Assembly (NCBI GenBank): GCA_944391815.1
Contig: CALXUV010000030.1
Coordinates: 1 to 52,964 of the forward strand
DNA: 52,964 nucleotides
Direction of reading: 5' to 3'
DNA from: an uncultured Clostridia bacterium
GTDB lineage: Bacteria > Bacillota > Clostridia > Oscillospirales > CAG-272
The position numbers were made by a program, and so were the translations under genes. Shown piece by piece: positions 1-52,964 of this stretch. The notes beneath the pieces are model-generated. The model saw only the letters and a program-made list of their open reading frames with translations. It did no database searches and had not been told where the DNA came from. Every line of letters begins with the position of its first letter. Position 1 is the first letter of the stretch.

Positions 1-313
1 GCAGAAAAGTGTCCGCAAGCTCGCGTTGCGTGTAGTGAAGTTGAATTCCGTTGAGTTCAAGCACGACAAGCATGGCATGCGCACCGATGCGTTTATTTCC
101 ATCAACAAACGGATGATTTTGCGTGAGACCGCAAGCCAATCGAGCAGCCTTTTGCCGGATAGTAGGGAACAATTCAGACGAATCAAATGTCTGCAAAGGT
201 GAATATAGTGCCGATTGTAACAGATTTTTATCGCGTAGACCTTGACTTCCGCCAGTGGCACGAATCAGCTCATCGTGCAAATAGATCAGTTGTTCTTCCG
301 TAAGCCAAGTCAT
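1..313 (-). CDS. Doc-type (death-on-curing, Fic-fold) toxin, partial at window edge
   Basis: The minus strand reads from ATG at 313 to the window edge, giving about 104 residues without the C-terminus. It carries the Fic/Doc signature HPFVDGNKR around residues 66-74, with the catalytic His and the phosphate-binding Gly-Asn-Lys-Arg. Doc proteins of this family inactivate EF-Tu by phosphorylation; a full Doc is about 126 residues, so only the tail is missing. Its ATG overlaps the antitoxin stop by 4 bp (ATGA), so the two genes are translationally coupled, antitoxin first. It was recognised by hand translation because it runs off the edge. Confidence 0.88.
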   Translation of the reverse strand, partial: MTWLTEEQLIYLHDELIRATGGSQGLRDKNLLQSALYSPLQTFDSSELFPTIRQKAARLACGLTQNHPFVDGNKRIGAHAMLVVLELNGIQLHYTQRELADTFL

Positions 314-558
314 TTTGCAAGTTCCCTATATGCTTCGGCATTCTTTTTGATTAAAGCTTCAGAAATGGAAGCAATTGTCTGATCGGATGCCATAGATATA
401 TTTCGTGTGACTTCAAAAGGGATACGCTGTTCTCTGACGGCTTGCTTTGCAAACATCGTGATGGCAGCGCTGAGAGAAAGTCCGAGGTCGGAGAAAAGCT
501 CATCAGCTTGTTTTTTCAGATTTTCGTCCATGCGGATTGTAACATTTACGGTAGCCAT
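310..558 (-). CDS. RelB/DinJ-family antitoxin
   Basis: This 82-residue protein has an N-terminal ribbon-helix-helix segment (VNVTIRMDENLKKQADELF, residues 4-22) typical of RelB/DinJ antitoxins, which bind DNA as dimers and neutralise the toxin through the C-terminus (residues ~50-82). A GGAGGT ribosome site lies just upstream, and the coding region is coupled to the Doc toxin by an ATGA overlap. The dimer probably represses its own promoter at 589-617. The pairing is unusual because Doc is classically partnered by Phd. Confidence 0.88.
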   Translation of the reverse strand: MATVNVTIRMDENLKKQADELFSDLGLSLSAAITMFAKQAVREQRIPFEVTRNISMASDQTIASISEALIKKNAEAYRELAK

Positions 559-588
559 TTTGATTACCTCCTTTGAATTTCTACTAAT

Positions 589-617
589 ATTATATACCTT
601 ATCTTACGAATTGTCAA
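589..617 (-). promoter_or_regulatory. Sigma-A promoter of the antitoxin-toxin operon
   Basis: On the minus strand, TTGACA (612-617) and TATAAT (589-594) are separated by exactly 17 bp. The antitoxin start lies about 30 bp downstream, behind a GGAGGT ribosome site. Confidence 0.85.
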
Positions 618-796
618 TAGTATTATGTGCAAAATATGTGCAAATTATTTGCTGATTGATAAAAATGAGGATCATCTAAATGACAGGCAAGAAACTATGC
701 CGTAATCAGTGCCTGTATAGGAATACAATACGTTTTTGATTTGAAACTTTGTTATCAGATTTGCTTATAAACTTTAATAACGGAAGGTAAACTTTT

Positions 797-1783
797 ATGA
801 ATATGCGGGAATGGTTGAAAAAACTTACAGCTGAAAAAAAACCGATGCCGATACTTTCTTTTCCGTCGGTAACGTTGATGGGAGTAAGCGTATATCAGCT
901 TACAAGAGACTCGGAGCTTCAGGCAAAGGGTATGAAACTGATAGCCGACAGATATGATTCCGCGGCATCGGTCAGTATGATGGATCTTTCTGTCGAGGCG
1001 GAGGCATTCGGTTGTACAATCAAAAGTGAGGAAAATGAAGTGCCTACGGTAATCGGGGCATTGATAAGCGATGAGGACGAGGCAAACGCACTCAAAGTTC
1101 CGAAAGTCGGGGATGCGAGAACCGGAATATATCTGGAAGCAATAAAAAAAGCCGTAAAAACTATAACCGACAGGCCGGTTTTTGCCGGAATTATCGGACC
1201 GTTTTCGCTGGCAGGCAGACTTATGGATGTGTCGGAAGCACTTGTAAACTGCATAGCAGAGCCTGATTTTGTTCATATAACTCTTGAAAAGACCACGGAA
1301 TTTCTTACTGAGTACGCCAAAGCTTACAAAGATATCGGTGCAAACGGAATAGTAATAGCCGAACCGCTTGCCGGACTTCTTTCGCCAGATCTCGAAAGCG
1401 AGTTTTCCGGAAGTTATGTAAAGAAAATCATAGACGCAGTTCAGGACGAAGATTTTATAGTGATTTACCATAACTGCGGTCCCAATGTTCCGCTTATGAC
1501 GGAGTCGCTGGTTTCAAACGGGGCGGCAGCATATCATTTCGGGGATGCCGTAGACTTAAAGGAAATGCTTGAAAAGATGCCGAGAAACATCCCGGTATGC
1601 GGAAATATTTCTCCTTCCGACTGCTTTGTTAAAGGTACACCTGAAAGCATGACAAAGGCGGTAAAAGAGCTGAAAGCAAAATGCGCAGAATTCGATAATT
1701 TCGTGCTTTCTTCGGGCTGTGATATACCTCCGACGGCAAAAATCGAAAATGCCGACGCGTTTTTTGCGGCGGCAAAGGATTGA
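797..1783 (+). CDS. MtaA/CmuA-type (UroD-superfamily) methyltransferase
   Basis: This 328-residue protein belongs to the uroporphyrinogen decarboxylase superfamily but has the zinc site of corrinoid methyltransferases: His225-x-Cys227 (YHNCGPN) and Cys308 (SSGCDIPP). Those residues are absent from true HemE. Such enzymes move a methyl group from a methylated corrinoid protein to a thiol such as coenzyme M or tetrahydrofolate, or onto the corrinoid from a substrate. GGAAGG lies shortly before the ATG. It is the first gene of a plus-strand group with a second UroD-like protein, a corrinoid activator and a DUF2284 protein. The methyl donor cannot be told from sequence. Confidence 0.85.
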   Translation: MNMREWLKKLTAEKKPMPILSFPSVTLMGVSVYQLTRDSELQAKGMKLIADRYDSAASVSMMDLSVEAEAFGCTIKSEENEVPTVIGALISDEDEANALKVPKVGDARTGIYLEAIKKAVKTITDRPVFAGIIGPFSLAGRLMDVSEALVNCIAEPDFVHITLEKTTEFLTEYAKAYKDIGANGIVIAEPLAGLLSPDLESEFSGSYVKKIIDAVQDEDFIVIYHNCGPNVPLMTESLVSNGAAAYHFGDAVDLKEMLEKMPRNIPVCGNISPSDCFVKGTPESMTKAVKELKAKCAEFDNFVLSSGCDIPPTAKIENADAFFAAAKD

Positions 1784-1845
1784 GTCGGGAATTTTTGCGC
1801 TGAACAAACCAGAATAACACAAATAAAAATGCGGGAGAGATAGCC

Positions 1846-2970
1846 ATGAATAACAGAGAACGAGCAATGAACATTCTTCATTTCAAGCCTGTTGACAGAT
1901 TGCCTGCGGTACATTTCGGTTATTGGAAAGAGCTGCTTGCCGAGTGGGCAGAGCAGGGAAAAATTCCAAAGGAAATAGCACAAAAACAGCGTGACGGAAA
2001 CGAATACGACCGGCAGCTGGACAAGATACTGGGATTTGACTTCAACTGGTTGCATACATACGGTGCAAATATGGGACTGCGTCCGGCTTTCGAGACAAAA
2101 GTGCTGGAAGAGCTGCCTGACGGAACCCAGAGAGTACTGAATTCTTTCGGAATAATAGAAAAAATTCATCCCGGTGTAATTTCAATTCCGGCGGAGGACG
2201 ATTATCTGCTCAAAGACAGGACAGCATTTGAAGAGCTTTTCCGTGAAAAAATGATATTCACCAAGGAAAGAATAAACTACGCATTTTTTGAAAAATTCAA
2301 CGAAAATGTTTACGAAAAAGCGGACTTTCCGATAGGAATAAACCTCGGATCGCTTATGGGCGATATAAGGAATATGGTATCTGTAATCGGTATGAGCTAT
2401 CTTATATACGATGAAGACGAGGAGCTTTTTGCGGATATCGTAAACACATACGCAGAAATGCAGTATAAGTGTGTCGATGAAATACTGAGTATGGGCGTGA
2501 AATTCGACTACGGCCATTATTGGGAGGATATTTGCTTTAATAACGGACCGCTTCTTTCGCCGGAACTTTTCAGAGACCTGTGCTTTGAACATTATAAGCG
2601 CAGAAACGGACTTTGTCGTAAACACGGAATTGATATCATAAGTCTCGACTGTGACGGAGTGACTGAAAAACTTCTTCCGACCTGGGTTGAAAGCGGAGTT
2701 AACGTAATGTTCCCTATTGAAATAGGAACATGGGGAGATCAGTTCGAGCCGGCAAGAAAGAAATTCGGAGAAAAAGTCCTTGGAGTCGGAGCGGTAGACA
2801 AAACTGCATTAAGAAAAGATAAAGCCGCAGTTGATGCGGAAATTGAACGTATTCGCAGGCTTGTTTCGCTCGGAGGCTATATTCCGTGTCCGGACCACAG
2901 ACTGATGCCGGGTACGAAATTCGAGCTTGTACAGTATTATGCTGATCAGATTAAAAATCTGAAAATATAA
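1846..2970 (+). CDS. UroD-superfamily methyltransferase-like protein
   Basis: This 374-residue cytosolic protein shares the UroD fold but is longer than its upstream neighbour. The usual HxC zinc motif is replaced by Asp268-Cys269 (SLDCDG), and a later Cys348 lies in PCPDHRLMPG. This is the pattern of the many uncharacterised UroD-family methyltransferases found beside corrinoid activators. It starts 62 bp after the first methyltransferase and is very probably cotranscribed. The substrate is unknown; one of the pair could be the donor-side and the other the acceptor-side enzyme, which is inference only. Confidence 0.8.
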   Translation: MNNRERAMNILHFKPVDRLPAVHFGYWKELLAEWAEQGKIPKEIAQKQRDGNEYDRQLDKILGFDFNWLHTYGANMGLRPAFETKVLEELPDGTQRVLNSFGIIEKIHPGVISIPAEDDYLLKDRTAFEELFREKMIFTKERINYAFFEKFNENVYEKADFPIGINLGSLMGDIRNMVSVIGMSYLIYDEDEELFADIVNTYAEMQYKCVDEILSMGVKFDYGHYWEDICFNNGPLLSPELFRDLCFEHYKRRNGLCRKHGIDIISLDCDGVTEKLLPTWVESGVNVMFPIEIGTWGDQFEPARKKFGEKVLGVGAVDKTALRKDKAAVDAEIERIRRLVSLGGYIPCPDHRLMPGTKFELVQYYADQIKNLKI

Positions 2971-3103
2971 GAATTTGTCGGTTATGAAATTTCAGAAATC
3001 CGGAAAAATGCCGAACTGTCAGTAAGTCGATCCATTTAAACTGCATTATCAGTTTAAACAAGAACAAAACTTACAGTAGTACGGTCATGCGAAAAGAGGA
3101 TAT

Positions 3104-4648
3104 ATGTCGGTAAAAATAAAAGTGACGGCTGACGCCGCCGGAAAAATTCTTTCGGAATGGCTGATAGCTTCCGGATATGCTGTTTCAGCTCACTGCGGAG
3201 GCAGGGGAGTTTGCGGAAAATGTAAGGTAAAAGTCATTTCGGGAGCGTTCGGGGACAAAAACAGTCCCGGAAAGCTGCTTGTACCTGATAAAGACGGTTG
3301 CATTCTTTCATGTCAGGCGCTTTGTCTTGAAGGCTCGGAAATCACCGAAATTGTTTTGCCTGATACCGGCGGTTCCGGTCTTACTCATTTTGAAGAACAG
3401 GCTTTCGGAGCAGAAGGAGAGGGATACGGAATTGCGGTAGATGTCGGAACGACAACGGTTGCGGCAGCGCTTGTCAACCGCAGGACAGGAGAGATAGTCA
3501 AAACCCTTTCCGCACTTAACCCGCAAAGGAGTTTCGGTGCTGACGTAATAAGCCGTATTTCTGCGGCGGCAAACGGGAATCTTGAAAAACTCACTTCACT
3601 TATTATAGGTCAGGTAAACGATATGACTGTTGAGTTTGAAAAAATGTTTCCTGACATTGAGATAAGCGAGGCGGTTATTTCCGGAAATACAACAATGCTT
3701 CATCTTTTTTGCGGAGTGTCGCCGGAAAGCATGGGAGTATATCCGTTTACCCCTGCTTTTACTGCCATGAAAGAGCTGAGCGGAGCTGAACTTGGACTGA
3801 AAATAAAAAAAGCTGTGATTCTCCCCGGTGCGTCTGCATTTATAGGCAGTGATATAACGGCAGGAATAATGTACTGTAAGATGCAGGAGCTCCCAAAACC
3901 GTCTCTGCTTGTAGATATAGGAACTAACGGAGAAATGGTTATATGCAGCGGTAAAAATTACGGCGGCAGACTTTACTGCGCATCGGCGGCGGCAGGTCCG
4001 GCACTTGAAGGAGCGAATATTTCCTGCGGTGTCGGAGGAATAAACGGAGCCGTATGTAAAGTAACAAACGAAGAAGGCATTATAAAGTACCGTACCATAG
4101 GAGATAAACCTGTATGCGGGCTCTGCGGTTCGGGACTGATAGATACTATTGCCGTTATGCTGGAAAAAGAAGCGGTTGACGAAACCGGATATCTTGAGGA
4201 CGAGGAATTCATTCTTACCGGAGAACACGTGTCCGGTGACGGAGAAGCAGAAAGTACAATTGAAGACGGAAAAATAACCGTAACCCAACAGGATGTAAGA
4301 GAGTTTCAGCTTGCCAAAAGTGCAATTTCCGCAGGTATTGAAGCACTGCTTGATTACGCAGGATTGAAGGCGTCCGATATTGAAAATATCTTTATAGCGG
4401 GTGGACTCGGGTACTATATGGATATTGCAAATGCAAGAAAAACCGGAATTATCCCTCTTGCTCTTACCGGAAATATCAGGGCGGTGGGAAACACATCGCT
4501 TGCGGGAGCAATAGGCTGTCTTTGCAGTGAAAAGTTAAAAAAAGAAACAGAGAAAACAGCTGAAAAATGTGAAACATTTGAGCTCAATCAGTCGGAAGTA
4601 TTCAACAAAGGCTTTATAGAGAACATGATATTCCCGATGTGGAATTGA
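3104..4648 (+). CDS. Corrinoid reductive activator (2Fe-2S ferredoxin + ASKHA domain, RACo/DUF4445 type)
   Basis: In this 514-residue protein, residues 1-90 form a plant-type [2Fe-2S] ferredoxin domain with ligands Cys31, Cys37, Cys40 and Cys70 (HCGGRGVCGKCKV then CILSCQ). From about residue 110 an ASKHA ATPase domain begins (AVDVGTTTVAAAL), with later glycine-rich loops such as LVDIGTNGEM and IAGGLG. Proteins of this layout use ATP hydrolysis to reduce inactive Co(II) corrinoid to active Co(I). It sits 133 bp behind the UroD-like pair, tying the operon to corrinoid-dependent methyl transfer. No cobalamin-binding protein gene accompanies it. Confidence 0.92.
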   Translation: MSVKIKVTADAAGKILSEWLIASGYAVSAHCGGRGVCGKCKVKVISGAFGDKNSPGKLLVPDKDGCILSCQALCLEGSEITEIVLPDTGGSGLTHFEEQAFGAEGEGYGIAVDVGTTTVAAALVNRRTGEIVKTLSALNPQRSFGADVISRISAAANGNLEKLTSLIIGQVNDMTVEFEKMFPDIEISEAVISGNTTMLHLFCGVSPESMGVYPFTPAFTAMKELSGAELGLKIKKAVILPGASAFIGSDITAGIMYCKMQELPKPSLLVDIGTNGEMVICSGKNYGGRLYCASAAAGPALEGANISCGVGGINGAVCKVTNEEGIIKYRTIGDKPVCGLCGSGLIDTIAVMLEKEAVDETGYLEDEEFILTGEHVSGDGEAESTIEDGKITVTQQDVREFQLAKSAISAGIEALLDYAGLKASDIENIFIAGGLGYYMDIANARKTGIIPLALTGNIRAVGNTSLAGAIGCLCSEKLKKETEKTAEKCETFELNQSEVFNKGFIENMIFPMWN

Positions 4649-4692
4649 ATTTTTACCTGAATATTTGAAAAAAGCAGAAAAGGGAGAAAATT

Positions 4693-5244
4693 ATGTCGGT
4701 TTCCGAAGTAATAAAAAATTATCTTGACAAGAAGGAAAAACAGCCCTATCCCATACACCAGTACGCTTTTGTATCACCGAAAGACATTACTTTCAGCGAG
4801 CAGGTAAGAGCTGCGTGCGAGTCCAATATGTGCGGAAGGTACGGAAAAAGCTGGACGTGCCCGCCGGGTGCCGGAGACTGGAAGATTCTTGCGGAGCATT
4901 ATAAAAGTTATGAAAACGCATTTGTTTTCACAACAAAACATGATATAGAAGATTCTTTTGACATCGAGGGAATGGGAGAGGCAGGAAAGCAGCACGCAAA
5001 GGCGGATGAGGCAATATTGGCACTCCTTGAAAAACAGAATGAACAGTACGAGCTTTCCGGAGCAGGCAGCTGTTCGATATGCGGTGAATGTACATATCCG
5101 AATGCACCCTGCCGTTTTCATGAAAAAGCAAGGAGATCTATGGAGGCGTGCGGAATTGACGTTGTTGCTCTGTCAAAATTCTGCGGTATAAATTATACCA
5201 ACGGCCCGAATACCGTTACTTATTTTTCGATTATTTACTACTGA
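4693..5244 (+). CDS. DUF2284 metal-binding protein
   Basis: This 183-residue cysteine-rich protein has two cysteine clusters: Cys42/Cys47/Cys56 (ACESNMCGRYGKSWTCPPG) and a second set in CSICGECTYPNAPC with further Cys near the C-terminus. This matches DUF2284, a predicted Fe-S or metal-binding family frequently encoded beside corrinoid methyltransferase systems. It begins 44 bp after the activator behind an AGGGAG ribosome site and is the last gene before the terminator at 5427. The biochemical role is not established; an electron-transfer or cobalt-handling role is a guess. Confidence 0.85.
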   Translation: MSVSEVIKNYLDKKEKQPYPIHQYAFVSPKDITFSEQVRAACESNMCGRYGKSWTCPPGAGDWKILAEHYKSYENAFVFTTKHDIEDSFDIEGMGEAGKQHAKADEAILALLEKQNEQYELSGAGSCSICGECTYPNAPCRFHEKARRSMEACGIDVVALSKFCGINYTNGPNTVTYFSIIYY

Positions 5245-5426
5245 TTTTCCGTAAAAGTAAACCGGTTTGCTTTGAAGTTTTTTAAAACAGACAGACCTTT
5301 TGCCGTGAATTTACATGGTTCTGTAAATAATTTTTGATAATTGTTTTCAGAAAGATCTTTCTGCCGAAATTACTGTAATGAAACGATTCAAACTGAAATA
5401 TTCATTATGTTTTTCGGTAATCGAAT

Positions 5427-5461
5427 AAAAACACCCGTATTTCAGATGACGGGTGTTTTTG
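5427..5461 (+). terminator. Terminator of the corrinoid operon
   Basis: Twelve-base arms AAAAACACCCGT and ACGGGTGTTTTT flank a short loop. The stem is usable on both strands, so it could also serve the convergent symporter gene. It is the only structure I see in the 368-bp gap 5245-5612. Confidence 0.85.
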
Positions 5462-5612
5462 TATTATTGGTGAAGAATCGTTTATTTGCGGATTCGGCAC
5501 AGTGCTTCTATGTTAAATACATGATTTTAAGATTAATATTTGCAGTCAAAACCGTATCTTGAAAACGGTGGGACTCAGCTCTGAACAAAAGTATTTTGAT
5601 AAATAAATTAAC

Positions 5613-7217
5613 TTATTTTCCGAGAGCTTCCGTAACCGGAACGACAACCTCGCAGTCATAGCAGGAGAAGATCCGGTCGGTTTTTTCCTTGTCGCATTTC
5701 GGAGTGAAAAGGCTGACGATCGGTACTAAAATTATACCGCCGAGCATTGCAAAAACTCCTGAATAAAGCGAGTTAGTGAATACAAATGACAGAAAAGGGC
5801 TTGAAAAATTCACAATGTTCCACATCTGAAACAGCTGAATAACTTCAATACCGCATCCGAAAATAAAGCTTACCCAGCAGGCGGCGACCGTTATTTTTTT
5901 ACTGTAAAGCCCGTAAAGGAAAGGTGCTATAAAGGCTCCGGCAAGCGCTCCCCAGGAAACGCCCATCATCTGTGCAATGAATGTGAATTCCGGATAAGCG
6001 TCTTTGATTATAGCAATAACAGCTGAAACGGCGACAAAAAATATTACAAAACCTCTCAGGATAAAGAGCTGTTTTTTCTGAGAAACCGGGCAGTTTTTGC
6101 CTGAAACGGCAGGAACAATGACGTCAAGAGTCAATGTTGAGGCTGAGGTCAGAACAAGTGAAGAAAGAGTCGACATTGAAGCCGCAAGCACAAGTATTAT
6201 AACTACGGCCACAATTATATCCGGAAGCGTTGAAAGCATTGTGGGAATAATCGAGTCGAAGTTACGGAAAGCATCTGCGTTTCCATCGGGTATCAGTTTA
6301 TCGGTAAAGAGTCTGCCGAAACTGCCGATAAAATAACAGCCTCCGGCGACGATAAGTGCGAAAACAGTTGAAATTACCGTTCCTTTTTTTATAGCGTCTT
6401 CGTTTTTGATTGAATAGAATTTTCCGACCATCTGAGGAAGTCCCCAGGTTCCGAGAGAGGTAAGAATAATAACGAAAACAAGATAAACCGGTTGTGCACC
6501 GAAAAATGAAGTGAAAGCTCCTTGGGTTTGTGCTGTTTCAGGGTACGGAGAAGCGATCTGTGAGAGATTTTCAACCGCAGCATTAAGTCCGCCCTGGGAC
6601 GCAAGCAGAGCAATAATAACGGCTATTATGCCTCCGAGCATTATAATTCCCTGTATAAAATCATTGACGGCAGTAGCCATATAACCGCCGAACAAAACAT
6701 AAACGCAGGTGAGTGCCGCCATAACTACGATAATAACCCAGTACGGAACAGAAAAAGCTGTGTTGAAAAGACTGGAAAGACCGTTATAAAGTGAGGCTGT
6801 GTAAGGTATAAGAAAAACAAACACAATTACAGAAGCGGCAATTTTGAGTTTTTCGGAACCGTAGCGTTTTGAAAAGAAATCGGGCATTGTTTTGCTGCCG
6901 ATATGGTTTGTCATAAGTCGCGTGCGTCTGCCGAGAACGCTCCATGCAAGAAGTGAACCTATAAAAGCGTTACCGAGACCTATCCAGGTGGAAGCAAGTC
7001 CGAAATTCCAGCCGAACTGACCGGCATATCCGACAAAAATAACAGCGGAAAAGTAAGAAGTGCCGAAAGCAAAAGCGGTCAGCCACGGACCGACATTGCG
7101 TCCTCCGAGCACGAAGCCGTTTACGTCGCTTGCATGTCTGCGACAGTAAAAACCGACTGCTATCATAGTTCCGAAGAAGCATATGAGCAGTACTGCTGTA
7201 AGAATAGTAGTAGTCAT
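5613..7217 (-). CDS. Sodium:solute symporter (SSS family), T-box controlled
   Basis: This 534-residue polytopic membrane protein has about 13 hydrophobic segments, starting with an N-terminal one at residues 5-25. Family motifs include GFVLGGRNVGPW (~34-45) near the first periplasmic loop and the SYFSAVIFVGYAG segment that contributes to the sodium site. The cytosolic C-terminus carries two cysteines (SCYDCE). SSS proteins couple sodium entry to uptake of amino acids, sugars, vitamins or osmolytes. The leader at 7262-7535 is a T-box whose specifier reads UAC, so tyrosine or a related aromatic amino acid is the inferred substrate. It is monocistronic. Confidence 0.9.
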   Translation of the reverse strand: MTTTILTAVLLICFFGTMIAVGFYCRRHASDVNGFVLGGRNVGPWLTAFAFGTSYFSAVIFVGYAGQFGWNFGLASTWIGLGNAFIGSLLAWSVLGRRTRLMTNHIGSKTMPDFFSKRYGSEKLKIAASVIVFVFLIPYTASLYNGLSSLFNTAFSVPYWVIIVVMAALTCVYVLFGGYMATAVNDFIQGIIMLGGIIAVIIALLASQGGLNAAVENLSQIASPYPETAQTQGAFTSFFGAQPVYLVFVIILTSLGTWGLPQMVGKFYSIKNEDAIKKGTVISTVFALIVAGGCYFIGSFGRLFTDKLIPDGNADAFRNFDSIIPTMLSTLPDIIVAVVIILVLAASMSTLSSLVLTSASTLTLDVIVPAVSGKNCPVSQKKQLFILRGFVIFFVAVSAVIAIIKDAYPEFTFIAQMMGVSWGALAGAFIAPFLYGLYSKKITVAACWVSFIFGCGIEVIQLFQMWNIVNFSSPFLSFVFTNSLYSGVFAMLGGIILVPIVSLFTPKCDKEKTDRIFSCYDCEVVVPVTEALGK

Positions 7218-7261
7218 AGAGTAAATCCTTTCATAAAGGGAATATTTATGATAAACGGAAT

Positions 7262-7535
7262 AAAAAAAGCCCTCTGAAAATCAGAGGGCGAAAAACCGCT
7301 GTACCACCTCAGTTCACCGCATTTTCACAAATACGGCATCAATAAGCAACATAACCGACAGTGCGGAAATAATGCTCTCCGATATAACGGTCGGGACCGT
7401 GCTTACCTACTTGATTCAGTGAGCATGCTCGCGAAATGTATTCGCACACATACCGCTTACCGTCTTTCACCGACCGACGGCTCTCTGAAAGCTACCGATG
7501 TGCACTACTTGTTTCCGGTCAACGCATCTGGAGTG
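7262..7535 (-). promoter_or_regulatory. T-box riboswitch leader (predicted tRNA-Tyr specific)
   Basis: Read on the minus strand, the leader has the stem I motif AGAGAG...GGTCGGTGAAA, an AGTA loop-E element (7506-7509), the T-box GAGGTGGTACAGCGG (near 7296-7310) and a terminator hairpin of CCCTCTGA arms followed by T's (7263-7290). The specifier stem GTGCACAT/ATGTGTGC pairs fully, and GAA-UAC follows it, placing specifier UAC at 7438-7440. The bulge UGGU fits a tRNA with discriminator A, as in tRNA-Tyr. Uncharged tRNA would stabilise the antiterminator and switch on the symporter. Confidence 0.88.
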
Positions 7536-7564
7536 AGTATACCACAGAAAATTCAGTTTGTCAA
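7536..7564 (-). promoter_or_regulatory. Sigma-A promoter of the T-box leader
   Basis: On the minus strand, TTGACA (7559-7564) and TATACT (7536-7541) are 17 bp apart, immediately upstream of the T-box leader. Confidence 0.88.
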
Positions 7565-7571
7565 GATATTT

Positions 7572-7642
7572 TTTTGAAAAATCCAAAAAAAAGGTTTTGA
7601 AAAATCCAAAAAAAAGGTGTTTTTGAAAAATCAAAAAAACGG
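7572..7642. repeat. Three tandem ~23-bp A/T-rich repeats
   Basis: The unit TTTTGAAAAATCCAAAAAAA plus GG occurs at 7572 and 7595, and a slightly altered copy lies at 7620-7642. The array sits between the T-box promoter and the tRNA-Arg promoter. It could be an upstream (UP-like) element or a slippage product. Confidence 0.75.
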
Positions 7643-7736
7643 TTTGTTATCTCGATGTATCGGACTTCGTTTTAAGAGGAAAAAGATAAAAAGAAAAGGA
7701 AAGCTGAAAATCACAAAAAAATTGAATTCAGGTACT

Positions 7737-7765
7737 TGAAAAATCACAAACATTATGATATAATA
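7737..7765 (+). promoter_or_regulatory. Promoter of tRNA-Arg
   Basis: TTGAAA (7737-7742) and TATAAT (7760-7765) are separated by 17 bp, about 85 bp upstream of the tRNA. Confidence 0.75.
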
Positions 7766-7849
7766 CAAAGGATAGGTGGAAACAAGATAAATCTTTGTTA
7801 TTTTGAATATCGTGGGATATAAGTTCTTGCCTTCCTCGAAACGGTATAT

Positions 7850-7926
7850 GTTTCCGTAGCTCAGTTGGATAGAGCGACCGCCTCCTAAGCGGTAGGTCGG
7901 GTGTTCAAGTCACCTCGGGAACGCCA
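7850..7926 (+). tRNA. tRNA-Arg (CCU)
   Basis: This 77-nt cloverleaf includes an encoded CCA. Acceptor GTTTCCG pairs with CGGGAAC, the anticodon arm ACCGC-CTCCTAA-GCGGT gives anticodon CCU, and the T-loop is TTCAAGT. The 3' 45 bp (7882-7926) recur exactly at 10451-10495, so this gene is the integration target of the adjacent mini-island. The insertion left the tRNA intact. Confidence 0.96.
7882..7926 (+). repeat. Attachment-site repeat, tRNA copy (45 bp)
   Basis: It runs from CTCCTAAGCGG in the anticodon loop to the CCA end and is identical over 45 bp to 10451-10495. This is the expected footprint of site-specific integration into a tRNA 3' end. Confidence 0.92.
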
Positions 7927-7936
7927 GATACAGTTC

Positions 7937-7960
7937 AGGCGGTCAAACTGACCGCCTTTT
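7937..7960 (+). terminator. Terminator after tRNA-Arg
   Basis: GGCGGTCA and TGACCGCC arms with a 3-nt loop are followed by TTTTG, 12 bp past the tRNA. Confidence 0.88.
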
Positions 7961-8030
7961 GTCTTACAAAGGAGCTACAATGAAAATGAATGTTGAAAAG
8001 TTCCCTATGTCCTATATTTTAGGGAATTTA

Positions 8031-8240
8031 TTGACATTTAACCCTAAATGTGATATACTGTATTCGCTACACGAATCGCATAACTTTCAAGAAGAGTGCG
8101 CATTTTTACTTGTGGTAAAAATGCATACTCACTTTTCTGCGTTCTCTTATGAAAGTAGCAAAGATTTGTTTAGCAACAATTGGAGGTGCGTTTTTTGTGC
8201 GTCGGCTCCGGTCGGCGCACTTTTTGATTTTGGAGGCACT
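8031..8240 (+). promoter_or_regulatory. Promoter and structured leader of the DUF2971 gene
   Basis: TTGACA (8031-8036) and TATACT (8054-8059) are 17 bp apart. The ~170-nt leader contains a perfect 10-bp hairpin (GCATTTTTAC/GTAAAAATGC around 8098-8122). Just before the gene is an 8-bp hairpin GTGCGTCG/CGGCGCAC followed by TTTTTG (8197-8225), which looks like an attenuator. The same reading frame as DUF2971 is open across the leader, but the promoter and ribosome site show the gene starts at 8241. Confidence 0.75.
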
Positions 8241-8244
8241 ATGA
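8197..8244 (+). CDS. Possible 15-residue leader peptide overlapping the attenuator hairpin
   Basis: GGAGG at 8182 precedes GTG at 8197 by about 10 nt. The short frame (MRRLRSAHFLILEAL) ends TGA at 8242-8244, overlapping the DUF2971 ATG as ATGA. The ORF runs through the terminator-like hairpin, so its translation would melt that hairpin. A chance ORF cannot be excluded. Confidence 0.4.
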   Translation: MRRLRSAHFLILEAL

Positions 8245-9092
8245 TTAACACTGAAAACAAAGAATCGACCAATTTAAGCAAAGTTTCCACACCACAAGAA
8301 CTCATATCCTATCTTTCTTCAAACGATAGAGTAGATTCATCAAAGCAAGTCTATCACTACACACGATTAGCATCCATTTTAAGTATTATTAAAAGTGGTT
8401 ATTGGATCGTGCGTTCTCCCAAAGGCATGAATGACAGTTTTGAATATCAAAATTGGGATGAAAGTGATTGGAAAAATATATTTTTCATAAGCTTCATGTC
8501 GGAACAAAAAGAAAATATTGGTATGTGGAGCTTATATGCACAGCCATGGACTACCGGAGTCAAAGTATCTATTGATGCCAAAGCGTTTAAAAATTGGATA
8601 AAAAACACCAAAACAATTTATAAAGCTAATCCCGAAACATTTGAAGTGTACGAAAACGTTGCATTCACCGTTGGAGAAAATGCCAAAATCAAATATGCTG
8701 CAGTAGCATACTCCGATTTTGAATCACACAACGAATCGACTACGGAACATATTCATGTAGGCGGAGCGAAGAACGATGCGTTAAAGGTTGCTACTGGTGT
8801 TCCAACACTTGCCGGATACATAAAAAACGATGCATGGGATTATGAGAAAGAAGTTAGATTGCGAATTGACATAGATCGTAATATCGAATGTGAGGCTGTG
8901 GCAATAAAATTAACAGAAGAAGTAATTGATGCTATTACAATAATAAAAGGCCCTCGATTTAATGGTGATTTGCAAAAAGCTATTGAAAATGAACTTAAGA
9001 AAGCTATCCCTAACGGCGCAAGTCTATTTTTTGATAGAATTGCATCCATCCCCTGCGACAACTGTAATCACGAAGGAAGGAATAAATCATGA
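8241..9092 (+). CDS. DUF2971 domain protein
   Basis: This 283-residue protein with no signal peptide or membrane segment is soluble. The N-terminal part has the DUF2971 hallmark YHYTRLASILSIIKSGYWI (~residues 34-52), then SPKGMNDSFEY and SFMSEQKENIGMWSLYA. The C-terminal half contains GYIKNDAWDYEKEVRLRI. The family is widespread and scattered, often on mobile elements, and its activity is unknown to me; a role in phage response is only suspected. The start at 8241 is set by TTTGGAGG seven bases upstream. It overlaps the next small ORF by ATGA. Confidence 0.85.
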   Translation: MINTENKESTNLSKVSTPQELISYLSSNDRVDSSKQVYHYTRLASILSIIKSGYWIVRSPKGMNDSFEYQNWDESDWKNIFFISFMSEQKENIGMWSLYAQPWTTGVKVSIDAKAFKNWIKNTKTIYKANPETFEVYENVAFTVGENAKIKYAAVAYSDFESHNESTTEHIHVGGAKNDALKVATGVPTLAGYIKNDAWDYEKEVRLRIDIDRNIECEAVAIKLTEEVIDAITIIKGPRFNGDLQKAIENELKKAIPNGASLFFDRIASIPCDNCNHEGRNKS

Positions 9093-9367
9093 AACAAATT
9101 AAAACAGTATCCATAATTGTAGCAATAATGCTTATGATGCTTGCATTACCAATGGGAATTACCGCCACGGCAGCAACATCTATCATGGCTGCGTTCACAA
9201 TATGCTACACGAAAAGAGCGAAGATATTTTGCGGGAACTGTATAAATCTGCCTCTTTCGTTGTACAGGCAATTGCTTTCAAGCAAACCGGAAACTATATC
9301 AGCCATCAAAAAGAATTGCTCCAAGTTATATCTTCCGATGAACGGGGCATTGTCGAAACCTTTTTGA
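9089..9367 (+). CDS. Small membrane/secreted ORF, probably chimeric or truncated
   Basis: This 92-residue ORF is coupled to the DUF2971 stop by ATGA. Residues 1-30 are a signal-peptide-like segment (SIIVAIMLMMLALPMGITATA). From about residue 34 the DNA is the coding region of another gene read in a different frame (see 9202-9456), so the C-terminal two-thirds is unlikely to be a real domain. It looks like the start of a lost secreted or membrane protein joined by deletion to a fragment. Expression is possible through translational coupling. Confidence 0.4.
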   Translation: MKQIKTVSIIVAIMLMMLALPMGITATAATSIMAAFTICYTKRAKIFCGNCINLPLSLYRQLLSSKPETISAIKKNCSKLYLPMNGALSKPF

Positions 9368-9456
9368 ATTTGAAAAATGGCGGAACGGTAGATTTCAATT
9401 TGATGTCCCAAACATTGTTTGCTTGGTCAAAGAAATGGATTTCTGAAAACCGATAA
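9195..9456 (+). pseudogene. C-terminal remnant, possibly of a nucleotidyltransferase/HEPN-type protein
   Basis: An 84-residue frame from ATG 9202 reads as a helical domain (ILRELYKSASFVVQAIAFKQ then FNLMSQTLFAWSKKWISENR) with no ribosome site of its own. The frame is open upstream without a usable start, so the N-terminal catalytic part seems lost. The sequence resembles helical C-terminal domains of small nucleotidyltransferases; that identification is tentative. Confidence 0.4.
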
Positions 9457-9458
9457 AC

Positions 9459-9473
9459 AAATTCCAATTTAGC
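9459..9473 (+). repeat. 15-bp direct repeat, copy 1
   Basis: AAATTCCAATTTAGC directly follows the stop region of the remnant. An identical copy lies at 10185-10199 after the XRE gene, so the two bracket that gene. Confidence 0.8.
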
Positions 9474-9577
9474 GGTCAATTTTCACTCTACCAACGGTTT
9501 ACTTCTCCTCACTAAACCAATGGTGGGTGTGTTTTCTCCTCATAATTATCTATACTGAATGCGAAAGGAGGCAGTCT

Positions 9578-10186
9578 ATGAACCAAATTAAAATCGGAAG
9601 ATTTATTGCCGAGTGCAGAAAAAAGGCAAACTTAACGCAAATGCAGTTGGCAGAAAAACTGGGCATCACCGATAAAGCAATATCCAAGTGGGAACGCGGC
9701 TTGGCAATGCCCGATACTTCGATAATGCTTGAACTCTGTGATATTCTTTGCATCAGTGTAAACGAATTATTAAGTGGGGAGAAAATCAATATGGAAAACA
9801 ATAATCAGAAAAACGAACAACTTTTGCTTGATATGGCGAAAGAATTAGAGAAGAAAAACAAAACTATTTGGAATGCAATGTGGATAATCATGACAGTGAG
9901 TATCCTTGGATTGATCGGAGGTCTCGCGATCATCGCCTTTTTTATGCCTGAGGGGCCATGGATGCTCGTTGCAATACTTTCACTGTGCGTGGTGTTCCTT
10001 ATACCGTGTTTCTATGCGTTAAAGCTTGAAGTCAACGTGGGGGCTTATAAGTGCAAAAATTGCGGCTACGAGATCGTACCTACCTATAAGCAGGCACTTA
10101 ATGCGATGCATAGGGGAACGACACGGTATTTAAAGTGTCCGAAATGCAACAAGCGTACTTGGTGCAAGAAAGTATTGAAGAAGTAA
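9578..10186 (+). CDS. XRE-family regulator with two membrane segments and a C-terminal zinc ribbon
   Basis: In this 202-residue protein, residues 3-60 form an XRE/Cro helix-turn-helix (LTQMQLAEKLGITDKAISKW is the recognition region). A charged linker rich in Asn/Glu/Lys follows, then two transmembrane helices (~105-128 and ~133-150). The C-terminus is a treble-Cys zinc ribbon with CKNCGY and CPKCNKRTWC. The start at 9578 is set by AAAGGAGG seven to ten bases upstream. Such membrane-tethered XRE proteins are common beside stress, transport or element-borne genes and probably sense a membrane or metal signal. Target genes are unknown; the DUF2971 promoter in the same island is a candidate. Confidence 0.85.
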   Translation: MNQIKIGRFIAECRKKANLTQMQLAEKLGITDKAISKWERGLAMPDTSIMLELCDILCISVNELLSGEKINMENNNQKNEQLLLDMAKELEKKNKTIWNAMWIIMTVSILGLIGGLAIIAFFMPEGPWMLVAILSLCVVFLIPCFYALKLEVNVGAYKCKNCGYEIVPTYKQALNAMHRGTTRYLKCPKCNKRTWCKKVLKK

Positions 10187-10199
10187 ATTCCAATTTAGC
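10185..10199 (+). repeat. 15-bp direct repeat, copy 2
   Basis: It is identical to 9459-9473 and overlaps the final bases of the XRE gene. The island remainder (10200-10450) has no gene, only small stems such as ACTCGGT/ACCGAGT near 10221-10240. Confidence 0.8.
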
Positions 10200-10450
10200 A
10201 AAGCGAGTTAATTAAATAAAACTCGGTAACAGACCGAGTGAAAAGCGATTAAATAAAGGTATCTTGTGGGAATATAACCGTTTCCCTAAATCCGAACCCC
10301 TTGCTAATTCCTATCTAATCAGACCGCTAAAAACGGGGTAAAATTAGCAGTAATTCCGTAACACAGCTTAACACTCAAAGTGCGAAAAAGCCTTGAAAAT
10401 ACGGGATTATCGGGTACAGGAAGTGACTCTACAACCGAGTTTCGAGGTCA

Positions 10451-10495
10451 CTCCTAAGCGGTAGGTCGGGTGTTCAAGTCACCTCGGGAACGCCA
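10451..10495 (+). repeat. Attachment-site repeat, distal copy (45 bp)
   Basis: It exactly duplicates the 3' 45 bp of tRNA-Arg, including CCA. The 5' half of the tRNA and its promoter are missing here, so it cannot be a functional tRNA. Confidence 0.93.
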
Positions 10496-10497
10496 AG

Positions 10498-10548
10498 AAA
10501 ATCGGCTGTTCCAAATGCTTTAAATTTGCATTTGGAGCAGCCGATTTT
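10498..10548 (+). terminator. Bidirectional terminator
   Basis: Long arms (AAAATCGGCTG...CCAAATGC with GCATTTGG...CAGCCGATTTT) are T-rich on both outer sides. It probably was the original tRNA-Arg terminator before the island inserted, and it also serves the convergent QueD-like gene. Confidence 0.85.
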
Positions 10549-10566
10549 AGCTTTATGGGAGATAAG

Positions 10567-11133
10567 TCAGCTTTTTTTGTAGCCGCATTTCGGGCATACG
10601 CCGTTTTCGTTCAATGCAATTCCACAGAGCGGGCAGCGGTCGATCTTGTTTTTCGTGTCAAACTCAGCCGAGGCTGCATTTACTCCGCTTGTAAATGTGA
10701 TTTTAGCTATATTGAGTTTGTCTTTAAGCAGATCGTAAACGATTTTGATCATTCCTTCAACCGTCATGGTTTCTTTTGTGACTACGAGTCGGCAGTCAGG
10801 ATAAGCGGTTGCCAGTTCGGTTTTGAATGCCTCGCCTTTCATTTTATTCTGAGGCGCACCGTTCTTTATGCCCTGTTTTTCATAAACATCCAAAATGGCG
10901 GGCAAAAGCGGATCGTCTTCTCTGAGGATAAGAGCGTGATCGAAATTTTTCAGAACAGACCAAGCGGTTTTTTTGATCTCATTACACGGAAAAACCATGT
11001 TGACTCCCGGTTCAACACTGTCCTCAACTTCAATTGTCAGAACACCGGTATGACCGTGCAGATACTGTGCTTCACCTTTGAATCCGTAAAATCTGTGTGC
11101 GTACTGTAAATCAAGTGTGGTAATGCTTCTCAT
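10567..11133 (-). CDS. 6-pyruvoyltetrahydropterin synthase/QueD-like protein with C-terminal zinc ribbon
   Basis: In this 188-residue protein, zinc-site histidines are visible as His13 and the HGH pair His26/His28 (LHGHTG); FDHALIL and VEGM correspond to the catalytic His and Glu regions. The family's catalytic Cys, four residues before the first His of HGH, is Ala22 here. An insertion around 85-115 and a terminal zinc ribbon (CPLCGI...CPKCGY) add to the usual 120-140-residue length. No queC, queE or queF lies nearby, so membership in queuosine synthesis is doubtful. It may be a different pterin enzyme. It lies 58 bp downstream of the Fur-family gene on the same strand. Confidence 0.8.
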   Translation of the reverse strand: MRSITTLDLQYAHRFYGFKGEAQYLHGHTGVLTIEVEDSVEPGVNMVFPCNEIKKTAWSVLKNFDHALILREDDPLLPAILDVYEKQGIKNGAPQNKMKGEAFKTELATAYPDCRLVVTKETMTVEGMIKIVYDLLKDKLNIAKITFTSGVNAASAEFDTKNKIDRCPLCGIALNENGVCPKCGYKKS

Positions 11134-11191
11134 ATAATATTCCTCCTGAGTTATTTTATTTTTAAATGAGCGTTAACTCAATTAAATCATT

Positions 11192-11554
11192 TTACTGAGC
11201 TTGTTTTTTGCATTCCGGACAAATATAGCTGATTTTCAAATCATAACTGTCAATAATAATACCTGTTTGTTTTTCTATATCTTCGGTAATATCTGACAGG
11301 AAAACATCTGATATAGCTCCGCATTCCCGGCAGACAAGGTGGTCGTGTTTTACTGTCTTGTCAAATCTGTCAGGGCACCCCTCCAAACTTATTTTCCGGA
11401 TCTTTCCGGTTTTGTGGAGGTTGCCAAGATTATTGTATACCGTAGCCAGAACAACACGCGGGTACATTTGCTTCAACTTAAAAAACAACTGTTCGGCTGT
11501 TAAATGTTCGTTTGAAGCATTTATAATTTCAAGTATTTTTTCTTCGTATCTCAT
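11192..11554 (-). CDS. Fur/PerR-family metalloregulator
   Basis: This 120-residue protein has an N-terminal winged helix (residues 1-75, LATVYNNLGNLHKTG recognition helix), followed by KHDHLVCRECG and a second CPEC pair forming the structural zinc site. Its length is short for Fur (140-150). It lacks the His-rich N-terminal region, closer to PerR or a small Fur paralogue. The gene is preceded by a perfect 7-1-7 inverted repeat at 11567-11581 overlapping its own promoter region, which indicates autoregulation. The linked QueD-like gene and the ZIP transporter may be part of its regulon. Confidence 0.88.
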   Translation of the reverse strand: MRYEEKILEIINASNEHLTAEQLFFKLKQMYPRVVLATVYNNLGNLHKTGKIRKISLEGCPDRFDKTVKHDHLVCRECGAISDVFLSDITEDIEKQTGIIIDSYDLKISYICPECKKQAQ

Positions 11555-11566
11555 CTTTTCACCGTA

Positions 11567-11581
11567 TTAGAATTATTCTAA
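11567..11581. promoter_or_regulatory. Fur/PerR-type operator
   Basis: TTAGAATTATTCTAA is a perfect 7-1-7 palindrome, and a further half-site ATTCTAA follows at once. It sits just downstream of the -10 of the Fur-family gene, an ideal position for repression. Confidence 0.78.
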
Positions 11582-11585
11582 TTCT

Positions 11586-11614
11586 AATATATCACAATGA
11601 AACCGACTTGTCAA
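11586..11614 (-). promoter_or_regulatory. Promoter of the Fur-family gene
   Basis: On the minus strand, TTGACA (11609-11614) and TATATT (11586-11591) are 17 bp apart, and the operator follows immediately. Confidence 0.82.
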
Positions 11615-11814
11615 GCGATTCCTTAAAATCTGATTGTAAATAAATAATGAACCTGAAAACGTCAGTGTTTAACTGACTACAAAAATAATTATTATAATCA
11701 GATAATAAAAATCAAGTCGAATCAGTATTTAAATATTAAACAGGTGGTTTCAAGTTTTAAAGGTAATTATTTTTTCAATGATGTTTTTATAATAATGTGA
11801 TAATTTTAAAAATA

Positions 11815-11837
11815 AAAAACCGGAAAATCCGGTTTTT
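11815..11837 (-). terminator. Terminator of the ZIP transporter gene
   Basis: AAAAACCGG and CCGGTTTTT arms surround a short loop and are followed on the minus strand by a T-rich run. The rest of the gap 11615-11927 is AT-rich with no other structure seen. Confidence 0.8.
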
Positions 11838-11927
11838 CAGAATTATATTTCAGATAGATATGAGGAGTCGAAATTGAATCAAGCTTAATCAAATAAGTTT
11901 AAGAACAATCTGATTTTTGATTAATAA

Positions 11928-12689
11928 TTAACCAAGAGCTACGTCAAGGATCATCATCAGCGAGAATCCGAAAACAAAAAGAAGAGTCGGAAGATCCGAC
12001 GGTTTTCCGTCGGACATAGTCGGCCACATTTCGTCAACAACTACGTATATCATAGCTCCGGCAGCAAAACACATAAGGTAGGGCAGAAGACTGATAAGAA
12101 AACCGGCTGCAAAAACAGTGATAAGAGAACCGAGAGTTTCTACTATCGCTGAGAAAACGCCGAGAAGAAAAGCTTTGAATCTGCCTATCCCTCTGGAATA
12201 CAGCGGAAGCGAAATTATAGCTCCTTCCGGGCAATTCTGAACTGCTATTCCGGCAGAAAGTGCAATAATTGACGAATATGTCACCAGCGACGGATCGGCT
12301 TGCCATGCAGCAAAAGCTACACCCAAAGCCATTCCTTCGGGGAAGTTATGGATTGTTATGGCAATAAGCGGCAAAGCAGACTTTTTGAAAATCGGAAGTG
12401 AATATCTGCTTTTGCTTTGCATTTTCCAGATAAGTTTATCAAGCAGATAAAAGAAGATGATGCCCACCCAGAATCCGACAGCCGCCGGAATAAAACTTCC
12501 TCCCGACAGATCAAGCGAGGGCATAATGAGACTCCATACTGAAGCTGCTATCATGACTCCGGCGGCAAATCCGTTCAGGCATCTGACAAGCAAACCACCG
12601 GTTTTGTTTTTGAAAAAAAAGACAAGAGCGGCGCCAAGAGAAGTGCCGATAAACGGTATGGCAAGGACTTTTAAAAGTGAAAAAGACAT
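11928..12689 (-). CDS. ZIP-family metal transporter (GufA-like)
   Basis: This 253-residue polytopic protein has eight hydrophobic segments. The metal-binding helices carry HNFPEG (~residue 113) and QNCPEG (~150). The Gln in the second motif is characteristic of the GufA branch rather than ZupT, which has His. The family imports zinc, iron or manganese. The gene is followed by a terminator at 11815-11837. Fur-family control is plausible because the regulator is the next gene, but I see no clear operator at this promoter. Confidence 0.9.
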   Translation of the reverse strand: MSFSLLKVLAIPFIGTSLGAALVFFFKNKTGGLLVRCLNGFAAGVMIAASVWSLIMPSLDLSGGSFIPAAVGFWVGIIFFYLLDKLIWKMQSKSRYSLPIFKKSALPLIAITIHNFPEGMALGVAFAAWQADPSLVTYSSIIALSAGIAVQNCPEGAIISLPLYSRGIGRFKAFLLGVFSAIVETLGSLITVFAAGFLISLLPYLMCFAAGAMIYVVVDEMWPTMSDGKPSDLPTLLFVFGFSLMMILDVALG

Positions 12690-12778
12690 TTCGGTTTAAC
12701 CCTTTCAGAAATTTGCGCAAAGATATCATTATATCTTATGCTTAGTTTCGGTAAAGGTGAAAATTCTTTGTCAAACAC

Positions 12779-12807
12779 TTGACAAACCGTTTCAATCAAT
12801 GTATAAT
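12779..12807 (+). promoter_or_regulatory. Consensus sigma-A promoter of the acyl carrier protein gene
   Basis: TTGACA (12779-12784) and TATAAT (12802-12807) match the consensus perfectly with 17-bp spacing. It gives a short 5' leader. Confidence 0.9.
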
Positions 12808-12837
12808 AACTACTGAAAATATTATGGGAGTCGGAGT

Positions 12838-13059
12838 ATGAAAGAGAAACTTATTAAGATGCTGGCGGAATACAGAAATATTCCGGAAAATGAGGTAGAG
12901 ACGGACGTTCCGTTTTCAAAAATGGGTCTTGATTCGCTCGACATGGCGGAGTTTGTTATGAAGCTGGAAGAGGAGCTCAACATTTCCCTTCAGATATCAA
13001 AAAAGTACGACACGCTGGACAAATTTGCTGAGTATATCGAGTCGGTCAGCAAATCGTAA
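12838..13059 (+). CDS. Acyl carrier protein
   Basis: This 73-residue acidic protein has the 4'-phosphopantetheine attachment motif LDSLDM with Ser33. Length and helix pattern are those of a stand-alone ACP. No fatty-acid or polyketide genes are beside it; the gene has its own perfect promoter and its own terminator, so it is a single-gene unit. It may be a second ACP used for a special pathway (for example lipoteichoic acid D-alanylation or a specialised acyl transfer) rather than the main AcpP. That is inference. Confidence 0.88.
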   Translation: MKEKLIKMLAEYRNIPENEVETDVPFSKMGLDSLDMAEFVMKLEEELNISLQISKKYDTLDKFAEYIESVSKS

Positions 13060-13075
13060 GTGAAAATATAAAAGA

Positions 13076-13118
13076 AAAAGCTGTTTGTAACGCTTATGCA
13101 GCAACAAACAGCCTTTTT
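13076..13118 (+). terminator. Terminator of the acyl carrier protein gene
   Basis: AAAAGCTGTTTGT pairs with ACAAACAGCCTTTTT with one bulge and ends in a T-run. Confidence 0.85.
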
Positions 13119-13184
13119 GTTTCACTTTTGTCAATTATTTAAAAAATCCGATGGAGAAACAAAACGGTTTTCTTTACCGGCGAA

Positions 13185-13526
13185 ATGAAGGTTAACATGA
13201 GATCACTTAATGAAACTGAGACAAGAGAACTTGTCTGGATTCTTGAAAATATTCCACAGCTTGCCGTGGACGACAAATACCGGGCGAGCTTGCAAACCGC
13301 AAAAAGCAAAAATGTTTCGGGTTTCCCGAGAAAGTTCAGTGACGGAGAAAGAGAAGCAGTGGCTGAAGCGTTAAAGTATTTTACGGACATGTACGGTCAG
13401 CTGCTGAAAGGTTATCCGAAGGGGCATAAAAGTATTAACGTAATAAGGCAAAGAGTCAATGTATTTAATGCACTGGTTGAAAAAATAAACCGTCTGAATT
13501 CAGGTGCGGCGCAAAAGCGTCAGTAA
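13185..13526 (+). CDS. Hypothetical small helical protein
   Basis: This protein has 113 residues from the upstream ATG. The in-frame ATG at 13197 has the better ribosome site (GAAGG seven bases before), which would give 109 residues. It is charged, without signal or membrane segment, and contains an SDGEREAVAEALKYF helix. I do not recognise a family. It lies between the ACP and the convergent ABC permease. Confidence 0.55.
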   Translation: MKVNMRSLNETETRELVWILENIPQLAVDDKYRASLQTAKSKNVSGFPRKFSDGEREAVAEALKYFTDMYGQLLKGYPKGHKSINVIRQRVNVFNALVEKINRLNSGAAQKRQ

Positions 13527-13530
13527 ACTT

Positions 13531-15315
13531 TTAATCGACATTTTTCAGAGATGAATTCATGTCGATTTTTTTTATTTTGGGATAGAGAAGAATACTTACT
13601 GTTATAACTGCGATTGCTACCAGCAGAGCTGTAAAGGCATACCAGTACCATTCTATGTCGCCTACTCTTCCGAACTCCAGATATTCAAAGAAGAATTGAA
13701 GGAATACATAACCGAGCGGAAGTCCGAGTATTACTCCGACAACAGAGGTCATTAAGACTTCCCGGTAGATGTAAAGTCCGACCTCAGGATTCTGATAACC
13801 GAGAACCCTCAGTGTTGCGATTTCTCTTTTGCGTTCCTGGATATTCATGTTTGTCAGATTGAAAACTATCAGTACGCTGAGTGCGACCGCAAAAATTATG
13901 ATAACTGAAGCGATGATTGCAAAGCTTCCTGCCATGGATACGGGGATTTTTTCGGTATCGGGATTGTTTGAAATACTGTAAAGACCAAAACCTGCATAGA
14001 CAAGAGCAGTTGAACCCATAACCGATATTACAGTCATTACCGTGTGGGCAATATATCTGCAAATATTGCGTACCGATGATTTGATACGGAAGGGGAGTCT
14101 TTTCCAGATAAACGTAATTCTTTCGAAAATTATTTTCCTGCCCGCCTTTGGGGATTTCGGATGGAGAAGATTACATGGGGCTGTTTTTAGCGTTTTCAAT
14201 GCTATAAAAACCGTGATGAAAGTAATAAAAGCGATAGTCAGGACAGATGCAATAAGTCCGGGCACAAAATTTCTGTACGAAGTCATTTCCGGCGTAAAGA
14301 ATGTAGCGTCAAAAGCAGGATATATAACGGCAGGGAAGAGGGTAACTCCGACTGCGATTCCTATAACCGTACCGAAAAGACAACCGAAAAACGAAAATAG
14401 CAGATATCTGATAATGACTGCGAATTTGCTTATACCGAGCGAACGGTAACAGCCCATCAGGCTTCTTTCCTCTTCGATTAGTCTGGACAGGGTAGAGTAT
14501 ACGACAAGACAGGATACTATTACGAAAAAAGCAGGGAAAACGGCGGCGACCGCAGTTATTTTCTTGCTTAAACTCTTGGTGTATTCATGTGTTAAGTTTT
14601 CGTTCAGAGTAAGAGCAAATGTCTGTTCGTCTGTAAGCGAGTCGCAGACAGTTTCTATATATTCAGAATAACTGTCCGAATATATATCGGGATTGTCTTC
14701 AAATTTCACCCTGATGTAAAGATCGGTTGTTATTTCCGGAACACCGGACAAAGTTCTGTCAGCGTAACATATATATTTCAGCGGCTCTCCCTGAAGATCC
14801 GGTTCCTCATCTTTTGTAATATAAAGAGGATTTTCGACAATTCCGCTGACGGTATATTCTTTTCCGGAAACATTGATTTTATCTCCGATTTTTACATTCT
14901 GACAAATTCTGTCGATAAGGATCTCATCTTCGGATGAGGGATATTTACCGTCGGTGAGAGTAAGTTTGTTTATGTCACCCTCAATGCCTTCATCATTTCC
15001 GTTTATGAAGAAAATTCTCGAACCGTCGCTGTCAAACGAAGTTACTTTTTTTATATCTTCAACATATTCGTTGTTTTTTATCTCATCTATGCGTGAATCT
15101 GTAAATCCGAACGGGGACGATGTTTTCAGAATAATATCCGCGCCGTTGTTATCTTTGAAATATTGCTGAATAGAGTCCGTCATCAGTTCGGCAAGCGTGC
15201 CGAGTCCTGTCACAAACGCGATACCTACAAAAACGATGAGTAAAACGGAAATAAAGCGACTGAAATTCGAAGTAAATATTCTGAGGGTGTTTTTGACAAA
15301 TACTTTTTTCACCAC
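13531..15315 (-). CDS. FtsX-type ABC transporter permease
   Basis: This 594-residue membrane protein has an N-terminal helix at residues 12-35, a large extracytoplasmic domain (~40-255), and three helices at ~258-385. A second FtsX-like helix block lies at ~425-580, with the family motif QERKREIATLRVLGY near 490. This MacB/FtsX layout is used for export of peptides or lipids or for antimicrobial-peptide sensing. Its start overlaps the end of the ATPase gene by 7 bp. The divergent TetR regulator at 16503 is the likely controller. Confidence 0.88.
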   Translation of the reverse strand: MVKKVFVKNTLRIFTSNFSRFISVLLIVFVGIAFVTGLGTLAELMTDSIQQYFKDNNGADIILKTSSPFGFTDSRIDEIKNNEYVEDIKKVTSFDSDGSRIFFINGNDEGIEGDINKLTLTDGKYPSSEDEILIDRICQNVKIGDKINVSGKEYTVSGIVENPLYITKDEEPDLQGEPLKYICYADRTLSGVPEITTDLYIRVKFEDNPDIYSDSYSEYIETVCDSLTDEQTFALTLNENLTHEYTKSLSKKITAVAAVFPAFFVIVSCLVVYSTLSRLIEEERSLMGCYRSLGISKFAVIIRYLLFSFFGCLFGTVIGIAVGVTLFPAVIYPAFDATFFTPEMTSYRNFVPGLIASVLTIAFITFITVFIALKTLKTAPCNLLHPKSPKAGRKIIFERITFIWKRLPFRIKSSVRNICRYIAHTVMTVISVMGSTALVYAGFGLYSISNNPDTEKIPVSMAGSFAIIASVIIIFAVALSVLIVFNLTNMNIQERKREIATLRVLGYQNPEVGLYIYREVLMTSVVGVILGLPLGYVFLQFFFEYLEFGRVGDIEWYWYAFTALLVAIAVITVSILLYPKIKKIDMNSSLKNVD

Positions 15316-16016
15316 TCTATGTCCTCGATTCTTTGAGGATTTTCGTTTAACTCTTCGCTTATTATTTTTCCGTTTTTGATGTGAAGAACTTTGTCAGCCA
15401 TGTTTTTCAGAGCTGAGTTGTGGGTGACGATTATAACGGCCTTGTTTTCTTTTTTGCAGATATCGTGAAGAAGCGCAAGTATTTTTTTGCCGGTTTCATA
15501 GTCAAGTGCTCCCGTTGGCTCATCGCATAAGAGAAGAGAGGAGTTTTTAGCTATTGCCCTTGCTATTGAAACTCTCTGCTGCTCTCCGCCCGAAAGCTGT
15601 CCGGGAAAGTTGTCTGTCCGGTTTTCAAGTCCAACTGCTTTCAGAGCTTCTGTGCTGCTCATCGGATTCCGGCAAAGCTCGGAGGCAAGTTCTACATTTT
15701 CTTTTGCAGTGATATTGGGGATAAGATTGTAAAACTGAAAAACAAATCCGACGTTTTTTCTTCTGTAATCGGTGAGTTTCCGGTCGCTGATGTTTTTGAG
15801 GGAAACGCCGCAGGAGACGAGGTCACCGGAGGTGATTGTATCCATGCCGCCGATAAGATTCAGCAGAGTTGTTTTTCCTGCGCCGCTCGGACCGACTATC
15901 ACGACAAACTCGCCTTCGCTTACGGTAAAAGAAATATTGTCCGCAGCAACGACCGCATTATCGCCGCTTCCGTAGATTTTGACAACATTTTCTGCTTTTA
16001 TCACCGTGTTTGTCAT
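15309..16016 (-). CDS. ABC transporter ATP-binding protein (LolD/MacB type)
   Basis: This 235-residue ATPase has Walker [10 protein letters not shown] (~42-50), signature LSGGEQQR (~141) and Walker [13 protein letters not shown] (~160-171), the DEPTGALD form typical of FtsX partners. It is translated first, with the permease overlapping its end. Confidence 0.93.
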
Positions 16017-16077
16017 TTTTTCGTTCCTTTCTTTTATTTGAATTCAGGATTAAAATGTGAATAGTTTGGTTTTTATA

Positions 16078-16106
16078 TTGACTTCATCCTACAATTGTAT
16101 TATAAT
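16078..16106 (+). promoter_or_regulatory. Overlapping divergent promoters with palindrome (ABC exporter / TetR gene)
   Basis: On the plus strand, TTGACT and TATAAT are 17 bp apart (16078-16106). On the minus strand a TTGTAA-17-TATAAT set shares the same region. Between the plus elements lies the palindrome TACAATTGTA (16090-16099), a good candidate operator for the TetR protein. The rest of 16107-16502 is very AT-rich and shows no gene. Confidence 0.6.
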
Positions 16107-16502
16107 ATACATGTGTTTATTTTACAACCGACTGATTTTTTTATATTGATACAAATCAAACAAAATCACGCCATCTGTTGTTTTGCCGGAATAATAAGAT
16201 GATTTGTCGGTTTTTTGATTATAATTAAATATTTAAGTCAAAAATTGTTCAATAATCTGCTTGTTTTATGAACAATTATTATTAAAAGATAAAAATTGTC
16301 ATATTGTGAATATTTTGAATGAGATAAGTGATATAAATTGATAAATATTAATCATAATGAGTTATATATTGTGATTATAGTTTGTATATACACTGGTTTC
16401 AAGTGTTTAAGTATTTCACGAAACAATCTGACGATAATATTTTCCGGAATAAAGTCCGGTTTATACTTAAAAGAAAAATAAGTCTGCAGGGAGAGGTTAA
16501 AA

Positions 16503-17042
16503 ATGAAAGAAAATCAGAGGATAATGCTGACGAAAAGGCTACTAAAAGACGCACTTATAAAAATGCTGCAAACTACCTCGCTTGAAAAAGTAGGAATAAG
16601 TGCGCTTTGTGAAAATGCGGGAATAAACCGTTCGACTTTTTATAAATATTACGGAAGTCAGTATGATCTTTTCGAGGAAATGGAAAACGACATGCTTGAA
16701 AGAATACAGGAAGAGCTCAGCGAAAGGTCAACGCTGAAAGAAAGTCTGATAAGGATATGCCGTTTTCTGGAAAAAAACAGGGAATTTGCACTGACACTTA
16801 TCAATCTTAATATTGACAGACATTTTCCTCAAAAGCTTTTTCAGTTACAGTCAATCAAAGAAAAAATGATGTTGAATACCGGAAATTACTCTGATCCTGC
16901 GTTTTTGTCATACACTGCAACATTTTTATCGTTTGGTTTTTTCTTTCTGATATTCGATTGGATATCAAAGGATAAACGCGAAAGCGCAGAAGAAATTGCC
17001 GAGCTGATTGTAAAGTTGCAGGCAAGCATACACCTTGATTGA
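16503..17042 (+). CDS. TetR/AcrR-family regulator
   Basis: In this 179-residue protein, residues 8-55 form the TetR helix-turn-helix (VGISALCENAGINRSTFYKYYG). The remainder is a helical ligand domain with a hydrophobic C-terminal helix. GGGAGAGG precedes the ATG. It is transcribed away from the ABC exporter genes, the usual arrangement for a repressor of an efflux system. Confidence 0.88.
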   Translation: MKENQRIMLTKRLLKDALIKMLQTTSLEKVGISALCENAGINRSTFYKYYGSQYDLFEEMENDMLERIQEELSERSTLKESLIRICRFLEKNREFALTLINLNIDRHFPQKLFQLQSIKEKMMLNTGNYSDPAFLSYTATFLSFGFFFLIFDWISKDKRESAEEIAELIVKLQASIHLD

Positions 17043-17296
17043 ATGTTCAGTTTAAAATAGAGAGGTTCAGAAAACAAGGGTATTCATTTTAATGAATTAA
17101 TGCCGCTTTACAACTATTCTCAGATTTTTGATAAGTTGTACTCGTTTTGCTTTTAAACAAAGAGGTTCCGTGTATATTGGGTTATACAGAGTACGGCTGT
17201 TTTCGGTTGTTGTACTGTATAGTTCAGTCAGATTGAAATCAACTGTATTTAGTGAAACAGCCGTGCCTGGGTTGGAATGAATCCTGAATGAAAAAA

Positions 17297-17371
17297 TCAG
17301 CCTAAGGGATTCAGATATGCATTTTTAAAGTCACTAAACTTTTTAATTGCATATCATATTCCTTAGGCTGT
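17297..17371 (-). terminator. Long-armed hairpin, probable terminator of the FruK-like gene
   Basis: CAGCCTAAGG (17297) pairs with CCTTAGGCTG (17362), and inner ATATGCA/TGCATAT arms extend the structure. On the minus strand the hairpin is followed by ATTTTTTC. It is the main feature in the gap 17043-17506. Confidence 0.65.
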
Positions 17372-17506
17372 TTTCTGATTGGCTTGCAGATCAATACGAT
17401 CGGATTATTTGAAACCGCTTCGAAAATTAAATAAAAGTATCTCAGTGAAAAAATACTCTGCTGACGTTAAACTGTTAACTGCGTTCCGGATTCAATTCTC
17501 AAATTG

Positions 17507-18403
17507 TTACATTATGCGTAAAGTATTGAGTACAGTCTGCTTTCCGGCAATACCGGTGACAGAAGCAGTTGCGCTTCCACAGGCAACGGCAAATCTCAGT
17601 GCATATTCAGGACTTGTTGCGGCACCGTAAAGAAATCCCGCAATCATTGAGTCTCCGGCTCCGCATGTGTCTACGGCGTTGATTTTCGGTGCGTTTAAAG
17701 ACAGTATTTCACGTTTTTCGGTCAGAAGCATAGCTCCGTCTTTTCCAAGAGAAACAAGTACGTTTTTTGCGCCCATGTCGGAAAGCATTGATGCGGCATC
17801 TGATATTTCATTCAAAGTCTTGGGATGTTTTCCGACTGCGTCGCAAAGTTCGTCAAGATTGGGTTTGACAAGGTACGGTCTGAAAGATAGAGATTCAACC
17901 AAAGCCTTTTTTTCCGCATCAATAACAATCCGTACACCCTTGTTTCGCAGATATTCGAGAATCCTCAGATATGAATCGCAGGAAATGCATCCGAGCACGT
18001 TTCCTGAGACAATTACCGTATCGTCTGAACTAAGATTTTTAAACTTTCCGATAAGGGATTTAACGGCAAAGTCCGGGATTTCAGGACCTTTGGCATTGAT
18101 ATCCGTTTCGGATTTCCCCCTGATTTTAACGTTAATTCTGGTAAAGCCGTCCTTTAACACCACAAAATCCGAAGGAATGCCGTACTTTTTCAAATCATTT
18201 TTCAGTGCATTTCCGGTAAACCCGGCAATAAAACCGAGAGCAGTGCTTTCCATTCCGAGAGCTTTCATCATTTTTGAAACATTTATTCCTTTTCCGCCGA
18301 ATGATAAAGTTTCAAATTGGGAGCGGTTTATATCCGAAACAGAAAAATCCGGAACAGTCATATAATAATCGACCGCAGGATTAACGGTGACAGTGTAGTA
18401 CAT
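17507..18403 (-). CDS. 1-phosphofructokinase-like PfkB sugar kinase (FruK/LacC type)
   Basis: In this 298-residue protein, the N-terminal TVTVNPAVDYYM is the FruK/LacC signature, GGKGINVS (~36-43) is the substrate-binding glycine motif, and DTCGAGDSMIAGF (~245-257) has the catalytic Asp of the PfkB family. It phosphorylates fructose-1-phosphate or tagatose-6-phosphate. No fructose PTS or DeoR regulator is adjacent, so the substrate is uncertain. The start is set by GAGGAG before the ATG. Confidence 0.88.
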   Translation of the reverse strand: MYYTVTVNPAVDYYMTVPDFSVSDINRSQFETLSFGGKGINVSKMMKALGMESTALGFIAGFTGNALKNDLKKYGIPSDFVVLKDGFTRINVKIRGKSETDINAKGPEIPDFAVKSLIGKFKNLSSDDTVIVSGNVLGCISCDSYLRILEYLRNKGVRIVIDAEKKALVESLSFRPYLVKPNLDELCDAVGKHPKTLNEISDAASMLSDMGAKNVLVSLGKDGAMLLTEKREILSLNAPKINAVDTCGAGDSMIAGFLYGAATSPEYALRFAVACGSATASVTGIAGKQTVLNTLRIM

Positions 18404-19188
18404 AATTAATCTCCTCTGGTAAAAAATTAAAAGGTAATTGACAAAACAAAAGGCTGGTTCATCTGTAATTCAAGTTAAAGCGAGACAATAAAATACAGCA
18501 CAAACGCAGCGAAACCGAAAAACAATGGTTTTGCTGAAAATAAACGCGTGTAAAAAATACCGCGGCGTTAAGGTTTGATATCTGATTTAATAACTGAATT
18601 ATTCCGTACATTGTTTTTGCCCGATAAGAGGAAGTCATCCCGAACAAATTCAACTTGATGCAGAGAGGATTTAAATACATATCTGCAACGTAAGCTGAAT
18701 GGCAAAATTTGTGAGTTATTAAGCGCAGGATTACATAATTTTCTGAAATAATGAATGAGATCCCGTGCAGTATATTTGACGGCAAATCTCACGGCATATT
18801 TTCGCATTCCGAATTGTAGGTGTGCAACGGAATATCGGATTTAAAAATAAGGAAAAATTTCCGGCATCGGTTTGTAATTACTTAACGCTTGTGAATAACT
18901 ACATAAATATTACCGAAATCATTATAGCACAAAAAATAAAAAATAGCAATATTTTCGGAAAAGTGCATAACAAGCATTTGTAACGAATAAAATAGTACAG
19001 GTGATTTTTTGGCAGAAAGTAAGTTAACTTTATTTCAGAGAATCAGAGAAGAATCCGGTCTGGAATTTTGAAAAATAGACGGAATCATCTTGCAAAGCTG
19101 TAAATAGTCAGCTTGAAGTCATCACAGGATATACTGACAATTTTTAAAATAAATTTCTCATATTTTTAAAATAAATTTCTCATAGTAC
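18404..19188. other. 785-bp stretch with no supported gene
   Basis: It is AT-rich. Short open frames on the minus strand (for example 18459-18807) lack ribosome sites and recognisable domains. Near 19010-19080 the plus strand reads like a broken helix-turn-helix protein start (KLTLFQRIREESG, then a stop), which may be the remnant of a regulator. Confidence 0.5.
19140..19183. repeat. 22-bp tandem duplication
   Basis: Two adjacent copies of ATTTTTAAAATAAATTTCTCAT lie directly upstream of the tRNA promoter. The A/T-rich arms could act as an UP element. Confidence 0.8.
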
Positions 19189-19217
19189 TTGACAAACAGG
19201 AAAAAATATGGTATACT
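19189..19217 (+). promoter_or_regulatory. Promoter of the tRNA-Leu/tRNA-fMet unit
   Basis: TTGACA (19189-19194) and TATACT (19212-19217) have 17-bp spacing. The first tRNA starts 21 bp further on. Confidence 0.88.
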
Positions 19218-19237
19218 GTTGAAAGTGGCAGATGATT

Positions 19238-19325
19238 GCCGGAGTGGCGGAACTGGCAGACGCACGGGACTTAAAATCCCGCGAGCTAATCCCTCGTGCC
19301 GGTTCGATCCCGGTCTCCGGCACCA
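19238..19325 (+). tRNA. tRNA-Leu (UAA)
   Basis: This 88-nt class II tRNA includes CCA. Acceptor GCCGGAG pairs with CTCCGGC, the anticodon loop ACTTAAAAT gives UAA, and a long variable arm (GCGAGCTAATCCCTCGT) is typical of leucine tRNAs. Confidence 0.95.
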
Positions 19326-19349
19326 AGACCAATTTGCCAGTAAATATAT

Positions 19350-19428
19350 CGCGGGGTAGAGCAGCTCGGTTAGCTCGTCGGGCTCATAACCCGGAGGTCA
19401 GGAGGTTCAAATCCCCTCCCCGCAACCA
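19350..19428 (+). tRNA. Initiator tRNA-fMet (CAU)
   Basis: Anticodon CAU lies in CTCATAA. Initiator marks are the mismatched first acceptor pair (C1 against A72) and the three G-C pairs GGG/CCC of the anticodon stem. The T-stem reads GGAGG against CCCCT, which leaves an A-C mismatch; the tRNA is otherwise complete with CCA. Confidence 0.92.
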
Positions 19429-19432
19429 AAAA

Positions 19433-19468
19433 CGAAAGCAGTCTATTGGACTGCTTTTTCGTTTTTGG
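19433..19468 (+). terminator. Terminator of the tRNA unit
   Basis: AACGAAAGCAGTC and GGACTGCTTTTTCGTT arms with a TATT loop end in a T-run immediately after tRNA-fMet. Confidence 0.88.
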
Positions 19469-19646
19469 AACGATGTGTTCCGCACGCGGAACGTGATGTG
19501 CACTTCGTGTGTGATGACGGCTTCGCCTTGTGATGTGCGCTTCGCGCGTGAGTAAGGAACACATCACATCACTTTGCGCCATCGGCGCAATACATCACTA
19601 TGAGCAAAGCGAATAACATCACTGCGGCAACGCCGCAACATCACTC
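19469..19646. repeat. Array of about seven small hairpins with GTGATGTG / ACATCAC linkers
   Basis: GC-rich mini-hairpins (GTTCCGCACGCGGAAC, CACTTCGTGTG, CGGCTTCGCC, GCGCTTCGCGC, TTGCGCCATCGGCGCAA, a weak one, TGCGGCAACGCCGCA) are separated by an almost constant linker. The linker is GTGATGTG in the left half and ACATCAC in the right half, so linkers can pair across the array into a multi-branched structure. It is bounded by the tRNA terminator on the left and a promoter on the right. The function is unknown. Confidence 0.8.
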
Positions 19647-19675
19647 TTTACAAACGCTCGAAATTATGGTATAAT
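19647..19675 (+). promoter_or_regulatory. Promoter after the hairpin array
   Basis: TTTACA (19647-19652) and TATAAT (19670-19675) are 17 bp apart, reading toward the small peptide and the 19840 gene. A second TATAAT lies at 19726. Confidence 0.7.
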
Positions 19676-19762
19676 TATTTTATCGAAGTATTTTCCTGAA
19701 ACCTCTGGACTTCTCGCAATCTTTCGGTATAATGAGTGTTACCACCCGAAAGGAGCGAGAAA

Positions 19763-19825
19763 ATGATAGATTTAGCAACGCTCGTTTCATCAATAAACAG
19801 TATTAACGTTTTTATTTCTAAATAG
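19763..19825 (+). CDS. 20-residue ORF, truncated gene start or leader peptide
   Basis: A strong ribosome site (GAAAGGAGCGAG) precedes an ATG reading MIDLATLVSSINSINVFISK then TAG. The hydrophobic, Ser/Ile-rich start resembles the N-terminus of larger element-borne proteins, which suggests a deletion. It ends 15 bp before the next gene, so it may act as a leader peptide. Confidence 0.4.
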   Translation: MIDLATLVSSINSINVFISK

Positions 19826-19839
19826 ACTGGAGAAGTTAT

Positions 19840-20451
19840 ATGAAAACAGAAGCTATGCGCGAGCCAAAAAAAGGCACAAGCATCTATTGCAGCTTTGCAG
19901 ATGAATCTTGGAAAAAAGAGCTTATTCAAGCCTACTCATTTCGTTTCACGGAAACCCCGGATTTCAAGCAGGGGGATAATCACATCACAACGGCTGTAAA
20001 TTCTGAGCACAGGGAGGGGTTTGATAACATTAGCTTGCTCTCTCCGGATACCTATACCGCAGGGGTAAAATTAAAGCTTCGTTGCTCGTTTGACGGCATC
20101 GGATGCCCTGAAATAATTCTTGTGAGAAAGCCGGAAAAATGCCAAGATGGAGCCGTGCGTTACGGCGAATGCTTTGAGGTTGTCTTATGGAAAAACGGTG
20201 TCAACATATGGCGCCATTTTATGGATGAAAATCACAAATGCAGCTGGCATAAACGTCTTGGACTGACGATGTCCGTAGCCGAAAAGGACATACACGAGCT
20301 TAATGTGGAAACTAAAGCAGGCTACATTATTTTTAGTGTTAACGATATAAAAGCAGAACTGCGCACTGAGGACTTATTTGAAGAATTTTACGTAGGTATA
20401 ACTGCGTGTGAGGGAATCGTGCGTCTTTTTGATTTTAAGGTTGAGTGTTAA
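19840..20451 (+). CDS. Protein of unknown function (203 aa)
   Basis: It has no signal peptide or membrane helix. The alternation of short beta-like segments (GVKLKLRCSFDG, GYIIFSVNDIKAEL) and aromatic residues (LWKNGVNIWRHF) suggests a beta-sandwich, perhaps lectin- or glycosidase-domain-like, but I recognise no family. A TGGAGAAG site precedes the ATG. It lies in the accessory stretch right of the hairpin array and left of the repeat at 20560. Confidence 0.65.
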   Translation: MKTEAMREPKKGTSIYCSFADESWKKELIQAYSFRFTETPDFKQGDNHITTAVNSEHREGFDNISLLSPDTYTAGVKLKLRCSFDGIGCPEIILVRKPEKCQDGAVRYGECFEVVLWKNGVNIWRHFMDENHKCSWHKRLGLTMSVAEKDIHELNVETKAGYIIFSVNDIKAELRTEDLFEEFYVGITACEGIVRLFDFKVEC

Positions 20452-20559
20452 TAAACGTACTGTCATAAGCTCGTTTTAAGGAGATATAACCGTTAGGTTC
20501 AAATCCCGTAAGCACTTTGGCATAAATATCTTTTTATAGCCCTTTCACATGTTGTGTTG

Positions 20560-20652
20560 ACAAAATAGACGCCAACACGAAAAACCCAGATGCCATAAGG
20601 CTTCTGGGATTTTTTGTACCTATTTTCAAAGTGCAATTTTGGTAGATGCCAA
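20560..20652 (+). repeat. ~93-bp dispersed repeat, left copy
   Basis: It contains a CCCAGATGCC/GGCTTCTGGG hairpin followed by a T-run and ends in TAGATGCCA. The copy at 24640-24732 matches at all but about seven positions and in the same orientation. A weak TTGGCATAAATA at 20517 could be its degenerate opposite end. Confidence 0.85.
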
Positions 20653-20706
20653 TGGATGAAATCGACGTGTGAATGGGATTTGAACTTACTTAGTAATAAA
20701 TTGAAA

Positions 20707-20733
20707 GAGGGGTGTGTTTTTGCACACCCCCTC
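20707..20733 (-). terminator. Terminator of the quinone oxidoreductase gene
   Basis: GAGGGGTGTG and CACACCCCCTC arms flank a TTTTTG loop 9 bp from the stop. The T-run on the minus strand is weak. Confidence 0.65.
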
Positions 20734-20741
20734 GTGTTTCA

Positions 20742-21725
20742 TTATTTTACCGTCAGAACGACCTTTCCCACATTTTCTCCACGATAAAGAATACCGTGCG
20801 CCGCCTCGGCTTCGGTAATTGGTAAAACCTTATAGATAGTCGGCTTTACTTCACCTGCCTCGATTTTGGGATATACATCGCGCACGATTCCTGCGAGGAT
20901 CTGCGCCTTTACCTCGGGTGTGCGGGAGCGAAGGGTACTACCGATTATTCTTACATTTCTGACGTAGATGTTCTTGAGGTCAATTTCGGTTTTTGTACCT
21001 GCAAGAGCTGCAATCATTATCCATCTTGCGCCGTGAGTGAGATAGTGTATGCACTTACCCATAATCTCACCGCCAAGGCAATCGATGGCAACGTCGACGC
21101 CGTGTCCGTTTTCAAGTTCCTCTTTCAAAACGAGCGCGATGTCTTCTTTGGTGGTTACAACAACTCTGTCTGCGTTCAGATGGCGGATGCTCTCTGCCTT
21201 TTCTTTCGTCAAAACGGTGGTGATAACTCTTACTCCGAATGCCTTTGCCATAGGGATAATTACACTCGCAAGACCCGATGCTCCTGCATTCATAAGGAGC
21301 GTATTGCCTTCTTTGATCCCGCCTTCGATGAACAGATTGAGATATGCAGTTGCAAATGCCTCGGGAATAGCTGCCGCCTCTACCATAGTGCAGTTTTTCG
21401 GTACGGGCATCAGCATATCGTATTTGACGGCAACATATTCAGCGTATCCGCCACCGCCGAGCAGAGCACAGACCTTGTCGCTGATCTTCCAATTTGATTT
21501 CTCTTTTGCTTCAGCTCCGATTTCAACTATCTCGCCGGCAATCTCCAAACCCATCCACTCGGGACAGCCCGCAGGAGGAGGATAATCGCCCTCTCGTTGC
21601 ATAAGGTCGGCTCGGTTGAGCGCCGCCGCTTCAATTTTGACGAGCACCTCGTCACTTTTTATTTTTGGATCGGGAACATTATCCCATCTCAAGCTTTTAT
21701 CGTTGTTTACAAGTATTGCTTTCAT
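20742..21725 (-). CDS. NAD(P)H:quinone oxidoreductase-like, zinc-free MDR protein
   Basis: This 327-residue protein has an N-terminal GroES-like domain with ALNRADLMQREGDYPPP (~34-50), the hallmark of the quinone oxidoreductase/PIG3 branch. The Rossmann NAD(P)H site is NAGASGLASV (~145-154), and a conserved C-terminal YRGENVGKVVL is present. No zinc ligands are present. It probably reduces quinones or enones with NADPH. It is the last gene of a minus-strand group headed by an SDR enzyme. Confidence 0.9.
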   Translation of the reverse strand: MKAILVNNDKSLRWDNVPDPKIKSDEVLVKIEAAALNRADLMQREGDYPPPAGCPEWMGLEIAGEIVEIGAEAKEKSNWKISDKVCALLGGGGYAEYVAVKYDMLMPVPKNCTMVEAAAIPEAFATAYLNLFIEGGIKEGNTLLMNAGASGLASVIIPMAKAFGVRVITTVLTKEKAESIRHLNADRVVVTTKEDIALVLKEELENGHGVDVAIDCLGGEIMGKCIHYLTHGARWIMIAALAGTKTEIDLKNIYVRNVRIIGSTLRSRTPEVKAQILAGIVRDVYPKIEAGEVKPTIYKVLPITEAEAAHGILYRGENVGKVVLTVK

Positions 21726-21776
21726 ATTGCTTTTAAGCTTCCTTTACGTATTTTTTGCACTCGCAAATGCAATGCT

Positions 21777-22025
21777 CTACCTCTTTTCTCCCAAGGCGTG
21801 ATCGCTGTGTCTGTGTGTTAGTATGAGAGCATTGATCTCCGAGAGAGAAAGCTCCTTTTTCTCAAGAGAGGGAAGTATATATCTTTCCACGTCCTCACCC
21901 GACGAAGCACAGTCCACAAGAAGATTGCCAAAGGCGGATCTGATAAGAAATACCGAGGTGTACACCGTATCAAACGGAATTCTAAGACGGTAGATCCAGC
22001 TTTTTTCTTTTTTAAATCCGTTCAT
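21777..22025 (-). pseudogene. N-terminal fragment of a metallo-beta-lactamase-fold hydrolase
   Basis: It codes for 82 residues. SVFLIRSAFGNLLVDCASSGED and LILTHRHSDHALG contain the first part of the MBL metal motif (HxHxDH). The frame stops directly after it, whereas MBL enzymes need about 200 more residues with further His/Asp ligands. The rest has been deleted between this point and the oxidoreductase start at 21725. The start is 2 bp after the dehydratase stop. Confidence 0.8.
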
Positions 22026-22027
22026 TT

Positions 22028-22783
22028 TTACAGAAGCTCCCGCAATATTTTCATATCACGAAGTAGCGGCTGTGATTTGGTCGCAAACTCGTCGTATTCG
22101 TGCACACACAGATACATACAGCAACCAAGCGAGCAGCCGATGCGTCTTAGTATACGGCACTCGCCGCCCGCAAGAAAGAGAAACGGTATTTTCAAATTTT
22201 CCTTAAGCAAATTTATTATGCGCAGATTTTCTATCTGCTGTTCGGTATTTTCCGCGCCTGTGACGATCTTGCAGATATCGGCGCCTCTCCTTTCGTGCTC
22301 GCGGGCGATCTCAAGCACGCGCTCAGCGGGGGTAAATTTGAGTACGTGCGAAGACATCAACACCTCGGCGCCTCGCCCGTGAAGCTCGTCTATAAGACGT
22401 ATTTGCTTTTTGATTGCATCTTTGTTCATAGTCAGCTCACCTTCGCAAGCGTCAAAATAGTCTCCCATTACATCGCAAAGCGTTGCGCCGCATTCCGCAA
22501 GCTCGACAAGTTCTGCCGCGAGTACGTCGTCTGATTTTCCTATGTTCGAGATATGATTTCGGTAGTTGGTGACGTAAATGGGCAGATCGGTATAAGCAAA
22601 AAGCTCCCGATACGTCTTCTCGTTTCGATATTCCGCTTTTAGCTGGCAAAACTGCATACCGATCGCCTCGGCGCCCTCAGGGATAGAAGCATCAATCAGC
22701 GCTTTTATTCTGTCGGAATTGCTTGCTTGCACCATTGAGGTAAGCAATGGTTTGTCATAATTTAGAAATGTTCGATTTTTCAT
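22028..22783 (-). CDS. Type I 3-dehydroquinate dehydratase-like enzyme
   Basis: This 251-residue protein starts at the ATG at 22783, which overlaps the SDR stop (TAATG); upstream in-frame codons belong to the SDR gene. It has the class I Schiff-base lysine Lys172 in GADICKIV and the catalytic His146 in SSHVLKFTP, matching E. coli AroD positions closely. The C-terminal loop is divergent (GGECRILRRIG). Class I enzymes convert 3-dehydroquinate to 3-dehydroshikimate in biosynthesis or in quinate use. The company of an SDR and AraC regulator suggests catabolism of a cyclitol or quinate-like compound; that is inference. Confidence 0.82.
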   Translation of the reverse strand: MKNRTFLNYDKPLLTSMVQASNSDRIKALIDASIPEGAEAIGMQFCQLKAEYRNEKTYRELFAYTDLPIYVTNYRNHISNIGKSDDVLAAELVELAECGATLCDVMGDYFDACEGELTMNKDAIKKQIRLIDELHGRGAEVLMSSHVLKFTPAERVLEIAREHERRGADICKIVTGAENTEQQIENLRIINLLKENLKIPFLFLAGGECRILRRIGCSLGCCMYLCVHEYDEFATKSQPLLRDMKILRELL

Positions 22784-23547
22784 TAGTCTTTTCTCCCCAT
22801 AGCGTTTCTGCCACCATCGATCATAATGTTTTCGCCATTGATAAACTGTCCTTTTTCCGAAGCGACGAAAAGACACAGATCGATGATTTCTTGTGGCTCG
22901 GCTGCACGCCCGAGCATCGTTTTCATATTTGCCATTGCGGCTCTTGTGAGTACGGGCCCCGGGGAGATGCAAACACATCTTATTCCGTATTTTGAGCCAA
23001 ACTGCGCGATGGATTTAGTAAGTCCGTACATAAGCCCTGCCTTTGATGTGGGATAGTCCATTCCGTAACCATCGCCCTCAGCTCCCGTGATAGAGCCGAT
23101 ATTGATAATAAGTCCGCTCCGTTGCTCTCGCATCTGCGAGAGTACCGCGTGAGCAAAGTAGAACGGTCCTTTGAGATTTACGTCGATACCCCAATCGTAA
23201 ACATCTATCGGTACGTCCGGAAATTCTCGATATTTTTCACGGTCGACCTTACACATTCTCACCGCTGTACCTCCTGCAAAATTCGCCATAATATCTATCC
23301 TGCCAAACTCGGCGACAGCTCTGTCCCTTGCGGCGCACACCTGCGAATAATCTCTCACGTCACAGACTACACCGATTGCTTTGCCGCCGCCCTTTGCGTT
23401 GATTGCGGTAACCTTTTCGGCAAGCGCGTTTTCACTAATATCGCACATAACGACATTGCCGCCAAGCTCGGCAAAATTCTCGGAGAACAAAAGACCCATA
23501 CCCGAAGCAGCTCCGGTAGATATTGCAACCTTGTTATTAAAATTCAT
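22783..23547 (-). CDS. SDR-family oxidoreductase
   Basis: This 254-residue protein has the NAD(P) motif TGAASGMG (residues 11-18), an Asp-rich CDVRD after strand 3, and the NAG-equivalent NFAGG (~88-92). Catalytic Ser lies in NIGSITG, and Tyr and Lys lie in YPTSKAG. This is a complete classical short-chain dehydrogenase. It is the first gene of the minus-strand operon, coupled to the dehydratase by TAATG, and divergent from the AraC regulator. Confidence 0.92.
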   Translation of the reverse strand: MNFNNKVAISTGAASGMGLLFSENFAELGGNVVMCDISENALAEKVTAINAKGGGKAIGVVCDVRDYSQVCAARDRAVAEFGRIDIMANFAGGTAVRMCKVDREKYREFPDVPIDVYDWGIDVNLKGPFYFAHAVLSQMREQRSGLIINIGSITGAEGDGYGMDYPTSKAGLMYGLTKSIAQFGSKYGIRCVCISPGPVLTRAAMANMKTMLGRAAEPQEIIDLCLFVASEKGQFINGENIMIDGGRNAMGRKD

Positions 23548-23703
23548 AGACTATTCCTCCCGGATCGTTTTGTTACATTGTAGCATATAATTATTCTTTA
23601 AGCAATCTGTATTCTGATATAACATTGATGTTTATGATACTAAATTTAAAAAATAATTGAAATATGATATATAATGTGATATAATTAACTAAAAGGCGAG
23701 GTG

Positions 23704-24453
23704 ATGCAAGTGAATCTTAAAAATATTACTGTAACAGAGATATCGGGCGTGGTTACCGTGTATTCGGAAAAGAGCAAACGTGATAAAATGACCAATAGAA
23801 AAACTTGTGGGCTTTCTTTTTGCAAAGAAGGGCAAATAACCTACATTCAAAACGGGAGAGAATACGTTTCAAACAAGGACTGCGCAGTTATTTTGCCAAA
23901 GGGTGGAACTTATTTTATTAAAAGAGATAAGACCGGCGCTTTCCCGGTCATAAATTTTGATTGTCTTGATTTTTTATGTGATACGGTTACCGTTATTCCC
24001 GTCCGAAATGCGGAAGAATTAATAGCTGATTACGAGCGAATAAAAACGCTGTTTTACTTTGACGGAAACCGTACGCAGATATTCAGCATCTTCTACGGTA
24101 TGTTGCATAAGCTCTCTTACGATGATATTCCGCGCGAGCTGAAAGGCGCGGTAAGGTTGATAAACAGCAATCTTTGCGACGCGTCTCTTACCAATGCAAA
24201 ATTGGCGTCTGAATGTAATATAAGCGAGGTATATTTCAGAAAGCTTTTCACAAAGCATTTCGGTGTATCGCCTAAGCAATATATCATCGACTTGCGTATT
24301 CAAAAGGCGAAGCAGCTTTTAGCGGAAGGCGCAATGAGCGTCTCTGCCGTATCGAACGAATGCGGATTTTCAAATCCCTATCACTTTTGCAGGCTGTTCA
24401 AGCAGCACACGGGATCAACTCCCACCGAATACAGAAAGACGAACCTGATATAG
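23704..24453 (+). CDS. AraC-family regulator
   Basis: This protein has about 249 residues, with a GTG in frame one codon earlier. The N-terminal half (1-140) is a cupin-like effector domain (QNGREYVSNKDCAVILPKGG). The C-terminal ~100 residues hold two AraC helix-turn-helix motifs: NAKLASECNISEVYFRKLF and SVSAVSNECGFSNPYHFCRL. It is transcribed away from the SDR operon and probably activates it. Confidence 0.92.
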   Translation: MQVNLKNITVTEISGVVTVYSEKSKRDKMTNRKTCGLSFCKEGQITYIQNGREYVSNKDCAVILPKGGTYFIKRDKTGAFPVINFDCLDFLCDTVTVIPVRNAEELIADYERIKTLFYFDGNRTQIFSIFYGMLHKLSYDDIPRELKGAVRLINSNLCDASLTNAKLASECNISEVYFRKLFTKHFGVSPKQYIIDLRIQKAKQLLAEGAMSVSAVSNECGFSNPYHFCRLFKQHTGSTPTEYRKTNLI

Positions 24454-24538
24454 AAAATATAGGTTGGCATCTATTTGGGATGCACATGAAACCGCCTCCA
24501 AAACTCCAAAGCCCTTGATTTCATTGACTTTTTGAGGG

Positions 24539-24731
24539 TGGCATCTAAATTGGCTGTACAACACAGTCGAGAGCCTCGACACGCAAATGCGTTGTTGAGG
24601 TTCTTTTTTATACTTTTTTCCCGAATATATTTTTATCTTACAAAAAAGACGGCAACACGAAAAATCCAGATGCCATAAGGCTTCTGGGCTTTTTTATACC
24701 TATTTTCAAAGTGCAATTTTAATAGATGCCA
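24539..24731. mobile_element. MITE-like element with TGGCATCTA terminal inverted repeats
   Basis: The segment begins TGGCATCTAAATTGG and ends AATAGATGCCA, giving 9-bp perfect terminal inverted repeats. It has no ORF but has internal hairpins (AGCCTCGACA/TTGAGGTT region and CCAGATGCC/GGCTTCTGG). A further TGGCATCTA lies at 24475. Its right-hand 93 bp is the dispersed repeat also found at 20560-20652. Confidence 0.6.
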
Positions 24732-24732
24732 A
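24640..24732 (+). repeat. ~93-bp dispersed repeat, right copy
   Basis: It matches 20560-20652 in direct orientation at a distance of 4080 bp. Together the copies bracket the AraC-SDR-dehydratase-MBL-oxidoreductase cassette. Confidence 0.85.
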
Positions 24733-25056
24733 ATGCCAAAATCGCCGCGATTATCACAGAATTTATTATTTCAGCTTTAAGCTCTGTAAAACAGGAGCTT
24801 CTGCGGAAACGGGAAGCTAAGTTGTCGGTTCGGCTCACGGGTACTGATAAAAATGCTTTTTTGTATTTTACGCTTTTTCTCCTCAGAAAATATATTATTA
24901 AGATCAGCCCGATAAGGTATACGGCAAGAGAAACGAGCAGAATTCCGTAGTTCGGCATGATATGTTTAAGGACGAGCGAAAGGAACAGAACCGTCAGCAT
25001 GTAAGCGCAAAGATACCAGACACTTTTTTAAGTTTTATAAGGCACAGCTTTATCAT
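24719..25056 (-). pseudogene. Small membrane protein gene broken by a frameshift
   Basis: A strong GGAGGT ribosome site precedes ATG 25056, but this frame stops after 20 codons (MIKLCLIKLKKVSGIFALTC). The downstream frame continues with LTVLFLSLVLKH and VYLIGLILIIYFL membrane segments to 24719. Adding one A to the A6 run near 25035 joins both into a single ~113-residue protein with a basic N-terminus and about three hydrophobic segments. It resembles the start of an ABC permease; the family is uncertain. The break may be real or a homopolymer error. Confidence 0.6.
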
Positions 25057-25279
25057 CAATTTACCTCCGTTTAATCCTTATGTCCCGATTATATTGTAAA
25101 ACGGCAAATAAGTCAAGAATAATCGGTTTGAATGTACAAGTATCTTTAAAATAACAGGATTTTAACTTCCGTAATTCTTCTAAGCGTCGTAAAAGTCCCT
25201 GGGTAGACGCATCTGCCAAAAGCTTTTGAAATCTAAACAAATTTAATTGCAACATTCTGACGGATAATTTTACATTACA

Positions 25280-25329
25280 AAAAACAGCCGCTTTTCAGAA
25301 GCAGAAACTCTGAATAAACGGCTGTTTTT
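25280..25329 (-). terminator. Terminator of the two-component operon
   Basis: AAAACAGCCG and CGGCTGTTTT arms lie 58 bp past the kinase stop with a T-run on the minus strand. The gap 25057-25386 holds nothing else I can support. Confidence 0.8.
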
Positions 25330-25386
25330 GCGGAGAAGACCGGTTAATCCGGAAATCTCCGTAAGCATATTGTCTGGTTTTGTTTC

Positions 25387-26886
25387 TCAGTGAGAATTTT
25401 TCTCTCCGGGAAGTTTTTTCTGATCACTCAGAGGAAGCGTGAACTCGAAACGGCAGTAACTGTCTTTTACGCTGTCCACGGTAATGGTTTCCCTGTGAGC
25501 GTCGATAATGGTTTTGGCGATGAAAAGTCCGAGACCGACGCCGGATTTGTCAAGCCCGCGGCTTTTATCGCTTTTGTAGAATCTTTCAAAAACAAACGGC
25601 AGATCTTCTTCGGATATGCCCTCGCCCTCGTTATATACCGAAACGTGAGCTTTTTTGTCTTTGATTTTGACGGAAAGTCTGTATTTTCCGCCGGGTTTTG
25701 AGAATTTCACGGCGTTGTCGCAGATATTGTAAAGTATCTGATGAATGGCGTCCTTGTCGGCAAAAACATAGATGTTTTCGCTGTCGCAGTCAAATTCTAC
25801 GTCAAGGTTTTTTTCTTCGATTTTTTGCTCAAAAGAGAGTACGATCTGCCTTGCAACTTCGCAAATATCGAAAACGGAAGGTTCAAGTTTTCTGTCGCCG
25901 GCCTGGATTCTTGAAAGATCAAGAAGCTGACGGACAAGTCTTGAAAGTCGAAGCACCTCGTTTTTGATACGCTCCAGATATTCGCTTGTATTTTCAGGCG
26001 GGATTGCTCCGGAAAGAATTGCGTCGATAAATCCTGCTATTGTAGTCATCGGTGTTTTCAGGTCATGCGATACGTTTGCAAGGAAGCTTCTGCGCATATT
26101 TTCAAGATTCTGAAGTCCGTTTGCCATCTGATTGAAGGCAGTCGCAAGCTCGGCAACCTCGTCGTTTCCCTGCACCGGAATTCTTATATCGAAATTTCCG
26201 GCGGCATAGCTTTTGGCGGCTTTGCTCATGTTTTTCAAAGGACCGATAATTCTTTCGCTCAGAAAATACACCGCAACCAGCGCCGCAAGAAATACCCAGA
26301 GACTCGCAAGCAATATTGTTTTGACGGTACTGCCGATCATAATGTTCAGACCTTTTGCGGGAGAGCAGGTAAGGATATAACCTACCGTTATGCTGTCAGC
26401 ACCGTCATCGGCTTTGGAGCTGACGGATTTTATCGAGTACAGAAAGTCCGCAGTCATAGCCGAACCCATATCGTCATATCCGTTGAAGTGACCTTCCGTT
26501 CTCAAAGCAGACAAGATATTATCAGGCAGAGTGTTCTGTGCAAACGTTTCGCTTTCGTAATTTTCCGCAGGCATCAGCAGTACGCCCTGACTGTCGAAAA
26601 TATATACACGCATTTCGCCTGTAAAGTCCGCAAGGTGCCGGATATACCCGCTCAGAGCCGCATCGCTCTCACCGAAAAGGGTACTGAAACTCTGCGGGTC
26701 AGCCGGCCGGTAAATCTCTGTAATCATAACGGAAATGTTGTCTGCGGCGTTTTCCATGTCACTGCGCTTATCCTCAAGAGTCATAACCGTCATATTTGAA
26801 CCGATAACAAGAGCGAGAATAGTGAAGCTGATGAAAATGATCAGCATAAACACGGTAATGTACCGTGTGAAAAGGCTCTTTCTCAT
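25387..26886 (-). CDS. Membrane sensor histidine kinase (HAMP-containing)
   Basis: It has 499 residues from ATG 26886; longer in-frame starts fall inside the regulator gene and are unlikely. A transmembrane helix lies at ~10-32, an extracytoplasmic sensor domain at ~35-180, and a second helix at ~190-210. Then come a HAMP domain, the H-box NVSHDLKTPMTT, N-box YNICDNAVKF and G-box GVGLGLFIAKT. It is translated 7 bp after its partner regulator and presumably phosphorylates it in response to an envelope signal. Confidence 0.93.
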   Translation of the reverse strand: MRKSLFTRYITVFMLIIFISFTILALVIGSNMTVMTLEDKRSDMENAADNISVMITEIYRPADPQSFSTLFGESDAALSGYIRHLADFTGEMRVYIFDSQGVLLMPAENYESETFAQNTLPDNILSALRTEGHFNGYDDMGSAMTADFLYSIKSVSSKADDGADSITVGYILTCSPAKGLNIMIGSTVKTILLASLWVFLAALVAVYFLSERIIGPLKNMSKAAKSYAAGNFDIRIPVQGNDEVAELATAFNQMANGLQNLENMRRSFLANVSHDLKTPMTTIAGFIDAILSGAIPPENTSEYLERIKNEVLRLSRLVRQLLDLSRIQAGDRKLEPSVFDICEVARQIVLSFEQKIEEKNLDVEFDCDSENIYVFADKDAIHQILYNICDNAVKFSKPGGKYRLSVKIKDKKAHVSVYNEGEGISEEDLPFVFERFYKSDKSRGLDKSGVGLGLFIAKTIIDAHRETITVDSVKDSYCRFEFTLPLSDQKKLPGEKNSH

Positions 26887-26893
26887 TTTTGGG

Positions 26894-27583
26894 TTACTGG
26901 AGCACTTCGAATTTGTAGCCGACGCCCCAAACGGTTTTGAGTATCCACTTGTCGGAAACACCGTCGAGTTTTTCACGCAGACGTTTTACGTGTACGTCAA
27001 CGGTTCTCGAGTCGCCCAGATAGTCGAATCCCCATACTTTGTCGAGAAGCTGATCGCGGGTGAAAACTCTGTTTGAGTTTGACGCCAGGAAATAAAGCAG
27101 TTCGAGTTCCTTAGGCGGAATGTCAACGCTTTTTCCGTTGAGCTTGAGCTCGTACTTCTGGAGGCTGATCTCAATGTTGTCGAATTTGATAACTTCTTCG
27201 TCGTTCATATTGTCGTGAGCGGTGTATCTGCGCAGAACAGCTTTTACTCTTGCAGAAAGCTCTTTCATATCGAAGGGTTTGACAACAAAGTCGTCGGCGC
27301 CGAGTTCAAGTCCGAGTACTTTATCAAATGTCTCGTATTTGGCGGTTATCATTATGATGGGTTTGTTTGAAATTTCACGGATTTCTCTGCAAACCTGCCA
27401 TCCGTCTTTTCCCGGAAGCATTATGTCGAGCAGAACAAGGTCGGGTTCGGAAAACTTGAACTGTTTGAGACCCTCGGTACCGTCTCCGGCACATTTTACC
27501 TCATGTCCCTCTCTTTCAAGATAAAGCCTGAGCAGGTCGCAGATGTTTGCGTCGTCGTCGATAACAAGAATTTTAGCAGCCAT
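26894..27583 (-). CDS. OmpR/PhoB-family response regulator
   Basis: It has 229 residues from ATG 27583 (MAAKILVIDDD), chosen because GAAAGGATG lies just upstream. The receiver domain has the acidic pair Asp10-Asp11, phospho-acceptor Asp53 (LLDIMLPGKDG) and Lys in the KPFDMKEL segment. The winged-helix DNA-binding domain covers ~130-229 (RTVDVHVKRLREKL). It forms an operon with the kinase. Confidence 0.95.
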   Translation of the reverse strand: MAAKILVIDDDANICDLLRLYLEREGHEVKCAGDGTEGLKQFKFSEPDLVLLDIMLPGKDGWQVCREIREISNKPIIMITAKYETFDKVLGLELGADDFVVKPFDMKELSARVKAVLRRYTAHDNMNDEEVIKFDNIEISLQKYELKLNGKSVDIPPKELELLYFLASNSNRVFTRDQLLDKVWGFDYLGDSRTVDVHVKRLREKLDGVSDKWILKTVWGVGYKFEVLQ

Positions 27584-27726
27584 GATTTTATCATCCTTTC
27601 GTTTAAATATTAACATCGTCAGGTTTTTGACTAAGTTCATTATACACCCGTTTTCAGTGGTTTTGGTGAACGAATTGTTAATTTTGACGATTTAATTCAA
27701 AAAAAATAAATTCTGAGGTTAAATAC

Positions 27727-27755
27727 TTGAAAAAAATCAGGCGATATTATATAAT
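27727..27755 (+). promoter_or_regulatory. Promoter of ychF
   Basis: TTGAAA (27727-27732) and TATAAT (27750-27755) have 17-bp spacing, about 220 bp upstream of the ychF start. The leader between them shows no riboswitch that I recognise. Confidence 0.65.
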
Positions 27756-27977
27756 CAAATAAAGTGGAAACAGTCATGGCAGTACCGCTTAGCTCTTAAC
27801 TTGCAAATTCGCAGTCAGTTTTTTCGTCATAAAAAACGGATTTGTGCAGGTAATATCCGACCTTTGACAAGCAGTTTTGTCCGAACGTCAGTAAAAAAAC
27901 AAATGCTTTGCGGCTTTGCCCTGAATAAAATTCACCCGGATCAAGTCCGGTATAAGAATAATAAAGAGGAATAGACA

Positions 27978-29072
27978 ATGAAACTCGGAATAGTAGGATT
28001 GCCGAACGTAGGCAAAAGCACGCTTTTTAACGCAATAACCAACGCCGGAGCGGACGCGGCGAATTATCCGTTCTGTACGATAGAACCGAATGTCGGAATT
28101 GCGCCGGTACCGGACGAAAGACTTGACAGACTGGCTGAGATGTATAACCCGGAAAAGTATACTCCGGCTATACTTGAAATAGTGGATATTGCCGGACTTG
28201 TCAAAGGTGCATCGGAAGGAGAGGGACTCGGAAACAAGTTTCTTTCTCACATCAGGGAAGTGGATGCTATACTTCATGTAGTGAGATGTTTCGATAATCC
28301 CGATATAGCCCATGTTTCCGGTAGCGTTGATCCCGTAAGAGATATAGATATAATCAATATGGAACTTATCCTTTCCGATATAGAGCTTACTGAAAGACGT
28401 CTGGACAGAACCCGTAAAGCGCTTAAAGGCGACAAGGGACTGCAGACAGAGGTTGACTTCCTTGAAAAACTTCTTGCTTTCCTTACGGACGGCAAAAGCG
28501 CAAGAGGACTTGAAACCACCGACGAAGAAAACGCAGTGCTTGAAACTTTACCGCTGCTTTCACGCAAGCCGGTGATTTATGCGGCAAATGTCGACGAGGA
28601 TACGCTGCTTTCCGGAGCCGAAAGCAACCCGTATTATCAGCAGGTAAAAGAAATTGCTGACAAAGAAGGTTCTCAGGTAATTCCTGTATGTGCTGAAATT
28701 GAAGCGCAGATAGCAGGCATGGAAGAGGAAGACAAAGCGGTGTTCATGGAAGAGTACGGTATTAAGACCTCCGGACTTGACAAAATAATCACGGCTGGCT
28801 ATAAACTGCTCGGACTTATAAGTTTTCTTACGGCAGGTCCGAAAGAAGTACGTGCATGGACAATTGTTAACGGCACAAAAGCACCTCAGGCAGCGGGAAA
28901 AATCCATTCAGATTTTGAAAGAGGCTTTATAAGAGCCGAAATAATCGGATTTGACGAGCTTATGGAGTGCAAGAGCATGACCGTTGCCAAGGAAAAAGGA
29001 CTTGTAAGAAGTGAAGGAAAAGATTACGTCATGAAAGACGGTGACGTTACGCTGTTCAGATTCAATGTATAA
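27978..29072 (+). CDS. ychF: Ribosome-binding ATPase YchF
   Basis: This 364-residue Obg-family P-loop protein has G1 GLPNVGKST (residues 7-15), NYPFCTIEPN switch I and DIAGLVKGASEGEGLGN switch II. It has an NxxE-type G4 (ANVDED), consistent with ATP rather than GTP preference, and a C-terminal TGS domain (~280-360). YchF acts at the ribosome and in stress responses. AGAGGAA precedes the ATG. Two downstream genes follow closely. Confidence 0.96.
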   Translation: MKLGIVGLPNVGKSTLFNAITNAGADAANYPFCTIEPNVGIAPVPDERLDRLAEMYNPEKYTPAILEIVDIAGLVKGASEGEGLGNKFLSHIREVDAILHVVRCFDNPDIAHVSGSVDPVRDIDIINMELILSDIELTERRLDRTRKALKGDKGLQTEVDFLEKLLAFLTDGKSARGLETTDEENAVLETLPLLSRKPVIYAANVDEDTLLSGAESNPYYQQVKEIADKEGSQVIPVCAEIEAQIAGMEEEDKAVFMEEYGIKTSGLDKIITAGYKLLGLISFLTAGPKEVRAWTIVNGTKAPQAAGKIHSDFERGFIRAEIIGFDELMECKSMTVAKEKGLVRSEGKDYVMKDGDVTLFRFNV

Positions 29073-29084
29073 GGAGGTAAAGTG

Positions 29085-29519
29085 ATGGCAAAAAGCGGCT
29101 GGGAAAAATGGAAATCAAAGAAGAAAAGGGAAGTTAAAAACAAAGCGAAAAAGTCTCACTGGGGATATTTTGTCGTTGCAATACTGTTTCTGGCAGGCGG
29201 ACTGGCAATAGGCTATTTCGGAGCACGATATCTTTCGGCAGATGATACTTTCGAACTGAAAGGCGATAAGGTAACGGAATTTGTTGCTCCGCAGACCGTT
29301 GAATACAGTGACGAGGGGATAAGTTACAGTTTCCTCGGAAAAGACCTTTCTCAAAGTGTCAAGATAACAACCAATATGGTGAAAAACGAGGACGGCAAAT
29401 ATACCGGAACGGTTGATGAAGAAAATGAGCTATACATAATCTACGAAGCGACCGAGGGACGGTGTAAGGGAAAAACCTTATACCGGGTTTTCAGACTGCA
29501 GGAAGCGGAGGTAAACTGA
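29085..29519 (+). CDS. Single-pass membrane protein of unknown function
   Basis: It has 144 residues from ATG 29085 behind AAGGAGG (a GTG one codon earlier is possible). A very basic N-terminus (WKSKKKREVKNKAKK) is followed by one membrane helix (~27-48, YFVVAILFLAGGLAIGYFGA) and an extracytoplasmic domain of ~95 residues. It is adjacent to and probably cotranslated with the metallohydrolase that begins 1 bp after its stop. I know no function. Confidence 0.75.
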   Translation: MAKSGWEKWKSKKKREVKNKAKKSHWGYFVVAILFLAGGLAIGYFGARYLSADDTFELKGDKVTEFVAPQTVEYSDEGISYSFLGKDLSQSVKITTNMVKNEDGKYTGTVDEENELYIIYEATEGRCKGKTLYRVFRLQEAEVN

Positions 29520-29520
29520 G

Positions 29521-30615
29521 ATGAAAAAATTCAGATTTTTTGCCGCGCTGCTCCTCGCTATAGTAATGCTTGCGGTGGGTGTTGCAGGAGGTTTTGTCGG
29601 ATATTATTATCTTGACAGAAACCGTTTTACCTCGGAAGTTTACACAAGCGGTGCAATGCAGGTTCATTTTCTTGAACTCGGAAACAAGTATACAGGTGAC
29701 TGTACATATATAAAAGCGGGAGACACTGATATACTCATAGATGCCGGTTCGAGAACAGACAGCATTCAGACTATTGATAATTATCTCAGAAATTTTGTGA
29801 CCGACGGAAAACTTGAATATGTAATCGTTACGCATGCCCATCAGGATCACTACGCCGGTTTTGCCACAAATGAGAATTCCGAAAGTCTTTTTGACAAGTA
29901 CAGCGTTGAAGTCATAATTGACTTTGCTCTTACAAACCAAAAGGAAGACGGAGCCATGTACAGTAACTATTGCAGAGAGAGGGACGAGGCGATTGAAAAC
30001 GGGGCACAGCATTTTACCGCAAGGGAGTGTATAGAGCAGAATAACGATGTTTTCGAACTTTCCGGCGGGGTTACAATGACTGTACTCGATCAGCGCTATT
30101 ATTACGAAAAAGCAAGCTCCGAAAACGACTATTCGGTCTGCACTTTGTTTACATACGGAGATCAGAATATACTTCTTACCGGAGACCTTGAAGAAAAAGG
30201 CGAGGCGTCGCTTATCGAGAAAAACGATCTTCCTGAGGTTACGCTGTACAAGGCAGGACACCACGGTTCGAAAACCTCGTCAAGTCCGGAGCTGATGGCG
30301 GTGATACAGCCTGAGGTTATCTGTGTGTGTTGCTGTGCGGGAAGTCCGGAATATACGGATGTTTCCGATAACCAGTTCCCGACTCAGGAGTTTATAGACA
30401 ACGTAGCACCTTATACCGATGAAATTTATGTCACAACGCTTTGCGTTGATTACGACAACGGAGATTTCACATCGATGAACGGCAACATTACGGTAGTGTT
30501 TTCAGGAAAAGGTTTTACCGTCCGGTGCTCGGCGAGTGACCTTAAATTAAAGGACAGCGAATGGTTCGGTAAAAACCGGAAAATGCCGGAGCAGTGGAAA
30601 GACAAGTCTGCGTAA
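29521..30615 (+). CDS. Membrane-anchored ComEC-like metallo-beta-lactamase-fold hydrolase
   Basis: This 364-residue protein has an N-terminal signal-anchor (~5-28). The MBL motif VTHAHQDHYAG (~102-112) contains HxHxDH, and TGDLEEKGE and KAGHHGSKTSSS are the later metal/active-site motifs typical of the ComEC/Rec2 hydrolase domain. It would act outside the membrane, perhaps on nucleic acid or another phosphodiester. It is paired with the small membrane protein upstream; no competence genes are adjacent. Confidence 0.87.
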   Translation: MKKFRFFAALLLAIVMLAVGVAGGFVGYYYLDRNRFTSEVYTSGAMQVHFLELGNKYTGDCTYIKAGDTDILIDAGSRTDSIQTIDNYLRNFVTDGKLEYVIVTHAHQDHYAGFATNENSESLFDKYSVEVIIDFALTNQKEDGAMYSNYCRERDEAIENGAQHFTARECIEQNNDVFELSGGVTMTVLDQRYYYEKASSENDYSVCTLFTYGDQNILLTGDLEEKGEASLIEKNDLPEVTLYKAGHHGSKTSSSPELMAVIQPEVICVCCCAGSPEYTDVSDNQFPTQEFIDNVAPYTDEIYVTTLCVDYDNGDFTSMNGNITVVFSGKGFTVRCSASDLKLKDSEWFGKNRKMPEQWKDKSA

Positions 30616-30654
30616 AAGGTGCAGGTAAATTTGCCGATTTAAAGCCGTTTGAAT

Positions 30655-30700
30655 TTTGCCGTAAGTATTCAATGACAAATTTTTGATACTTTACGGCAAA
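30655..30700 (+). terminator. Imperfect hairpin after the metallohydrolase gene
   Basis: TTTGCCGTAAGTAT pairs with ATACTTTACGGCAAA (one bulge) around an 18-nt loop. Its A/T flanks could terminate in either direction. Confidence 0.55.
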
Positions 30701-30827
30701 TTACTTATAGCATAAAGTCGTAAAAAATGATAATATCAAATTATGCGGAAGCGGGTTTTGACACCGGCTTTGATGCATCATCAAAATAGGTATTTCAGAA
30801 ATACCAGAAACGGAAAGGATACCGGAT

Positions 30828-31919
30828 ATGGAAAGAATAGTAAATGTTGGAATAATCGGTTGCGGCGGAATAGCTAACGGAAAGCATATGCCTTCTCTTA
30901 AAACTCTTCCGAATGTCAGAATGGTTGCATTCTGCGACATAATCAAAGAGAGAGCGGTAAAAGCCGCAGAAAAGTACGGCGTTGAAGGCGCAAAGGTTTA
31001 TGAGGACTACAAGGAGCTCCTCAAAGACGAGAGCATTGAAGTTGTTCATGTCTGCACTCCGAACCGTTCTCACAGTTTTATAACCGTTGATGCACTTGAG
31101 GCAGGAAAACACGTAATGTGCGAAAAGCCGATGGCGATCAACTCCGAGGAAGCAAAGAAAATGCTTGATGCTGCAAAGAGAACCGGCAAAAAGCTTACAA
31201 TCGGTTATCAGAGCAGACAGAGAGCAAATTCTCAGTACCTTAAAAAAGAAGCTGAAAATGACGTAATGGGCGAGATTTATTACGGAAAAGCAACGGCGAT
31301 TAGAAGAAGAGCCGTACCGACTTGGGGAGTTTTCCTTAACGAGTACGAGCAGGGCGGCGGACCGCTGATAGACATCGGAACCCATGCGCTTGACCTGACA
31401 CTCTGGATAATGAACAACTATAAACCCAAATACTGTGTCGGAACTACATACCATAAACTGAACAATCAGACTCATACCGCAAATGCGTGGGGAGACTGGG
31501 ATCCGGAAAAATTTACGGTTGAAGACAGTGCATTCGGATTTATAGTTATGGAAAACGGTGCGACAATCGTTCTTGAATCCTCATGGGCTCTCAACACTAC
31601 CGAAGTAAGAGAGGCGGTTACCTCTGTTTGCGGAACAAAGGGCGGGGCGGTAATGCCCAATGCCGACAAACTGATAATGAACGGCGTAAAGAACGGAGTG
31701 CAGTTTACTGAAGAACCCAATTTTTCAGCAGGCGGAGTGGCGTTCTATGACGGTAAGTCCGGAGATCCTTCGGCAAACGAAGCCAAACAGTGGATCGATG
31801 CGGTTATAAACGATACCGATCCCTGCGTGCTTCCCGAGCAGGCTTACTGCGTAACGAGAATACTTGAGGGAATTTATATTTCTTCAAAGACAGGTACGAT
31901 ATACAATTTTGAAAACTGA
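30828..31919 (+). CDS. Gfo/Idh/MocA-family oxidoreductase
   Basis: In this 363-residue protein, the N-terminal Rossmann domain has GIIGCGGIANGKHMPSL (residues ~8-24), then VCTPNRSH and CEKPMAIN with the family's EKP catalytic Lys. The C-terminal alpha/beta domain includes GGGPLIDIGTHALDL with the conserved His. It uses NAD(P) to oxidise or epimerise sugars or cyclitols. It is followed 26 bp later by a TIM-barrel isomerase, a classic pairing in sugar or inositol-like catabolism. The substrate is unknown. Confidence 0.93.
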   Translation: MERIVNVGIIGCGGIANGKHMPSLKTLPNVRMVAFCDIIKERAVKAAEKYGVEGAKVYEDYKELLKDESIEVVHVCTPNRSHSFITVDALEAGKHVMCEKPMAINSEEAKKMLDAAKRTGKKLTIGYQSRQRANSQYLKKEAENDVMGEIYYGKATAIRRRAVPTWGVFLNEYEQGGGPLIDIGTHALDLTLWIMNNYKPKYCVGTTYHKLNNQTHTANAWGDWDPEKFTVEDSAFGFIVMENGATIVLESSWALNTTEVREAVTSVCGTKGGAVMPNADKLIMNGVKNGVQFTEEPNFSAGGVAFYDGKSGDPSANEAKQWIDAVINDTDPCVLPEQAYCVTRILEGIYISSKTGTIYNFEN

Positions 31920-31945
31920 TAACGGTAAATTTCGGAGGTACGAAA

Positions 31946-32914
31946 ATGAAACTTTGTGTTCTGGCAAATCTGTACGGAAACAAAACTCTTGACGAAACGC
32001 TTGCAAGACTGAAATCTCTCGGTGTTGAAGCAGTTGAAATAGGAGCCGGAGGATATCCGGGCAAGGCGCACTGCAACCCGGCGGAGCTTCTGGCGGACGG
32101 AAAGAAATTTGATGAATTCAAGGCTACAATAGATAAATACGGAATAGAGATAGCCGCGCTTGCGGCACACGGAAATCCCGTGCATCCGGACAAAAAAATC
32201 GCAAAGGAATTTGACGACGATTTCCGTAATGCAGTACTTCTTGCTGAAAAGCTCGGAGTCGATACGGTTATAGCATTTTCCGGCTGCCCGGGCGACAGCG
32301 CAAATTCCAAATATCCGAACTGGGTAACATGCCCCTGGCCTGACGATTACCTTAAAGTTCTTGAATATCAGTGGAATGAAGTTCTGATTCCTTACTGGAA
32401 AGAAACTGTAAAATTTGCAAATGATCATAAGGTAACAAAAATAGCTCTCGAAATGCATCCGGGCTTTTGCGTCTATAATCCGGAAACACTTCTCAAACTG
32501 CGTGCGGCAGTCGGTGAAACTATCGGCGCAAACTTCGATCCTTCGCATCTTATCTGGCAGGGAATAGATCCGGTAAGCGCAATAAGAGCGCTTGAGGGTG
32601 CTATTTACCACGTTCACGCAAAGGATACAAAGATAGACAAATACAACACCGCAAAATTCGGCGTGCTCGATACAAAACACTACGGTGACGAACTGCACCG
32701 CAGCTGGATATTCAGAACGGTAGGTTACGGCAACGGACTTCAGTACTGGAGAGATATGATCTCAAATCTCCGTCTTGTGGGATACGATAAAGTAATGTCG
32801 ATTGAACACGAAGACAGTCTTATGAGCATAGACGAAGGACTGGAAAAAGCTGTGGCTTTCCTCAAAGAGTCAATGATATCCGATCCTAAACCTTCCACCA
32901 TGTCGTGGGCGTAA
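31946..32914 (+). CDS. Xylose isomerase-like TIM-barrel sugar epimerase/isomerase
   Basis: This 322-residue AP-endonuclease-2 superfamily protein has metal-ligand strands in KIALEMHPGFCVYN (Glu), GANFDPSHLIWQG (Asp, His), AIYHVHAKDTKID (His, Asp) and VMSIEHEDSLMS (Glu). This is the usual set for a divalent-metal keto-sugar epimerase. The gene follows the oxidoreductase with a GGAGG ribosome site and ends the operon before the terminator at 33009. Confidence 0.92.
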   Translation: MKLCVLANLYGNKTLDETLARLKSLGVEAVEIGAGGYPGKAHCNPAELLADGKKFDEFKATIDKYGIEIAALAAHGNPVHPDKKIAKEFDDDFRNAVLLAEKLGVDTVIAFSGCPGDSANSKYPNWVTCPWPDDYLKVLEYQWNEVLIPYWKETVKFANDHKVTKIALEMHPGFCVYNPETLLKLRAAVGETIGANFDPSHLIWQGIDPVSAIRALEGAIYHVHAKDTKIDKYNTAKFGVLDTKHYGDELHRSWIFRTVGYGNGLQYWRDMISNLRLVGYDKVMSIEHEDSLMSIDEGLEKAVAFLKESMISDPKPSTMSWA

Positions 32915-33008
32915 GGTTTGAACCGGAGCGTTTGGTTTAAAAGCAGCCAAGCATCAGAGGTTGAGTTGGACTGAAATTTCAGCTTATTCTACTGATCAAA
33001 ACAAACAT

Positions 33009-33048
33009 AAAATCACCCGTTATCGAAAAAAGATGACGGGTGATTTTT
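33009..33048 (+). terminator. Terminator of the oxidoreductase/isomerase operon
   Basis: AAAATCACCCGT and ACGGGTGATTTTT arms with T-runs on both strands; it may also serve the convergent ABC operon. Confidence 0.88.
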
Positions 33049-33167
33049 GTATAAATATCGGTCAAATGAAAAACACCAAGATTTTTGCAGTTTTTCTGGC
33101 GGGAAAATTAAAAAAAGCAAATTTATTTCAGACAAAAAAATGATATGATAAGCAAAAAGCCCGGAAA

Positions 33168-33779
33168 CTAAATCTCCGGGCTTGTCATAATCAGGGTGTT
33201 TTCAAAATCATCTTCAAGTGAAGTTGCGAGATGAGTCACGCTTATAACCGTTTTGTTTTCCGTGAAAGTACGAATGACCTGTGCACATTTTTCAGCGTTA
33301 TCTCTGTCAAGTCCTTTAAGCGCTTCATCAAGTAAAACAATGTCTCCGTCATACGCCAGAGCTCTGGCGATGGCGCACCTTCTTTTCATTCCTCCGGAAA
33401 GCTGCGACGGGTAAGAATCAAGGTCTTTTTTATCGCCGAGACCAAGCATTCCGAGAATATCAGCCGCAATTTTTTTTCTGTTACCGTCTTGTATTACTGC
33501 CGCAACATTGCCAAGGGCTGTAAGAGTCGGAAAAAGTCTGTCCTCCTGGAAAAGAACCGAGATTTTTTTATCGGCAGTACCGGTAACCGTTCCGCTGTCC
33601 GGCAAAGTAAGACCTGCTATTATACGCAAAAGTGTGGTTTTACCGCATCCGGAGACTCCTTTTATAACAGTTTTGCTGCCGTAAGGAAAACTTGCCGAAA
33701 AATTATCGAGAACCCGTTTTTCTCCGTAAGATTTTGTTAAGCCGTTAAGTACTATCGCTTTGTTTTCAATTTCCGACAT
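33168..33779 (-). CDS. ABC importer ATP-binding protein (TauB/SsuB type)
   Basis: This 203-residue ATPase is shorter than the typical 240-260 residues. Walker A is GVSGCGKTT (~38-46), the Q-loop is LFQEDRLFP, the signature LSGGMKRRCAIARAL and Walker B DIVLLDEALKG. It ends soon after the switch His in VTHLATSLED. It overlaps the permease stop by 14 bp and completes a three-gene importer. Confidence 0.92.
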   Translation of the reverse strand: MSEIENKAIVLNGLTKSYGEKRVLDNFSASFPYGSKTVIKGVSGCGKTTLLRIIAGLTLPDSGTVTGTADKKISVLFQEDRLFPTLTALGNVAAVIQDGNRKKIAADILGMLGLGDKKDLDSYPSQLSGGMKRRCAIARALAYDGDIVLLDEALKGLDRDNAEKCAQVIRTFTENKTVISVTHLATSLEDDFENTLIMTSPEI

Positions 33780-34611
33780 ATTTTCTCCTCACCGCACGCT
33801 GTAAAGCGGCAACTGATTTTTTTATCGCAAATTCAAGCAAAACGCTGACGACAATAATTGCAACCGTCCATGCAAAAAGCTGAGCCGTCTCAAAATACTG
33901 CTTTGAAATGTAAATATAATACCCGACAGAATCACGGGTGACGCACAGCACCTCAGCAGATATACCGGCTTTCCAGGCAAGACCGAGAGAAGTGGTGCAA
34001 GCCGAGGCAAAATAAGGTGCAATGGACGGAATGTAAAGCAGTGTAAGTTTTTTTATACGGGAAAAACGGTATACAGCTGCGACTTCTCTCAGATTAACTG
34101 AGGTTTCCGAAAGCCCCGTCAGCGTGTTTTCATAAACTATGGGAAATACCATCAGAAAAGCAATAAAAACCGGGACGGCATTTGACGGCATCCAGAGAAC
34201 GCATATCAGTATAAACGAAGCGGCAGGAGTTGCCCTGACAACTTTCACAAACGGTGAAAAGAAGATTTTCAGCGGCAGAAAAAAATGACTGGCAAAAGCA
34301 GCCGCCAATGCAACAGCGATGCCTGTAAGGTAGCCGCAAATTACTCTGAGCATCGAACCCGTAACCGAGATAATAAACTTTTTCTCCGGAATAAGGCGGA
34401 ATAATTCAACCAGAACCTGGTATGGGGACGGAAAAATAAAGCTTACTCCGATATTAGCGTAAGCGATCTGCCAGATGATGATCCAGACGGCAAATGTTGC
34501 TGCTGCGGAAATAACCGCGATTACCGGTTTCGGTAAACGCGGTGTTTTTCCGTTTTTTGTGAGAGTCTGCGCCTGACTACCGGCGCCGTTTGGTTTATCA
34601 GTCAATCTCAT
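33766..34611 (-). CDS. ABC importer permease (TauC/SsuC type)
   Basis: It has 281 residues from ATG 34611 (MRLTDKPNGAG). Longer starts run back into the binding-protein gene. Six hydrophobic segments begin with AVISAAATFAVWIIIWQIAY. The cytoplasmic EAA-like loop (SETSVNLREVAAVYRFS) contacts the ATPase. It overlaps the binding-protein stop by 14 bp, so translation is coupled. Confidence 0.88.
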   Translation of the reverse strand: MRLTDKPNGAGSQAQTLTKNGKTPRLPKPVIAVISAAATFAVWIIIWQIAYANIGVSFIFPSPYQVLVELFRLIPEKKFIISVTGSMLRVICGYLTGIAVALAAAFASHFFLPLKIFFSPFVKVVRATPAASFILICVLWMPSNAVPVFIAFLMVFPIVYENTLTGLSETSVNLREVAAVYRFSRIKKLTLLYIPSIAPYFASACTTSLGLAWKAGISAEVLCVTRDSVGYYIYISKQYFETAQLFAWTVAIIVVSVLLEFAIKKSVAALQRAVRRKYVGN

Positions 34612-35614
34612 ATATTGCGTAGAAACTGTCGTCAGGTTCCTTGCCGCCGACAGAAGCGCTGTTGGCATCGAAAAGTACTTTCAGCATAGCTTTGACATCG
34701 TCTTTCATTTTTTCACCGGTAATGCAGACAATATTGGCGCGGGGTATGGCGTTTTTGGCGATGGGAGCTTTCGGTACTATTCCGAACTCAACCATCAGAT
34801 CGCCGGCTGAGTCTGCGTTAGCTGTATCGTTTATATAGTCAACAGATGTCTTGTAGTTTTTAAGGAAATTTTCAACCGCTTTTGGATATTTATCAAGAAA
34901 ATCGGCGTTTGCGACAAGTATACCCTGAACAAGCTGTGTTTCGGATACCTTGTTCCATTCTTCGGTCACATTGAAAATTATCTTGTTTGCGCTGTTCTGA
35001 GTAAGTGCTGCAGTAGTTGCGGGTTCCGGCAGAATTGCGTAACCGCCGTTCAGAGTGTAGGCGGCAGTTGCGGAGGTTCCGTCAGGGTAATAAATAACCC
35101 TGACTCCGTTTTCACCGAGATCCGCCTGCTGGTCGGTAACAGCCGTAAGTCCGTTTTTCTCAAGAAGGAAATTTATTATATACTCGGGAGTGCTTGCCTG
35201 ACCTGTTGTATGAATCGTTTTTCCCCTGAGTTCAGAGAAGGAAGAAAGCTCTTCCGTTCCGATTACCGAAAGTACCCCAAGGGCATTTGTAGCTATAACC
35301 TTGACTTTACCCTCTGTCTTATTGAAAAGAGTAGCTCCTGCGTTTACCGGCAAAGCCGCAATGTCTACTGTACCGTTAACAATGTCGCTTGTCAGCTTTG
35401 AAACGTCGGCAGTTTCGTAAAATGTGATGGTGTAGCCGTCCGGCGTATCGGTTTTATCCGCATAATCCTTGGCTATTTTCACTGCACCCATACCGGTAGG
35501 ACCTTTCAGTACTCCGACGTTGATGCGTGTCGCTTCTTCCTTTGAGCAGGCAGGTAAAACAAGTGCCATCAGTAGGGCGAGAAACAGTGCTGAAATTCTG
35601 AATTTGATTTTCAT
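34598..35614 (-). CDS. ABC importer substrate-binding lipoprotein (NMT1/THI5-like)
   Basis: It has 338 residues from ATG 35614, with a lipoprotein signal peptide and lipobox (VLPACSKEE, Cys near residue 23). The mature part has the two-lobe NMT1-type fold: INVGVLKGPTGMGAVKIA, VDIAALPVNAG and LRGKTIHTTGQASTPEYI. Relatives bind sulfonates, nitrate, thiamine pyrimidines or other small anions; the ligand cannot be named. GAAAGGAC precedes the ATG. A Crp-type regulator is encoded upstream on the same strand. Confidence 0.88.
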   Translation of the reverse strand: MKIKFRISALFLALLMALVLPACSKEEATRINVGVLKGPTGMGAVKIAKDYADKTDTPDGYTITFYETADVSKLTSDIVNGTVDIAALPVNAGATLFNKTEGKVKVIATNALGVLSVIGTEELSSFSELRGKTIHTTGQASTPEYIINFLLEKNGLTAVTDQQADLGENGVRVIYYPDGTSATAAYTLNGGYAILPEPATTAALTQNSANKIIFNVTEEWNKVSETQLVQGILVANADFLDKYPKAVENFLKNYKTSVDYINDTANADSAGDLMVEFGIVPKAPIAKNAIPRANIVCITGEKMKDDVKAMLKVLFDANSASVGGKEPDDSFYAIYEID

Positions 35615-35860
35615 TTTATATGTCCTTTCATAATTATAATTTTTCAGTGATATTCTTTTCCGTTTGATCCGGAAAATCAAAAAATACAGCGATGTCATTG
35701 ATTAATAGATTTTGACTCCGCTTTTCCGTAAAAATCTGTTTTTTTGCTGAACTTACGGAATAAACTGAGCGTTTTTTGTTTTTGACTGAACCCTGAAATT
35801 GTTTTTTCGCCATTTTTTGTTTTCAGTTCTATGCAGTGTTTTTCTTACGGCAAAATGTGT

Positions 35861-36586
35861 TCAGTCAGTAAAAGAACCGTTATTTTTACTATCATTTCCG
35901 TCGGCAATATTCTTCAGTGCGCAGCGGTCAAGTATAATTATTGTGCGACCGTTCCTTTCGATTATACCTTTTTCGGTCAGAGTGTCGAAAGCTCGGTAAA
36001 GTGACGCTCTTCCCACGTCGAGCATTTCTGCAAGTTTAGAAGCCGAACAGGAAAGCTGAGCCGTTCCCGACTGGTTTTCATCACAAAGCAGAATATGCAG
36101 TGCCAGACGCGCAGCCGCCCCCTGAGAAACGTAGGATCTTATTCTGCCGTTGAGAAATTTTATTCTCGATGTAAGAAAAAGAATGTAGCGGCGTCGGAAC
36201 TCAGAATTTGAATCGATAAGATCGAGAACGGTATCGGACGGGATGGCGAGAACTTCGGTTTTTCTGTTGGCTTTTATTTCCGAGACTCCGTCGCAGTCCG
36301 AAGTGCCGTAAGTGTCGTTTGCTTCCGGAAACAGCGTGGCAACTCCCGATACACTTCCCGCGGACATCATGCGCAGAATTATCCGTTTGTCGCCGGTGTT
36401 TTTTGTGACGGTAGCACTTCCGCTGAGAATAACAGTTATATGATTTTTAATACCGATAACATCCCCCGTACCGAAAACATATAAACAGGACTTTTCGGCA
36501 ACCTCATTAAGTTCCGTGTCGCTGAGTACCGAAAACATATCGGTGTTTTTAAGACATACGACAGCTTTTTGCATCTTCATTGCCAT
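35861..36586 (-). CDS. Crp/Fnr-family transcription regulator
   Basis: This 241-residue protein has an N-terminal cyclic-nucleotide-like beta-roll (~15-125) without the Fnr cysteine cluster. A dimer helix is at ~125-155 (RYILFLTSRIKFLNGRIRSY), and the C-terminal helix-turn-helix has the family motif CSASKLAEMLDVGRASLYRA (~180-199). It lies 247 bp upstream of the ABC importer and is divergent from a LysR gene. It may control the importer; no operator was identified. Confidence 0.88.
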   Translation of the reverse strand: MAMKMQKAVVCLKNTDMFSVLSDTELNEVAEKSCLYVFGTGDVIGIKNHITVILSGSATVTKNTGDKRIILRMMSAGSVSGVATLFPEANDTYGTSDCDGVSEIKANRKTEVLAIPSDTVLDLIDSNSEFRRRYILFLTSRIKFLNGRIRSYVSQGAAARLALHILLCDENQSGTAQLSCSASKLAEMLDVGRASLYRAFDTLTEKGIIERNGRTIIILDRCALKNIADGNDSKNNGSFTD

Positions 36587-36755
36587 TCTCCGGTAAAAAA
36601 TAAATAATTTTCAAAAACCGTCTCATTTGATACAATTATATGCATTTTTTGTTTTTTTGTCAATAGCCAAATAAGATAAAATATCATCAATCTGCGTAAA
36701 ATAATCTGTGCATAATAACTTTAAGTCCGGCAAAGAAAAAATATGGCAAAATAAC

Positions 36756-36784
36756 TTGCATAATGACGGAAAAAATGGTATAAT
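36756..36784 (+). promoter_or_regulatory. Promoter of the LysR-type gene
   Basis: TTGCAT (36756-36761) and TATAAT (36779-36784) are separated by 17 bp, about 30 bp upstream of the start codon. Three GCA-AAATAA-like motifs nearby could be regulator sites. Confidence 0.7.
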
Positions 36785-36814
36785 GCAAAGGAGTAAAATA
36801 CAGAGGAAAAGTTA

Positions 36815-37735
36815 ATGAATATATTGCATCTTAAATACGCCGTTGAAATATCGCGTACAAAATCCATAAGTCAGGCGGCTGAAAATCTTTACATGGGACA
36901 GCCGAATCTCAGCCGTGCAATAAAAGAGCTGGAGGAAAACCTCGGCATAACTATATTTGAGCGTACGCCAAAAGGAATAAGCGTAACACCGGACGGAGAA
37001 GAGTTTCTTCAGTACGCCAAAAGAATCATAAAACAGGTTGAAGACGTTGAGGCAATGTACAAAAACGGCAGAGAAAAAAAGCAGAAGTTTTCGGTGTGCG
37101 TGCCAAGAGCAAGCTATATATCTTATGCGTTTGCCGAATTTGCAAAACACATAAAAACGGAAAATCCTGCGGAAATATTCTATAAAGAAACAAATTCCAT
37201 GCGCACTATAAACAATATTTTAAATGACGAGTACGACATGGGAATAGTTAGGTATCAGACAGCTTTTGAAAAATATTTCAGGTCGCTTTTTTCGGCAAAA
37301 AAGCTTGCTTATGAGACAATAACCGAATTTTCCTATCTTTTGCTTATAAACAAGAATCATCCGCTCGCCAAAGAGGATGATATTAAGCTTGAACAGCTCT
37401 CGGATTACATTGAGATAACTCACGGAGATCCGTATGTGCCGTCAATGCCGCAGATAGATGTAAAAAAGGCGGAAATGTCGGAATTTGTCAATAAACGTAT
37501 CTGCGTTTTTGAGCGTGCAAGCCAGTTTGTACTGCTTCAGAACGTTCCGAACACATTCATGTGGGTGTCTCCCATTCCGAAAGAGCTTCTTGACAAATAT
37601 GACCTTGTTCAGAAAAATTGCAAAGCAGTGACAAAAACATACAAGGATGTGGTTATTCACAGAAGCGAATACAATCTCACCGAGCTTGACAAGATTTTTC
37701 TTACCGAAGTTACTAATGCCAAAAGAAAAATCTGA
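36815..37735 (+). CDS. LysR-family transcriptional regulator
   Basis: In this 306-residue protein, residues 1-65 are the LysR helix-turn-helix (SISQAAENLYMGQPNLSRAIKELE). The rest is the periplasmic-binding-like effector domain (CVPRASYISYAFAEF, EFSYLLLINKNHPLA). It is divergent from the Crp-type gene and upstream of the ABC-2 exporter genes; the target is unknown. Confidence 0.92.
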   Translation: MNILHLKYAVEISRTKSISQAAENLYMGQPNLSRAIKELEENLGITIFERTPKGISVTPDGEEFLQYAKRIIKQVEDVEAMYKNGREKKQKFSVCVPRASYISYAFAEFAKHIKTENPAEIFYKETNSMRTINNILNDEYDMGIVRYQTAFEKYFRSLFSAKKLAYETITEFSYLLLINKNHPLAKEDDIKLEQLSDYIEITHGDPYVPSMPQIDVKKAEMSEFVNKRICVFERASQFVLLQNVPNTFMWVSPIPKELLDKYDLVQKNCKAVTKTYKDVVIHRSEYNLTELDKIFLTEVTNAKRKI

Positions 37736-37817
37736 GTTCTTTACTAATTGCGGGTTAAGTCAGGCAGAATAAAACGCTGATTTACAAAGACAAATAAGAA
37801 AAACGAAAGGTAAAAAA

Positions 37818-38525
37818 ATGAAATTTACAGTTGAGCATCTTTCAAAAAGCTATGACGGAAAACAGGTTTTAAAAGACATAAACTTTTCCTTCGAGGAGGG
37901 CAAGATTTACGGTCTGCTCGGTCGTAACGGAGCCGGAAAAACCACATTTTTCAACTGCATAAACCGTGACATCAGAGCCGACAGCGGAAGGTTCAGAATA
38001 GAAGAAAACGGTGTAAAACGTGAAGTCTCTGCAAAGGACGTCGGTTATGTTTTGTCAACGCCGACAGTTCCGGAATTTCTGACAGGCAGGGAGTTTCTCA
38101 AATTTTTTATCGATATTAACGAAAAATTTGTTCAGGATATAAGAACACCTGACGAATATTTTGATTTTGTCAGCATAGATATCGAGGATCGTGACAAGCT
38201 GCTTAAAGACTACTCACACGGAATGAAAAACAAAATGCAGATGCTCCTGAACATTATTGCAAAACCAAATATTCTGCTACTTGACGAGCCGCTGACATCT
38301 CTTGACGTAGTCGTTTCTGAGGAAATGAAGCAGCTGCTGCGTTCGATTAAATCCGGAAGAATTACTATTTTTTCCACTCATATACTTGATCTTGCAATAG
38401 ATCTTTGTGATGAGATAGTTCTTTTAAGTCACGGCGAACTTGAGTCTGTCGAGAAAACAAGCACAGATGATAAGGCATTCCGGGAGAAGATAATCGAGGC
38501 ACTTACGGAGGAAGGCAATGAATAA
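37818..38525 (+). CDS. ABC-2 type exporter ATP-binding protein
   Basis: This 235-residue protein has Walker A GRNGAGKTT (~36-44), a degenerate signature YSHGMKNKMQ (~131) in place of LSGG, and Walker B ILLLDEPLTSLD (~152-163). The family exports drugs, peptides or polysaccharides, or acts on membrane-active compounds. Its stop overlaps the permease start by 8 bp. Confidence 0.92.
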   Translation: MKFTVEHLSKSYDGKQVLKDINFSFEEGKIYGLLGRNGAGKTTFFNCINRDIRADSGRFRIEENGVKREVSAKDVGYVLSTPTVPEFLTGREFLKFFIDINEKFVQDIRTPDEYFDFVSIDIEDRDKLLKDYSHGMKNKMQMLLNIIAKPNILLLDEPLTSLDVVVSEEMKQLLRSIKSGRITIFSTHILDLAIDLCDEIVLLSHGELESVEKTSTDDKAFREKIIEALTEEGNE

Positions 38526-40104
38526 AGAGGAGATAAGCAGAACTTTCAGGATATCCTATTCTCTGAAAAATACTTACCGGGTGAACACGATACTGTATTC
38601 GCTTAAGCAGATTCCGCTCATTAAAAAACTTCTTCCTGCAAAAATTTACGGCGTAAAGGAGCTGAAGATTTTTGCGAACATACTTTCAGCAATGTGGGAA
38701 GTAGCTTCGGTTTTTATATGGAAGCTCCTTTACTTTGTAACGCTTGTATGCGGTGTCGGTGCAATTTACAGCCGCTTGCCATCGGATGAGGTTTTCCTGC
38801 ATGTTTTCCTTATGCTTACTATTATAGGATTTATTTTGAACACGCATCTTTTTAATCCTACAAGAGATAAGTATTATGCAATAATACTGCTCCGTATGGA
38901 TGCAAAGGGATATACTCTTACAGATTATTTTTACCGGCTATTAAAAGACATAATCGGTTTTTTGCCAATGACACTGATTTTCGGATTGTTAAACAAAGTT
39001 CCGCTTTGGATTTGTTTTATCATCCCGTTTTCGGTTGTCGCAGGCAAGATTTTCTATTCGGCTATTTCACTTGTAAATTATGAAAAACGCGGAAAAGCGT
39101 ATAACGAAAACAAACTTTCTATACCCGTATGGATAGCGGTTCTTCTTCTTTTGGTGATAACTTACGGAATGCCGGCCATTGGTTATGTTATCCCGGAAAA
39201 AGCGGTGATAACCTTGCTTATAGCATTTATTCCGCTCGGACTTCTCGGAATCAGAAAAATAATAACATTCGGTGAATACAGACAGGTAAACCAGGAAATT
39301 CTCGCTCAGATGCTTTTGCAGCTTGACAGCGCAAAAAATATAAATAAAAAGTCTGCGGAAAAAATGATTTCCAAAGACCGTAAAATCAGCAGTGCAAAAA
39401 AGGGTTTTGAATACTTAAACGAGCTCTTTATGAAGCGACACAGGAAAATACTCTGGCAATCGACAAGAATTCAGGCTATTGTGATACTGATATTGGTTAT
39501 AATTGCTGTTATTTTCGTGAAAATCAGCTCCGGTATTTCCGAGGAAACATACGGACTGATGATACAGAATATGCCGTATTTTGTTTTTATTATGTATGCC
39601 ATTAACCGCGGTATGGGTTTTACCAAAGCGCTGTTTATGAACTGTGATCACAGTCTTCTGACTTATTCATTTTTCAAACAGCCGAACTGTATACTCAGGC
39701 TTTTCGCAATACGTCTGAGGGAAATAATCAAGGTAAATCTTCTCCCTGCGACAGTGCTTGGCGGTGGACTTTCGGTCATATTTTATATGATTGGAGGAAG
39801 CGGCAAATTATTTGAATGTATTCTCGTTTTTTTGTCGGTAATCAGCCTGAGTGTATTCTTTTCGGTTCATTATCTGACCATTTACTATCTGCTTCAGCCA
39901 TATAATCCTTCAACTGAAGTAAAAAGCGGTACGTATTTTATCATACAGTTTATAACTTATGTTGTCAGTTTTATAATGATTTACATAAAACTTCCGGTTT
40001 TTATATTCGGAATTCTGTGCGTGGCTTTTTGCGTTATCTACTGCGTGGTTGCCTGTATACTTGTCTATCGTTTTGCACCGAAAACATTCCGTTTAAGAAA
40101 CTGA
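38518..40104 (+). CDS. ABC-2 type exporter membrane subunit
   Basis: This 528-residue protein has about twelve hydrophobic segments in two blocks, separated by a charged cytoplasmic stretch (~245-310). No sequence motif names the substrate. Translation is coupled to the ATPase. The last codons (KTFRLRN) lie inside the first unit of a tandem repeat that continues downstream (40087-40480), so the gene's 3' end has been copied repeatedly. Confidence 0.85.
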   Translation: MNKEEISRTFRISYSLKNTYRVNTILYSLKQIPLIKKLLPAKIYGVKELKIFANILSAMWEVASVFIWKLLYFVTLVCGVGAIYSRLPSDEVFLHVFLMLTIIGFILNTHLFNPTRDKYYAIILLRMDAKGYTLTDYFYRLLKDIIGFLPMTLIFGLLNKVPLWICFIIPFSVVAGKIFYSAISLVNYEKRGKAYNENKLSIPVWIAVLLLLVITYGMPAIGYVIPEKAVITLLIAFIPLGLLGIRKIITFGEYRQVNQEILAQMLLQLDSAKNINKKSAEKMISKDRKISSAKKGFEYLNELFMKRHRKILWQSTRIQAIVILILVIIAVIFVKISSGISEETYGLMIQNMPYFVFIMYAINRGMGFTKALFMNCDHSLLTYSFFKQPNCILRLFAIRLREIIKVNLLPATVLGGGLSVIFYMIGGSGKLFECILVFLSVISLSVFFSVHYLTIYYLLQPYNPSTEVKSGTYFIIQFITYVVSFIMIYIKLPVFIFGILCVAFCVIYCVVACILVYRFAPKTFRLRN

Positions 40105-40480
40105 TATTAACGTGCTGATTAGTTTTTGAGCGTTACGGGCTACGCCGCAGTAAATGAGTGACAAACTTTTTATCTAAAACTTTCCGATTAAGAAACTGAT
40201 ACTGACGTGCTGATTAGTATTGAGCGTTACGGGTTCCGCCGCAGTAAATGAGTGACAAACTTTTTATCTAAAACTTTCCGTTTAAGAAACTGATACTGAC
40301 GTGCTGATTAGTTTTTGAGCGTTACGGGCTACGCCGCAGTAAGTGAATGCCAAACTTTTGTACCGAAAACTATCTGATTAAGAAACTTATATTAATTTAT
40401 TTATAAGCTTTCACGTACCGGTAACGGCGCAGTAAATAAGTACAACCATTTTTCACCGGTAATTTTCCGCATAAAAAACT
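40087..40480 (+). repeat. Tandem ~95-bp repeats derived from the 3' end of the permease gene
   Basis: Units start at 40087, 40182 and 40276, with degenerating copies near 40372 and 40455. Each begins TTCCGTTTAAGAAACTGAT-like (the final permease codons) and contains CGTGCTGATTAGT, GAGCGTTACGGG and CGCCGCAGTAA. Early copies are nearly identical; the last ones have drifted. It is part of a 1,016-bp gap (40105-41120) with no gene that I can support. Confidence 0.88.
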
Positions 40481-40575
40481 GATGTTAAAATGTCAAAGTT
40501 TTTCGGTTTACCGTCCGTGCCGACTGTGTAGCATTGTATTCAGCATTTTCTTCAGTTTATTTCTGACAAAAAAAT

Positions 40576-40680
40576 AAAAACCCTGTCGATACCGCATCCG
40601 GCTTTACTGAGACGGATAATGTCGTGAGCTCCTAAAAGTTTTATAATTTTTGGACTCACTTCGTAATCGACAGGATTTTT
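40576..40680. ncRNA. Three-way-junction structure ending in a T-run (structured RNA or elaborate terminator)
   Basis: An outer 15-bp stem (AAAAACCCTGTCGAT with ATCGACAGGATTTTT, one mismatch) encloses two inner hairpins: ATCCG/CGGAT, and GTGAG-TCC/GGA-CTCAC with a C bulge. Either strand ends in a T-run. There is no promoter that I can see just upstream, so it could be read through from the exporter operon. Confidence 0.5.
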
Positions 40681-40888
40681 GTATTTAATTGGTATTTGAG
40701 CGTATCAGGATTTTAGATTATTTTGTTTACTGTAAGAAGTTACGTCGCAGTCTTAATTTACCGATAAAATTGAGACGCACTTCTGTAAGTTATCCGAAGT
40801 AAACTGAGATGTCGTTTTGTCTGAAAAAATGCGGCTAAAAGTCGAGATATTGTATTCCCCCGGCAATAACGGCCTGCGGGGAAGAAGG

Positions 40889-40934
40889 AATGCCGGGAAG
40901 AAGCGATGCCGGGTAGAAGCGATGCCGGGTAGAA
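40889..40934. repeat. Three 16-bp tandem repeats
   Basis: The unit GATGCCGGGTAGAAGC is repeated three times with one or two changes in the first copy. A short frame on the minus strand runs through it but lacks a start signal and any domain. Confidence 0.75.
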
Positions 40935-41120
40935 AAAATCGTCTGCGGGTGAAGTTATTTTGAATGACAGGCAATTCCCGCACGAAAAGTAAGTCGTCGG
41001 ATAACGGGTAATAAAGTTACAGTGGCATAAAGAGTTAATGCGATTTAATATATCAGTTCAAGCAAAATATTAAGTTTTAATGTGAGTTGAAGTAAAGTAT
41101 TCCCCGGGAAATGACCGCAT

Positions 41121-41828
41121 CTATCCGATAATTCTTTTTATTATATGCTCAGCAATAATAATTCCTGCGGCGGCAGGCATATAACAGATGGATGCCGGAG
41201 TACGGGTTTCGGCTTTCGGAGGAATTTCTGTACTGAAAAGAACGTCAACACCGCTTGTTATTCCGTTTTGTTTCAGAACTTTCCTTACTGCCCTTGCAAG
41301 CGGACAGGTGTTGGTTTGCGAAATATCGGCAATACGGTATTTTGAAATGTCAAGCTTATTGCCTGTTCCCATTGAGGAAAAAATATATTTTCCGCTTTTG
41401 AGAGCCGATGTTATAAGAGCACATTTTGCGGTTACATTGTCGATACAGTCGGCAATAATTTCACATCCGCATTTTTCTGCAATATTTTCGGCGTTTTCCG
41501 AATCAACGAAAACATTCTCGGTTGTGACCTTGCAGTCCGGATTTATGTCCTTGATCCTTTTTGCGGTAACTTCGGTTTTTGAAAGTCCTACAGTGCTTTC
41601 AAGAGCTATAATCTGTCTGTTTAGATTGCTTACCGAAACAGTATCGCAGTCAACAAGGTGCAGTTTTCCCACACCGCAGCGTGCCAGCATTTCGCAGACA
41701 TATCCGCCGACTCCTCCGAGTCCGACTACACATACCGAGGCAGATAACAGTTTACGGGTTTTGTCAATACCTATCAGGGAGATTTGTCGTGAAAGTCTTG
41801 TTTCATTTGTCTCTGATGAATTATTCAT
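41121..41828 (-). CDS. tcdA: tRNA threonylcarbamoyladenosine dehydratase
   Basis: This 235-residue E1-like ThiF-fold protein has the ATP site GLGGVGGYVCEMLARCG (~35-51), then LVDCDTVSVSNLNRQ with the adenylation Asp and Arg, DCIDNVTAK, and a Cys-rich C-terminal part. It dehydrates t6A37 of ANN-decoding tRNAs to the cyclic form. It lies 72 bp downstream of the lipoprotein gene on the same strand. Confidence 0.93.
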   Translation of the reverse strand: MNNSSETNETRLSRQISLIGIDKTRKLLSASVCVVGLGGVGGYVCEMLARCGVGKLHLVDCDTVSVSNLNRQIIALESTVGLSKTEVTAKRIKDINPDCKVTTENVFVDSENAENIAEKCGCEIIADCIDNVTAKCALITSALKSGKYIFSSMGTGNKLDISKYRIADISQTNTCPLARAVRKVLKQNGITSGVDVLFSTEIPPKAETRTPASICYMPAAAGIIIAEHIIKRIIG

Positions 41829-41900
41829 AATGCACCTGTTTAACGATGTTGATTATAACAGTTGTTTTTTTAATATAATTTATCCGGTAGAATGTTTCAG

Positions 41901-43469
41901 TCAGTTTATTTTTCCTTCGATCGAACCCGTAAAGTCGCTTTGATTAAGCACGGTGATATCATCGGAGGTAGAATTCACCTTCATAGAGAATTTTGTTTCG
42001 ACAGAGATCATGCCGTCAACAAGAGCGGAAAACTCAACGGTCTGTCCGATTATGCACAGATCGCTTTTCCGGACAGTGACGGATATTTCGTTTTTGGCTA
42101 TCATAACGCTCGACGAGGTAAGATCAAACCCCGGAGAAGATTCGGAGGAAAAGGAAGACATGAGATACTGGGTATAATATTTGGTTGCCGACGAAGAAAA
42201 ACTCAGACTGAAAGTTATATATTCGTTTGTGTCTTCGGTGATACCCTTGAAAACTATATCACCGTCGAGAAGCATTTCTGAACTCAGTGTGGTGATTATC
42301 ATGGTTTTCATGGATGAAGCGGTGAACTCATGTTCGGTTTTGTCTGTCGGAGTACCGTAGGAGGAGGTTATAAAATCGTAATTTCTTTCATGATATCCGA
42401 GGCTGTCAATGAAAATTCCCTTTGAGGTCTCTTCTTTTTTGTCAGGAGTGGAGAGTTTTTCGTGGTCGATACTGCCGTAAAGAAATGAATCGCTTCCGAA
42501 TTTGCCGGTAAAACTGACTGTTTCGTCAAGCGTATAGCTTTCCTTTGTGTCGCTGACCTTGACGTACTTAGAATAGAGAGCATCCAAAGCGTTACAGTTT
42601 GCAAGAGCCGAGTAACCGGCTTCCGTAACTGCCGACAACAGAAAAATATCGGAAATTTCGGTGTATTTTACCGTAGATGACGGAGACTTCGGTGCAATTT
42701 CTCCGGACGTTTCAAGAGTTTGTGAAAAATTTCCTTCGTATGTCAGTTTTGCGCTCGGGTTTTCGCTTTCGTAATAGTCAACCTTGAAAAGAAGTTTTAC
42801 CGTGCTTATAAGTCCTTCGCCGTCAAGCAGAACTCTGAGTGAAACATCGTAAATCTCATATTCGTATGTCGTTTGGTCAAGACCGATAAAAGCCGCAATT
42901 CCGGATCTCAGGGCATCATTTTCTTTTTTGAAAATAATTTCGAAAACTTTGCCGGAAGATTTATACATCTTCGCTTCGGAAAAATTCGCAGGACTTAGAT
43001 AAGCTGCGTTTACCGAAATTTCCGAATAATCGGTATACTCAACAAAGCGCAGAGGATCAAGAACAGCTGAAAAATCTGTTCCGAAACGGTTGGTGTAAAT
43101 CTTACCGTCTTTGTAGAAAAATTCCTCGCTTACGGTTTTGGTAGATATATCGCCCTCAAGATTTGTTGAAGTGTTTTTTCGGTAAAATGCCGGTCGGTCA
43201 GAGTTTTTTCCTTTTACCTCGAGAATGTTTTCGGTGCCAAGACGGAAAATCTTATCCGCCGCTTCGCATTCGACAAAAAACGACGAAACAAGCCTTGATG
43301 TGTCAAGAGTTCCGTATTTTTCCCATGCGGTGTTAACCGTGTCTACGGCAGTCCCGTAGTCCTTGTCGGATGAGGTGAAAAAACTCCCCTCAGGAGAAAT
43401 ACATCCGGTAGCCGAAAAGGCAATTAATAAGGTGAGAGCAAAAAATAATAATCTTGTTCTGAATTTCAT
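41901..43469 (-). CDS. Large secreted lipoprotein of unknown function
   Basis: It has 522 residues from ATG 43469, with a lipoprotein signal and lipobox (SATGCISPE, Cys ~22). It consists of two tandem halves, each with an AWEKYGTLD/ALYSKYVKV-like helical start and long beta-strand stretches. This suggests a duplicated LolA/LppX-like beta-barrel fold that may carry lipids or bind cell-wall components. Longer in-frame starts were not chosen because the signal peptide begins here. The family is not recognised with certainty. Confidence 0.7.
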   Translation of the reverse strand: MKFRTRLLFFALTLLIAFSATGCISPEGSFFTSSDKDYGTAVDTVNTAWEKYGTLDTSRLVSSFFVECEAADKIFRLGTENILEVKGKNSDRPAFYRKNTSTNLEGDISTKTVSEEFFYKDGKIYTNRFGTDFSAVLDPLRFVEYTDYSEISVNAAYLSPANFSEAKMYKSSGKVFEIIFKKENDALRSGIAAFIGLDQTTYEYEIYDVSLRVLLDGEGLISTVKLLFKVDYYESENPSAKLTYEGNFSQTLETSGEIAPKSPSSTVKYTEISDIFLLSAVTEAGYSALANCNALDALYSKYVKVSDTKESYTLDETVSFTGKFGSDSFLYGSIDHEKLSTPDKKEETSKGIFIDSLGYHERNYDFITSSYGTPTDKTEHEFTASSMKTMIITTLSSEMLLDGDIVFKGITEDTNEYITFSLSFSSSATKYYTQYLMSSFSSESSPGFDLTSSSVMIAKNEISVTVRKSDLCIIGQTVEFSALVDGMISVETKFSMKVNSTSDDITVLNQSDFTGSIEGKIN

Positions 43470-43800
43470 ATTGGTTCCGCTTTCTGAAGTTTTCACTGCA
43501 ATGATACCATACTGTAAAGCTAAAATCAAGGCACAAATGTTGAATTTAAATGACTGTTTTTATAAAAATCCCGTATTACGCAGGCAAAATAAATACGCAA
43601 AGAAAAATTTTTGTAAAATAAGGGGTGACTGCTATTGATATTTGAAGCCAAATGATTTATAATTATGTAAAATGATCTGCACTTTCAAAACGCAGTCCGA
43701 TCAACCGTCAGAAATCAAACCGGACGGCGCAGATAAACTTCGTGTATAAAACCGGAAGCGTAGACAAAAAGAGCATGACAGGAAGTAAGCGGAGGTAAAA

Positions 43801-44718
43801 ATGCCGATAAAAATACCGGAGGGGTTGCCGGCAGCGGGCATACTCGAAAACGAAAATATATTCGTAATGAACGAACTCAGGGCGATAAAACAGGACATAC
43901 GCCCGTTAAGAATAGCGATACTGAATTTGATGCCGACAAAGATTGTAACGGAGACTCAACTGATAAGGCTTCTTTCCAACACGCCTTTGCAGATTGAGCT
44001 GACGCTTTTACAGACGGCGTCTCATGTTTCAAAAAACACACCGGCTGAGCATATGGCGGCGTTTTACAAATGTTTTGACGATGTGTGCAACAGTAATTTT
44101 GACGGACTGATAATAACCGGCGCGCCGGTAGAGGAGCTTCCTTTTGAGGGCGTCGATTACTGGCCGGAGCTTTGCCGGGTAATGGAGTGGTCAAAAACTC
44201 ATGTTTTTTCAACGCTTCATATCTGCTGGGCGGCGCAGGCGGCGCTTTATTACCACTATGGAGTACCGAAATACAAACTCGACAGAAAGCTGTTCGGGGT
44301 ATACAGTCATACCGTAAATGTGCCGGAGCATCCGCTTGTGCGTGGGTTTGACGAGAATTTTCTTGCGCCTCATTCAAGACACACTGAATGCAGGACTTCA
44401 GATATCGAAATGGAGAAAAGACTACAGATACTTGCCGACTCAGAGCAGGCGGGAGCATTCATAATAGCGGCAAAGGACAGGAACATGTTTTTTGTTACCG
44501 GTCACGCCGAATATGACAACGACACGCTTTCAAAGGAGTATTTCAGGGACAGGGAAAAGGGGCTCGATATACAGATTCCTTACAATTATTTCCCGGAAAA
44601 TGACTGTACGAAAAGACCGCCAAACAAGTGGAGAGGTCACGCTCACCTTTTGTTTTCAAACTGGCTTAACTACTCTGTGTATCAGCTTACTCCATACGAT
44701 ATAAGCGAAATAAAATAA
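43801..44718 (+). CDS. metAA: Homoserine O-acetyltransferase (MetA family)
   Basis: This 305-residue class I glutamine-amidotransferase-like enzyme has nucleophile Cys142 (HICWAAQA), His235 and Glu237 (GHAEYD), and Glu111 in [10 protein letters not shown]. Glu at this position selects acetyl-CoA, while Gly gives succinyl-CoA, so the product should be O-acetylhomoserine in the methionine pathway. GGAGG lies before the ATG. No SAM riboswitch is visible in the 270-bp upstream gap. Confidence 0.95.
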
Positions 44719-44825
44719 TTCAACTTAATCATCAAAATATTCTGAAAATCGCCCTGAGGTCGAAAACACCGACATCGGCGGAAACGGCATTAAGTGTGTG
44801 CCGGAAAACAATCAAGGGAGTAAAA

Positions 44826-45602
44826 ATGAAAACAGTATCCAGAAAGCCGACTTACTCGGAAATATATATGTACAAAAATCTGCTTTGGCTTGACGTCGGC
44901 GTGCTGATTTTTTTGCCGGTGTTCAACAACCTTTTTTTGCAGCTGGTGCGTCTTTATACCGACGGAAATATTGCCTACGGCAGTCTCGGAAAAGTGCTTT
45001 CCGTTATTCAGGAAGGAATATCACTGATTTCGGGTTACATGGGGATTGCAATACTTTGTATTTGTCTGCTTTATTTCGGTAAAAATGCAAAAGCGGTTAT
45101 AAGAATTTCCTTTATCACCCACGCAGTAACTTTCTTTACGGTTCTGCTTACTTATTTTCTCTTTACGGCAACAATTCCGTTCAGCGTTATAGCTTCACTT
45201 CTGCTTGATATGCTGGTGGGAATTGCCGTTACTTTTCTGATTTATCAGATTGCATACAGATTTGCTGTAAAAAACGAAACTTTCATGGAAGTAGAAGCAT
45301 ACACTCTTGCGGGAAGTCTGAAAAAACATCCGTATACCAAAGTGTTTGCATTGGCATGTTTATGTTTCGGCGGTGCGCAGCTGCTTATACTCATTTACAC
45401 TATGATTTCCGATTTTCTTGATCCCAGTCTCGGTCCGCCGATGAACACTGCCGATGCGCTGTACTGGGTTTTCCAGTATCTGACGTCGGTAATTTATGTT
45501 TTTATCGGATTTGCCATTGCCGTGATTACAGGATTTTTGTCAAACGGACTGAAACATTCGGGTAAACGGAAATTTTCTTCAGGAGATTACCGTCCGTACT
45601 GA
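44826..45602 (+). CDS. Polytopic membrane protein of unknown function
   Basis: It has 258 residues from ATG 44826 behind AAGGGAG. Six hydrophobic segments occur in two sets of three, with soluble termini of ~25 residues. I recognise no family. It sits between metAA and the second two-component system, in its own unit. Confidence 0.6.
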   Translation: MKTVSRKPTYSEIYMYKNLLWLDVGVLIFLPVFNNLFLQLVRLYTDGNIAYGSLGKVLSVIQEGISLISGYMGIAILCICLLYFGKNAKAVIRISFITHAVTFFTVLLTYFLFTATIPFSVIASLLLDMLVGIAVTFLIYQIAYRFAVKNETFMEVEAYTLAGSLKKHPYTKVFALACLCFGGAQLLILIYTMISDFLDPSLGPPMNTADALYWVFQYLTSVIYVFIGFAIAVITGFLSNGLKHSGKRKFSSGDYRPY

Positions 45603-45804
45603 TTTTCCTATGCGGTTTAATAACAGCAAGCCGTCAGTCTGCGTACGCCATAAAATTCGGTTTTGTAAATAAACTGTGAGTTTTTCTGAACTGCGCTCAG
45701 CACTGAATACGCTTTTTTTAATTTAAACGACTGCTTCGGCGGCATTTGTCAGGTCTGTCCAGAGTGTTAAAGGAAACTTCTTATATATTACGGAGGACGG
45801 TTAA

Positions 45805-46497
45805 ATGAGAATACTTGTAGCTGAGGATGAAAAGTCACTTAACAACGTTATTGTCCGTAAGCTGAAAGAAGAGGGGCATAACGTTGACGCTGTTTTCGAC
45901 GGCGGAGAGGCTTACAACTATATAAGCGCGACTCGTTACGATATCGCGCTTTTTGACGTTTCAATGCCGGTTGCGGACGGATTTTCTGTGCTGGAAAAAA
46001 TCCGTCGTGAAGGCAATACGACTCCTGTGATTTTTCTTACCGCGCGTGATTCTGTCGAAGACAGGGTGAGAGGACTTGATCTCGGCGGTTGCGATTATGT
46101 AGTAAAGCCTTTTTCCTTTGCGGAGCTTAACGCGAGAATAAGAGCCGGTGTCAGAAAAAGCGAGGGAAATCAGACGGGAAAATATACAGCTAACGATCTT
46201 GTTGTTGATACAGTCAGGCACGAAGTTACCCGCAACGGCAGAATGATAGAGCTCTCAGCAAAGGAATATTCTTTGCTTGAATACATGATAAGAAACAAGG
46301 GGATAGTACTTTCAAGGGAGAAGATGGAAAACGCAGTCTGGGGCTATGCTTACGACGGCGGAACGAACGTAGTGGATGTTTATATAAGGTATCTGCGCAA
46401 GAAAATCGACGACGGTGAAACGGTAAAGCTTATTCATACGGTCAGAGGCAGCGGATACGTTTTAAAAGAGGTGAAGAGTGGGGATAATGCACTTTAA
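45805..46497 (+). CDS. OmpR-family response regulator
   Basis: In this 230-residue protein, the receiver has Glu7-Asp8-Glu9, phospho-acceptor Asp51 (LFDVSMPVADG) and Lys in VVKPFSFAEL. The winged-helix domain covers ~128-225 (GGTNVVDVYIRYLRKKI). GGAGG precedes the ATG. The kinase gene begins inside its last codons, and a PepSY protein follows. Confidence 0.95.
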   Translation: MRILVAEDEKSLNNVIVRKLKEEGHNVDAVFDGGEAYNYISATRYDIALFDVSMPVADGFSVLEKIRREGNTTPVIFLTARDSVEDRVRGLDLGGCDYVVKPFSFAELNARIRAGVRKSEGNQTGKYTANDLVVDTVRHEVTRNGRMIELSAKEYSLLEYMIRNKGIVLSREKMENAVWGYAYDGGTNVVDVYIRYLRKKIDDGETVKLIHTVRGSGYVLKEVKSGDNAL

Positions 46498-47857
46498 AAC
46501 CAGAATAACGCTTTGGTTTTCTGCGGTTCTGCTTTTGGTTTTTGCAGTTCTGTTTTTTATGGTGACGCTGATAAACAATGCGGTTTTACAGCAGAACGTC
46601 AAAGGAACGCTGATTAAAACGGTAAACAGCAACCTTCTTGACGTAGAATTCAGTCTTACTCAACAGCAGCCGGAGGAAGGCACCGAATATATAGCGTACG
46701 GCAGCGGGTATATCATCATCGACAGGCGGTTTCTGAAAATCGAGTCCGGGGTTTACTCTTCGCTATACAGTCCGAATGGCGCTCTGCTTTACGGAGAAAA
46801 TCCGGTCGTTGACGTAAGCCCGGTTTTTTCTGACGGAGTTATAAAAGAAGCCGGTAATTCCCATGGCGTAAAATACTATGTTTTTGACAGAATGACTGAG
46901 AGCGGTCTATGGCTGCGAGGTGTTATTTCTGAGGAAGAAAGCAGGGGCTTGGTCTGGAATACCACAAAACTTATACTTCTTGTATTTCCTCTTGCGGCGC
47001 TTATAGCAGTGGCGGGCGGGTACAGGATCGCTTCGCATTTTACGGCTCCTATAAATGAAATAAGAAGAAAAGCCGACAAAATAAGTAAAGGCGACGATCT
47101 TTCGGAAAGGATACCGGTTACACGCAATGATGAGACCGGAAAACTTTCGCAAAGCTTTAATCTTATGTTCGAGAGACTTGAAAAAAATTTCGAGAGAGAA
47201 AAAAGATTCAACCGTGATGTTTCTCATGAACTTCGGACTCCGATTTCCGTTATAAGTGCAGAAGCAGAATACGGACTTGACAGAGAACGTTCTGCTGATG
47301 AATACCGTGAAATACTTAAAACCATTCTTGAAAAATCCGGCGAGCTTACCGAAATAACTCAGTCGCTTCTAACACTTTCAAGACTTGAAAGTACCGGTGA
47401 AAAGCCGGAAATGTCACCGCTGTCACTGAAAGATGCGATGGAAGCTGCGTTAAAGCAGACGCCGCCGGCTGCGAGTAAGAATATTGAAGTTAAGTGGCAG
47501 TCAAGCGAGGATGTCAGCGTGATAGGTAATGAACCGCTTCTTATCAGGCTTTTTTCAAATCTCATTTCTAACGCATACAAATACGGGCGGGAAAACGGAT
47601 GTGTAAGTCTGAGTATAAAAAAAGAAGACGGGAAAGCAGTGGCAGAAGTTGCAGATGACGGTATAGGAGTGCCGGAAGAGGAATGTGAAAAAATATTTGA
47701 CCGTTTCTACCGTGCCGAGAATGCCGGAAAAACCGGTGGAAGCGGAATAGGACTTGCGATTGTGAAGGAGATAGCAGCTCTGCACGGAGCAGATATAAAA
47801 TGCATTTCCGGAAAAGGGAAAGGCAGTGTTTTTGTTTTGACAATGGACGCGATCTGA
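46487..47857 (+). CDS. Membrane sensor histidine kinase
   Basis: It has 456 residues from ATG 46487 (a GTG at 46478 is an alternative with a GAGGTG site). Helices at ~10-32 and ~150-172 enclose an extracytoplasmic sensor domain. Then come HAMP, H-box RDVSHELRTPISVIS, N-box SNLISNAYKYG and G-box GGSGIGLAIVKEI. It overlaps the regulator by 11 bp. The following PepSY protein may be its target or its ligand. Confidence 0.93.
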   Translation: MHFKTRITLWFSAVLLLVFAVLFFMVTLINNAVLQQNVKGTLIKTVNSNLLDVEFSLTQQQPEEGTEYIAYGSGYIIIDRRFLKIESGVYSSLYSPNGALLYGENPVVDVSPVFSDGVIKEAGNSHGVKYYVFDRMTESGLWLRGVISEEESRGLVWNTTKLILLVFPLAALIAVAGGYRIASHFTAPINEIRRKADKISKGDDLSERIPVTRNDETGKLSQSFNLMFERLEKNFEREKRFNRDVSHELRTPISVISAEAEYGLDRERSADEYREILKTILEKSGELTEITQSLLTLSRLESTGEKPEMSPLSLKDAMEAALKQTPPAASKNIEVKWQSSEDVSVIGNEPLLIRLFSNLISNAYKYGRENGCVSLSIKKEDGKAVAEVADDGIGVPEEECEKIFDRFYRAENAGKTGGSGIGLAIVKEIAALHGADIKCISGKGKGSVFVLTMDAI

Positions 47858-47956
47858 GTTTCTGGGGAAAAATTAAAAAAATTTGATTTTTCTAATCTTG
47901 TTTTAATGTTGAGGAGATAGAATGATGTCACAATCAACAGAAAAGGAGAAGAAAAA

Positions 47957-49048
47957 ATGAAAAAAATAAAAGTCAATAAATTGTTTATAGCGGCGATAGT
48001 CGTAGTTGCTTTGATAGTTGTCGGAACGGTAGCGGTGAGTGCGGCTACGGCTTTTGTGGAAAGTCAGTCGATAGGTGTCGGTAATGCAGTGGAGCTTGCG
48101 CTTAATAATGCGGGTGTAAACGAAACGGACGCCGAGATCACCAAAGCAAAGCTCAGTCTGAAAGACGGAAGATTTGTGTATCTGGTGAATTTCAGCACAG
48201 GAAATGAAACTTACAAATATGAGCTGGATTCAAAGAGCGGTGAAGTTATTTCCGTAACTGTACTGCCGTCAGGTTCGGACGGTTCGAACGTCGGAAGCGG
48301 TATAACTCTCGATGATGCAAAAAAGATAGCTGCAAAGACAGCCGGCATCAGTGAAGAGAACTGTGTTTTGACAAGCGTAAAGCTTGAAAATGACGACGGT
48401 AAGAAGGTTTACGATGTTGATTTTTACACAGTAAACGGTAATTTCAGAAATTATTACGAGTTTGAGATATCAGCAACTGACGGAACCGTAGCAGAATATA
48501 AAACAGAGGAAAATCTGATAGCGATTCCTGATGCTGCCATCGGAGTCAGTCCGGTAATAACCTCGGATGACGCAAAAATAGCCGCACTTGAAAGTGTAGG
48601 GGTTACATCTGACAATGTTACCGCACTGAAAACTGAACTTGACTACGAAAGAGGAGCAGCAATTTTCAAAGTTGAGTTTGATGTAACCGGTGATGGCTTT
48701 GTGACTGAGTATGAGATTGAAGTTCTTGCGTTTGACGGTTCGATAATCAAAAGGGAGACCGAGTACAAAAATACCGGAGCAGTGAATTACCCCGGAAATA
48801 ACGACCAGGGAGCATCGGAAGGCGGAACCAATACTGGTGAGGCAATAACCATTGCGCAGGCAAAGGAGATAGCTTTTGCGGATGCAGGATTGGATGAAAC
48901 TCAGGTCAGACTTAAAAAAGCACAGTACGAGAGGGACGACGGAAGATATGTTTTTGAAATAGAATTCACCTTCAACGGGGCGGAATACGAATATAAAATT
49001 GACAGCAGGACAGGAAAAATAATAGACAAAGAAGTAGATTATGATTAA
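47957..49048 (+). CDS. Secreted protein with four PepSY-type domains
   Basis: This 363-residue protein has a signal peptide or anchor at ~9-30. Four homologous ~75-residue units follow (around 38, 110, 200 and 290), each with an AVELALNNAGV / DAKKIAAKTAGI-like helix and a YELDSKSGEV / YKIDSRTGKI-like strand pair. PepSY domains bind peptides and inhibit or regulate proteases in the envelope. It stands 99 bp after the two-component genes, a known association, and is ended by a strong terminator at 49053. Confidence 0.88.
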   Translation: MKKIKVNKLFIAAIVVVALIVVGTVAVSAATAFVESQSIGVGNAVELALNNAGVNETDAEITKAKLSLKDGRFVYLVNFSTGNETYKYELDSKSGEVISVTVLPSGSDGSNVGSGITLDDAKKIAAKTAGISEENCVLTSVKLENDDGKKVYDVDFYTVNGNFRNYYEFEISATDGTVAEYKTEENLIAIPDAAIGVSPVITSDDAKIAALESVGVTSDNVTALKTELDYERGAAIFKVEFDVTGDGFVTEYEIEVLAFDGSIIKRETEYKNTGAVNYPGNNDQGASEGGTNTGEAITIAQAKEIAFADAGLDETQVRLKKAQYERDDGRYVFEIEFTFNGAEYEYKIDSRTGKIIDKEVDYD

Positions 49049-49052
49049 AAGT

Positions 49053-49090
49053 ATCCAAAAAATCCGGTTAAGACAACCGGATTTTTTGGA
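49053..49090 (+). terminator. Strong terminator after the PepSY gene
   Basis: TCCAAAAAATCCGGTT and AACCGGATTTTTTGGA are perfect 16-bp arms around a 5-base loop. Confidence 0.93.
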
Positions 49091-49166
49091 TTTCATATTT
49101 ATTAAGACTTTCAGTGTGTAATTTATAAATTTTTATGAAACAAAAACTCAAAAGTAATTTTTTGCT

Positions 49167-49656
49167 TTACCAGTTCAGATGTACGGAATTTTTTATATAT
49201 TTTTCGTACACTGCGCTGACAGCACTCATCTGGTCTTCGGTGAACGCAGGTAACTTCGAAGCTTCAACGTTATTAAGTACCTGTTTAGCATTACTTGCGC
49301 CCGGAATAACACAGCTTACTTCATTAAACATAAGAGACTTTTATCTATGAAATTCTCCATGTTTTCGGCAGTGTAACCTTCAGCCGTTGTGGACTGAGAC
49401 CTCTCCCGCATTTTGTGACAATGAAGAAATTGTCTTTGTGTGTTTTTAAAAACTTACCGATAGTTATTTCACTGTTTCCGTCATTGTAGATGTCAGCTGT
49501 GTCGATCAGATTTATACCGCAATCGGAAGTTGTTTCAAGAATCCTCAGTGCCTCTTTTTCGTTGAACGGGTCTCCCCGTTTTGTTCCGAGCTACCATGTT
49601 CCGAGTCCGATTTCGCTTACCATTCTGTTTGTTTTACCGAATTTTCTTTTGTTCAT
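49167..49656 (-). pseudogene. Aldo/keto reductase pseudogene
   Basis: From ATG 49656 (good AAAGGAG site) the frame reads KFGKTNRMVSEIGLGTW, then TAG where the family normally has Gln, then LGTKRGDPFNEKEA and DTADIYNDGNSE. The end (CVIPGASNAKQVLNNVEAS ... VHLNW) is also family-typical. Between them about half the enzyme (~330 residues normally) is missing and there are two frame changes. It is dead by nonsense, deletion and frameshift. Confidence 0.88.
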
Positions 49657-49709
49657 GGAAATTCTCCTTTGTCATTCTTAAGATTTTGGAAGATAATTTA
49701 TTTAAGATA

Positions 49710-49729
49710 TACTATCTCGGTGGATAGTA
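49710..49729. promoter_or_regulatory. 7-6-7 inverted repeat upstream of the dead aldo/keto reductase
   Basis: TACTATC and GATAGTA arms with spacer TCGGTG lie 54 bp upstream of the pseudogene start. It is possibly an old regulator site. The rest of 49657-49954 shows no gene. Confidence 0.5.
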
Positions 49730-49955
49730 ATTAAGTGTTTGTTTTTACGTTATATGCTGATTTCCGGTTTCCGGCGCATAAGCTTCATGTTGTGAAACAT
49801 CAAAAGCTTGTATCAGAAATTACAGTATTCAGAAATGGATTTCCCTTTGAGTCAATTGTCTTATCTCAAAAATCAATCAAACACAAATTAAAATTCAATG
49901 ACTGTGGGTATTGTGCGCAAAAATCAGATTTAAAGCCACCTGTTATCACAAAGCA

Positions 49956-49990
49956 AAAGAGCCTCGGGCAACAATGCACCCCGAGGCTCT
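49956..49990 (-). terminator. Terminator of tRNA-Ser
   Basis: On the minus strand, AGAGCCTCGGGG and CCCGAGGCTCTTTT arms with a T-run lie just past the tRNA 3' end. Confidence 0.9.
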
Positions 49991-49994
49991 CGAA

Positions 49995-50085
49995 TGGCGG
50001 AGAAAGAGGGATTTGAACCCTCGCGCCGGTTTCCCGACCTACACCCTTAGCAGGGGCGCCTCTTCACCAACTTGAGTACTTCTCC
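49995..50085 (-). tRNA. tRNA-Ser (GCU)
   Basis: This 91-nt class II tRNA on the minus strand includes CCA. Acceptor GGAGAAG pairs with TTTCTCC, the anticodon loop CTGCTAA gives GCU, a long variable arm (GTCGGGAAACCGGC) is present, and the T-loop is TTCAAAT. Confidence 0.95.
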
Positions 50086-50100
50086 ACAAGCAGTGGTGAT

Positions 50101-50129
50101 ATTATAGCACACAAAAGCATTAAAATCAA
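50101..50129 (-). promoter_or_regulatory. Promoter of tRNA-Ser
   Basis: On the minus strand, TTGATT (50124-50129) and TATAAT (50101-50106) are 17 bp apart. Confidence 0.75.
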
Positions 50130-50185
50130 TGGTTTTTGCAAAATTCAATATATAAATTTTTTATGAACAGTGACAAACAGCGGAC

Positions 50186-50214
50186 TTGACAAAGGGATAG
50201 GTATGATATATAAT
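50186..50214 (+). promoter_or_regulatory. Promoter of rarA
   Basis: TTGACA (50186-50191) and TATAAT (50209-50214) have 17-bp spacing, 31 bp upstream of the rarA start. Confidence 0.88.
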
Positions 50215-50245
50215 CATAGTAACGTATTCAAAAAGGAGAGAGTCT

Positions 50246-51499
50246 ATGGAAACCGTACGCATGTCGCCGCTTGCGGACAGAATGAGACCGGAAAAACCGG
50301 AAGATATGGTCGGGCAGAAGCATCTGTTCGGAGAAAACGGAGCGATACGGAAGATGCTCAGCCGTGGTTATATAGGAAATATGATATTTTACGGTCCACC
50401 CGGTACCGGAAAAACAAGTGCTGCAAATATAATTGCCGGCGAGACCGACAGAATGATCAGAAGGCTGAACGCAACTACTGCAAGTCTGTCCGACGTCAAG
50501 GATGTAATTGCAGAGACGGATTCGGTTTTCGGAAGAGACGGAATACTGCTTTACCTCGACGAAATTCAGTATTTCAACAAAAAGCAGCAGCAAAGCCTGC
50601 TTGAGTTTCTGGAAGACGGCAGGATAACGCTCATTGCATCCACTACCGAAAATCCGTACATGTATGTTTATAATGCAATAATATCCCGTTCAATGGTGTT
50701 TGAATTCAAAGCGCTTCAGGCATCGGATATAATTCCGCTCCTGAAAAAAGGTCTTTGTGAACTTAACCGTGAAAATTCTCTTGAAAAATCGGCGGATGAC
50801 AAAACTCTTGAATACATAGCTCAAAGCAGTGCCGGAGACGCCAGAAGAGCACTTAACATACTTGAAAATGCATATTACATCTGCGGAAATGAGTTAAATC
50901 GGGAAGAAATCAGCGCCGTAATGCCGAAAGTTGTGGGAAATTTCGATGCGTCAGGGACAGTTCACTATGATCTTCTCTCTGCGTTACAGAAATCCGTGCG
51001 CGGTTCTGATCCGGATGCCGCAGTGTTTTACCTTGCAAAAATTCTTGAAGGCGGGGATCTTATCGGGGCATGCAGGCGTCTTCAGGTAATAGCGGCTGAA
51101 GACATCGGACTTGCATATCCGCTTGTAATACCGATAGTAAGGGCTTGTGTCGAAAGTGCAAGAGAGCTTGGAATGCCCGAGGCAAGACTGCCACTTGCTG
51201 ACGCAGCAATACTGATGGCAACTTTACCGAAATCAAATACAGGACACAATGCCATAAACGATGCCATGGAAGCGGTAACAAAAGGCATGGGACAGAATCT
51301 TCCGGCGCACCTGAGACCGGTGAATAATTTTTCCGGCTACAAATATCCTCATGACTTTCCGCTCAGTTACGTTGAGCAGCAGTATCTGCCGGATGACCTG
51401 AAAGACACGGTGTTTTATAAGTACGGGAATAATAAAACCGAGCAGTCAGCAAAGCAGTATTGGCAGAATATTAAAGAGCAGTGTAAAAAACAGCGTTAA
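50246..51499 (+). CDS. rarA: Replication-associated recombination protein A (MgsA/RarA AAA+ ATPase)
   Basis: This 417-residue clamp-loader-like AAA+ protein has Walker A GPPGTGKTS (~49-57), Walker B LLYLDEIQYF (~92-101), and sensor 1 STTENP (~134). The C-terminal tetramerisation region has the family motif NTGHNAINDAMEAV and YKYPHDFPLSYVEQQYLP. It acts at stalled replication forks. AAAGGAGAG precedes the ATG. Its 3' end overlaps the convergent metallopeptidase gene by 29 bp. Confidence 0.95.
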   Translation: METVRMSPLADRMRPEKPEDMVGQKHLFGENGAIRKMLSRGYIGNMIFYGPPGTGKTSAANIIAGETDRMIRRLNATTASLSDVKDVIAETDSVFGRDGILLYLDEIQYFNKKQQQSLLEFLEDGRITLIASTTENPYMYVYNAIISRSMVFEFKALQASDIIPLLKKGLCELNRENSLEKSADDKTLEYIAQSSAGDARRALNILENAYYICGNELNREEISAVMPKVVGNFDASGTVHYDLLSALQKSVRGSDPDAAVFYLAKILEGGDLIGACRRLQVIAAEDIGLAYPLVIPIVRACVESARELGMPEARLPLADAAILMATLPKSNTGHNAINDAMEAVTKGMGQNLPAHLRPVNNFSGYKYPHDFPLSYVEQQYLPDDLKDTVFYKYGNNKTEQSAKQYWQNIKEQCKKQR

Positions 51500-52160
51500 G
51501 AAGTTTCCCGTACTCCTTGATGTATTTGTCCCTGATTTTCCGGTGGTCAGGTAAAACCGAGTCAAGGAGCAGATAAAATTCCTTGCCGTGGTTAAGATGA
51601 ACTGTGTGACATAGCTCATGTGCAACCACATATTTTACAAAAGATATGTCGCATGCCGCAAGAGCCAGAGAAAAATTCAGGTTGTGGTTATAGCTGCACG
51701 ATCCCCACCTGGAGGTTGAAGCTTTTATGCGGATTTGGTTTACCTCAAATCCGTATTTATCCGCAAAATCTGCGATAATTCCCGGTATGATTTTTCTGGT
51801 TTCCGTCCTTAAAAATTCACGGTAAATGGCGGATAACAAAGCTTTATCACGTAAATCAGGCACGCTGAATGTGTTTCCGTCAAAGGTAATTTTGTTTCTG
51901 CTGTTTTCAGTAACGACTGCCGGGAAATATTTTCCTCCAAGCGGCAACGAGATGTTTTCCGCAGAACCGTCAAAAAGAGAAACAGCCTGACGGATCCTTT
52001 TTTCAAGTAACTTTCGGTAATTTGCTGCGACAAAATCCCTGATTTCTTTTTTTGAACAGGATAAAGGACAGTATACAGCGAATTTCCCGTTTTTTTTCAG
52101 TGTAAGACGAATACTTTTTCTTTTCGATTTATAAACGCAGTATTCCGGAATTTCTGACAT
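51471..52160 (-). CDS. YgjP/WSS1-like M48-superfamily metallopeptidase
   Basis: In this 229-residue protein, the zinc motif HELCHTVHLNH (~181-191) gives HExxH with the third ligand His191. The N-terminal part (SIRLTLKKNGKFAVYCP) is the DUF45 strand region, and STSRWGSCS is the conserved Arg-Trp-Gly-Ser-Cys motif of this family. The role is unknown. It is convergent with and overlaps rarA. Confidence 0.9.
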   Translation of the reverse strand: MSEIPEYCVYKSKRKSIRLTLKKNGKFAVYCPLSCSKKEIRDFVAANYRKLLEKRIRQAVSLFDGSAENISLPLGGKYFPAVVTENSRNKITFDGNTFSVPDLRDKALLSAIYREFLRTETRKIIPGIIADFADKYGFEVNQIRIKASTSRWGSCSYNHNLNFSLALAACDISFVKYVVAHELCHTVHLNHGKEFYLLLDSVLPDHRKIRDKYIKEYGKLLNAVFYTAL

Positions 52161-52214
52161 AATTTTTACCTATATAAATAATATGTGAGGGTTTAATGCC
52201 CTTAAGGAGAAAAA

Positions 52215-52685
52215 ATGAAAAACAAAACTAATGCAATGAGAATACTCGATAGGTCGGGGGTTAATTATACTGCTTATGAATACCAGCCGGATGAAAACGA
52301 CCTGAGCGGAGTTCATGTTGCGCATCAGATAGGACTGCCGGAGGATATAGTGTACAAGACGCTGGTGGCAAAGGGGGATAAAACCGGAATTCTGGTATTT
52401 GTTATTCCGTGCGCCGCCGAGCTTGACCTGAAAAAATGTGCATCGGTCAGCGGAAATAAAAAAGTGGAGCTTGTTGCAGTCAAGGAACTTCGGGATCTCA
52501 CCGGATACATCCGGGGAGGATGCTCGCCCGTCGGTATGAAAAAGGCTTACCCGACGTACATAGATGAAACGGCAACGCTTTTTGAAAAAATAACGGTAAG
52601 CGCAGGTGTCCGGGGATGTCAGATCCTGCTGAGTCCTGACGAACTTGTCAAGGTTATAAATGCGGAATTTTCCGACATCATTTGA
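52215..52685 (+). CDS. ybaK: Cys-tRNA(Pro) deacylase YbaK/EbsC
   Basis: This 156-residue protein has the YbaK editing fold: IVYKTLVAKGDKTGILVFVIP with the key Lys, and GYIRGGCSPVGMKKAYPTYID holding the conserved Gly-Gly-x-Ser-Pro motif. It hydrolyses Cys wrongly attached to tRNA-Pro. AAGGAG precedes the ATG. It is divergent from the metallopeptidase gene. Confidence 0.94.
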   Translation: MKNKTNAMRILDRSGVNYTAYEYQPDENDLSGVHVAHQIGLPEDIVYKTLVAKGDKTGILVFVIPCAAELDLKKCASVSGNKKVELVAVKELRDLTGYIRGGCSPVGMKKAYPTYIDETATLFEKITVSAGVRGCQILLSPDELVKVINAEFSDII

Positions 52686-52765
52686 ATTATATCATTAATC
52701 AAGTATGTTGTCAATCGGTGAATTTTTTCCGAAAACCACTGTTGTTTTATTGGTTTTAACCTTTA

Positions 52766-52793
52766 ATCAAGGTAACTTGATGTCTTTTTTTGT
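52766..52793 (+). terminator. Terminator of ybaK
   Basis: ATCAAG and CTTGAT arms around GTAA are followed by a TTTTTTT run. Confidence 0.78.
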
Positions 52794-52832
52794 CAAAAAG
52801 GGACAAAAGTAAAGAAAGGGGAAAAAAGGGGG

Positions 52833-52861
52833 TTGACAAAATGAATAAGGAGTGGTATAAT
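52833..52861 (+). promoter_or_regulatory. rRNA-type sigma-A promoter
   Basis: TTGACA (52833-52838) and TATAAT (52856-52861) have perfect 17-bp spacing, preceded by an A/G-rich tract that may act as an UP element. The transcribed end 52862-52964 contains GATCCTTGAAAATTGAAC, a phrase usual in leaders before 16S rRNA in Clostridia. The gene itself starts beyond the window. Confidence 0.82.
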
Positions 52862-52964
52862 AGACAAGCGCTCCAAAAGAGAGTGGGGCGCGTTGATCCT
52901 TGAAAATTGAACAACGAAGAGGAAGTACAAAGAAAGTACGAAAGGAAGCGAAGAGATGCAGATA

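Follow-up and report, generated by a model that had tools for sequence, protein, structure and literature searches.

The segment from position 7850 to 10495 of the window, the whole 52,964-nucleotide stretch of clostridial DNA analyzed here, is probably a small non-autonomous integrative element, a "hitcher" resembling the cis-mobilizable elements (CIMEs), that arose as a deletion derivative and would need a helper integrase to move. Because its end sequence is common to integrase-bearing elements and, in other bacteria, to small islands with different genes, it seems to be the hitchhiking relic of a mobile family and not an isolated case.

The left border is a tRNA-Arg(CCU) gene recognized by ARAGORN (7850–7926, plus strand), whose 3′ half (7882–7926) is the predicted left attachment repeat, attL. 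A repeat scan of the window detected the same 45 nt, 100% identical and in direct orientation, at 10451–10495 (plus strand; spacing 2569). This second copy is the predicted attR, a displaced tRNA 3′ half that is also delimited by the comparison of loci given below. The perfect tRNA-Arg repeats described in the earlier note at both borders are thus borne out; no terminal inverted repeats were seen in the scan. Between the repeats lies the body of the mini-island (7927–10450, strandless), of which a 99.4% identical copy exists in a second genome, G554. The anticodon-loop sequence CTCCTAAG occurs at only two places on the plus strand of the window, both inside the repeats. We consider the repeat to be beyond chance, as the identical boundary recurs in other genomes with differing sequence beyond it. 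Between attR and a converging QueD-like gene there is an imperfect palindrome (10498–10548, strandless), which matches its own reverse complement at 85% in a search of the window's genome and is probably a terminator.

The identity of the repeats had also been taken as a sign of recent insertion. This argument is weak alone, since selection presumably acts on the tRNA half, and since the congener G002 has an identical tRNA and no island. There the tRNA is uninterrupted, has a similar promoter and is followed by different genes to its right. A true empty site of the same species was not seen. A right-module match was listed in none of six congeners, with 40 of the first-look candidates scored for four of these. 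Transport of the whole tRNA gene by the element was rejected for the window, where neither a 5′ half nor a further CTCCTAAG lies upstream, and is likewise countered by G002. Other elements seemingly do carry a complete replacement tRNA.

No integrase was found by Pfam in the four plus-strand ORFs scanned in the island, three integrases used as tblastn queries matched nothing in the window, and none of the six matches to PF00589 (Phage_integrase) in the genome is located on the contig of the window (C30), so that its description as integrase-less stands. On this evidence the island resembles a CIME in having no integration or transfer genes. It also appears to retain attL and attR as predicted sites, together with a right end common to integrase-bearing elements, as a CIME does. 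Own integrase, relaxase or conjugation genes, which mark IMEs and ICEs, are by the same searches not present in it.

The right end is a module of 266 bp (10185–10450, plus strand), with arm-like GCTAAT at 10303 and ATTAGC at 10343, that is common to integrase-bearing elements and other mini-islands. Its last 37 bases recur exactly in 14 contigs of a species-level collection, always followed by CTCCTAAG. We compared 18 loci, namely 15 with the exact end type and three with a diverged GGTAT-type tip (G024 and G327 lie outside this comparison). In all of them the module end stops at CTCCTAAG, beyond which follow 18 different sequences: tRNA-Arg(CCU)-like 3′ halves in 17, and the start of a tandem element in the remaining one. 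Among 11 GTCA-type members, pairwise identity is 99.1% over the last 114 columns of the module, vs. 84.7% over the first 159. In these alignments the last 266 bp of the island stand out as the conserved terminus of a family of mobile elements. The module is rare, which counts against this reading: in a class-level search of 391 genomes, with two first-look candidates scored per genome, it was found in one, the window's own. In another genome scan, again with two first-look candidates per genome, 13 of 19 genomes were not counted, having only 21–57-bp matches (E 8e-6 to 1e-3), and the G327 locus is cut by the contig end. A search of plasmid DNA with the island returned a single match, of 45 bp, to the tRNA, and a search of a phage collection also returned one (152 bp, 70%), at the very start of the faecal contig MT837101.1. 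This contig begins with a diverged right end joined to a tRNA 3′ half.

In five of the 14 contigs the same tyrosine integrase (461 aa) is encoded upstream of the module end, directly or across cargo, which supports the tyrosine-integrase insertion supposed in the earlier note, here placed at the anticodon loop of the tRNA. G557 and G562 have the whole gene, in G551 and G552 the start of the contig truncates it, and G560 has a shortened form; eight of the 14 contigs (L106, L108, L109, L110, L112, L113, L115, and L117) start too near the right end, or inside the cargo, for an integrase call. Two of four related integrases from faecal contigs (72 and 67% identity) are located 0.7–0.8 kb before a tRNA-Arg-like 3′ half; the contigs of the remaining two contain no CTCCTAAG. 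In the integrase-bearing members of the family, the tyrosine integrase would insert the element through a crossover within CTCCTAAG, in the anticodon loop of tRNA-Arg(CCU). The ancestor of the window copy presumably had its integrase near the right end, and an internal deletion would have removed it, so that only a few cargo genes were left between the left junction and the right-end module. Two traces in other islands point to loss by deletion: a 3.4-kb island in G048 contains a stretch like the C-terminal tail of an integrase (56% over 59 residues), and three mini-islands start to match their integrase-bearing kin inside the terminator of the integrase. The shared right module also supports a deletion. 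The helper may be an ICE, an IME or another class of element; for those integrase-bearing elements that were examined, the contigs stop short of the left ends.

The interior of the island points to deletion as well. A DUF2971 gene (8241–9092, plus strand) starts with an ATG after GGAGG and matches PF11185 with an E-value of 3e-7, above the family cut-off, when ORF 7959–9092 is scanned. It is followed by the start of a gene that reads as secreted-protein-like (9089–9172, plus strand; ORF 9089–9367). This start ends early, near 9173, where comparison with intact genes places a deletion junction that fuses it to the C-terminal part of a nucleotidyltransferase-like gene (9173–9456, plus strand; remnant ORF 9202–9456; family name by reading). 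The latter remnant shows 80–81% DNA identity to G005:C17 and G003:C235, which encode intact ORFs of 239 and 225 aa, respectively. Judged by this comparison, the window island bears an internal deletion. Further downstream, an HTH_3 (XRE-type) protein is encoded at 9578–10186 (plus strand; HTH by Pfam), with two membrane segments and CxxC pairs read from the translation. The cargo thus matches what had been described, a DUF2971 gene, gene remnants and a membrane XRE regulator. The homologues of the HTH_3 gene are plain chromosomal genes (72–78% DNA identity) with no common border, and the idea that this XRE/zinc-ribbon gene is a mobile cassette by itself was rejected.

After loss of its integrase, the element would have relied for movement on a helper integrase, encoded either elsewhere (in trans) or in an adjoining element (in cis). 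No integrase-bearing element adjoins the island in the window. Action in trans, put forward in the earlier note, was not borne out: the assembly of the window's genome (G000, 94.5% complete) contains no close relative of the integrase, the best match having 30% identity, though a 49% relative is present in G554. This relative is followed by seven GCTAAT/ATTAGC copies within 150 bp and, from its sequence, is a possible helper.

From 8205 to 10450 the copy in G554 differs from the window at two positions, and it runs without a break across its right junction into another tRNA 3′ half and then core genes. Between the 10-kb flank of G554 and the window's genus, the top match by E-value is 67% over 611 bp; for G000 itself it is 67% over 506 bp. 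In these assemblies the same island body is joined to a second, distant host. The left part of the copy may be a mixed assembly, because, 64 bp upstream of the tRNA, its contig breaks off in sequence resembling the window's own flank, and because eight of the 10 differences cluster in the left 16% (P 1e-5). This resemblance is one of the points in favor of a dead remnant, that is, an autonomous element that inserted once in this lineage, decayed in place and has been immobile since it lost its integrase, the G554 copy being an assembly mixture or the product of ordinary homologous recombination. The gene remnants, the missing left arms of the window copy and the lack of a close integrase relative in the genome fit this account too. 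We nevertheless regard it as rather unlikely, given the unbroken right part of the G554 twin and the occurrence of mini-islands with the same module in other families of the order.

These mini-islands come from a sample of 394 genomes of the order, in which five (G000, G380, G440, G550, and G099) have the module pattern. In the first four it closes a bounded island without integrase, the cargo differing between them; G099 has another integrase. Related small islands with changed cargo, as predicted, are therefore found in G380, G440, and G550. All three have a left-arm block of GCTAAT that is missing in the window copy, where the only further GCTAAT/ATTAGC copies (8366 and 8625) fall inside the DUF2971 gene. 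As these left-arm repeats are missing, the window copy may have lost its present mobility. Searches of the G551, G552, and G557 assemblies did not turn up the left-arm block, and G560 and G562 match only the promoter end of the query, so that the left ends of the mini-islands are untraceable to those elements.

The three mini-islands agree with the integrase-bearing elements in promoter, cargo slot and right end: promoter region and right module are alike around different cargo in G562, G551, and G552 (with integrase) and in G380, G550, and G440 (without), and in G557 the slot is empty. The cargo of some kin is an aminoglycoside adenylyltransferase gene. Such an arrangement could be explained by a trans-mobilized cassette family, in which left arms and a fixed promoter on one side and the right module on the other enclose a slot for exchangeable cargo, and cargo was swapped and mobility kept. 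We regard this as unlikely: the window copy has neither that promoter region nor the left arms, no cargo-exchange recombinase was identified, and repeated ordinary recombination could look alike. The motif AAATTCCAATTT, with at most one mismatch, flanks both the G380 cargo and the window XRE gene on both sides, and a repeat of 12–16 bp is found at some cargo borders. We hold it doubtful that the tRNA-Arg(CCU) mini-islands are such a cassette system with AAATTCCAATTT repeats at the borders of the slot, where genes are exchanged one or two at a time and carried through the Clostridia by the integrases of full-size elements. The motif is a weak candidate for a general cargo border, being absent around the cargo of G551, G552, and G550 and one-sided in G562, and a wider scan with a looser form gave 11 matches vs. 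5.4 expected.

The earlier note had also proposed a satellite or a mini-defence island. Phage satellites (PICI and kin) have their own integrase and replication, packaging or capsid-interference genes. In the four island ORFs scanned there is no integrase, nor any packaging, capsid or replication family, and the exact 31-base right end occurs in none of the viral contigs. A defence cargo is weakly hinted at by the similarity of the DUF2971 protein to the PADLOC candidate PDC-S31 (best E 5e-7; no NCBIfam match) and by matches in kin cargo, of the G196 Fic protein to SoFic and of the G048 ATPase to AriA and related ATPases. The cargo proteins of G380, G550, and G440 have no PADLOC match at E 0.01. 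That the island is packaged as a satellite, or selected for an anti-phage function, seems to us very improbable.

We therefore compare the small, helper-dependent element that we favor with other non-autonomous islands. Classical Streptococcus CIMEs measure 1.2–13 kb (parts of PMC7563491 and PMC5704250), and a part of PMC7563491 refers to 215 CIMEs that occupy a tRNA-Lys gene either singly or in tandem. According to the same parts of both reports, CIMEs are, like the window island, small and decayed, with attL and attR, cargo and the 3′ part of the target gene, and without integrase or transfer genes. What sets the family described here apart is a single right-end module that also belongs to integrase-bearing elements, and the promoter-cargo slot of three mini-islands. 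Its target is the tRNA-Arg(CCU) anticodon loop, and no ICE or IME stands in tandem in the window. As far as the relevant part of PMC3146451 describes them, the Dehalococcoides ssrA islands, 15 of which have no integration module and were proposed to be cis-mobilizable, are likewise bounded by repeats of an RNA-gene 3′ end and variable in cargo, but involve a serine recombinase and the tmRNA gene instead of a tyrosine integrase and a tRNA. CALINs and MITEs, the hitchers of integrons and insertion sequences, are also short non-autonomous DNAs that keep the recombination ends of a recombinase-encoding helper (section of PMC11389934), whereas movement here would need the att sites of an integrative element. 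The intact tRNA gene and displaced 3′ fragment at the ends, with a crossover of the anticodon-loop class, are those of Islander-type tRNA islands; in the account given in part of PMC4383910, Islander demands an integrase inside the island and by design filters out elements like this one. One Streptococcus survey states, in a part of PMC7563491, that its own method is unable to find solitary CIMEs. By means of one common 266-bp end, solitary integrase-less islands can be recognized in distant hosts along with their likely helpers, and the long-standing question of how integrase-less islands spread can be put to the test, as both an integrase and a pair of att sites are defined. If it exists, a fixed promoter-cargo-end slot would account for the travel of single genes, in some kin one for aminoglycoside adenylyltransferase, on very small elements.

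A search over 841,124 bases of loci located AAATTCCAATTTAGCG at 9459–9474 (plus strand), where it duplicates the first 16 bp of the right module with one mismatch to the window's own module start. Near the left end, a sigma-70-like promoter read from the sequence (TTGACA-17-TATACT; 8031–8059, plus strand) precedes a leader predicted by folding to be structured (8066–8225, plus strand), with a closing stem (8066–8077/8163–8174) and a terminator-like hairpin with a T run (8197–8220). The leader has no credible Rfam match, only matches below the cut-off and one tRNA appearing at E 1 and E 5; its closing stem pairs in all six loci compared, with strands chosen by eye.

The 3′ half (7882–7926) of the tRNA-Arg(CCU) gene (7850–7926, plus strand, annotated with ARAGORN) was recovered again by a repeat search at 10451–10495, 2569 bp downstream. 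The two copies are identical at 45 of 45 bases, which bears out the tRNA-derived repeat that an earlier note had placed at both borders. The segment enclosed (7927–10450) contains a DUF2971 gene (8241–9092, plus strand; Pfam, E 3e-7), a short gene start beside the tail of a nucleotidyltransferase-like gene whose intact kin are found in genomes G005 and G003, and an HTH_3 protein (HTH from Pfam; two hydrophobic segments and CxxC pairs read from the translation). No integrase was found within it by a profile scan of its ORFs, a genome-wide PF00589 search or tblastn of integrases against the window, and the description integrase-less is thus upheld by both profile and tblastn searches. To the left lies a sodium:solute symporter gene with a T-box leader, and to the right are a QueD-like (PTPS) gene and a Fur gene. 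The window segment is a real, horizontally acquired island without an integrase. The T-box leader, on the minus strand, lies upstream of the symporter gene and is adjoined by three near-copies of a 23-nt repeat (7281–7531 and 7572–7643 for leader and repeats together).

The right end of the island was found in other hosts. The 45 bp preceding the right repeat are identical in G024, a genome of another genus, and a 37-base query of the right end matched 14 contigs in a scan of a species-level genome collection, including records named Ruminococcus, Neglectibacter and Diplocloster; viral contigs gave 0 matches. In 14 of 14 contigs, CTCCTAAG is located directly 3′ of the right end. The following 46 bases differ in every one of 18 loci compared (15 with the end type of the window and three with a diverged GGTAT tip); in 17 they are, by sequence, tRNA-Arg(CCU)-like 3′ halves, and in one the start of a tandem element. 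Differing 3′ halves after a constant end are, as the sequences read, the footprint of a site-specific crossover in the anticodon loop. One and the same tyrosine integrase of 461 aa (PF00589, E 5e-19) lies upstream of the right end in 5 of the 14 contigs, either directly adjoining it or with cargo between; G557 and G562 have it whole, in G551 and G552 the start of the contig truncates it, and in G560 it is shortened. Contig ends made eight of the 14 not scorable in this tally, and one (locus L107) holds a complete island and no such integrase. Four related integrases come from faecal contigs labelled phage: a tRNA-Arg-like 3′ half follows those of 72% and 67% identity at a distance of 0.7–0.8 kb, and CTCCTAAG was not found in the two contigs with integrases of 52% and 47% identity.

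The last 266 bp of the island (10185–10450), hereafter the right module, are shared with integrase-bearing elements and with other small islands. Among 11 members, pairwise identity is 99.1% in its last 114 columns versus 84.7% in its first 159. In a sample of 394 genomes from the order, five match the module pattern (that of the window, G380, G550, G440 and G099), and in the class sample one of 391 does, the window's own. The first four are bounded islands, none of them with an integrase, and the related small islands with changed cargo that had been proposed for search were found: G380 (1.33 kb) carries one GNAT acetyltransferase, G550 (1.39 kb) one 250-aa ORF with no family match, and G440 (2.15 kb) a hydrolase-like gene and DUF6796. 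In G099 (locus L165, G099:C53) a different, distantly related 433-aa integrase directly precedes the module (86% identity), an arrangement that an exchange of integrases would explain.

Promoters and terminators being assigned by reading, the order in the integrase-bearing G562, G551 and G552 is integrase terminator, conserved promoter-like stretch, cargo and right module. In G380, G550 and G440 a GCTAAT-rich left-arm block comes first, the same promoter stretch starts inside the terminator, and different cargo precedes the right module, which is again the same; G557 has an empty cargo slot. This suggests that the small islands lost the segment between left arm and slot by deletion, and that the content of the slot changes. 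The left-arm block was not found in G551, G552, G557, G560 and G562. In G562 the slot (L161, 8855–10549) is occupied by two genes, one nucleoside-phosphorylase-like and one for an ANT(6) aminoglycoside adenylyltransferase. The window copy, with no left-arm block and with its own promoter and leader, has only the right module and attachment sites in common with the family and is, on this sequence comparison, a looser member of it. A second copy of the first 16 bp of the module, at 9459, suggests that the XRE gene may have been added beside an older module start. Movement of the island would require a helper integrase; no close relative of the 461-aa enzyme was found in the assemblies of G380, G440, G550 and the window's genome (2.35 Mb, 81 contigs, 94.5% complete), the matches being of at most 34% identity or none. 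We regard exchangeable cargo in a helper-mobilised mini-element as rather unlikely.

Locus L107, from the Oscillospiraceae metagenome bin G554, matches window positions 7800–10503 at 99.4% identity. Beyond this stretch lie another tRNA 3′ half and then core genes (mnmE, mnmG, pth and mfd; ORFs identified by reading). Compared with the window's genus, this 10-kb flank is at best 67% identical, over 611 bp; against the genome that the window comes from, the figure is 67% over 506 bp. Two distant chromosomes therefore each adjoin an integrase-less body, and the deletion junction in both bodies is the same. A short contig of G554 (L144, 1501–3000; G554:C33) encodes an integrase, also of 461 aa, that shares 49% identity with the family's enzyme. 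Behind it, near the contig end, seven GCTAAT/ATTAGC copies lie within 150 bp, and G554 may for this reason possess a similar helper. Upstream of the tRNA the twin contig extends for only 64 bp, which resemble the window's flank, and the left 16% of the aligned sequence contains 8 of the 10 differences (P 1e-5); moreover, 64 + 77 = 141, the k-mer size given in the name of a sister record. From the assembly sequences, this suggests an assembly-graph branch exactly at the tRNA end of the twin, whose left part may be mixed; its right junction looks sound.

Six congeners, for four of which only 40 candidates were scored, have no listed match to the right module, and their matches to the island are fragments elsewhere only. 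In the closest, G002, the tRNA is identical and its promoter similar; different genes follow on the right, and the 19.6 kb of downstream sequence contain no second tRNA 3′ half. Its QueD/Fur genes are on a separate contig, where the 763 bp preceding them include neither a tRNA nor a matching fragment. Given the congeners' lack of a listed module match and the single 3′ half at the G002 tRNA, the island seems not to belong to the core of the genus. Of the empty site that the earlier note wished sought in relatives, the identical uninterrupted tRNA was thus seen in G002, and an exact empty counterpart of the locus was not. Within the host's taxonomic family, the tRNA-Arg(CCU) 3′-half pattern was matched in 54 of 196 genomes; in two of these (the window's and G196) a 10-kb span of a single contig contains at least two copies. 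G196 (L084, G196:C22) has two integrase-less islands in tandem at this same tRNA gene, with ends unlike the window's: one of 1.5 kb with a single Fic gene (Pfam), the other of 5.1 kb with LysR, flavodoxins and an aldo/keto reductase, all read by eye. A 3.4-kb island in G048 (L079, 6467–10021; G048:C4), whose end differs from the right module, encodes an AAA_15 ATPase, a 141-aa protein, an excisionase-like protein and an integrase-tail-like stretch.

Cis-mobilizable elements (CIMEs) are described, in the parts of the sources cited, as decayed ICEs or IMEs of 1.2–13 kb that keep their att sites; the survey's method found such elements only where a further element lay beside them in tandem, and 215 CIMEs, solitary or tandem, are cited for a tRNA-Lys gene (PMC7563491; PMC5704250). 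The window element would be alike in working mode, its sites being kept and genes lost. Portions of other reports describe 15 ssrA islands without integration module in Dehalococcoides (PMC3146451), integron and insertion-sequence hitchers (review, PMC11389934) and the demand of Islander for an integrase (PMC4383910). The tRNA-Arg(CCU) mini-island family was not named in the literature searched by titles and abstract openings (for some searches the best 15–20, subscription papers being mostly outside the scope).

Upstream of the DUF2971 gene, a leader (8066–8225) has a closing stem that pairs in six of six loci of differing sequence (window, L070, L071, L072, L073 and L158). With strands chosen by eye, two-sided changes occur at three of the first nine positions, and the window has one mismatch. 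A terminator-like hairpin lies 3′ of the stem, the genes downstream are unrelated between loci, and no credible Rfam match was obtained for the leader. Elements in L074, L081, L082, L095, L153 and L156 appear to cut the native tRNA-Arg(CCU) in two, so that its 5′ half stays upstream, and to supply a complete replacement gene after a spacer of ~55–90 nt. In L083 (8069–8308, genome G043), tandem tRNA-Arg(CCU) 5′ halves spaced by ~80 nt precede the full gene.
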